A stretch of 36,447 nt of DNA from Ectothiorhodospiraceae bacterium (GTDB lineage: Bacteria > Pseudomonadota > Gammaproteobacteria > Nitrococcales > Aquisalimonadaceae), in NCBI GenBank assembly GCA_020831885.1, contig JAFIFU010000005.1, positions 90,071 to 126,517 of the forward strand, given 5' to 3'. Both the position numbers and the translations under genes were made by a program. The notes under the pieces were generated by a model. The model made no database searches, was not told the DNA's origin, and saw nothing but the letters and a program-made list of their open reading frames with translations. Below are positions 1 through 36,447 of the stretch, piece after piece (within the stretch, counting starts at the first letter, position 1; every line of letters starts with the position of its first letter).

Positions 1-2
1 TA

Positions 3-959
3 CCCACGGCGCTGGAGGATGCGCCCCTGCTGGCCGCCGGGCACCGGGTGGTGCATGGCGGCACACGGCATCATGCGCCGGTCCGGCTTACCGATGCCAT
101 TGTCCAGGAACTGCAGGATCTGGAGGGCCTGGCGCCGTTGCATCAACCCCATAATCTGCTACCGGTGCGTTTGCTGGCGGAGCTGCGCCCGGATCTTCCA
201 CAGGTAGCCTGCTTCGATACCGCCTTTCACCGCACACAGCCCTGGTATGCCCAACGCTTCGCCATTCCGCGGGCGTACGCCGATGCCGGCATACTGCGCT
301 ACGGTTTTCACGGGCTGTCCTACCAGTACATCGCCCGCTGGCTGCGGGAGCACCACCCGGAGCTTCACCGCGCCCGTGTCATCGTGGCCCACCTGGGCAA
401 TGGCGCCAGTCTGTGCGCCATGCGTAACGGCAGGAGCGAGGCCACCAGCATGGGTTTCACTGCCCTGGACGGGCTCCCCATGGGGCAGCGTTGCGGCACC
501 ATCGATCCGGGCGTGGTGCTCTACCTGATCCGGCAGCGGGGCATGAGCCCGGAAGCCGTGGAGGATCTGCTCTACCGGGGGTCCGGTCTGCTGGGCATGT
601 CCGGGATCAGTCATGATGTGCGCACGCTGCTGGCCAGCCGGGAAGCCGCGGCCCGGGAGGCGCTGGATGTCTACTGTTATCGGGCTGCGCGGGAAATCGG
701 CTCCCTGGTGAGTGCCCTGGACGGGCTGGACGGGCTGGTGTTCACCGCCGGCGTGGGCGAGCACGCCGCGCCGGTACGGGCCGCCATCTGCGGACGGCTG
801 GCATGGCTTGGCATCAGGCTGGACGCGGAGCGGAACGCCGGTCATGCCGGTTGCATCAGCGCGGACGGGACGCTGCCGGTGCTGGTGGTGCCCACCGACG
901 AGGAAGGGGAAATCGCTCGGGAAACCCTGGGCGTGGTGAACGCGGTTTCCGGAAACTGA
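3..959 (+). CDS. ackA: Acetate kinase, 5'-truncated by the window edge
   Basis: The reading frame is already open at base 3 and continues to a TGA at 957-959, giving 318 residues of a family that is usually about 400 long, so roughly 80 N-terminal residues lie outside the window. Acetate kinase interconverts acetate plus ATP and acetyl phosphate plus ADP in the cytoplasm. Visible family signatures are GHRVVHGG at the left edge, the AHLGNGASLCA and DGLPMGQRCGTIDPG stretches of the acetate/propionate kinase fold, VFTAGVGEHAAPVR near the C-terminus, and the closing PTDEEGEIARET segment. The downstream neighbour is convergent, with only 11 bases between stop codons. The upstream partner (pta or phosphoketolase in many genomes) is not visible. 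Confidence 0.95.
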   Translation, partial: PTALEDAPLLAAGHRVVHGGTRHHAPVRLTDAIVQELQDLEGLAPLHQPHNLLPVRLLAELRPDLPQVACFDTAFHRTQPWYAQRFAIPRAYADAGILRYGFHGLSYQYIARWLREHHPELHRARVIVAHLGNGASLCAMRNGRSEATSMGFTALDGLPMGQRCGTIDPGVVLYLIRQRGMSPEAVEDLLYRGSGLLGMSGISHDVRTLLASREAAAREALDVYCYRAAREIGSLVSALDGLDGLVFTAGVGEHAAPVRAAICGRLAWLGIRLDAERNAGHAGCISADGTLPVLVVPTDEEGEIARETLGVVNAVSGN

Positions 960-970
960 GCGCGGCGGCC

Positions 971-2878
971 TCAGCGTCCTTCGGCCGACGCGTGATCAAC
1001 GGAATCCGCCATCACCACCCGGTTGCGGCCCAGTGTCTTTGCGCGATAGACCGCGGCATCGGCCGCGTACACCAGATCCTCCGGCCGTCCCTGGAAATCC
1101 GGCTCCGCGGTGGCCACCCCGAGGCTGGCGGTCATGCGCACGCTGGCAGCAGATGGGTCGGCGGGTACGATACCGGCGATGCGCCGCCGGATCTCCTCGG
1201 CAATGGTCAGGGCGCCCCGGGCCGGAGTGTTCGGCAGGATGACGGCGAATTCCTCGCCGCCGTAGCGGGCTGCCACGTCGCCGGCCCGGGTCACCGTCTG
1301 TTTCAGTGTCCGGCCGATCTCCTGGAGGCACAGATCGCCCACCTGATGACCGTATTCATCGTTGATGGGCTTGAAATGGTCCAGGTCCAGCATCACCACG
1401 GACAGGGGCGACTGCTGACGCTGCGCCCGGTGCCATTCCCGGACCAGGGTCTGATCGAAGTGGCGGCGGTTGTAGACACCGGTCAGGCCGTCGGTGATGC
1501 TGGCCGTTTCCAACTGGGCATTGGCGGAGGATAATTCTTTCAGCACCTCCTCCAACTCCCGGGTGCGCGCCTTCACCTGCCGTTCCAGGTTCCGGTTCGC
1601 CTCGCTTTTCAGGCGCAGCGCATGTTGCTGCGCCTCCCGCGCCTCGCGCTCATGGGCCAGTGCCCGCTCCCGGGCGTCCCGCATCAGCCGCTCCGCTTCC
1701 AGGGCCTCCCGCTCGGCCTGTCTCCGGCTTTCCCGTTCCCCGGTCATTCGGTGGATCAGGGCCAGGGACCACAGCGCGATGCCGCCGACCGCGCCAAGCA
1801 TCAGGGCACCGTCCGGGTTCAGGGGCAGCGGCTGCAGCAGCCGGTGCGGGAACAGCATGGCCAGGATGCCGGCCAGCGCGAAGGCGTTGGCGATGGTGAA
1901 ATGCCGCGCGGCGACGACACCCGCCCGCCAGTGCAGCACGCCCACCAAAAGTGTGGACACCGCGGTCAACAGCGCCAGGAGCAGCGTGGCGATGGTCAAC
2001 TCCCGCGGCGCCAGCAGCGGGGTGATCAACAGAGTCAACAGGGTCAGGGCCGCCAGGGCATGGAGCAGAACGAACTGGCCCGGCGTGCGTGAACTGAGAT
2101 CGAACAGCCGGATCACGAACAGACAGGCGGATACCAGGCCGGCCAGAAGAAACAGCTCCACACCCCGTTGCTGCAGCCAGGCGGATTCCGGCCAGAGAAA
2201 CTGGTAGCCCAGACCCGTCCAGGCCAGCATCGCCAGGGCCCCGGCCAGCAGGAACAGGCCGTAGTACAGATGACTGGATTCCCGGAGCAGGGCCAGGGAA
2301 AAGAGACTGTAGGCGGCGACGGTGAGCAGCAAGCCCAGGAACAGTCCCAGTTGAAGCAGTTCCCGGGCATCCGAAATCCAGAAAGCCTGGGGGTCCCACA
2401 GTTCCATGGAGGGAATGGCCAGGCTCCCGGCCCTTATCTCCACCAGAAGCAGCAGTTCCCCCCTGCCCTCGGTTCGCAGTGGAAAGATCAGCTTGCGGTG
2501 CGGTACCGGCCGGGCAGACACCGGCGTCAGGTCGCCGATCCCAAGGTGTCGGAATTCCCCGCCGTCCGACGCCCAGTAGGCGGTCACCGCCTCGAGTCTG
2601 GCGTCGCCCACCACCAGCAGCATGTCCGGCCGGTGATCGTGTCCGTCCAGGGCGGCCCGGAGCCAGAAACGCTGATGCCCCGGGTAGGGCAGCCGGCCCG
2701 TCAGACGTTGCCAGCCCCGTGCGGAAAAGGCCGCCTGTGGCGTCACGAGCCCGTCCGGGTCCGGGAGGTACTCGCCGACGTCCAGGAGGTCCACATGGGA
2801 TCCCGGGTGGTTCTCATTCGCCAGGGCGTTCTCCGGTTGAACCAGCAACATGACCGCCAGACACAGCAATACCCGCAC
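971..2878 (-). CDS. Membrane diguanylate cyclase, 7TMR-DISM sensor plus GGDEF
   Basis: Predicted to make cyclic di-GMP from GTP in response to a periplasmic signal. Order of parts: signal peptide (residues 1-20, MRVLLCLAVMLLV core), a periplasmic 7TMR-DISMED2-like beta domain (about 25-160), seven hydrophobic segments of the 7TMR-DISM type (about 175-385), a charged coiled coil rich in Arg/Glu/Ala (about 390-460), and a GGDEF domain. The active site reads GGEEF at about 540-544, and an RxxD inhibitory I-site (RAGD, 531-534) sits five residues before it, so both catalysis and product inhibition look intact. I chose the GTG at 2878 because a GGAGG lies 7 bases upstream and it starts directly at the signal peptide. 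The frame is also open from an ATG at 2938, which would add 20 residues and has no ribosome binding site. The ligand is unknown. Confidence 0.9.
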   Translation of the reverse strand: MRVLLCLAVMLLVQPENALANENHPGSHVDLLDVGEYLPDPDGLVTPQAAFSARGWQRLTGRLPYPGHQRFWLRAALDGHDHRPDMLLVVGDARLEAVTAYWASDGGEFRHLGIGDLTPVSARPVPHRKLIFPLRTEGRGELLLLVEIRAGSLAIPSMELWDPQAFWISDARELLQLGLFLGLLLTVAAYSLFSLALLRESSHLYYGLFLLAGALAMLAWTGLGYQFLWPESAWLQQRGVELFLLAGLVSACLFVIRLFDLSSRTPGQFVLLHALAALTLLTLLITPLLAPRELTIATLLLALLTAVSTLLVGVLHWRAGVVAARHFTIANAFALAGILAMLFPHRLLQPLPLNPDGALMLGAVGGIALWSLALIHRMTGERESRRQAEREALEAERLMRDARERALAHEREAREAQQHALRLKSEANRNLERQVKARTRELEEVLKELSSANAQLETASITDGLTGVYNRRHFDQTLVREWHRAQRQQSPLSVVMLDLDHFKPINDEYGHQVGDLCLQEIGRTLKQTVTRAGDVAARYGGEEFAVILPNTPARGALTIAEEIRRRIAGIVPADPSAASVRMTASLGVATAEPDFQGRPEDLVYAADAAVYRAKTLGRNRVVMADSVDHASAEGR

Positions 2879-3218
2879 CGTGGAGCCTCCGCTCCCCGGG
2901 AAAAGGGCGTGACCGGGCGGTCCGGGTCCCTGCTTCATGGCGCGTCGCCGCAGTGCGTGCCGGTATGGCGCCGAACCGGGCGCGTGTTCACGCGCATGTG
3001 TCGTTCCGGCCGGCTGGGAGGTGATCCTGGTCAGGGGGCCGTTGGTTATTCGCCATGTCTGGTCCCTGTCATGTTATTTTGGTCATTGTAACGGAACTGG
3101 TGCCCCGGGATCAGGGGCAGGTACTGAACGGCCGTTCCGGGAAGGATTGCAGTGCCCGGGGCCGGACTGCGAACCCGCCCGGAAGCGCCGGGCGCCGAGG
3201 CGTAGGCTGGAGGTGGCA
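2879..3218. other. Intergenic region, divergent DGC / DUF2007 genes
   Basis: About 340 bases between two divergently transcribed genes, presumably holding both promoters. The part around 3045-3095 is locally AT-richer (TTATT, TTTTGG, TTGTAA), but I found no hexamer pair with good spacing on either strand. No tRNA, repeat or convincing terminator was seen. Confidence 0.4.
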
Positions 3219-3539
3219 ATGAAGCGCGTGTATGCGTCACATAGCCCCCTGCTGGTGGGTCATATGCGGAACCTGCTGGAGACCGAGGGAATCCGCTGTG
3301 TGGTACGGAATATGGGCCTGGTGGGGGGCGTGGGCGAGCTTCCACCCACCGCGGTCTGGCCGGAGCTCTGGGTGGAACGGCCTATCGACTACGAACGTGC
3401 GGAGCGCATCATCCGGGAGGCCCAGGAAGCGCGCCCGGCGGAGGAGGGCTGGACCTGCCCGGGCTGCGGCGAGCGGCTGGAAGGGCAGTTCACGGAATGC
3501 TGGCAGTGTGGGCGCTCGCGTCCGGTGAATCATCTGTAG
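3219..3539 (+). CDS. DUF2007 protein with C-terminal zinc ribbon
   Basis: A 106-residue cytoplasmic protein of unknown function. The first two thirds (MKRVYASHSPLLVGHMRNLL onward, through ELWVERPIDYERA) match the DUF2007 family, annotated as a putative prokaryotic signal-transducing domain; the fold is a small alpha/beta unit, with no known ligand here. The last 30 residues carry two CxxC knuckles, CPGC and CWQC, separated by a short Glu/Gly-rich loop, which is a zinc-ribbon pattern. The start is set by a GGAGG five bases before ATG 3219; the same frame is open further upstream but lacks a ribosome binding site. It is followed convergently by cysQ, 20 bases away. Function cannot be assigned from sequence. 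Confidence 0.8.
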   Translation: MKRVYASHSPLLVGHMRNLLETEGIRCVVRNMGLVGGVGELPPTAVWPELWVERPIDYERAERIIREAQEARPAEEGWTCPGCGERLEGQFTECWQCGRSRPVNHL

Positions 3540-3559
3540 TCATCGCCGGCGCCCGTTGA

Positions 3560-4375
3560 TCAGGGCAGTGGGCCCAGGATATTTTCCCAGTCTCCGGCGT
3601 CGTCCCCGATGGCCAGCACGTCCTGCAGCGTGGGAGAGGACCGGATGTTGTACTGTACCGGTTGCAGGTTGTGCATATGCAGCAGCCGTCCGCCCACGGC
3701 CTCCAGGATGGCCTGCGCCGCCCCCAGATCCCATTCCGATATCGGGCCGTAGCGGGGGAAGATATCGGCGTCCCCCTCGGCGACCATGCAGAACTTGATT
3801 GCCGCGCCCATGGTGAGCAGTTCGTGGCGGGGCAGCCGGTCCAGCAGCCGGCGGGTCCGCGGGCCCGGTGTGCTGCCGCCCAGTACCACGCGGAACGGTG
3901 GGGTGACCGGGCGGTGGGGGCGGATCGCCAGGGCGTCCCGGCCGTGCAGGCGTCGCCAGGCGCCGATACCCGGACCGCCGAACCAGTCCAGCCGGTGTGC
4001 GGGTGCGTGGATGACGCCGAGCACCGGCCGGTGATTCTCCACCAGCGCGATGTTGACGCTGAACTGATCGCTACGCCGGATGAATTCCCGGGTGCCGTCC
4101 AGGGGGTCCACGAGCCAGTAGCGCTGCCACTGACGCCGTTTCCGCCAGGGTATCGGGTCCGACTCCTCCGACAGTACCGGGAGGTCCGGTGTCAGCGCCG
4201 CCAGGCGGCGGACGATGATCTCATGGGCCGCCTGGTCGGCGTCGGTGACCGGGCTCGCGTCCCGCTTGGTGCGCACAGCGAAATCCTTCCGGTACACCGA
4301 ACGGATGGCGGCGCCGGCGGCATGGGCGATATCCAGAACAGCGGCGATCAGCGGCTCGTGGTCCGGCATGGGCAT
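3560..4375 (-). CDS. cysQ: 3'(2'),5'-bisphosphate nucleotidase CysQ
   Basis: Hydrolyses 3'-phosphoadenosine 5'-phosphate (and PAPS), clearing the inhibitory by-product of sulfate assimilation; a Mg-dependent, lithium-sensitive member of the inositol monophosphatase superfamily. The protein is 271 residues, the usual size. The metal site is visible: Glu70-Glu71 in LSEES, the DPLDGT motif at 90-95, and WD at 215-216 in the EWDLGAAQAI helix. TKRDASPVTDAD near residues 37-47 is typical of CysQ. Start chosen at ATG 4375; a second in-frame ATG at 4369 is equally possible. The gene lies 34 bases downstream of nudE on the same strand and is probably co-transcribed with it, a pairing seen in many gammaproteobacteria. 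Confidence 0.93.
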   Translation of the reverse strand: MPMPDHEPLIAAVLDIAHAAGAAIRSVYRKDFAVRTKRDASPVTDADQAAHEIIVRRLAALTPDLPVLSEESDPIPWRKRRQWQRYWLVDPLDGTREFIRRSDQFSVNIALVENHRPVLGVIHAPAHRLDWFGGPGIGAWRRLHGRDALAIRPHRPVTPPFRVVLGGSTPGPRTRRLLDRLPRHELLTMGAAIKFCMVAEGDADIFPRYGPISEWDLGAAQAILEAVGGRLLHMHNLQPVQYNIRSSPTLQDVLAIGDDAGDWENILGPLP

Positions 4376-4409
4376 GATGGGCTGGGCTTCCGGCTGGTTC
4401 CGAGGGCCT

Positions 4410-4970
4410 TCAGCGACGGCCCCGCCGGTGCATGTGACTGAGCGCCAGGTAGATGGCGGCGATGGAACGGCCCTCGGTGAGATCCTCGTTTTCCATGACC
4501 ATGTCCTCGAAGCGGGATAGGGGAAGCTCCACCACTTCAATGGGCTCCGGCTCATCACCGACCATGCGCTGGGGGTAAAGGTCCTCCGCCAGGATCACCT
4601 GGGTGCGGTGGCCCAGATACCCCGGCGCCAGGCTCAGGGCCGGCAGCTTGGTGAGCCGGCGCGCACCGTAACCGGCCTCTTCCATCAGCTCCCGGTTGGC
4701 GGCCTCCAGCATGTCCTCCCCGGGTTCCACCCGGCCCTTGGGCAGGCCCAGTTCGTAGCGCTCCAGGCCCACGCCGTACTCCCGGATCAACAATACCGTC
4801 TCCGGGTCCAGCATGGGAACCACGATGACGGCGCCGACACTGCCGGAACCGCGCAGCCGCTCGAACTCCACTTCCACACCGTTTGAGAAACGGAGGTTGA
4901 CGGCCTCGATGCGGAAAAGACGGGAGCGGGCGACGACCCGGGTGTCGAGAATCTCCGGCTTCTTGCGCAT
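4410..4970 (-). CDS. nudE: ADP compounds hydrolase NudE (Nudix)
   Basis: Nudix hydrolase expected to cleave ADP-ribose, Ap3A and NADH-type ADP compounds to AMP plus the other half. The protein has 186 residues, as for E. coli NudE. A complete Nudix box runs from Gly79 to Tyr101: G-x5-E (Glu85), then x7, REL (93-95), EE (97-98) and GY (100-101). The preceding REYGVGLERYELGLPKG is characteristic of the NudE branch. It is the first gene of a nudE-cysQ pair and is divergent from yrfG, an arrangement also found in E. coli (yrfE/yrfG). The 138 bases between nudE and yrfG should hold both promoters; I did not resolve them. Confidence 0.93.
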   Translation of the reverse strand: MRKKPEILDTRVVARSRLFRIEAVNLRFSNGVEVEFERLRGSGSVGAVIVVPMLDPETVLLIREYGVGLERYELGLPKGRVEPGEDMLEAANRELMEEAGYGARRLTKLPALSLAPGYLGHRTQVILAEDLYPQRMVGDEPEPIEVVELPLSRFEDMVMENEDLTEGRSIAAIYLALSHMHRRGRR

Positions 4971-5108
4971 GGTCTGAGCGCACCCCGATTGCTTCAGCGA
5001 GGCCCCATTCTACACGTAGCGCCGGGCCGGATGCGTTATCCTTGACCGGGGTTTCTCCGGATCGGTTAGAAGCCCCGGGGTATGATGTGATGTCAGGGAA
5101 TCGCTTTC

Positions 5109-5783
5109 ATGATTGACTGGTCACGTGTGGACACCGTGCTGCTGGATATGGACGGCACCCTGCTGGATCTGGCCTTCGACAACCACTTCTGGCTCGAGGC
5201 CCTGCCGGGCCGCGTGGCCGAACGCCACCGTATGGATCTGCCCCGGGCCAGGAATCATGTCCTGTCTCTCATGCGCGCCGTGGAGGGCAGGCTGGAGTGG
5301 TACTGTCTGGATTACTGGCAGCGTCTGCTGGACGTTGACATGGTGGCGCTGAAGGGGGAGTTCACCCATCTGATCGGCTTCCGTCCCGGGGCGGAAGCCT
5401 TTCTCCAGGCGCTCAATCGGGCCGGAAAGCGGGCCGTGCTGGTGACCAATGCGCACCATGGCAGCCTGGGACTCAAGCTCCGCCACGTCCCGTTGGCGGG
5501 TTATCTGGATGCGACCTACTCCTCCCACGATTTCGGTTACTCCAAGGAGTTCCCGGAATTCTGGGACCGTGTCCAGCAGCGGGACGGTTTCCAGCCGCGC
5601 CGGACCGTGTTGCTGGACGACAGCCATCGTGTTCTGGCCGCGGCGCGGGACTGGGGGGTGCCTCAGCTCTGTGCCATCGCGCAACCGGACATGGGCCGGC
5701 CGCCGTTGAGCCAGGCGCCGTTCCCGTTGATCCGGGATCTGGCGGAGGTGGCGCCACCGGTGGCCGAAGGTGTTTCCGATTGA
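5109..5783 (+). CDS. yrfG: HAD-family GMP/IMP nucleotidase YrfG
   Basis: Haloacid dehalogenase-like phosphatase of 224 residues, matching E. coli YrfG, a 5'-nucleotidase acting on purine monophosphates such as GMP and IMP. Motif I is DMDGT at 13-17 (nucleophile Asp13, acid/base Asp15), motif II is the Thr113 of LVTNAHHG, motif III is Lys146 in YSKEFPEFW, and motif IV is the LLDDS aspartate pair at 170-171. The long helical cap between motif I and II carries the family-typical LEWYCLDYWQRLL segment. AGGGAA precedes ATG 5109 by 9 bases. It marks the right end of the housekeeping block; the phenol island begins directly downstream. Confidence 0.93.
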   Translation: MIDWSRVDTVLLDMDGTLLDLAFDNHFWLEALPGRVAERHRMDLPRARNHVLSLMRAVEGRLEWYCLDYWQRLLDVDMVALKGEFTHLIGFRPGAEAFLQALNRAGKRAVLVTNAHHGSLGLKLRHVPLAGYLDATYSSHDFGYSKEFPEFWDRVQQRDGFQPRRTVLLDDSHRVLAAARDWGVPQLCAIAQPDMGRPPLSQAPFPLIRDLAEVAPPVAEGVSD

Positions 5784-5826
5784 TGGGATATGCGGATTCG
5801 GTGGTTCTGTAATATCGAAAAAGTGT

Positions 5827-5843
5827 AAAATATCGGAAATTAT
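5827..5843. promoter_or_regulatory. Candidate GntR operator upstream of the regulator gene
   Basis: AAAATATC-G-GAAATTAT is an imperfect inverted repeat 60 bases before the GntR-family start codon. Its right arm plus the next base (GAAATTATG) is identical to the arm of the perfect palindrome at 20485-20503; the left arm matches 6 of 9. It overlaps a -10-like hexamer TAAAAT (5826-5831), so binding there would repress the gene's own transcription. A second, weaker copy of the left half (TAATATCGAAA) lies at 5810-5820. Operator function is inferred, not shown. Confidence 0.5.
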
Positions 5844-5902
5844 GGCGCGGGTTTGCCCTGAGCTTCCCCGTGATTTCGTATCCACTGCCGAGGAGCCCTG
5901 TC

Positions 5903-6643
5903 ATGGCTTCCAATGTGATCTGGCCCCATGGCCTGCAACACGTCGGGAAGCGTCCCGGTTCGCCCACCCTGGTGCAGGCGACTTACGATGCCATGCGCGA
6001 GGATATCCTCAGCGGCCGGTTGCAGCCGGGTACCAAGCTGCGGGCCGAGGCGCTGAAGGAGCGCTACAATGTTGGTGCCAGCACCCTGCGGGAGGCGCTG
6101 AACCTGCTGGTGGGCGAGGCCCTGGTTGCCTCTGAGGGGCAAAAGGGATTCCGTGTCACGCCCATGTCGGAAGCGGATTTCCGCGATATTGTCCGCGTGC
6201 GCAAGATGCTGGAAACCCAGGCGCTGCGCGAGGCCATTGAGCACGGTGACGACGATTGGGAAGCGGAGGTGGTGGCCGCCTTCCACCGCCTGTCGCGGAT
6301 CGAGGAACGCGTCTCGGGGGATCCGGCAGGCCTGTCCGGGGAGTGGGAAGAGCGCAATCGCGCCTTCCATGCGGCGCTGATCTCGGCGTGTCCGTCCCGC
6401 TGGCTGCACCACTTTATCGGTATTCTCTTTCATCAATCGGAGCGTTACCGGCGTATCGCATTCTCTCAGTCTCAAGGGCCGGTAAAACGCCGTGATGTGC
6501 ACGGAGAGCATGAGGCCATCTACGAGGCCGCCATTGCCCGGGATGCTGACCGGGCCTGCGCCCTGACCGAGCAACACATCGACCGCACGCTCAGCTTTCT
6601 CAGTGAAGGGGGCGCATTCCAGCAGCTCGGAGCGCACCAGTAG
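5903..6643 (+). CDS. GntR-family (FCD) transcriptional regulator
   Basis: A 246-residue DNA-binding regulator. A GntR winged helix-turn-helix occupies about 22-88 (TYDAMREDILSGRLQPGTKL, then RYNVGASTLREALNLLVGEA as the recognition unit, and GFRV in the wing). An FCD ligand-binding all-helical domain follows at about 92-235, with the metal/ligand His-bearing helices RAFHAALI, GEHEAIYEAAI and EQHI; the usual Asp before FHxxL is Asn here. An AGGAG seven bases before ATG 5903 fixes the start; the frame also opens at 5870. It is convergent with the end of the phenol operon. In Comamonas testosteroni the GntR-type AphS represses the aph phenol genes, and by position and family this is a likely counterpart. 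The effector (perhaps a pathway intermediate) is unknown. Confidence 0.9.
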   Translation: MASNVIWPHGLQHVGKRPGSPTLVQATYDAMREDILSGRLQPGTKLRAEALKERYNVGASTLREALNLLVGEALVASEGQKGFRVTPMSEADFRDIVRVRKMLETQALREAIEHGDDDWEAEVVAAFHRLSRIEERVSGDPAGLSGEWEERNRAFHAALISACPSRWLHHFIGILFHQSERYRRIAFSQSQGPVKRRDVHGEHEAIYEAAIARDADRACALTEQHIDRTLSFLSEGGAFQQLGAHQ

Positions 6644-6668
6644 CCGCACCCGGTTCGCCGGCAGCAAG

Positions 6669-6749
6669 GTCGGTGATCCGCGCCGACGCGAGACCCGGTG
6701 TCGGTGGGAACGGGTGGATCGGAGGCCCTGCGCAGCAGGGATCTCCGAC
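6669..6749. repeat. Two REP-like hairpin elements between convergent genes
   Basis: The right element (6718-6749) is a hairpin TCGGA-GG-CCCTGC-GCA-GCAGGG-ATC-TCCGA, nearly identical to the copies at 36185 and 36393. The left element begins with GTCGGTGATCCGCGC (6669-6683), identical to part of the minus-oriented copy at 36269-36306, but its other arm is degenerate. The pair fills the gap between the GntR gene and dmpI and may also act as a bidirectional terminator; there is no U-tract. Confidence 0.65.
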
Positions 6750-6776
6750 ATGCATGGCGCGGAATCATGCTTCCGG

Positions 6777-6968
6777 TCAGCGCCCCAGCTCTTTTGCCGT
6801 CTTGCCGCCAATCCCCCAATGGGTTTTCGGCATCTCGCTGATCAGGATGCGCACCGCCTCCGGGGGCGCGTTCAGCGTCCGGCAGATGGTGTCGGTCATC
6901 TCCTTGATCAACCGGGCCTTGGTTTCCTCGTCGCGGCCTTCCAGGATGTGGATCTGGCACAATGGCAT
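6777..6968 (-). CDS. dmpI: 4-oxalocrotonate tautomerase
   Basis: Isomerises 2-hydroxymuconate (4-oxalocrotonate enol) to 2-oxo-3-hexenedioate in the oxalocrotonate branch of the meta-cleavage pathway. The 63-residue chain is the standard 4-OT size. After Met removal, the catalytic base Pro1 is at the N-terminus (MPLCQIHILEGR); Arg11 and Arg39 that bind substrate are both present. The aromatic position that is Phe50 in the Pseudomonas enzyme is Trp here (KTHWGIGG). A GAGGA seven bases upstream supports the start. It is the last gene of the dmp operon, 16 bases after dmpH; its end faces the GntR gene across two REP-like hairpins. Confidence 0.93.
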   Translation of the reverse strand: MPLCQIHILEGRDEETKARLIKEMTDTICRTLNAPPEAVRILISEMPKTHWGIGGKTAKELGR

Positions 6969-6984
6969 GGCGTTGTCCTCGTGA

Positions 6985-7779
6985 CTACTCGGTAAAGCGG
7001 ATGCCGACGCTGCCCAGGCCCTGGGCACGGACGGTGGCGGTATCGCCGGGTTTCACGGCCAGGGCCGCGGTGATGGCGCCACTGAGCACCAGACTGCCCG
7101 CGGGCAGGGACTCGCCGTGTTCCCCCAGCATGTTCACCAGTTGCGCCACACTGTTGGCCGGATGGCCCAGTACGGCCGCTCCCGCTGCGGTTTCCACCGG
7201 TTCGCCGTTGATCTCCAGCACCACGCCAAGGCTGCGCAGATCCAGCCCTTCCACGCCGGAGACCGTGCCGCCGGTGACAAAACCGGAGGACGAGGCGTTG
7301 TCCGCAATCACGCTCACCAGATCGAAGCGGAAATCCTTGTAGCGTGAATCGATGATCTCGATGGCGGGCATCACGAACTCGGTGGCCGCCAGCACCTGGG
7401 CCACATTGCAGCCCGGACCCTTGAGCTCCCGCTTGGTGACAAACGCGATTTCCGCCTCCACCTTGGGGTGGATAAAGCGGCTCACTGGTACGGCATTGCC
7501 TTCCTGCACCTCGAAGCTGTCCGACAGGAAGCCGTACACGGGGCTGTCCACGCCCATCTGCTCCATCTTGGCACGGGAGGTCAGGCCCATCTTGTAGCCG
7601 ACAATGGTTTCCCCGCGCGCCTGCTTGCGGTCGCGGATCGCGCGCTGGACCGCATAGGCGTCCTCGAAATCCATGTCCGGATGGTCGTCCGTGATCTTGA
7701 TGACTTCACGGCATTCCAGTTGGGCGTTCTCCAGGTGTTCGGCCAGCTGCTTGATCTGTTCCTGTGACAACGTGCTCAC
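6985..7779 (-). CDS. dmpH: 4-oxalocrotonate decarboxylase
   Basis: Decarboxylates 2-oxo-3-hexenedioate to 2-hydroxypenta-2,4-dienoate, working in complex with the hydratase DmpE so that the unstable dienol is handed over. 264 residues, Mg-dependent, in the fumarylacetoacetate hydrolase-like/hydratase superfamily. Visible family segments are [16 protein letters not shown], the metal-binding EAEIAF, and [14 protein letters not shown]. It is an ancient paralogue of dmpE in the same operon. The start codon is GTG at 7779, preceded by GGAGG at six bases, and it overlaps the dmpG stop as GTGA, implying translational coupling. Confidence 0.93.
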
Positions 7780-8834
7780 GCGGCACCTCCGGCGGTGGTC
7801 TTGTCTTTTTCCTTTGAACCCTGCTCCTGGGCACGCAGCATATCCAGAGCCACGTCCACGATCATGTCCTCCTGTCCGCCCACCATGCGGCGGCGGCCGA
7901 GTTCCACCAGGATGTCGGCGGTCTTCAGGCCGTAGCGCTCGGCCGCGGCCTCGGCATGGCGCAGGAAGCTGGAGTAGACACCGGCATAGCCCAGCGCCAG
8001 GGTCTCGCGGTCCACCCGCACCGGGCGGTCCTGCAGCGGGCGCACGATGTCGTCGGCGGCGTCCATGAGCGTGTACAGATCGCAGCCGTGGTTCCAGCCC
8101 ATGCGTTCGGCGGCGGCGATGAACACCTCCAGCGGCGCGTTGCCGGCCCCGGCCCCCATGCCGGTGAGGCTGGCGTCCACCCGGTTGGCGCCTTCCTCCA
8201 CCGCGACGATGGAGTTGGCCACGCCCAGCGACAGGTTGTGATGGGCGTGGATGCCCAGCTCCGTGGACGGATCCAGCACATCGCGCATGGCCCGGAAGCG
8301 GTCGCGGATGTCGTTCATGGTCATCGCCCCGGCGGAATCCACCACGTAAATGCAGGTGGCGCCGTAGCTCTCCATGAGCTTGCCCTGTTCGGCCAGCTTC
8401 GCCGGTTCGTTCATGTGGCTCATCATTAGGAAGCCCACGGTGTCCATGCCCAGCTCCCGGGCATAGGCGATGTGCTGCCTCGAGACGTCGGCCTCGGTGC
8501 AGTGGGTGGCCACGCGCACCACCCGGGCGCCGGCGTCATAGGCCGCACGCAGGTCCTTCACGGTGCCGATGCCGGGCAGCAGCAGGGTGGCCACCTTGGC
8601 GTGGGTCACGGACTCCGCCACGGCGGCGATCCACTCCAGATCGGTGTGGGCGCCGAAGCCGTAGTTGAACGACGAGCCCTGCAGGCCGTCGCCGTGGGCC
8701 ACCTCAATGGAATCCACTTTCGCTTGGTCCAGCGCCGTGGCAATGGCGCGGGCGTTCTCCACCGAGTACTGGTGGCGGATGGCGTGGGAGCCATCGCGCA
8801 GCGTCACGTCGGAAATGTAGAGCTTGGTATTCAT
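7776..8834 (-). CDS. dmpG: 4-hydroxy-2-oxovalerate aldolase
   Basis: Splits 4-hydroxy-2-oxopentanoate into pyruvate and acetaldehyde; the acetaldehyde is channelled to DmpF in a stable heterotetramer. 352 residues, usual length. [14 protein letters not shown] near the N-terminus carries the metal-binding Asp14 and the catalytic His21, and [10 protein letters not shown] in the middle holds the two metal-binding histidines; the TIM-barrel is followed by the helical communication domain that contacts the dehydrogenase. A GAGGA lies about 10 bases upstream of ATG 8834. It follows dmpF by 13 bases and overlaps dmpH. Confidence 0.95.
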
Positions 8835-8847
8835 AGCGGCTGTCTCC

Positions 8848-9795
8848 TCAGGCCGGGACCCGTTGGCCGGCCAGGTACTCGGCCATGTGTTCGCCGGCGC
8901 CGAGCGCGGCGGAGGTCATGATGTCCAGGTTGCCGGCGTAGGCGGGCAGGTAGTGCGCCGCGCCTTCCACCTCCAGGAAGATCGAGGTCTTGAGCCCCGT
9001 GACCTTGCCAACGCCGGGCACATTCAGCGGCCGGGAGGCGTCGAACTCCTCGAACTGCACGGTCTGCTTCAGGCGGTAGCCGGGCACGTAGGCGTTGACC
9101 CGCCCCACCATGGCCTCCACGGCCGCCTCCACCTGGGCGGTGTCCGCCGGGTCGGAAAGGGTGTAGACGGTGTCCCGCATCAGAAGGGGCGGTTCCGCCG
9201 GGTTCAGGATGATGATGGCCTTGCCGCGGGTGGCCCCGCCCACCTGCTCGATGGCCAGCGCCGTGGTCTCGGTGAACTCGTCGATGTTCTGCCGTGTGCC
9301 GGGGCCGGCCGAACGGCTGGAGATGGAGGCGACGATCTCCGCGTAATGCACCTTGGCCACGCTGGAGACCGCGGCCACCATGGGAATGGTGGCCTGGCCG
9401 CCGCAGGTGACCATATTCAGGTTTGGCGCATCCCGGTGTTCCTCCAGGTTCACCACCGGCACGCAGTAGGGGCCGATGGCCGCCGGGGTGAGATCGATCA
9501 GGCGGATCCCGGGCCTGGCCGCCCGCAGCAGGCGGTCGTTCTCGATGTGGGCCCTGGCCGAGGTGGCGTCGAAGACGATGTCGATGTCCTGGAACAGCGG
9601 CATGTCGATGAGGCCCTGCACCCCGGTGGCGCAGGTCTCCACGCCCAGGCGCCTGGCCCGGGCCAGCCCGTCGGATTCCGGGTCGATGCCCACCATCACG
9701 GCGGGCTCGATGTGCTTGCCCCGGCGCAGCATCTTGATCAGCAGGTCAGTGCCGATATTGCCGGAGCCGATCACAGCGGCTTTGAGTTTGCTCAT
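8848..9795 (-). CDS. dmpF: Acetaldehyde dehydrogenase (acylating)
   Basis: Converts acetaldehyde, NAD and CoA to acetyl-CoA, the final step that sends phenol carbon to the TCA cycle; partner of the aldolase DmpG. 315 residues. The Rossmann nucleotide motif GSGNIG is at 10-15, the catalytic cysteine is Cys131 in [11 protein letters not shown], and [16 protein letters not shown] and [12 protein letters not shown] are typical of the bifunctional-complex type. Start at ATG 9795 with an AGAGGGA about 8 bases upstream; the frame remains open to 9849 but without a ribosome binding site. The gene is 16 bases downstream of dmpE. Confidence 0.95.
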
Positions 9796-9811
9796 GGTCC
9801 TGTCCCTCTGT

Positions 9812-10597
9812 TCAGATGAAGCGCACCGAGGCGGTTCCCAGCCCGCCAACGCTCAGGTGCATGTAATCGCCGGGTTCCACCGGCTGCAGCGGCACCAGCG
9901 AGCCGGAGAGGATCACCTCGCCGGCTTCCAGGGCGATGCCGAAACGCCCCAGGGTATTGGCCAGCCAGGCCACGCAGTTCACCGGCGAGCCCAGGGCGGC
10001 GGCGCCGGCGCCGGTGCTCACGATCTGGCCGTTGCGTTCCACCACCATGCCCAGGGTGGTGAGGTCCACGCGGCGGGGGTCCAGCATGGTGTCTCCCAGC
10101 ACGAACATGCCGCAGGAGGCGTTGTCAGCCACCGTGTCCTGGATGGCGATTTTCCAGTCGCGGATGCGGGAATCCACCACCTCGAAGCAGGGCATCACGC
10201 ATTCAGTGGCTGCCAGCACCTGGGCGTTGGTGACGCCAGGGCCGCGCAGGTCCCGCTTCAGCACGAAGGCGATCTCGCCCTCGGCCCGCGGCGCGATCAG
10301 GTTGCCGGCAATCTCGATGGGCGCGTCGCTGGTGGCCAGCATGCGGTCGGTGAGGTAGCCGAAGTCCGGCTGGTGAACACCCAGCATGTTCTGCACGGCC
10401 TTGCTGGTGACGCCGATCTTCTTGCCGATCACCGTCTCGCCGTCCGCCAGCCGCAGATCCAGCATGGCGCGGGAGATGTGGTAGGCGTCCTCGATGCTGA
10501 TGTCGCTTTCCCGCTCGGTCAGCGGCGCCACGGTGCTGGCGTTGCGAAGCGCCTTGTAAAGCTCCTCGGCGTGGGCCTTGATGCGTTGTTGATCCAT
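9812..10597 (-). CDS. dmpE: 2-oxopent-4-enoate (2-hydroxypentadienoate) hydratase
   Basis: Adds water to 2-hydroxypenta-2,4-dienoate to give 4-hydroxy-2-oxopentanoate, the point where the hydrolytic (DmpD) and oxalocrotonate (DmpCIH) branches rejoin. 261 residues. Family signatures are [17 protein letters not shown], metal-ligand [12 protein letters not shown] and [11 protein letters not shown], shared with its paralogue DmpH. ATG 10597 has GAGGAG about ten bases upstream. It sits 14 bases downstream of dmpD and 16 bases upstream of dmpF, in canonical dmp order. Confidence 0.94.
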
Positions 10598-10611
10598 GGT
10601 TCCGGTTCTCC

Positions 10612-11457
10612 TCAGCCGGCCGTATTCCGGCCTTCCAGTACAAAATCCCTGACCAGGCGGATGAAGCGCTGGGCGTGCTCGATCTGGGTCCAGTGGCCGC
10701 AGTGTCCGAACACATGGAGCTGCGCCTTCGGTATCCACTGCATCAGGGTCAGCGAGGTGTCCAGCGGTATGACCCTGTCCTCCCGGCCGTGGAGAATCAG
10801 GGTTTCGTGGGGCAGGGCGCGAATGGCCTCCTCCGGGCTGGCCATGGCATCCACCCATCGCTGCCGCGGAGCCGGGAACATGGCGGCGAAGGATTCCTGG
10901 AAACCGGGGCGGATGCTGGCCTGGTAGCGCAGTTCCGCCAGTTCATCGGTGACCAGTTCCTGGTTGTAGGCGAACAGTTTCACCAGACGACGCATGTTCT
11001 CGAACGACGGGGTATAGCCCCAGACCGCGTCCAGCCCCTCGCTGATGGGGAAGGGCACGCCGACACTCCCCATGAGCACCAGGCGCCGCACCCGTTCCGG
11101 ATGGCGGATGGCGAGGGCCAGTGCCACGGCGCCGCCGAAGGAATTCCCCACCAGGTTCACATGTTGCAGATCCAGCGCGTCCAACACGCCCACGGCATGG
11201 TCCACCCAGCGGTCCAGGTTGTATTCCGCGTCGTCGGGGCGCTCGCTGTAGCCGAAGCCCAGCATGTCCGGGGCCACCACGCGGAACGTCTCCGACAGGC
11301 TGGGGATCGCCCCGCGCCAGTTGGCCCAGGCGGTCACGCCGGGGCCGGAGCCGTGGACCAGCATCAGGGGTTCGCCCTGGCCGCGGTCATGCAGATTGGT
11401 CCGGTAGCCGGCGGCGACGATTTCCTGACCGATTTCCGGATTCTGTTCGCGGCTCAT
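10612..11457 (-). CDS. dmpD: 2-hydroxymuconic semialdehyde hydrolase
   Basis: Alpha/beta hydrolase of 281 residues that hydrolyses the ring-cleavage product 2-hydroxymuconic semialdehyde to 2-hydroxypentadienoate plus formate; needed mainly for methylated or ketone ring-cleavage products. The oxyanion-hole segment is LVHGSGPGVTAW (34-44); the catalytic triad is Ser106 in GNSFGG, Asp227 in HGREDRVIP and His255 in GHCGHW. The gene is 12 bases after dmpC and 14 before dmpE. Having both this gene and dmpC lets the cell use either branch of the meta pathway. Confidence 0.94.
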   Translation of the reverse strand: MSREQNPEIGQEIVAAGYRTNLHDRGQGEPLMLVHGSGPGVTAWANWRGAIPSLSETFRVVAPDMLGFGYSERPDDAEYNLDRWVDHAVGVLDALDLQHVNLVGNSFGGAVALALAIRHPERVRRLVLMGSVGVPFPISEGLDAVWGYTPSFENMRRLVKLFAYNQELVTDELAELRYQASIRPGFQESFAAMFPAPRQRWVDAMASPEEAIRALPHETLILHGREDRVIPLDTSLTLMQWIPKAQLHVFGHCGHWTQIEHAQRFIRLVRDFVLEGRNTAG

Positions 11458-11469
11458 CGCGGGGCCCCG

Positions 11470-12930
11470 TTACAGTTTCACGCAGACGTTGGACAGTTCG
11501 CTGTAGAACTCCAGCCCGTGCACGCCGCCCTCGCGGCCGATGCCGGACTGCTTGCTGCCGCCGAAGGCGGTACGCAGGTCCCGCAGGAACCAGGAGTTCA
11601 CCCAGATCAGGCCCACGTCCAGTTTTGGCGCCACGCGGTGGGCGCGGGTCAGGCTCTCGGTCCAGAACGTGGCGGCCAGGCCGTAGGGCGTGTCATTGGT
11701 CAGACGGATGGCCTCGTCCTCGTCGTCGAAGGGGCGCACGTGGCAGCAGGGGCCGAAGATCTCCTCGTTCACCACCGCCGAGTCGTCCGGCAGGCCGGTC
11801 CAGATGGTGGGCTGAATCCAGGCGCCTTCGGCCAGTTCATCACCCATGTCCGGCACGCCGCCGCCGGTGACCACGGTGGCGCCGTCTTCCACCGCCTTGC
11901 GGTAGTAGCCCAGCACCTTGTCCCGGTGTTCCGTGCTGATCAGCGGGCCGAAGTTCACTTCCGGGTCGTCGTACCAGCCCATGCGCAGGCCTTCCGCGCC
12001 CTGGCGCAGCCGCTCCACGAATTCATCGAAGCGGGAGCGGTGGACGTATACCCGTTCGGTGCCGAAACAGACCTGGCCGCAGTTGGCGAAGGCGGACCGC
12101 AGTGTGCCTTCGATGGCCTTGTCTATATCCGCGTCCTCGAACACGATGGCGGCGTTCTTGCCGCCCAGCTCGAAGGACACGTCGCGGATACCGTCTGCCG
12201 CCGCCTTCATGATGGCAGTGCCGGTACGGGTCTCGCCGGTAAAGGTGATGGCGTCCACGCCCGGATGGCGGGTCAGGGCCTCGCCGGCGGAGTCCGGGCC
12301 GAAACCGTGCACCACGTTGTAAACGCCCTTGGGAATGCCGGCGGCGTTCATCACCTCACCCAGCAGGGCGGCGGTGTGCGGGGTTTCCTCGGAGGGCTTC
12401 ACCACCACCGTGTTACCGCAGGCCAGGGCCGGACCCACCTTCCAGGTCATCAGCAGCAGCGGCAGGTTCCACGGCGAGATCACGCCGATCACGCCCTTGG
12501 GCCGGCGGATGGCGTAGTTCAGCGCGCCGGTGCCGTCCGGGGTGTCCATAGCGAAGCTTTCCGTGGGCACGTTCTTCACCAGGTCGGCAAAGACCTTGAA
12601 GTTGGCCGCACCCCGGGGAATGTCGATGTGGGAAGCCATGGAGCGCGGCTTGCCGGTGTCCAGGCACTCGGCCTGGAGGAAGTCCTCAAAACGGGCGTTG
12701 ATGCCGTCCGCCACCTTGTGCAGCAGTTCCATGCGGCGGGCAATGGGCATGCGGCCCCATTCGCCGTGCAGCGCCTGGCGGGCGGCCTGAACCGCCTGGT
12801 CGATCTCCCGGGCCCCGCCCTCGGCCACCCGGGCGATCACGTCGCCGTTGGCCGGGTTGATGTCGTCGAACCAGCGGTCCTGGGCGGAGCCCACGTAGCT
12901 GCCGTTGATGAAATGCTTGATGTCTTTCAT
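11470..12930 (-). CDS. dmpC: 2-hydroxymuconic semialdehyde dehydrogenase
   Basis: NAD-dependent aldehyde dehydrogenase, 486 residues, oxidising 2-hydroxymuconic semialdehyde to 2-hydroxymuconate, the entry of the oxalocrotonate branch that dominates for catechol itself. PWNLPLLLMTWKVGPALACG is the coenzyme-site region, general base Glu254 lies in FELGGKNA, and the nucleophile is Cys288 in NCGQVC. GGIHGLEFYSELSNVCV-like C-terminal sequence (here GGVHGLEFYSELSNVCV) is typical of this substrate class. It lies 25 bases downstream of the HbpS-like gene. Confidence 0.94.
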   Translation of the reverse strand: MKDIKHFINGSYVGSAQDRWFDDINPANGDVIARVAEGGAREIDQAVQAARQALHGEWGRMPIARRMELLHKVADGINARFEDFLQAECLDTGKPRSMASHIDIPRGAANFKVFADLVKNVPTESFAMDTPDGTGALNYAIRRPKGVIGVISPWNLPLLLMTWKVGPALACGNTVVVKPSEETPHTAALLGEVMNAAGIPKGVYNVVHGFGPDSAGEALTRHPGVDAITFTGETRTGTAIMKAAADGIRDVSFELGGKNAAIVFEDADIDKAIEGTLRSAFANCGQVCFGTERVYVHRSRFDEFVERLRQGAEGLRMGWYDDPEVNFGPLISTEHRDKVLGYYRKAVEDGATVVTGGGVPDMGDELAEGAWIQPTIWTGLPDDSAVVNEEIFGPCCHVRPFDDEDEAIRLTNDTPYGLAATFWTESLTRAHRVAPKLDVGLIWVNSWFLRDLRTAFGGSKQSGIGREGGVHGLEFYSELSNVCVKL

Positions 12931-12955
12931 GGGTGTGTCCCCGTGGAATGTCGAT

Positions 12956-13381
12956 TCAGTTCGCCAGGGCGTTCAGCCCGGCCCGGGCGCAGGCCTCGTC
13001 CTGTTCCTCGCTGCCGCCGGAGACGCCGATTCCGCCCACGCACGCGCCATCCAGGGTGACGGGCAGCCCCCCGCCGAACATCACCAGACGGGGGCGGGCG
13101 GCCAGGCCGCTGGCCAGATTGGTATTGCCGGCGGTGACCTTGTCCCAGTCGGCGGTGGACAGGCCGAAGCCGGCGGCGGTGTAGGCCTTGTCCTCGGCGA
13201 TGCCGGCGGAGTGCAGAAAGGCGCCGTCCATGCGCAGCAGGCAGCGCGTGTGTCCGGCCCGGTCCACCACCGCCACCACGATGGCAATGCCCAGGCGCTC
13301 CGCTTCCTGGACTGCGGCAGCGGCCGCTGTCAGGGCGGCATGGTGGGAGATGAGGTGCTGAATGCTGGTCTGACCGCTCAT
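12956..13381 (-). CDS. GlcG/HbpS-like (DUF336) protein in the phenol operon
   Basis: A 141-residue cytoplasmic protein of the GlcG/HbpS family (DUF336), a small alpha/beta fold; HbpS of Streptomyces binds heme, but most members have no proven function. Typical segments are AIVVAVVDRAGHTRCLLRMD, DKAYTAAGF and GGGLPVTLDGACVGGIGVSG. There is no signal peptide, unlike HbpS. Family members recur in aromatic meta-cleavage operons, where their role is unproven. It stands between the upper genes (dmpB and the ABM protein) and dmpC, directly after a probable internal promoter, so it is the first gene of the lower-pathway section. GGGAG eight bases before ATG 13381 supports the start. Confidence 0.85.
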   Translation of the reverse strand: MSGQTSIQHLISHHAALTAAAAAVQEAERLGIAIVVAVVDRAGHTRCLLRMDGAFLHSAGIAEDKAYTAAGFGLSTADWDKVTAGNTNLASGLAARPRLVMFGGGLPVTLDGACVGGIGVSGGSEEQDEACARAGLNALAN

Positions 13382-13453
13382 TGTTCGTGCTCCCGCTGAA
13401 TAGAGCCGCTTCTCTGCACGCGTCCGGGACGCGTGCCGTTTCGATGTATTGGG

Positions 13454-13482
13454 AACATAGCAAAAATTTCGAGATTTTCCAA
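13454..13482 (-). promoter_or_regulatory. Probable internal sigma70 promoter for the lower pathway
   Basis: On the minus strand TTGGAA (13482-13477) and TATGTT (13459-13454) are separated by exactly 17 bases, each matching 4 of 6 consensus positions. The start point would fall near 13447, about 65 bases before the HbpS-like gene. The region is the most AT-rich part of the operon interior. Half-sites related to the proposed GntR operator overlap the spacer and -35. Confidence 0.5.
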
Positions 13483-13498
13483 TAAAGCGGAAATTTTA
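13461..13498. promoter_or_regulatory. Candidate GntR half-sites over the internal promoter
   Basis: AAAAATTTC (13462-13470, 7 of 9 to CATAATTTC) and GAAATTTTA (13490-13498, 7 of 9 to GAAATTATG) flank the internal promoter in inverted orientation, and AAAATTTCGAGATTTT (13463-13478) is itself a near-palindrome. None has the exact one-base spacer of the sites at 5827 and 20485, so this is the weakest of the three proposed operators. Confidence 0.35.
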
Positions 13499-14077
13499 AT
13501 GCCCGGGCGATCCCCGAAACAGCCAGGGCTTGAGCAAACGGGTGACCCTGGGCATGACCACGTAAGTCAATAACAGCACCTGCAGTGTCACGACCACCAG
13601 TAGCTGCGGGATCCAGTGGAGCTGATCCAGAATGGGTGCGAGGATCAGGTTGATGATCAGCAGCAGAAGGAACACCACCACGATCAGGGTCAGCGCCATG
13701 CGGTGCTGGGAGGGCTGAGCGTGCACCGGCACTTCCGGCAGGTCGAACCAGAATTCCAGACCCGTGACCCTGCGGACCTGTTCGTCCCCCTCGATCATGT
13801 CATCCAGGCGCGCGGTCCAACGGGCGCGTTCCTCGGACTCCTCCCAGGCCTTGCTGTGCGCGTAGGTGTCGAAGCGGTAGATGATCACGTATTCGCCGCC
13901 GGTCGCCGCGCTGGGGCGTAGCACATCCACACCCAGGTGGCCGGGCCATTGCTGGGCGGCCTGGGTCACGCCACGGACCCATTCCTCATAGTGTTCTTCC
14001 ATTCCCGGACGGATGCGCCGGGAGACGGCGACTGTGACCGGGCCTTCGGAAGTGGCCTCTTCCGGTTTCGCTGCCAT
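13496..14077 (-). CDS. ABM-domain protein with two C-terminal membrane helices
   Basis: A 193-residue protein. Residues about 13-112 form an antibiotic-biosynthesis-monooxygenase (ABM) ferredoxin-like fold: VTVAVSRRIRPGMEEHYEEW, WPGHLGVDVLRP, EYVIIYRFDTYAHSKAW. Two hydrophobic helices follow (about 128-150 and 156-176), then a short Arg/Lys-rich tail, so the ABM domain should sit at the inner membrane, probably on the cytoplasmic side. Resembles COG3224-type proteins. GGAGG seven bases before ATG 14077 defines the start. It is inserted in the phenol operon between dmpB and the HbpS-like gene, a position empty in the classical Pseudomonas dmp operon. No function is established; quinone or aromatic-radical handling would be speculation. 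Confidence 0.8.
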   Translation of the reverse strand: MAAKPEEATSEGPVTVAVSRRIRPGMEEHYEEWVRGVTQAAQQWPGHLGVDVLRPSAATGGEYVIIYRFDTYAHSKAWEESEERARWTARLDDMIEGDEQVRRVTGLEFWFDLPEVPVHAQPSQHRMALTLIVVVFLLLLIINLILAPILDQLHWIPQLLVVVTLQVLLLTYVVMPRVTRLLKPWLFRGSPGH

Positions 14078-14235
14078 TGGCCTTCCTCCGGATGGTATAC
14101 GTGCCCAGCCGATGTGTGGGTGCGCTCGCCCGGGCTTGCCGGACTGCGTGTTCAGTTGATGGTGCTCTGAGCCGACAGGCAAAGCGCACCACCGACCAGC
14201 CCGTCGGCAACTGGATAGCACCGCCAGGGTTGTAG

Positions 14236-14276
14236 GCGTAGGGAGGTAATCGCGTCAGCGATTGCCCCCCCTACGC
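14236..14276. repeat. Long extragenic hairpin inside the phenol operon
   Basis: A 41-base near-perfect inverted repeat: GCGTAGGG at one end and CCCTACGC at the other, with TAATCGC-GTCA-GCGATTG in the middle, one A-C mismatch, one bulged C and one G-T. It is preceded by GTAG, as in REP-type elements, but differs in sequence from the family at 36185. It sits 24 bases after the dmpB stop and 158 bases before the next gene, so it could stabilise the upstream transcript or lower read-through. Confidence 0.7.
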
Positions 14277-14300
14277 TATGGTCGGCCCCGCTGGGCTGCC

Positions 14301-15254
14301 TCAGGCGCCTTCCGTGTACACGGTGGTGAACGCTTCGTTGAGCTCACCGGTGTGGTAGAAGATGCCGCGGCCCAGCTCCTCTTCGGTCCAGGTAATCACC
14401 GGCATGTCCGGCTGGGACAGATAGCCCAGGCCGGCGAAGGTCTCGTTGCGGTTACCGGAGGGGTCGAAGAAGTAGATCGTGTAGCCGCGGGTGATGCCGT
14501 GGCGCTGCGGGGTGACGTCAATCTTCACCTTGTGCTTGGCCATGATGTCCGCCGCTTTCAGCACGTCGTTCCACTCGTCCAGGAAGAAGGCGCAGTGGTG
14601 CAGGCCCATCTTGGGCCCGCCGACGAAGGCGATGTCGTGGGGCGTGCTGGTCCGTGCCATCCAGGTGGCGGCCTGGATGTCGCCATCCGGTCCCACCATC
14701 ACCTGTTCGCACAGCCGGAAGTCCAGCACCTCTTTCATGAACTTGGTGGCCTCGGCCACCTTGTTCACGCCGCGCTCCGGGTCCAGTTCACACATCAGCA
14801 GCGCGTGATCCAGCCAGTGCGCCCCGGCGCCCTTGAGACCGTCCGGCCAGGGCTCCGGATTGGTGGTGCCCACGGACTTGCCAACGAAATCCTTTTCCGC
14901 GTAGAGGTACATCAGGTGGCCGCTGGGCAGCCAGAAGCGCAGGGCGCGGCCGCAGTAGGGCAGTTGACCGGCGGGAACCTCCTCCACGTCGGTACCGTAG
15001 TCGGCGATGCGCTTCTTCAGCGTGTCCAGATCGGCGTCGTTCTCCACCTTGTAGGCGATGTGGTTCATACCCGCCCGGTCCGCCGGGCTGAGCATGACCG
15101 AGTACTTGTCCCACTCGTCCCAGCCTTTCAGGTAGACGTTGCCCGCCGAATCCTCGTCGGTGCGGATCAGGCCCAGCACGTCCTCGTAGTGTTTCAGTGC
15201 GGCCGGCATGTCCAGCACGCGGATATTGATGTGACCAATGCGCATGACACCCAT
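14301..15254 (-). CDS. dmpB: Catechol 2,3-dioxygenase
   Basis: Extradiol dioxygenase that opens catechol next to the diol, giving the yellow 2-hydroxymuconic semialdehyde. 317 residues in two vicinal-oxygen-chelate modules. Fe(II) ligands by alignment to XylE: His150 (WLDHALL), His220 (GLHHCAF) and Glu271 (GNRNETF); the catalytic His252 is in [17 protein letters not shown]. An insertion of about eight residues follows the first ligand ([16 protein letters not shown]) compared with Pseudomonas XylE. GGAGG seven bases before ATG 15254 sets the start. Its reactivating ferredoxin DmpQ is 52 bases upstream in the operon, and a strong hairpin follows its stop. Confidence 0.96.
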
Positions 15255-15306
15255 GGTGTTTCCTCCAGTCTCGGTTGGTGCGGCGTCTCGGGCGCCGCGA
15301 TTATCG

Positions 15307-15651
15307 TCAAACGAATCCGTAGCGGCGTTTGCAGACGGTCTTTTGCATTTTTCCCACCACGTCCAGGCTCACGTCGCTGCGGGGAAAGCAACGGCAGGCC
15401 AGGGCGTATCCCTGTTGCTGTTCCTCCTCGCTCACGTGGGCCCGGCTCATGGTGATGGTCTCCACCTCACCGGAGACGATGCGGATCTTGCAGACCCCGC
15501 AGCCGCCGCCGTGGCAGCCGGACGGAATTCCCTTCCGGCCCAGTTGCAGCATGCCCTTGAGCAGGTGCTGCCCGGCGTCACAGTCGTAGTGCTCATCCGT
15601 GTCCCGGATGTGGATGGTCCAGCGTTTCGTCGGGTCCATGTCCGCTGCCAT
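15307..15651 (-). CDS. dmpQ: Plant-type [2Fe-2S] ferredoxin that reactivates catechol dioxygenase
   Basis: XylT/DmpQ-type ferredoxin of 114 residues; in Pseudomonas it reduces the oxidised iron of catechol 2,3-dioxygenase after inactivation by methylcatechols. The cluster ligands are Cys46, Cys51 and Cys54 in [10 protein letters not shown] plus Cys86 (or Cys88) in ALACRCF. ATG 15651 begins two bases after the dmpP stop, suggesting coupled translation; a second in-frame ATG at 15639 would give 110 residues and is also possible. The electron donor is probably DmpP or another reductase; this is not visible from sequence. Confidence 0.92.
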
Positions 15652-15653
15652 CC

Positions 15654-16715
15654 CTACAGCCCCTTGAACAGCGGGCTGCGCCGGTTGCTCTGGGCGGCGT
15701 CCGCTGCGGTGATGAACTTCTCCGTATAGATGTCCCGGTCGAACAGCCGCCCGCGCATCAGTGTGGTCACACAGGCGTCGATCATCGGCGGCGGTCCGCA
15801 CAGATAGGCCTTGCGGCCGGCGAACATGCCGTCGAAGTGCGCCTTGGCCACGTCGTGCACGAAGCCGGTGGCACCGTCCCAGTCGTCGTCGGGTTCCGGT
15901 TCCGACAGGGCCGGGACATAGGTGAAGTTTGCGTGCTCCTCCGCCAGTTGCCGGAACAACGTGTGGTAGTACAGTTCAGCGCGGTTGCGCTGGCCGTAGA
16001 CCAGGGTGATGCCGCGGGGATCGCCCGATTCCAGCAGGTCCAGAATCATGGACTTGGGGCTGGACAGACCCGTGCCGCCGGCCAGGAACAAGACATCCTC
16101 CGGCGCCGACTTGCGCACGAAGAACCGCCCGTAGGGCCCACTGACCCGCAGCTTGTCCCCTTCCCGGAGCTGCTCGTGGATGTAGCCCGTGGCCTCCCCT
16201 CCCGGCACCCGCCGGATGTTCAGTTCCATCACCCGTTTCTCCGACGGCGCATTGGCCAGGGAGAAGGCCCGGGGCTGGCTGATGTCCGGCAGGTTGACGT
16301 TCAGGTATTTGCCGGCCTGGAACTCCATGTCCCGATCCAGTTCCAGGAACACGGCAACCGCCGTCGGGGTCAGCCGGCGGATCTCCACCACGGTGGCATC
16401 GTAGTCCTCCACCGGCTGACGCAGGGCGTCCGGCTCCTCCTCCACGTCGGCCTCGATCACCACGTCACTGAGCGCGGTGGCGCAGCAGGCCAGGGTCATG
16501 CCCTCCTCGCGTTCGAAGTCCATCAGCGCGAAGGGAGAGGCCTCGCCGTGCTCCACCTCACCCTCCAGCACCTGCACCTTGCAGGTGCCGCACAGACCGT
16601 GGCAGCAGGCGTGGGGGAGATAGATCCCCTGGCGCAAGGCGGCATCCAGCAGGGTCTGCTCCTCCTCCACCTGGATGGTCTCGCCCAGGGGTTCGATCGC
16701 GAGCTGGTTCGACAT
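15654..16715 (-). CDS. dmpP: Phenol hydroxylase reductase component
   Basis: Transfers electrons from NADH through FAD and a [2Fe-2S] centre to the diiron oxygenase. 353 residues: an N-terminal plant-type ferredoxin domain with ligands Cys37, Cys42, Cys45 and Cys77; an FAD-binding barrel with RAFSLANAP and GEATGYIHEQL; and an NAD domain with GGTGLSSPKSMI and YLCGPPPMIDAC. The family length is matched and no residue looks missing. GGAGG precedes ATG 16715. It lies 18 bases after dmpO. Confidence 0.95.
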   Translation of the reverse strand: MSNQLAIEPLGETIQVEEEQTLLDAALRQGIYLPHACCHGLCGTCKVQVLEGEVEHGEASPFALMDFEREEGMTLACCATALSDVVIEADVEEEPDALRQPVEDYDATVVEIRRLTPTAVAVFLELDRDMEFQAGKYLNVNLPDISQPRAFSLANAPSEKRVMELNIRRVPGGEATGYIHEQLREGDKLRVSGPYGRFFVRKSAPEDVLFLAGGTGLSSPKSMILDLLESGDPRGITLVYGQRNRAELYYHTLFRQLAEEHANFTYVPALSEPEPDDDWDGATGFVHDVAKAHFDGMFAGRKAYLCGPPPMIDACVTTLMRGRLFDRDIYTEKFITAADAAQSNRRSPLFKGL

Positions 16716-16733
16716 GGGGATAACCTCCTCCGC

Positions 16734-17093
16734 TCAGCTCGCCGCGCCGGCGATGCCGTCGAGGCCCGGCGTGCGAAAGCGGATCACCGATTTGTGTCCG
16801 ATGCCCTGATCCCGCAGCCCCTTGTCCATGTCGGGCTGAAACGGCTTGCTGTCCACCAGCCACTCCACCCGGTCCCAGTCGATCTGTGACCAGTCCGGGT
16901 GGCTGTCGTACATGCCGGGCAGCACCTCTTTCACCAGGGCGCCAAAGGGCATGTCCGGTGGCAGGGGTACGCAGTGCGGGGCGCAGAACATCAGATGCTG
17001 ATCCCAGCCCACGTAAACCAACTGGTTGCCGTGGAACTTGTCCTCGGTGTCTTTGGGTTCACCGCGGTAATCCCAGGTTGCCTTGACGGCCAT
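16734..17093 (-). CDS. dmpO: Phenol hydroxylase oxygenase subunit (gamma)
   Basis: A 119-residue small subunit of the (alpha-beta-gamma)2 phenol hydroxylase oxygenase. Recognised by AVKATWDYRGEPKDTEDKFH and the ACPHCVPL-like LMFCAPHCVPLPP segment conserved in this subunit. It stabilises the oxygenase dimer; no catalytic residues are expected. GGGAGGAGACTC stands immediately before ATG 17093. A 91-base gap with an inverted repeat separates it from dmpN. Confidence 0.93.
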   Translation of the reverse strand: MAVKATWDYRGEPKDTEDKFHGNQLVYVGWDQHLMFCAPHCVPLPPDMPFGALVKEVLPGMYDSHPDWSQIDWDRVEWLVDSKPFQPDMDKGLRDQGIGHKSVIRFRTPGLDGIAGAAS

Positions 17094-17121
17094 GAGTCTC
17101 CTCCCGGGGGTCGTCCCCCCT

Positions 17122-17156
17122 GTTACTGTGCCTGCGGGCCGGGCACGCCCAGTGAC
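17122..17156. other. Intercistronic hairpin between dmpN and dmpO
   Basis: GTTACTG-TGCC, a 9-base loop, GGCA, a 4-base bulge (CGCC), then CAGTGAC. On the coding (minus) strand the outer stem has one A-C mismatch. It lies in the only sizeable gap (91 bases) inside the phenol hydroxylase genes. A role in mRNA processing or stability is possible; no U-tract follows. Confidence 0.4.
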
Positions 17157-17184
17157 GCCCCGGCATCCGGTTCGGTAATAGGCG

Positions 17185-18723
17185 CTATTCGTTGGCTGCC
17201 TTCTGCAGCACGGCCTCCGCCTGCTCGGTCAGGCCCTTCCAGCGCAGCCAGTTGGCCCGGTCCTGGGAATCCAGGTATTCCAGGTTGTCCTGGCCGTGCT
17301 TCAGGTGGTACCACTCCAGCACCTCCGGTACGCTGGCGCCGCCGCAGTTGCCCTGATAGATCTGGTGCACCGGCAGCCAGGCCTGGACGAACTTCTCCGG
17401 TTCATCATCGAAGATGTCCTTGCAGCCGTCGGAGCAGAAGTGGTACTGCATGCCTTTGTACTCGGAGCTGCGGTAGCAGATCTGCGTGGGATCATCCGGC
17501 TCGGTAAAGGCCATGGGGATCTGGCAGGTCTGGCACAACATGGGCAGGGTGTTGTTGTACCAGCGGCCATGTTCCTGATGGTGCTTCCGCCAGTGGTCGA
17601 AGCGCGGCCGGTAGTACTTGTCGAAGGTTTCCGGATACTTCTCCGAAAGCCAGGCCATCTCGTTCTCGTCCGGCAGCCAGGTGTGGATCGCCGCGGCATG
17701 GCCGTAGTTGTAGAAAATGGACCACACCTCGTGGGACAGCCGGTTCTTCTCCTTGACCGACACCTCCCAGTACTTGGGCATGCGGATGCCGTAGCGGGCC
17801 AGATCCTCGAACAGTGCGCCGCCGTTTTCCTCGAAGTACATCTCCCAGGCCTCCTGCCAGGACATGACCCGCTTAGGCAGCATGTAGTCCATCATCATGG
17901 ACACCAGGGCCAGCAGGCGGTAACCGCGCCAGAACCACTTGTCGATCCATTTCTGGACGATGGGCACGTTGCGCTCGTCCTGCTCCAGCATGAACTTGAT
18001 GACTTCCAGCCCCAGGGTCATGTGGCGGGATTCGTCGGACTGGGCCGAGAAGCCGAAGGTCACCGTGGCCATGTCGTCGTTGTAGGCCGCGCCGGACATG
18101 AACGGCATGAACAGCAGGTTGGTCAGCACGTACTCGAAGCTGAACGAGATCGCGGTCACGAACTCGAACGGCCCGGCGGACATGGCATCGTCGAAGAACG
18201 ACTTGGGCACGGACAGGTACCAGACCCGGTCGTGCATGTGGCGCCAGTCGTGGAAGCCGTTGAAGTACTTGTTGTACTGGCTGATGGTGTGGATCTGGGT
18301 CTGGGCGTGGCGCAGCTCGTCGATGGACTGGAACTGGGAGGATACCTGCGGCCCGGCGCCGGGGAAGTTGCGCCCCGACATGGCAAAACCCCGGTGCGCG
18401 GCGTATTCCAGCGGTGTCACCCCCGTCAGGAACAGCTTCAGCGAGTTGATGTAGCGGGCGTCGGTGACGTTCAGCTGGGCGTTGTTCTGGGCGAAAGCCT
18501 CGATGATGGCGTAGAGCTTGCGCTCCTTCTCCGCCTGATACTTCCAGTAGGCGTCCACGGTCAGCCGGAACGGGTCCTCCCACTTGTCCCAGTCGTGGAT
18601 GATGATCCCTTCGTACTTGGCCTGCGGGAATATGTCGTCCTCGCTCTGGTAGCTGGGCTTCCAGGCCAGGTCGCGGGTCATGCGCTGGTATTTCTCTCGC
18701 AGATTCATGCGCTTGGCGCTCAT
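17185..18723 (-). CDS. dmpN: Phenol hydroxylase oxygenase large subunit (alpha, diiron)
   Basis: Catalytic subunit that hydroxylates phenol to catechol at a carboxylate-bridged diiron site. 512 residues. Ligands: Glu106 (PLEYAAH), Glu136 and His139 (DELRH), Glu197 (SFSFEYV), Glu231 and His234 (DESRH), the two ExxH pairs of soluble bacterial multicomponent monooxygenases. The C-terminal region carries a YHS-type zinc knuckle: CQTC, then YHFCSDGC. ATG 18723 is preceded by GGAGGAG; the frame is open to 18795 but has no other supported start. It is flanked by dmpM (49 bases upstream) and dmpO. Confidence 0.96.
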   Translation of the reverse strand: MSAKRMNLREKYQRMTRDLAWKPSYQSEDDIFPQAKYEGIIIHDWDKWEDPFRLTVDAYWKYQAEKERKLYAIIEAFAQNNAQLNVTDARYINSLKLFLTGVTPLEYAAHRGFAMSGRNFPGAGPQVSSQFQSIDELRHAQTQIHTISQYNKYFNGFHDWRHMHDRVWYLSVPKSFFDDAMSAGPFEFVTAISFSFEYVLTNLLFMPFMSGAAYNDDMATVTFGFSAQSDESRHMTLGLEVIKFMLEQDERNVPIVQKWIDKWFWRGYRLLALVSMMMDYMLPKRVMSWQEAWEMYFEENGGALFEDLARYGIRMPKYWEVSVKEKNRLSHEVWSIFYNYGHAAAIHTWLPDENEMAWLSEKYPETFDKYYRPRFDHWRKHHQEHGRWYNNTLPMLCQTCQIPMAFTEPDDPTQICYRSSEYKGMQYHFCSDGCKDIFDDEPEKFVQAWLPVHQIYQGNCGGASVPEVLEWYHLKHGQDNLEYLDSQDRANWLRWKGLTEQAEAVLQKAANE

Positions 18724-18772
18724 GGTCGATCTCCTCCTGATTCCGTCTCGTATTCGGTGTCGCAATCCCGCC

Positions 18773-19045
18773 CTAGCGGTTGCGAACCAGTGCAAAACTG
18801 TCGTCGTCCTCTTCCACGTTCCCGGACAGGGAAATCAGGTTCACGTGGATTTCCTGGGGGTCCCAGTCGCGGCCGATGAGGGCTTCCACGGTCTCCCGTT
18901 TCACCACCAGCCGCCCGGGGCAGTCGATCTTCACCATGGCCGGGAAGTGCCGCACGATGGCCTCGGCGTTGTCCTGCTCGATGGCCTCGATAAGTGGTCG
19001 GGCTTCCTCGTTGTTCTGCAGGGCCAGAAAGACGTTGTTGCTCAT
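18773..19045 (-). CDS. dmpM: Phenol hydroxylase regulatory (effector) protein
   Basis: A 90-residue cofactorless effector of the MmoB/DmpM family. It docks on the diiron subunit and is required for turnover by tuning substrate and oxygen access. Recognised by SNNVFLALQNNEEARPLIEA, PAMVKIDCPGRLVVKR and the acidic tail GNVEEDDDSFALV. GAGGAG lies directly upstream of ATG 19045. It is 24 bases after dmpL, in the usual order K-L-M-N-O-P. Confidence 0.94.
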   Translation of the reverse strand: MSNNVFLALQNNEEARPLIEAIEQDNAEAIVRHFPAMVKIDCPGRLVVKRETVEALIGRDWDPQEIHVNLISLSGNVEEDDDSFALVRNR

Positions 19046-19069
19046 GATGTTCTCCTCGTGGTGCCGGCT

Positions 19070-20074
19070 TCAGAGGCTGAGGCCGGCTTTCTTGTCCAGT
19101 CGCTGGACCAGCGCATCGCGCAGCTCGCCCAGCACGGTGGCACCCTGGTTTGCGCCCAGTGCCTGGTCTGCCACCGGGCCCAGGGCGGCGCTGCAGCGCT
19201 GCATCCAGTCACGGGTCCAGTTGCCGATCTGCTCCCGGTTGGCGTCGGATTCGGCCACGGCGGTCTTGATGGTGGCGTCCACCCAGCGAGTGGTGTCCGC
19301 GTACCACTCGTTCTGGAACTCCATGAGCATGGAGAAGGTGGAACCGGCCTCCGGGGCCAACGCGGCGTCGAAGCGCTCGTAGACCAAGGGGTAGAGCAGA
19401 CCGTCCAGCACCACGTTCTGGGCCACGTACAGTTCAAACCAGTCCTTGGTCACCAACAGGGTTTCCGCCAGCTCCCGCAGGGGCTGCCAGTGGCCGGCTT
19501 CCAGCCAATCCCGCTTGGCCTGGTCCAGCACCTGACCGCTGTTGCCGTCCAGCAGCAGGCCCAGCCGGCTCAGGTACTGGGCGATGCCCAGCCGGTCGAT
19601 GGCATTGAAGCTGGTGGCCTGGGTGATGGCGGTGCCGAAGCCGTACGCGGTGATGTAGCAGTTGTTCAGATTGGCCGCATACTCCATGTGACGCAGCGGA
19701 ACCAGGATCTCAGCGGCCTTGGCCTTGCCCTGGTCGGAAACGGTATCCAGCAGATTCCGCTTTTCCACAAAAGCGAAGTTGCGCTCGGCCACGTCCTGCT
19801 GGCGCGCCCGGGCCATGGTCCAGGTTCCGTAGTAGAACTGGCGCGGATCGCGGAAGCTGTACCAGTCCTGCATGCGGATCGCGGTGCGGCGCTCATCAAA
19901 CAGCTCGAACTCCGGATCCCAGGTGGGCCGGTAATGGAAGTTGACTGTTGCCTGCAGGTCGAACGTGGCTTCCTGGTAGCGGGAGGCGGGCTTGTCGACC
20001 CCGAGCCGGGCAGCCACGTTGGAGAACGTGTGGCGGATCGGCTCGATGGACGTCGTCTTGATTTCGATACTCAT
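19070..20074 (-). CDS. dmpL: Phenol hydroxylase oxygenase subunit (beta)
   Basis: A 334-residue beta subunit of the oxygenase, a ferritin-like all-helical protein homologous to the alpha subunit but without the iron ligands. Typical segments are YQEATFDLQATVNFHYRPTW, DPRQFYYGTWTMARARQQD and DWFELYVAQNVVLDGLLYPL. It forms the oxygenase core dimer interface. GGAGGAG about nine bases before ATG 20074. It is 41 bases downstream of dmpK. Confidence 0.95.
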   Translation of the reverse strand: MSIEIKTTSIEPIRHTFSNVAARLGVDKPASRYQEATFDLQATVNFHYRPTWDPEFELFDERRTAIRMQDWYSFRDPRQFYYGTWTMARARQQDVAERNFAFVEKRNLLDTVSDQGKAKAAEILVPLRHMEYAANLNNCYITAYGFGTAITQATSFNAIDRLGIAQYLSRLGLLLDGNSGQVLDQAKRDWLEAGHWQPLRELAETLLVTKDWFELYVAQNVVLDGLLYPLVYERFDAALAPEAGSTFSMLMEFQNEWYADTTRWVDATIKTAVAESDANREQIGNWTRDWMQRCSAALGPVADQALGANQGATVLGELRDALVQRLDKKAGLSL

Positions 20075-20115
20075 TGGTGATGTCTCCTCCGGACAGGGCT
20101 GCTATTGTCGAGATG

Positions 20116-20343
20116 TCACAATCCGCCCTCGCGCCATTTCGCGCGGTCGGCGTCCAGTGCCCGTGCCTCCTCGTCTGAGAGGAACTGCACGGCGTTGTTT
20201 TTGCAAAACGCATCGAACGCGGGGCGAGGCAGAATGAGTTCCACGTACAGGTCCGGGTCGCCGAGTGAGAAGTCGAACTCCACGAATCCGTCATCCCGCT
20301 CCGCGGTCACCCGGACAAAGCGCTGCTGGTTGAATACGGCCAT
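20116..20343 (-). CDS. dmpK: Phenol hydroxylase assembly protein DmpK
   Basis: First gene of the operon; 75 residues from ATG 20343, or 82 from the in-frame ATG at 20364. DmpK is thought to help assemble the active (iron-loaded) oxygenase and to inhibit the mature enzyme when in excess. Recognised by QRFVRVTAER, DGFVEFDFSLGDPDLYVELILP and AFDAFCKNNAVQFL. The expected sigma54 transcript would begin near 20416, giving a leader of about 70 bases. Confidence 0.9.
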   Translation of the reverse strand: MAVFNQQRFVRVTAERDDGFVEFDFSLGDPDLYVELILPRPAFDAFCKNNAVQFLSDEEARALDADRAKWREGGL

Positions 20344-20425
20344 TGGTGATCCCTGCTCTGTCATCGCCACAAGGGCGTTGCCTGAATTCCGTGCACGGGG
20401 CACGGGCGATCACTGGATATTGCTA

Positions 20426-20441
20426 TGCAGAAGCCGTGCCA
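20426..20441 (-). promoter_or_regulatory. Sigma54 (-24/-12) promoter of the phenol operon
   Basis: The minus strand reads TGGCAC-GGCTT-CTGCA, matching the consensus TGGCAC-N5-TTGCA at all but one position, with invariant GG and GC at the required spacing. Predicted start near 20416. Position directly upstream of dmpK and the presence of a DmpR-type activator make this the operon promoter with high likelihood. Confidence 0.85.
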
Positions 20442-20470
20442 AACTGTTAAGTTGTTGAAAGGGTTTGTTT

Positions 20471-20486
20471 TGCTGCGCCTGCAGCA
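20471..20486. promoter_or_regulatory. Inverted repeat TGCTGC-N4-GCAGCA
   Basis: TGCTGC (20471-20476), four bases, GCAGCA (20481-20486). It shares the TGC(T/A)GCA words of the proposed activator site at 20529-20544 and overlaps the first two bases of the palindrome at 20485. It could be a second, promoter-proximal activator or competitor site. Confidence 0.35.
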
Positions 20487-20503
20487 TAATTTCAGAAATT
20501 ATG
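20485..20503. promoter_or_regulatory. Perfect palindrome, proposed GntR operator at the divergent promoters
   Basis: CATAATTTC-A-GAAATTATG is a perfect inverted repeat with 9-base arms, centred about 78 bases upstream of the predicted sigma54 start. It lies between the enhancer-like repeat and the sigma54 promoter, and it contains or touches two -10-like hexamers for the divergent activator gene (CATAAT 20485-20490 and TATGAT 20500-20505; no clear -35). A closely related site precedes the GntR gene at 5827. Symmetry and position fit a dimeric repressor acting on both directions. Confidence 0.6.
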
Positions 20504-20528
20504 ATAAATTGATGAAATCATGAAATGC

Positions 20529-20544
20529 TGCAGCAATTGTTGCA
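20529..20544. promoter_or_regulatory. Proposed upstream activating sequence for the DmpR-like activator
   Basis: TGCAGCAATTGTTGCA is a 16-base inverted repeat with one mismatch per arm pair, centred on CAATTG like the XylR/DmpR enhancer (TTGATCAATTGATCAA). Its centre is about 120 bases upstream of the predicted start, near the usual enhancer distance. A further half-site TTGCTGCA follows at 20549-20556, possibly part of a second, weaker copy. Confidence 0.6.
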
Positions 20545-20703
20545 TGATTTGCTGCACATGAGGCTGACGGAAGCCCACGATCCGTCAGCGCTCCCTGACC
20601 TTCCCCGCGAGCGCATGGATCAGGGGGTCGAACACGAGAAGGTGCTGGTCCCCCCGGCGGGATGCCGAAGACACAGCACCGGTGCGCCGCTTGGGAGGAG
20701 CAG

Positions 20704-22383
20704 ATGGCCCGGGGAATCGATTTCGGAAAACTGCCTGAGCTGGCCTCGCGCCTGCATCTGTCGTTCAGATCAGGCCATATATCGCTGGAGGGGCAGCGCA
20801 TGGTGCTGCTGCATACCAGTGCGCTGGCGTCCCTGCGACGGGAACTGGTGGAAACCCTGGGTATGCACCGGGCCCGCGGCGTGCTCACGCGTATGGGCTA
20901 CGCCTCGGGTCAGCACGATGCGGACATGGTCCGTCGCATGATGCCCGATGCCTGTGACAACGATCTGATGAGCCTCGGCCCCCAGTTGCATTCTCTGGAG
21001 GGAATCGTGGACGTCACGCCCATCCGCTTCGAGATCGACGTTGCCGCCGGCCAGTTCTATGGGGAGTTCGCCTGGGACAACTCCCACGAGGCCGAAGGGC
21101 ACCTGGAGCAGTTCGGGCTGCATTTTGACCCGGTCTGCTGGACGCAGATCGGCTACGCATCGGGCTATACCAGCGCCGTGATGCGGAAACCGGTGCTGTA
21201 CCGCGAGGTGCAATGCCGGGGGCGCGGTGACGAGCGCTGCATGATTGTGGGCAAACTGGTGTCCGAATGGGGTGATGAGGTGGCGGAGGAATTGCGCTAC
21301 TTCGAGCCGCAGCGGGTGGCGGATCAGATCGTGGAGTTGCAGAACCAGGTGGAGCATCTCCGCTATTCCATCGACGAGAAGATGGAATCCGTGGACCTGG
21401 TGGGCGGTTCGCCCGCCTTCCGGGAAACCACTGCGATGATCGAGAAGGCGGCCAGCAGTGATGTCACTGTGTTGCTGCTGGGGGAGACCGGTGTGGGCAA
21501 GGAACTGTTCGCCCGCGCCATTCACCGCACCAGCCGGCGCGCGGAACGGGATTTCGTGGCAGTGAACTGCGCCGCCATGCCGGAGGAACTGATCGAGTCC
21601 GAGTTGTTCGGTGCCGAGAAGGGGGCATTCACCGGTGCCCAGCAGTCCCGCCCGGGTCGGTTCGAGCGTGCCCACGGCGGCACGCTGTTCCTGGACGAGG
21701 TGGGTGAGTTGTCCCCGGCGGCTCAGGCCAAGCTGCTCCGCGTGCTGCAGGAGGGTGAGTTCGAGCGGGTGGGCGACACCCGCACACGCAAGGTGAACGT
21801 GCGCGTGATCGCCGCCACCAATGTGGACCTGGCGGAAGCCGCCCGGGCCGGGCGCTTCCGTGCGGACCTGTACTACCGGCTGAACATATTCCCGGTGCTG
21901 ATCCCGCCGTTACGGGAGCGCCGGGAGGATATCCCGCTGCTGGTGGAGCGTTTTCTGGACAAGTACAACGCCCGCCACGGCAAGCGTGTGCCGGGGCTGA
22001 CCGGGGATGCGCTTGCTGCACTCACACGCTACGACTGGCCCGGCAATGTGCGGGAGCTGGAGAACATGATCGAGCGGGGCGTGATCATCGTGCCCAGCGG
22101 CGAATACATCGGCCGTGAGCAGCTCTTCCCGCGGATGTCCTTCGGGGCCGCGGTGCCGCCGGAGCCGGCCGCGGATCCGGGCGATGCCGCCCCCGCCGGC
22201 GCAGGTGGTCTCGACGGCGTGGTTGATCGGGCGCTGGAGGAACGTGTGCCGCTGGAGGAGTTGGAGGAGCGATTGATCCAGGCGGCCATGGAGCGCTGCA
22301 ACGGTAATCTCAGTGCGGCGGCCCGGCAGTTGGGCATCAGCCGCGCGAAACTGGCCTACCGGCTGCAGAAGCGCCGGGGGTAG
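20704..22383 (+). CDS. dmpR: DmpR/MopR-type sigma54-dependent phenol-responsive activator
   Basis: A 559-residue NtrC-family activator. The XylR-N/V4R sensor domain (1-210) keeps the zinc site known from MopR (Cys145, Glu168, Cys171, Cys179, with identical spacing) and the phenol-pocket residues His96, Phe122, Trp124 and Tyr166. The AAA+ domain (about 235-475) has Walker A GETGVGKE (260-267), the sigma54-contact GAFTGA (306-311) and [10 protein letters not shown] Fis-type helix-turn-helix closes the protein ([20 protein letters not shown]). GGAGG five bases before ATG 20704 sets the start; an earlier in-frame ATG at 20662 lacks support. Divergent from dmpK, it should activate the operon when phenol binds and ATP is hydrolysed. 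Confidence 0.95.
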
Positions 22384-22419
22384 TGTCCCTTAAGGAATCG
22401 ATCAAGATCCGTTCCCCGG

Positions 22420-23211
22420 TCATTGTATCTCGCCCCGGAACCCCATGGGGTTGTTGATGTTGCCGCTGAAACGGATCCGGTTCTCGGCCGCCGGTTCGGG
22501 CAGACCGGTGAAGCGGATGCCCTGTATCAGTTCCGGCGCCGCCCCCTCCAGGGTCTGGAAGATCACCTCGCCGCTGAGCCGGCCGCTGGCCGGGTCCAGG
22601 CTGGCGGTGCCGTCCACCCGCAGCACCGCGTCGATGGTGACCAGCTCCATGTCCAGCAGTTGACCGCTGGAGTCCAGGCGTACGGCGTAGTCACCCAGTG
22701 CGTAGGTCTCACCGAAAATCACGGCTCCGTCGGTCCAGTTGATCAGCCCCTGGATGCGTTCCGGTGTGCCGTCCGGGCCGAGCACCACCTCCTGGAAATA
22801 GGCGTCGATCCGCCCTTCCACCCTGAGCGGCAGGGGGCGGGCCGCCGCGGCCCGTATCAGCGGGTCGGCGCCGGCGTTCAGGCGCAGATCCTGCAGACGC
22901 AGGCGGCGATCCGGCCCGGCCCGCACCTCACCGCGCACCTGGCCGTCCGCCAGCGTGCCGCTGATGGCGTAATGCAACTCCCCCCGGAGCAGGCTGCCCG
23001 CCTGGAGCTCCCAGCGAACGCCGTCAAGCCGGTGGCCGTCCACGATGACGGTGCTGGCCTGGCCCTGCCACACCGTGCCCCGCAGCCCGTAAGCCTCTGC
23101 CGGAACGCCCGTTGCCGCCCAACTCCAGGCGTGGCTGGCGGGAAGCGTGGCCACCAGTCCCGCCAGGAACACAAGCACGAACAGCGTGACCAGCGCGATG
23201 CGGCGTTTCAT
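22420..23211 (-). CDS. gspN: Type II secretion protein GspN
   Basis: Accessory inner-membrane/periplasmic component of the type II secretion system, 263 residues. One N-terminal membrane helix (residues 4-24, RRIALVTLFVLVFLAGLVAT) precedes a periplasmic beta-rich domain with the family segments GTVWQGQASTV, LRGELHYAISGTLADGQV and LINWTDGAVIF. GspN is missing from many systems; here it ends the operon. Its ATG overlaps the gspM stop (ATGA, 23208-23211). It converges on dmpR with only 36 bases between stops. Confidence 0.9.
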   Translation of the reverse strand: MKRRIALVTLFVLVFLAGLVATLPASHAWSWAATGVPAEAYGLRGTVWQGQASTVIVDGHRLDGVRWELQAGSLLRGELHYAISGTLADGQVRGEVRAGPDRRLRLQDLRLNAGADPLIRAAAARPLPLRVEGRIDAYFQEVVLGPDGTPERIQGLINWTDGAVIFGETYALGDYAVRLDSSGQLLDMELVTIDAVLRVDGTASLDPASGRLSGEVIFQTLEGAAPELIQGIRFTGLPEPAAENRIRFSGNINNPMGFRGEIQ

Positions 23212-23711
23212 GATTCCGGCGCCTCCAGCACCAGTTGCGCATCCACACGGCCCTCATGTTCACCGGTCCGCAGGGTCACCACGGTGGCGGTGATGCCGTG
23301 CTGCTCGCTCAGGGCCGCCAGCCAGCGCACCAGGTCATCGAAGGCAATGCGCTCGAAGTTCACCCGGGCGGCCCGCTGGCCGCTGGGTTCCACCCGGCGC
23401 AACACCGGCCCCAGCCCGGCCTGGCGAGCGCTCTGGTCGGCCAGTGCGAACAGTGCCTGGCCGCCATCGCCGTTACCTGGCGCCGGGCTGGTGCCCCCCA
23501 GTCGGCGCATTTCATCGCGGGCCTGCTGCAGATAGGTGGCCAGTTCCTGCTGGGCCAGCAGGTCCTGCTCCAGCCGGCTGCTCCGGTCGTGGACGGGCTG
23601 GTGCACCAGGAAGTAAAACAGGATCACGCCCAGGGCGATGGAGCCCAGGCTGAGGGTGCGCCTCTCCCGGGCCGCCAGGCCGTCCCACCACTGGCGCAAG
23701 GGTTCCATCAC
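23208..23711 (-). CDS. gspM: Type II secretion protein GspM
   Basis: Inner-membrane platform protein of 167 residues that pairs with GspL. A short cytoplasmic tail and one membrane helix (about 20-37, LSLGSIALGVILFYFLVH) are followed by a heptad-rich helix (about 40-70) and a periplasmic ferredoxin-like domain. The family-typical WWDGLAARERR occurs at the N-terminus. Start overlaps the gspL stop (23708-23711); a second Met codon follows immediately, so either could be used. Confidence 0.9.
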   Translation of the reverse strand: MMEPLRQWWDGLAARERRTLSLGSIALGVILFYFLVHQPVHDRSSRLEQDLLAQQELATYLQQARDEMRRLGGTSPAPGNGDGGQALFALADQSARQAGLGPVLRRVEPSGQRAARVNFERIAFDDLVRWLAALSEQHGITATVVTLRTGEHEGRVDAQLVLEAPES

Positions 23712-24928
23712 GAGCCCCTCCGCACCAGCAGCCGTCCCTGCACGGCTTCGTCTTCAGCCCGCGCCGAGCGCACCTCCGCCTGCAGTTGCTCGTTGGCGTC
23801 CAGCTCCTGCTGCAGGCGGTCCAGCCGTTGTAGATCGGAGACGGTGAGTTCCAGCTCCAGATTACCGTTGCGGTAGCTCAGGCCGGTGAGACGGAAGCCC
23901 TCGCCGCCGGCCAGAACCGGGCCAACCGCCTCAAGGGTTTCCAGCAACCGGTCGCTGTCGGCTGCGGTGCCGCCACCACGCAGTTGGGCCAGACGGTTGT
24001 CCACCCGGGTCCGCGCCGCCTGCAGGCTCGTGGCCTCCGGAAAAATGTGGCGCAGCAACTCCAGGTTCCGGCTTTCCAGTTCCGCGAGTTCGTTCCGCAT
24101 CTGCTGTTGTTCGGTCAGGGCGTGGCCGGTGTCCAGTGTCACCCAGGCCGCGAACAGAATGGCCGCGGGAAGCCACGGCCGCCAGAGGCTCTGCTGGCCG
24201 CTGGCAGGGGCGTAGGGGCCGGTGAGAAGCTGGATCTGGTGCGGGTCGTCCAGCCCCCGGGCCAGCAGCGCCGGGGCGTCGTCCAGCGCACGCGGCTCCA
24301 ACGGCACGCCGGCCAGCTCCGCGGGCAGGTCCGTGTGCTGTGCACCGTAAACCACCACGGTGTGCGGCCGCTGTTCGCCCCGCTCCTCCAGCGCCGCTTC
24401 CAGCAGCAACAGCAGATTGTCCCGATCGCCGCCGAATCCCTGCTGCGGCCCGGTGCGGACGGCGAAACCGTCCCCGTCCAGGAGCACCGTCCACGTCTCC
24501 GTTTCCAGCGGCAGGCAAAGCGGCTCCGGCAACAGGCGTGTGGGGCCAAGGCCTGCCTCCTCCAGGCGCCGCAGCCAGTCCTCCAGCCAGGCCACATCCA
24601 CCACCGCCACCGGCCAGTCGCCGGCCGGCGTACGCTGTCCCAGCACGAAATGCTGGGCTTCCACATCGCCGGCCACGCTGTCCTCCAACGCATACGGGAT
24701 GGCGCGCAGCAGCTTCTGCCGGCTCTGGGTGGGCACCACGGCGCTGGTCAGTAGCACGTCGGCAGCGGACACCAGGCCGGTGACGGGGCGGTCGTCGGCC
24801 TGCTCCGCCAGCAGGGCCAGGTCGTCGGTGACGCCCTGGTCCTGGATGCCGCCTTCCCGGTCCAACAGGAACCAGCGCACCGGCTGGCGGTGGTCACTGC
24901 CCAGGCGAATGATCAGACGTGGCCGCAT
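23708..24928 (-). CDS. gspL: Type II secretion protein GspL
   Basis: Inner-membrane platform protein of 406 residues that anchors the ATPase GspE. A cytoplasmic actin-like domain covers about 1-235 (SAADVLLTSAVVPTQSRQKL, AIPYALEDSVAGDVEAQHF), one membrane helix lies near 247-266 (WLPAAILFAAWVTLD), and a periplasmic coiled-coil/ferredoxin-like part pairs with GspM. Start at ATG 24928 with AGAAGG just upstream; the 82-base gap from gspK is the largest in this half of the operon. Confidence 0.92.
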   Translation of the reverse strand: MRPRLIIRLGSDHRQPVRWFLLDREGGIQDQGVTDDLALLAEQADDRPVTGLVSAADVLLTSAVVPTQSRQKLLRAIPYALEDSVAGDVEAQHFVLGQRTPAGDWPVAVVDVAWLEDWLRRLEEAGLGPTRLLPEPLCLPLETETWTVLLDGDGFAVRTGPQQGFGGDRDNLLLLLEAALEERGEQRPHTVVVYGAQHTDLPAELAGVPLEPRALDDAPALLARGLDDPHQIQLLTGPYAPASGQQSLWRPWLPAAILFAAWVTLDTGHALTEQQQMRNELAELESRNLELLRHIFPEATSLQAARTRVDNRLAQLRGGGTAADSDRLLETLEAVGPVLAGGEGFRLTGLSYRNGNLELELTVSDLQRLDRLQQELDANEQLQAEVRSARAEDEAVQGRLLVRRGS

Positions 24929-25010
24929 GCCCTTCTCTCGGATGGTTGTGCCGTCCCGGCATTGTCTGTGGTCGGGGCGTCCCGTGCAATCGGCGGACCG
25001 TCCGGCGCCG

Positions 25011-25961
25011 TCATTCCACGAACCCCTGGCGGCGCAGCAGCACCCGGGCGGTGCCCGCATCGCTGCGGTGGATCACGCTCTCGGTGAGCAGGCGGCTGCG
25101 CCCGAGTGCCACCTGGCTGCGCACGAGGAAATGGTTACTGGTCACCGCCAGCCCCTCCTGCGGCAGTTCCCGGCCCGCCAGCACCGGGTCCTGGGCGAAG
25201 GCGTCCACACCGTCGAAACCGTCGTCCGGGCGGTTCTCCGCCAGCCGCTCCGCATCCGCCTCCCCGAGCCCCTCGGCCAGAATCCGCAGCACCTCCGGCG
25301 GTGCGGTGTTCACATTGATGCGGGTGCCGCGGGGCAGGGCGGTGACCCACGGGGCCAGTTGCCGGTAGGTCTCGTCGTCGAATCCCCGTATCAGGCGCAG
25401 TTCCGTGGCACTGACCATGGGGCGGTTGGCGGTCCGGTACGGCGGGTCCAGCCGGGAGTAATAATCGTCCTCCGCGCCATCGGGAAAGCGGGGCTGGATA
25501 TCCGCGTCAATCCAGTCCTTGACCGCAAACACCAGGTTTTCGTCCAGGCCATTGTAGCGCAGCAGGCGGCGGAATCGGTCCACCGCCTGTTGATTGGCGG
25601 AACCGTCGGGGTTGACCAGATTGTTCAGGTTGAACCGTCCTTCCAGGTCCTCCATCTGGAAGCTGAGCTGCACCGGCAGCTCCTCGAAGGGCGGAAGCTG
25701 GATCGGCTGAGCCCAGAGCTGGTTCAGGTGGTCCACCGGGTTGGTGGTGTCCCGGCGCATTTCGTTCAGTACCTCGATGGCCCAGGCTTCGCCGGCCAGG
25801 ACGAACTGCCAGGCCTGGTCCCGTTCCAGCAGTGCGGAGCTGCGTGCGTTGTCGAACACGGCGCGGCTGGCCAACTGGGTGGCGACCAGGGAGGCCATGA
25901 ACACGATAAGCAGCGCGGTGATCAGGGCCGCCCCGGACTGCTGATGCCGTAGGCTGTTCAT
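25011..25961 (-). CDS. gspK: Type II secretion minor pseudopilin GspK
   Basis: Large minor pseudopilin (316 residues) that caps the tip of the pseudopilus with GspI and GspJ. The N-terminus has a prepilin peptidase site, QQSGAALITALLIV, with cleavage after Gly and, as usual for GspK, no Glu at +5. A hydrophobic helix follows. The inserted alpha domain includes LEGRFNLNNLV and INVNTAPPEVLRIL, hallmarks of the family. Start overlaps the gspJ stop (25958-25961). Confidence 0.93.
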   Translation of the reverse strand: MNSLRHQQSGAALITALLIVFMASLVATQLASRAVFDNARSSALLERDQAWQFVLAGEAWAIEVLNEMRRDTTNPVDHLNQLWAQPIQLPPFEELPVQLSFQMEDLEGRFNLNNLVNPDGSANQQAVDRFRRLLRYNGLDENLVFAVKDWIDADIQPRFPDGAEDDYYSRLDPPYRTANRPMVSATELRLIRGFDDETYRQLAPWVTALPRGTRINVNTAPPEVLRILAEGLGEADAERLAENRPDDGFDGVDAFAQDPVLAGRELPQEGLAVTSNHFLVRSQVALGRSRLLTESVIHRSDAGTARVLLRRQGFVE

Positions 25962-26572
25962 GGCTGGCTCACCTCCAGCCCGTCGGCCAGTCGGAACAGC
26001 CGCACCAGTTCACCCAGATCCTCCAGTTCCAGGGTGATTTCCACAGCCACGGGCAGAAGCTCGGTGCCCCGGGGCTGTCCGGCCGGCGGCCAGGTCTCCC
26101 GCCAGTCACGGTTCCGGTCCAGATAGCGGAAACGAAGCTCCGTGACCCCCTCCAGGATCTCCGTGGTTCCCCGGGGCGGTTCCACCTGTTGGTCGAGGAC
26201 TTCCCAGTGGATCCGGATCAGCACATCCTCATCCAGCCGGTAGGCCACCCGCTGCAACTCGCTGCGCACCATGCCCAGGGGGTTGCTGCGGCCGGCGCGG
26301 GTGAACTCCAGGTCGGCCAGGTCGTCGCTCAGCATGGCCTCCCGCGGATCCCCGAAGGGATCGCGGATGCCGCGGGTGACGCCCTGCTGGAAATCCCGCT
26401 CCAGCACCGCCATGGCCTGTTGCACCTGCTTCAGTCGCTCGGTCTGCTGCTGAATACCCTCGCGGGCGTCCATCACGGCCCGCAGCCCCTGAAACGCCAT
26501 GGCGGAAAGCACGGCGAATATCCCCACCGCCACCATCAGCTCGATCAGCGTGAAGCCCCGTTGCCGCCTCAT
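25958..26572 (-). CDS. gspJ: Type II secretion minor pseudopilin GspJ
   Basis: 204-residue minor pseudopilin of the GspI-J-K tip complex. RQRGFTLIELMVAVGIF gives a complete class III signal with Glu at +5 after cleavage, followed by the membrane/polymerisation helix. LMVAV, LERDFQQ and ELRFRYLDRN fit the family. Its ATG overlaps the gspI TGA by one base, implying coupled translation. Confidence 0.93.
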   Translation of the reverse strand: MRRQRGFTLIELMVAVGIFAVLSAMAFQGLRAVMDAREGIQQQTERLKQVQQAMAVLERDFQQGVTRGIRDPFGDPREAMLSDDLADLEFTRAGRSNPLGMVRSELQRVAYRLDEDVLIRIHWEVLDQQVEPPRGTTEILEGVTELRFRYLDRNRDWRETWPPAGQPRGTELLPVAVEITLELEDLGELVRLFRLADGLEVSQP

Positions 26573-26991
26573 CAGCTACCCGTCTCCCCGGTTGGCGGCG
26601 GCAGCGGGATGTCGCGGCTGCTGTCCGGGTCGGCCAGCAGCCCCATCAGCGTGCTGACAGGGTAATCATCCCCCTCGTTCAGAAAGACGGAGACATCCGC
26701 GCGCCGCAGCCGTGGATTGGGGGTGCTCTGGATCCGGGCCTCCCAGTACCAGGTATGGCCGCCCATGTCGGCCTCGCCCTCCCGGGAACCGGTTTCCCAC
26801 ACCTGCATCACCTGCAGTTCGGTCAGCACATTGCTGGCCACCCAGTGGCTGAGCATGCGCTCGCGGCTGATCGTGGCGTTGCCGGTGGACTGCATCACCG
26901 CCGTGATCAGGCCGGCAAAGGCCACGCCCACGATGGTCAGGGCCACCATGACCTCCAGCAGGGTGAAGCCGTGTTGCCGCCGGCGGTTCAC
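26572..26991 (-). CDS. gspI: Type II secretion minor pseudopilin GspI
   Basis: 139-residue minor pseudopilin that starts assembly of the tip complex. QHGFTLLEVMVALTIVGVAF contains the prepilin peptidase site and Glu +5; ASNVLTELQ and the GHTWYWE strand are family-typical. The C-terminus ends in a Pro-rich stretch (PLPPPTGETGS), slightly longer than in E. coli-type proteins. Overlaps gspH by four bases (26988-26991). Confidence 0.93.
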   Translation of the reverse strand: MNRRRQHGFTLLEVMVALTIVGVAFAGLITAVMQSTGNATISRERMLSHWVASNVLTELQVMQVWETGSREGEADMGGHTWYWEARIQSTPNPRLRRADVSVFLNEGDDYPVSTLMGLLADPDSSRDIPLPPPTGETGS

Positions 26992-27551
26992 CGGGTGTCC
27001 TCCTCGGGGAGCTCCAGCGTCAGCCGTCCGGTCAGGTCGCCCTGGATGAGGTAGCGGGTGCGGTCCCGGCGGTCCCGGTCCGACAGGCTGAGGCTGAATG
27101 GAGTGATCTCGCCGCTGGAGAGCAGCATGATACCGGGGCGATCATCCTCGCTGGCGCCGGGTTCCCGATCCCCCGGCAGGCCCTCCACTTCGACCTCCAT
27201 CCGTACCTGGTTCGGCAGCGCGTGCGGGTTCAGGTAACGGCGGTCGGATTCCCGGATGCCGCGCCAGGCATTATCCTGCAGTTCGGTGAACCGGTAGCCG
27301 TCCGGCTCCAGGATCAGTCCCAGCTCCCGTGCCTCCAGCAGGGCCGATTCGGCGGCGAGTTCCAGCACCATGTGCAGGCGACGGGCTTCCCGCTCCACCG
27401 TGTCGTCCCGGCCCATGCTCAGGCCCAGCACGGCGAAGGTGGTGATGGTGCCGATGATCACCACCACCACCATGATCTCGATCAGGGTGAAACCCCGCTG
27501 CCGCCCGGCCGGGCCGGGCGGAGCGGCGGCTGCGGTCCCTGCGCCTGGCAT
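26988..27551 (-). CDS. gspH: Type II secretion minor pseudopilin GspH
   Basis: 187-residue minor pseudopilin placed below the tip complex. The prepilin signal GRQRGFTLIEIMVVVVIIG comes after an unusually long leader of about 20 residues rich in Ala, Gly and Pro. ESALLEARELGLILEPDGYRF is typical of GspH. Start at ATG 27551 with GGAG six bases upstream, 28 bases after gspG; the frame is open far upstream inside gspG, but those starts are unsupported. Confidence 0.9.
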   Translation of the reverse strand: MPGAGTAAAAPPGPAGRQRGFTLIEIMVVVVIIGTITTFAVLGLSMGRDDTVEREARRLHMVLELAAESALLEARELGLILEPDGYRFTELQDNAWRGIRESDRRYLNPHALPNQVRMEVEVEGLPGDREPGASEDDRPGIMLLSSGEITPFSLSLSDRDRRDRTRYLIQGDLTGRLTLELPEEDTR

Positions 27552-27579
27552 CCGCGTCTCCAGGCCCTGGCGGGCCGTG

Positions 27580-28041
27580 TCAGTCGATGTCGTGATTGCT
27601 GATCTCGGCGTTCTCGCCCTCGCCGCCCGGGCGTCCGTCCGCCCCCAGGGTGAATATCCGGACGCGGCCACCCGCATCGTCCGGAGCCAGATACTGGTAT
27701 TCACCACCCCAGGGGTCCTTGGGGATGCTGCGCATGTAAGGTTTCCAGTTCCGCGGTTCCGGCGGAGCCGTGGGGCGTTCCACCAGCGCCTGCAGGCCCT
27801 GATCGGTGGTGGGGTAGCGGTAATTGTCCATCCGGTACATGTCCAGCGCCTGCTCAATGGTGCGCAGGTCGTGCTTCACCTTGGTCATGCGGGCCTGTTC
27901 CGGATTATCCAGGATGTTCGGGACGGCGAAGGCCACCAGAATGCCCAGGATCACCACCACCACCATGATCTCGATGAGGGTGAAGCCCCGTTGGCCGGCA
28001 TATCGCGAGGCCAGGTCTTGCCGGTAACTGCTCAGATTCAT
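27580..28041 (-). CDS. gspG: Type II secretion major pseudopilin GspG
   Basis: Major subunit of the pseudopilus that pushes substrates through the secretin. 153 residues from ATG 28041. GQRGFTLIEIMVVVVILGIL is the prepilin signal and polymerisation helix; VKHDLRTIEQALDMYRMDNYRYPTTDQGLQALV, DPWGGEYQYLAPD and the C-terminal Asp-rich calcium loop (TLGADGRPGGEGENAEISNHDID) are diagnostic. A GTG at 28053 in the same frame, with AGGAA just upstream, is an alternative start. A hairpin lies between the gspF stop and this gene. Confidence 0.95.
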   Translation of the reverse strand: MNLSSYRQDLASRYAGQRGFTLIEIMVVVVILGILVAFAVPNILDNPEQARMTKVKHDLRTIEQALDMYRMDNYRYPTTDQGLQALVERPTAPPEPRNWKPYMRSIPKDPWGGEYQYLAPDDAGGRVRIFTLGADGRPGGEGENAEISNHDID

Positions 28042-28102
28042 GTTCTGTCTCACAGGTTTCCTGATGCTCTACAGACAATGATTTCGGCGAAAATGCTTGC
28101 TG

Positions 28103-28138
28103 TCCATTCTGCCCGGTTGCCGTTGCCGTCGGAATGGA
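28103..28138. other. Intercistronic hairpin upstream of gspG
   Basis: TCCATTC (28103-28109) pairs with GAATGGA (28132-28138) around a GC-rich loop. It sits directly after the gspF stop codon and about 60 bases before gspG. A 3' stability or processing hairpin could help the major pseudopilin be made in excess; this is inference. Confidence 0.45.
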
Positions 28139-29371
28139 TTAGCCCACCAGATCCGTCATCTGGAAGATGGGCAGCATGATGGCCAGGACAATAACCAGCA
28201 CGATGGCGCCCATGGCCAGGATGATCAGCGGTTCCAGCACCGTCAGGGCGGTACCCACCAGCCCCTGCACCTCCCGTTCCTGGTTCACTGCCGCCCGCTC
28301 CAGCATCTGCTCCAGACGCCCGCTGTTCTCGCCGCTGGCCACCAGGTGCAGCAGCATGGGCGGAAACTGCTCGCTGCGTTCCAGCGCCCGGCTGATGCCC
28401 GTTCCCTCGCGGACCAGCACGGCGGCGTTCTCCACCGCTTCCCGCATGGGCAGGTTGGTCATCACCTCGGCGGAAATGCGCATGGCCTCCAGGACAGGCA
28501 CCCCGGCATCGGCCAGGATACTGAACGTACGGGCGAAGCGTGCCGCGTTCGCGCCGCGGATAATGCGCCGGACCAGTGGCACCCGCAACTGGAAGGCGTG
28601 AAACCGGTAACGGAACCGGCGGTTGCGCAGCCCGTACATGAACGCGACAACCAGGGCGGCAAGCCCCAGCATCAGCCAGATGCCGTGATCCCGGAGGAAA
28701 TCGCTGGTGGCGATCAGGGCCGTGGTCAGGGCCGGCAGGGTCTGGCCGGCGGTGGTGAAGGCGTCGGTCACCTGGGGCACCACGAAGGTGAGCAGCAGCA
28801 CCACCACCAGCACCGCCACGGTGACCAGTATGGCCGGGTAGAACAACGCCAGGCGGATTTTCTGTTGCATCTCCTGGCGGGTTTCCGTGTAGTCCGCCAG
28901 CCGTTCCAGGACCAGGTCCAGCTTTCCCGTCTGCTCCCCGGCGGCCACCGTGGCCCGGTACATTTCCGGGAAGGCCCGGGGGAACTGCGCCATGCCGTCC
29001 GCCAGGCTGTAGCCTTCCATCACCCGGGAGCGCACCGCGGTCATCATGGCCCGGGTGCGGGCCTTCTCGCTCTGTCTGGAGCAGGCCCGCAGGGCTTCCT
29101 CCAGCGGCAGGCCGGAGCCCGCCAGGGTGGCGAGCTGGCGCGTGATCATGGCCAGTTCCGCCGCCGCCAGGCCGCCTCCCAGCAGACGGCTGCGGCGACC
29201 GGTCAGACCCTCGGGGCCACCCCGACCCCGGTCGGCAACCGCCTCCACTGCCAGCGGGATCCAGCCCTTGTCCCGGAGCTGCTGACGGACCTGGCGCGGG
29301 GTGTCGCCCTCCAGGACACCTTTCAGCTCCTTGCCCCGGGTATCCAGCGCGGAATACTCGAACGCCCCCAT
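28139..29371 (-). CDS. gspF: Type II secretion inner-membrane platform protein GspF
   Basis: Polytopic platform protein (410 residues) around which the pseudopilus is built. AFEYSALDTRGKELKGVLEGD at the N-terminus is diagnostic. Two T2SSF cytoplasmic domains (about 75-195 and 275-395) each precede membrane helices; three hydrophobic segments are visible near 170-195, 220-245 and 375-400, and GLPLEEALRA plus the second-domain GVPVLEAMRI repeat mark the duplication. It is 38 bases downstream of gspE. Confidence 0.95.
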   Translation of the reverse strand: MGAFEYSALDTRGKELKGVLEGDTPRQVRQQLRDKGWIPLAVEAVADRGRGGPEGLTGRRSRLLGGGLAAAELAMITRQLATLAGSGLPLEEALRACSRQSEKARTRAMMTAVRSRVMEGYSLADGMAQFPRAFPEMYRATVAAGEQTGKLDLVLERLADYTETRQEMQQKIRLALFYPAILVTVAVLVVVLLLTFVVPQVTDAFTTAGQTLPALTTALIATSDFLRDHGIWLMLGLAALVVAFMYGLRNRRFRYRFHAFQLRVPLVRRIIRGANAARFARTFSILADAGVPVLEAMRISAEVMTNLPMREAVENAAVLVREGTGISRALERSEQFPPMLLHLVASGENSGRLEQMLERAAVNQEREVQGLVGTALTVLEPLIILAMGAIVLVIVLAIMLPIFQMTDLVG

Positions 29372-29409
29372 GCCCTACCGTCCTGCCCGGTTCAGCCTGA
29401 TCATCGGTT

Positions 29410-30969
29410 TCATGCCTCCAGCGGGGCGGTGTCCTCGGTGGTGACCCGCAGCACTTCCTCCACGGTGGTTTGCCCGGCAAGGATGCGGCGTACGCCATCC
29501 TGGCGCAGACCGGGCGTGAGCCTGCGGGCGTGGCGTTCGATCTTCTGCTCCGCCACGCCGTCGTGGATCATGTTGCGGATGCGTTCATCCACCGGCACCA
29601 GCTCGAAAATGCCGCCGCGGCCACGGTAGCCCAGATTGTTGCAGTGGGCACAGCCGGCCGCGTGAAACAGCGTGGGCGGATCCGCCGGATCCAGGCCCAG
29701 ACGTTCGCAATCCAGCGTGTTGGCCTGGTACGGCTGCTTGCAGTGATCACAGAGCAGCCGGACCAGCCGCTGCGACATGATACCCACCAGACTGGAGGCC
29801 AGCAGGAAAGGTTCCACGCCCATGTCCCGCAGGCGGCTGACGGCGCCCACCGCCGTATTCGTGTGCAGCGTGGACAGGACCAGGTGGCCCGTGAGCGAGG
29901 CCTGCACGGCAATCTCGGCCGTTTCCAGGTCGCGGATCTCGCCCACCATGACCACGTCCGGATCCTGCCGGAGGATCGCCCGCAGCCCCCGGGCAAAGGT
30001 CATGTCCACCTTGGTGTTCACCTGGGTCTGGCCGATGCCTTCCAGGTAGTACTCAATGGGATCCTCCACGGTGAGAATACTGCGGCTGGCATCGTTGAGC
30101 TGGGTGAGCGCCGCGTACAGTGTGGTGGTTTTGCCGGAACCGGTGGGGCCGGTGACCAGCAGAATGCCGTGGGGCATGTGGATCAGCCGGTGCAGCATGT
30201 CGCGCTGGTCGTCCGGCATGCCCAGATGGGAGAGATCCAGGCGCCCGGCCTGCTTGTCCAGCAGCCGGAGGACCACGCGCTCGCCGTGCCCCGACGGCAG
30301 GGTGGAGACGCGGACGTCCACCGCCCGGCCGGCGATGCGCAGGGAAATGCGGCCGTCCTGGGGCAGTCGCTTCTCGGCGATGTCCAGTCTGGCCATGACC
30401 TTGATGCGGGAGATCAGCAGCGGCCCCATCACCCGGGGGGGCTGCAACACCTCCCGCAGGATGCCGTCCACGCGGAAGCGGACGATCAGGCGATGCTCGA
30501 AGGGTTCGATATGGATATCGGAGGCGTTCTCCTTGATGGCCTCGGTGAGCAGGGCGTTGATCAGGCGGATAATGGGCGCGTCGTCCGCGCTCTCCAGCAG
30601 GTCTTCCGGTTCCGGCAGCGAATCCGCGATGCTGGAAAGATCCATGTCCTCGCCCAGATCCTCCACCATCTGGGCGGCTTCGCCGGTCTGCCGCTCATAG
30701 CCACGCTGCAGTTCCCGCTCGAAGGTCTGCGCATCCACACGCCTGACGGTGATCGGCATGCCCAGGGTCCGGCGCAGTTCGGTCAGGCTGTGAACGCCGA
30801 CGCCGGGCCGGGCGCAGACCAGGGCATGCCCGTGCGCGTCCACGCCGGTGACCACAAGGCCGTGGCGTTTGGCAAAGGCGAAGGATGGACGTGGCGGGGT
30901 GTCGGTTGCCGGTCCGACTTCTGTCGCCGCTGCCGGCGGCGTCCCGTCGTCTTGCATCTGGGTCGCCAT
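29410..30969 (-). CDS. gspE: Type II secretion ATPase GspE
   Basis: Cytoplasmic hexameric ATPase (519 residues) that powers pseudopilus assembly and binds GspL. N-terminal GspE/PilB domain about 40-130; catalytic domain with Walker [11 protein letters not shown] near 274-283, Asp box [10 protein letters not shown], Walker B-like VVMVGEIRD and His box [12 protein letters not shown] tetracysteine zinc module (CDHC near 405 and CAHC near 438) is present. The first 30 residues are a Pro/Ala/Thr-rich extension. It begins two bases after the gspD stop. Confidence 0.96.
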
Positions 30970-30971
30970 GG

Positions 30972-32996
30972 TCAGTTCATCTCGGAAAACGGATGGGGCA
31001 GCTCGGCCCGGCCCATGGCCGGCAAGGCCGGCGGTTCCGCGTCGCGCATGAGCTGCACGCCCCGCTGCTGTCGGTCCAACTGCTGGGCGCGCATGAAGTT
31101 GTACTTCCGGCCGGTGAAATCCTCGGCAATGGCGCGATCCCGGATGATGGTGGGCTGCATGAAAACCATCAGGTTACGCTTGACCAGCGAGGTGGAACGG
31201 TAGCGGAACAGCTCGCCCAGCAAGGGTATGGAACCCAGTCCGGGCACCCGCTGTTCCTGCTCCTGCAGATCGTCGTCCATCAGGCCGCCCAGGGCGATCA
31301 CCTGGCCGTCGTCCACCAGGACACTGGTCCGGATGCTGCGGCGGTTGGTGATGGGGCCGGCTGTTCCGGTCTCGCCGATCACGTTGGAGGCCTCCTGTTC
31401 GATCTCCAGCAGCACGGTGTTGCCCTCGTTGATCTGTGGCTTGATCTTCAGGATGATCCCCACGTCCTCCCGGTCGATGGTCTGGAACGGATTGGCCACG
31501 TTGCGGCCTTCCTGACTGAACTGGCCGGTGATGAAGGGGCGGTTCTCCGCCACGCGGATTTCCGCCTCCTGGTTATCCATGGTGACCAGCGTGGGCGTGG
31601 ACAGGATATTGGTGTTGCGGTCCGAGGCCAGAGCCCGGATAAAGGCGCCAAAGCGCACCCGGCTGTCCAGATCGCCCACTACCAGGCTGGCGCCATCGCC
31701 CACCTGCGGACTGGCCGTGTCCAGGGTCAGCAGGGAGCCGATGCTGGTCCCCACGTCCGAGAAATTGGTGATGCCTGCGAAGCCCTCGCCGTCGCTGCCG
31801 TCCACGAACCACTGCACACCGCGCTCACTGCCCCGCTCCTGGGAGATCTCGGCGATCGCCGCCTCCACCAGGATCTGCGCCCGGCGGATGTCCAGCCGGT
31901 CGATCACGCTCCGCAGTGACTGCATCACGGACGGCGGCGCCGTGATCACCAGAGCATTGGTGCTTTCGTCGGCCTGGATGTTCACCACCTGGGCATCGCC
32001 GCGGGTCGCCTCGCCGTCCTGGCGGTCGCGGATGTTCTCGGCCACACCCCGGAGCACCTCCACCAGGTCCGGCGCGCGGGCGTACCGCAGGTAGATCACG
32101 TGGGTGTCGCCGTCGTCGGGCAGCGGGTCGTCCAACTGGGCGATCAGTGCCCGCATGCGCAAGCGCTGGTGCCGGTCGCCGGAGAGCAGCACGCTGTTGG
32201 TACGCTCATCCGCGGCAATGCGGACCTGGTTCGCGGGGACGGTTTCCGCGTCGGTGCGTTGCAGGCTGTTCAGAATACGGACGATCTCGCCCACCGACGC
32301 GTTCTCCAGGCGGACCACGTCCACTTCATCGTCGCCCGCCCGGTCCACCTGCTGGACCAGCTCGATGATCCGCTCCACGTTGCCGGCGCGGTCGGAGGCG
32401 ATCAGCACGTTGGTGGGGGGGTAGGCGGCCAGATGCGCCTGCTGGGGCAGCAGGGGCCGCAGGATCGGGACCAACTGGGCAACGGGCACGTTGTCCACGG
32501 GGATGACCATTGTCACCATATCGTCCGCCGCGGCCTCGCCCGGGGCCAGTGCCGTGCCCAGTTGCTTGGCATTGGTGTCGGGTATGATCTTGGTGACCTC
32601 GCCGGCGGGTACCGTGGCGAAACCGTGCACCTGCAGGACGGAAAGAAACGCCCGATAGACCTCGTCAGGTTCCATGGGGCGCTTGGAGATCAGCGTTACG
32701 CGCCCCCGGACCCGGGGGTCCACGATGAAATTTTCGCCGGTGATCTCGGCCACGGTGTTGATCAGCGACGTGATCTCGGCATCCTTGAGGTTCAGGGTCA
32801 CCCCTTCATCGCTTCGCTCCACCTGGGCCCAGGTGATGGTCGCCGCCAGGATCAGAACCAAGGCGAGCAGGAAACGTCGGGTGAGGCTGATACGGCGCGC
32901 TTTTCCGCCGGCTGCGCCCTCTCTGGCCGTGCTCCCGCGGGTCGCCCGCCGGTCGCGCGTTTGCAGATCTGATGTCTTGGCTGTCTTCGTTTGCAT
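30972..32996 (-). CDS. gspD: Type II secretion secretin GspD
   Basis: Outer-membrane secretin channel, 674 residues. Domains: N0 ([19 protein letters not shown]), N1-N3 repeats ([51 protein letters not shown]), and the C-terminal secretin barrel with [13 protein letters not shown] and [11 protein letters not shown]. The start is ATG 32996 (GGAGG four bases upstream). This gives a signal peptide with an unusually long basic n-region of about 41 residues before the hydrophobic core [16 protein letters not shown]. No S-domain or pilotin gene is recognisable nearby. Confidence 0.95.
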
Positions 32997-33018
32997 GCCG
33001 CCTCCGCCGCCTGCGGCT

Positions 33019-33915
33019 TCAGTCGAAATCGACACGTACCGTCTGGCTGAGATTATCCCGCACAATGGTCAGTTCCAGCGCGCTGGCGTCGCCAATCTGT
33101 TGCATCACGCCCATGGCCGCTTCCGGACTGTTGAGTGCCTGACCGTTGATGCTGGTGACCACGTCACCGGGCTGCAGCCCCATCGCCTCCAGTGCCCCCG
33201 GCTCCGGGCCGGGGTTCAGCACCACGCCCCGGAATTCCCCGTCCTGCATATAGGGCTCCACCCGGACCATGCGGTTGAAGTCGGCCGGGTTCTGCAGCAG
33301 CCGCTGCCGGAGCTCCCGCACGTCGTCGCCGCGACCCGCCGCGGGTTCGGCAGACGCCGGCCGTGCAGCGGCGCTGTCCGTTTCGGCGCTGCCCGTGTCC
33401 AGCCGTTCCTGGGGCAGCGACAGGGTCTCGTGCCGCCCCTCCCGGCGGAGGATGACGCGATCCGGGTGAATGGCGGCCAGGGTGGCACCCCCCGGCAACT
33501 GATCCCCCACCCGATAAAAGTCCTCACCCTGGTTGCCGCGGCTGATGATCACCAGGGCCCGTTCCTGGGAAGGGCTGTGGAACACCCCGCGCAGGGTCAG
33601 GTTGAGCCGGGTCTCCGGTGCGTCGATCGGGGTGTCGTCCACACGGTCCAGCGGCCCCGCCCGGCCGAACAGGTGCAACTGCGCAATGCGTTCGCCCCGC
33701 TCACTGCCGGGGCGGTCGGCGCGGCGCTCGGTATCCCCCACCGCGGCAGGCGCGGGCGCGGCCTCCGGTGTGCCGGCCGGAATCACATGCCAGGCGAGTT
33801 GCGCCGAGGTCCAGGCCAGCACGGCCACCAGGGCGGCATTCACCAGAAAGGTGGCATACCGCATTCCGGCGGCCGAGGGCCTCAGTCCGCTGAGTCTGGT
33901 CAGGCTTGTGTTCAC
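33019..33915 (-). CDS. gspC: Type II secretion protein GspC with PDZ domain
   Basis: First gene of the gsp operon; inner-membrane protein that links the platform to the secretin. 298 residues: one membrane helix at about 21-43 (TFLVNAALVAVLAWTSAQLAW), a periplasmic homology region binding GspD N0 (LNLTLRGVFHSPSQERALVII), a linker rich in Ala/Glu, and a C-terminal PDZ domain (about 205-298; GLQPGDVVTSINGQALNSPE) implicated in substrate recognition. Divergent from trxA across 447 bases. Confidence 0.94.
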   Translation of the reverse strand: MNTSLTRLSGLRPSAAGMRYATFLVNAALVAVLAWTSAQLAWHVIPAGTPEAAPAPAAVGDTERRADRPGSERGERIAQLHLFGRAGPLDRVDDTPIDAPETRLNLTLRGVFHSPSQERALVIISRGNQGEDFYRVGDQLPGGATLAAIHPDRVILRREGRHETLSLPQERLDTGSAETDSAAARPASAEPAAGRGDDVRELRQRLLQNPADFNRMVRVEPYMQDGEFRGVVLNPGPEPGALEAMGLQPGDVVTSINGQALNSPEAAMGVMQQIGDASALELTIVRDNLSQTVRVDFD

Positions 33916-34080
33916 TGGTTCCTGCGCCGGTGCTGTCCGGGCGTTACGGGTTCAGGTCGTGCCGGTTGCCGCCCGGATGCTCCTCAGCGCGGGCCCGGAA
34001 GGGCGCCGGCTGCCCGCCCGCGCGGCGTCCTCGCGGCACGGCGAAAGGCACTGGCTGCGATATGTTACCGCGCCGTGCTC

Positions 34081-34109
34081 TTGCAAGCAGGCTACCGCAC
34101 CTCTATATA
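34081..34109 (+). promoter_or_regulatory. Possible distal trxA promoter
   Basis: TTGCAA (34081-34086), a 17-base spacer and TATATA (34104-34109); each hexamer matches 4 of 6. It lies in the most AT-rich part of the region and would give a leader of about 250 bases. Confidence 0.4.
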
Positions 34110-34186
34110 ACATGGAAACCGTGCGGCGAGGATGACAGTATGGCACGGTGTCCGACGCGGATTGACAATCCGGAGTGAGGAAACGA

Positions 34187-34215
34187 TTGACAAGGGCGAG
34201 GTCCACCGTTATCGT
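34187..34215 (+). promoter_or_regulatory. Probable trxA promoter
   Basis: TTGACA (perfect -35, 34187-34192), a 17-base spacer and TATCGT (-10, 4 of 6, 34210-34215). Predicted start near 34222, about 140 bases before trxA. A second perfect TTGACA at 34162-34167 has no matching -10. Confidence 0.6.
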
Positions 34216-34362
34216 CGTCGGCAAGAACCGATTGCACCCGTCCAGGGTGCGCCCGCAAGGTCCCCGCTTCCAAATACACGTTTCCACCTGTAGCGAACGA
34301 CCTTTCAGAAAGATTTTCGATTGTCCGACTCCGAATCCTGAGCACGCTGGAGGCACGATACC

Positions 34363-34689
34363 GTGAGCGGAGAGATTATCCACGTCACTGATGACAGTTT
34401 TGATGAACAGGTCCTGAAATCCGACGGCCCGGTGCTGGTGGATTACTGGGCCGAATGGTGCGGTCCCTGCAAGATGATCGCCCCGATTCTGGATGAAGTG
34501 GCGAAGGAATACGGCGGCCGGTTGACGGTGGCCAAGCTGAACATCGACGAGAACCCGGAGACGCCGCCCAAGTTCGGTATTCGCGGTATCCCCACGCTGA
34601 TGTTGTTCAAGAACGGCGCCGTGGAGGCCACCAAGGTGGGCGCCTTGTCCAAGTCACAGTTGACTGCGTTCATCGATAGCAACCTTTGA
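34363..34689 (+). CDS. trxA: Thioredoxin 1
   Basis: General protein disulfide reductase, 108 residues, standard length. The active-site motif WCGPCK sits at about 31-36 in the [10 protein letters not shown] context; the conserved cis-Pro is in [10 protein letters not shown]. The start is GTG 34363, preceded by GGAGG at nine bases; the resulting N-terminus ([17 protein letters not shown]) aligns with other thioredoxins. Placed 220 bases upstream of rho, the classical trxA-rho arrangement. Confidence 0.97.
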
Positions 34690-34732
34690 CGACCCCGGAC
34701 CGGAGGTGCGATTGCCGTTGCCTCCGGCGGCG

Positions 34733-34764
34733 TCGCCCCCCCCGGGATCGCTGCCCCGGGGGGG
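34733..34764 (+). other. GC-rich hairpin in the rho leader
   Basis: GCCCCCCC and GGGGGGGC arms of eight perfect pairs with partially pairing inner bases, 44 bases after the trxA stop. There is no U-tract. It could block read-through from trxA or take part in control of rho, whose leader is autoregulated by Rho in E. coli. Confidence 0.45.
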
Positions 34765-34909
34765 CAGCCCGAACCAGACAGGCACCTCGCAAACCACGCG
34801 CCTGGCCCCAGCAGGCGTCCGGTGCCAGTCCCGAATCGCAGAGCATCGCCAGCGGGCCGCCCGGCCCGTTATCAGCTGACCCATACCGAGTGCAGAAGTA
34901 ACTAACGTC

Positions 34910-36166
<1,257 letters not shown>

Positions 36167-36184
36167 CGGCCAGGTCGGACGTTC

Positions 36185-36239
36185 CGTAGGTCGGAAGCCC
36201 TGCGCAGCAGGGATCTCCGACGATACCGGACGGCTGTTC
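36185..36239 (+). repeat. REP-like element, copy 1 of an exact 55-base repeat
   Basis: Begins CGTAGG, then the hairpin TCGGA-AG-CCCTGC-GCA-GCAGGG-ATC-TCCGA, then CGATACCGGACGGCTGTTC. Identical over 55 bases to 36393-36447. The GTAG head followed by a hairpin is the hallmark of REP elements mobilised by RAYT transposases. Confidence 0.8.
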
Positions 36240-36268
36240 CAATCGCGTACCCGGCCCGCCGTTTGTGA

Positions 36269-36306
36269 CGTCGGTGATCCGCGCTCCGCGCGGCTACCGA
36301 CCTACG
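36269..36306 (-). repeat. REP-like element, inverted copy
   Basis: On the minus strand: CGTAGGTCGG-T-AGCC-GCGC, loop GGA, GCGC-GGATC-A-CCGACG. Same 38-base scaffold as copy 1 but with three compensatory base-pair changes in the stem and one loop change. With copy 1 it forms an inverted pair (BIME-like). Confidence 0.75.
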
Positions 36307-36337
36307 GTTGGCGCGGGGCTCCTCCCCTCCGTGTTCC

Positions 36338-36367
36338 CGTCGTTTATCCGCGCGTGGCGCGGCCACC
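36338..36367 (-). repeat. Degenerate REP-like element
   Basis: On the minus strand: GGTGGCC-GCGC, loop CAC, GCGC-GGATAAACGACG. It follows the same scaffold as 36269-36306 but lacks the CGTAGG head. Confidence 0.5.
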
Positions 36368-36392
36368 AGCCCATCGGGCGCCGGCGTAGATG

Positions 36393-36447
36393 CGTAGGTC
36401 GGAAGCCCTGCGCAGCAGGGATCTCCGACGATACCGGACGGCTGTTC
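36393..36447 (+). repeat. REP-like element, second exact copy, cut by the window end
   Basis: Identical to 36185-36239 over all 55 bases seen, starting 208 bases later; the identity may continue past the window. Confidence 0.8.

Follow-up and report, generated by a model that had tools for sequence, protein, structure and literature searches.

The closest described counterparts of the locus studied here are the phenol (aph) genes of Comamonas testosteroni TA441 and the biphenyl genes under BphS or BphR1 in KKS102, KF715 and Polaromonas pPNAP01. In TA441, a GntR repressor, AphS, is set against a DmpR-type activator through multiple operators, and one of its sites stands in the divergent region between the activator and hydroxylase genes (PMC3063778, PMC6449761). 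As described in PMC3063778, this site is placed around an IHF site, outside the enhancers, and interference with IHF was suggested. The lower genes of TA441 answer to AphR and to the LysR regulator AphT (PMC6449761). The operator motif given for AphS (phenol) and BphS (biphenyl) is AAATmTCGAkATTT, an even palindrome, and the enhancers of the DmpR-type group are spaced by 29-42 nt (PMC6449761). BphS and BphR1 control biphenyl dioxygenase genes, and the effector described for KKS102 BphS is a ring-cleavage product (PMC10282184). In the account of PMC4494728, FadR-subfamily regulators as a whole show two spacings one base apart between groups, and GntR palindromes often possess a weaker adjacent half-site 7-12 nt from the site centre.

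A similar arrangement is found in the 36,447-nucleotide stretch of DNA from an Ectothiorhodospiraceae bacterium that was analysed here (the window), which belongs to a genome (G000) of 4,134,570 bases in 129 contigs. It contains a phenol-degradation cluster whose minus-strand gene run starts at 20403 and reads downwards in the order dmpK, L, M, N, O, P, Q, B, an orfX-like gene, an orfY-like gene, dmpC, D, E, F, G, H and a dmpI-like gene. Among the enzyme genes of the cluster, only dmpK and dmpN were identified by Pfam; the other dmp letters and the names orfX and orfY are presumed from gene order and homologues, orfY being a name from the aph literature (Table 1). A longer frame for the orfY-like gene (12927-13463) had no Pfam or NCBIfam match. 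The last gene of the operon is apparently a small frame within 6777-7028 (minus strand), which contains MPLCQIHILEGR and which we take to be the dmpI-like tautomerase. Divergent from dmpK stands a dmpR-like gene (20704-22383), whose product possesses the DmpR/XylR-type domain set (XylR_N, V4R, AAA+ and Fis-type HTH); its top NCBIfam match, MobR, scored 611.6 bits, below the cut-off of 999. In genome G016, a second DmpR-like regulator (L030, G016:C24:28518-30161; 48% identical) adjoins dmpB- and orfX-like genes. Whereas the repressor gene of TA441 follows aphR, some 14 kb separate gntR from dmpR here, and gntR lies past the distal end of the operon, with which it converges.

Table 1. Genes, operators and promoter elements of the phenol cluster in the window
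Feature	Position	Strand	Basis
Candidate accessory operator Oa of gntR, AATATCGAAAAA, centred 18.5 bp before Ob	5811..5822	none	within conserved block
Candidate gntR operator Ob, AAAATATC-G-GAAATTAT, 1-base spacer	5827..5843	none	second-best genome match to palindrome; 12/14 to published half-sites
gntR, FadR-type GntR regulator (wHTH + FCD), AphS/BphS class	5903..6643	+	Pfam GntR 5e-17, FCD 5.6e-24; tree grouping with AphS-like and BphS proteins
orfY-like, first gene of lower set orfY-dmpC-D-E-F-G-H-I	12956..13381	-	ORF; homologues adjoin dmpC in relatives
Putative internal sigma70 promoter TTGGAA-17-TATGTT, TG before it	13454..13482	-	inferred; read by eye; below promoter-scan cut-off
Candidate internal (lower-pathway) operator, AAAATTTCGAGATTTT, even palindrome with one unmatched pair	13463..13478	none	consensus match; identical in congener
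Accessory half-site GAAATTTTA beside internal operator	13490..13498	none	sequence; GAAATTTTA in congener too
orfX-like gene, ABM domain, last before internal promoter	13496..14221	-	Pfam ABM 7.8e-9
dmpK, first gene of phenol hydroxylase operon	20116..20403	-	Pfam Phenol_hyd_sub 5.4e-25
sigma54 promoter of dmpKLMNOP operon, TGGCACGGCTTCTGCA	20426..20441	-	1 mismatch to TGGCACGNNNNTTGCW
Candidate dmpK-dmpR operator O1, CATAATTTC-A-GAAATTATG	20485..20503	none	sequence, shuffles, genome scans, conservation
Putative promoter-proximal DmpR enhancer (UAS)	20510..20524	none	3 mismatches to TTGATCATTTGATCA; overlaps accessory half-site 20514-20521
Accessory half-site GAAATCAT, 19 bp after O1 half-site	20514..20521	none	inside 44-base run 20481-20524 identical in congener
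Putative distal DmpR enhancer	about 20541..20555	none	alignment only: GATTT invariant in six regions
dmpR-like sigma54 activator	20704..22383	+	XylR_N, V4R, Sigma54_activat, HTH_8

A preliminary description of this DNA had pointed to a perfect palindrome between dmpK and dmpR, with a close relative just before gntR and looser half-sites over an internal promoter. The palindrome, CATAATTTCAGAAATTATG, is indeed perfect, with two 9-base arms flanking a single A, and 100 dinucleotide-preserving shuffles of the window gave no match to it within 3 mismatches. The relative before gntR was found as well (AAAATATCGGAAATTAT at 5827-5843), and GAAATTATG at 5836-5844 is the right arm of the palindrome. 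When the own genome was scanned with ATAATTTCNGAAATTAT at up to 3 mismatches, three sites were found: the palindrome (0 mismatches), the gntR site (2) and a site on contig C11 (3). As the backward control also gave three sites at this threshold, only the ranks at 0 and 2 mismatches are informative. Across eight of the nine relatives searched (G002 set aside; rounded sizes add up to about 33 Mb), a single site in total had at most 2 mismatches. At that rate, about 0.12 chance sites with at most 2 mismatches would be expected in the own genome, and the chance of such a site falling in the 120 bases before gntR is, by our own arithmetic, a few in a million. The match on C11, AATGTTTCAGAAATTAT (G000:C11:8741-8757; L003 1501-1517), stands at the start of an open frame, and the 3-mismatch site of G002 is a different sequence.

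The sites were then scored against the published operator class. AAATNTCGANATTT, a form of the published AphS/BphS operator, has one perfect match in the own genome, at window positions 13464-13477; the gntR site is among 15 further sites at two mismatches, and the control gave 8 sites in all. By the published half-site GAkATTT, with spacers of 0-3 allowed, the best place in the window is the internal site (13/14, no spacer) and the second best is the gntR site (12/14); the palindrome has 10/14, a score common to 24 other rows of the window scan, and these last two sites reach their scores only with a one-base spacer. In 5000 mononucleotide shuffles of the local sequence, 13/14 was reached once for the internal site (55 bases), 12/14 was reached 10 times for the gntR site (50 bases) and 10/14 was reached 1246 times for the palindrome (61 bases), whose surroundings are AT-rich. 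On sequence, the published motif identifies the internal and gntR sites as candidate operators without help. By this consensus alone the palindrome is not above chance, and the published matrix would not pick it out. Sites at 13461-13498 are thus present as had been described, but the term looser does not hold for them: the even palindrome at 13463-13478 has the best score of the window, and the internal site is the strongest of the three, not the loosest.

A pattern drawn from the three window sites, AWAATHTC-N(0/1)-GADATTWT, was used for genome scans. Its exact matches in the window are circular; the informative part of the scan is the absence of other sites together with the result in the congener G002 (an Ectothiorhodospiraceae MAG, locus L018, with a GntR 94% identical), because neither of these is circular. 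With at most one mismatch, the matches to AWAATHTC-N-GADATTWT were the gntR and dmpK-dmpR sites and no others in the own genome, and their two counterparts alone in G002. AWAATHTC-GADATTWT matched nothing but the internal site and its counterpart, and the controls gave 0 matches for either form. Many unrelated genomic hits of equal score, which the preliminary description had named as evidence against its reading, were not found in G000 or G002. When two mismatches were allowed, the count for the one-base-spacer pattern was 5 for the own genome (control 1) and 4 for G002 (control 0); a Rhodospirillum MAG genome had 13 (control 3). This last genome also has a one-mismatch odd site, ATGATTTCAGAAATTTT (G421:C49:19489-19505; L081), and its GntR/DmpR-like locus is on another contig, C106.

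Comparison of the same intergenic regions in related genomes, which had been proposed as a check, revealed that the sites are kept in G002. The alignments of the three regions included short flanking coding stretches, and gap columns were counted as different in the permutations. The dmpK-dmpR regions are 65% identical overall, and a 44-base identical run covers the palindrome; the gntR regions are 55% identical overall, and a 34-base run (5810-5843) covers both gntR sites, with diverging flanks. Neither run was reached in any of 5000 column permutations. The internal site is also identical in G002, but the whole stretch around it is 85% identical; 151 of 5000 permutations equalled its 37-base run, which therefore counts for less as evidence.

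A counterpart of the palindrome was also found in a Saccharospirillum MAG, in which GntR and DmpR are each 74% identical to those of the window. There, ATTATTTCTGAAATTATG stands at the place aligned to the palindrome, and most of the rest of the region differs. It is the single best match of that genome for AWAATHTCNGADATTWT (1 mismatch; 26 others at 2, control 21), and it scores 9/14 by the published half-sites, other words of the region scoring 10. The gntR site of this MAG is one of the 26 two-mismatch matches, set against 21 control matches; its spacing between Oa and Ob is the same as in the window, and GAAATTAC occurs at the same 19-bp offset as the accessory half-site at 20514-20521. 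Sites of the TCGATAAAA type are present at the aligned dmpK-dmpR place in G016 and G034 (words TCTCGATAAAA, TTTTATCGATAAAA and CGATATAATG). The dmpK-dmpR regions of G014 (best 9/14), G401 and L021 (best 10/14) had no clear AphS-type site despite GntR homologues. The assignment of the palindrome to GntR is supported by conservation, position and a shared half-site: the palindrome probably belongs with the GntR sites because its half-site and one-base spacing are those of the gntR operator, and because it is conserved in G002 and the Saccharospirillum MAG, with AphS-type words at the aligned place in G016 and G034.

An accessory site or half-site was seen 18-19 bp from each main site, as read from the alignments with no separate statistic. 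These are not the same feature as the weaker half-sites described in PMC4494728, which lie 7-12 nt from the centre. A second inverted repeat, TTGCTGCGCCTGCAGCA at 20470-20486, abuts the palindrome; similar words occur in G002, G016, G034 and G014, and it is absent from the Saccharospirillum MAG.

The product of gntR possesses GntR-type wHTH and FCD domains, both with Pfam matches above cut-off, and the FH, EH and HI histidines are invariant in 20 aligned GntR proteins. A tree was built from 33 of the 41 extracted GntR proteins; L002, L048, L018 and L040 (repeats of the window and G002 proteins), L069 and L074 (repeats of L057 and L019), L023 and L025 were left out, and L015 and L016 of the own genome were not extracted. 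The window protein is in a clade with those of G002, the Saccharospirillum MAG and a Rhodospirillum MAG (98/93), and this clade is within a 14-row group whose support, 94/82, is just below the starred level of the tool. Members of the group include AphS-like plasmid proteins of Ideonella and Achromobacter, each encoded directly after a sigma54 activator divergent from phenol hydroxylase genes, and the BphS proteins of Polaromonas pPNAP01 and KF715, which are encoded beside bph genes and are 48% and 44% identical to the window GntR. The two plasmid proteins in AphS-like arrangement and the two plasmid BphS proteins served as stand-ins for TA441 AphS and KKS102 BphS; the Polaromonas BphS is so named in PMC6449761, and the KF715 protein was called BphS from its bph neighbours. 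The other GntR proteins of the own genome were considered as owners of the sites and rejected: the nearest of five is 34% identical and is outside the group. In the window, and in relatives L017, L018, L019 and L021, the gene shares its locus with phenol or biphenyl meta-pathway genes. The distribution of the homologue is patchy: with the own genome included in each count, homologues at an E value of 1e-30 or better were present in 7 of the 59 genomes of the relatives search, and those at 1e-48 in 10 of 369 members of the class and 5 of 54 in the order. The best reading of the sequences is that the system belongs to the described AphS/BphS class, so that its mechanism would be already known and its spacing and gene layout a modest variant; the operators here probably belong to the class published for BphS/BphR1 (PMC6449761).

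At dmpK-dmpR, the palindrome is situated between the sigma54 promoter and the enhancer-like repeats, whose centres are about 31 bp apart. A second 3-mismatch match to TTGATCATTTGATCA, at 20502-20516, overlaps the repeat at 20510-20524. Compared with TTGATCATTTGATCA, the distal repeat has 3 mismatches in its Saccharospirillum counterpart and 5 in G002, and the window copy is not within 5. At the internal place, the operator would fill the spacer of the putative TTGGAA-17-TATGTT promoter; a sigma70 promoter scan at all three operator places gave none that passed the threshold.

The preliminary description had predicted one GntR repressor acting on the activator gene, on the operon and its lower half, and on its own gene, and the sequence evidence supports this: the sites are unique at one mismatch or fewer in two genomes and conserved, and two of them also fit the operator class described for relatives of the GntR protein. 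We consider it probable that a repressor of the AphS/BphS class binds inverted repeats at its own promoter, at the dmpK-dmpR region and at the internal promoter of the lower pathway, that it blocks the activator or looping and excludes RNA polymerase, and that a ring-cleavage product releases it. A GntR dimer would bind half-sites GADATTWT (D = A/G/T, W = A/T) arranged as inverted repeats, with each main site aided by an accessory one: 5827-5843 by 5811-5822 at its own promoter, 20485-20503 by 20514-20521 at the divergent dmpK-dmpR promoters, and 13463-13478 by 13490-13498 at the internal promoter that would start the lower catechol pathway. Between the sigma54 promoter and the enhancers, and touching the proximal one, the repressor would block the activator or DNA looping. 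Such a block on activator access or looping is likely, given the position of the palindrome, the accessory half-site on the proximal repeat and what is reported for AphS (PMC3063778). At the internal promoter, the repressor would sit between the probable -35 and -10 elements and exclude RNA polymerase. By analogy with the effector described for KKS102 BphS (PMC10282184), a catechol ring-cleavage product, e.g., 2-hydroxymuconate semialdehyde, probably releases it.

A different reading is that GntR controls only its own and the internal promoters, and that the palindrome is bound by some other regulator, or by an architectural protein (IHF, for example). Against the published AphS/BphS consensus the palindrome scores poorly. 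Its spacing is odd, and spacer 0 is found in all 11 of the 30 scored regulatory regions (our choice from the fetched loci, fewer than all scorable) that contain a site of at least 13/14. The aph and phc promoters are described as having an IHF site in the corresponding part (PMC3063778). We nevertheless regard this reading as rather unlikely, as the palindrome has the half-site and the spacing of the gntR operator and recognisable AphS-type sites stand at the same place in two relatives. IHF sites are not palindromes, and an identification of the palindrome as one is not supported, the only one-mismatch IHF-like word being elsewhere, at 20448-20460. That the palindrome forms part of a DmpR enhancer array is suggested by the adjoining enhancer-like repeats, by the palindromic nature of DmpR-type enhancers and by enhancer-core matches at 20501-20515 (4 mismatches) and 20502-20516 (3 mismatches) that overlap its last 2-3 bases. 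Against this, none of the matches to TTGATCATTTGATCA with 5 or fewer mismatches has its centre on the palindrome, and the same half-site recurs at the gntR promoter, where no sigma54 or enhancer signs were noticed in passing; this reading appears very improbable to us.

The binding part of the preferred explanation is shared by a reading that is not exclusive of it, namely that GntR activates rather than represses at some sites, as does BphR1 of KF707. GntR-family BphR1 of KF707 and ORF0 of LB400 are described as activators, in relation to operator position (PMC10282184), and the dmpK-dmpR operator does not overlap the sigma54 core promoter. As AphS is described as repressing phenol genes (PMC3063778, PMC6763649) and the internal site would overlap the putative core promoter, we judge activation unlikely. 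Finally, the sites might be chance AT-rich words in GC-rich DNA, and the palindrome alone is unexceptional by the published matrix in its AT-rich surroundings. This had already been made unlikely by the uniqueness of the sites in two genomes (at most one mismatch), by their conservation against diverged flanks and by the best genome match in a third genome, and the probability that we leave to chance is close to nil.

Under repression by a single GntR protein, the spacing of the operators would deserve attention. The window, G002 and the Saccharospirillum MAG all have a one-base spacer at their conserved main site; in the Rhodospirillum MAG, which comes next on the tree, the site is even (AAATCTCGAGATTT, 14/14). 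Two of the operators here carry an extra central base compared with those described for TA441 AphS, and differ likewise from the published even palindromes of BphS/BphR1. Both spacings within one regulon would be unusual, and titles and abstracts of the open-licence literature gave nothing on odd-spaced AphS/BphS operators or on this regulator in the lineage. It is conceivable, though we hold it as a tentative and somewhat doubtful idea, that one GntR dimer reads the even site at the lower-pathway promoter and the odd sites at its own and the activator/hydroxylase promoters, and that spacing sets the order in which the upper and lower genes are derepressed, a job done in Comamonas by the LysR regulator. 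The odd form would then have arisen in a lineage common to the genus and the Saccharospirillum MAG, since the best sites of the Rhodospirillum MAG and of most other scored regions are even.

The layout differs from that of relatives as well. In the catechol/phenol clusters of G014, G016 and G034 (L006, L007 and L008; L008 945-2758), an even operator of the TCGATATTTT type is found between divergent gntR and orfY, and the gntR homologue of G034 is flanked by orfX and orfY. The orfX-orfY junction of the window is 114 bases long and has the even operator and a putative promoter but no gene, gntR being at the end of the operon. Compared with TA441, where the lower genes answer to AphR and AphT (PMC6449761), the junction has no LysR gene, and a candidate GntR operator overlaps the putative internal promoter. 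Most simply, gntR would have moved away and left operator and promoter behind at the junction. Alternatively, one gntR may have been replaced by another, because the GntR proteins of G014, G016 and G034, 45-49% identical to that of the window, are in a neighbouring tree group.

These results provide a concrete, testable map of a proposed regulon around a phenol cluster; for this gammaproteobacterial lineage, no such work is among the papers listed. They suggest how a repressor gene could leave the orfX-orfY junction without loss of the operator there, and that an operator of the AphS/BphS class may change its half-site spacing yet keep its place. If true, the use of both spacings by one regulator would bear on the tolerance of the dimer toward spacing and on operator evolution. 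For phenol sensors based on DmpR, the map serves as a reminder that promoters of this kind can be subject to a second, negative input.
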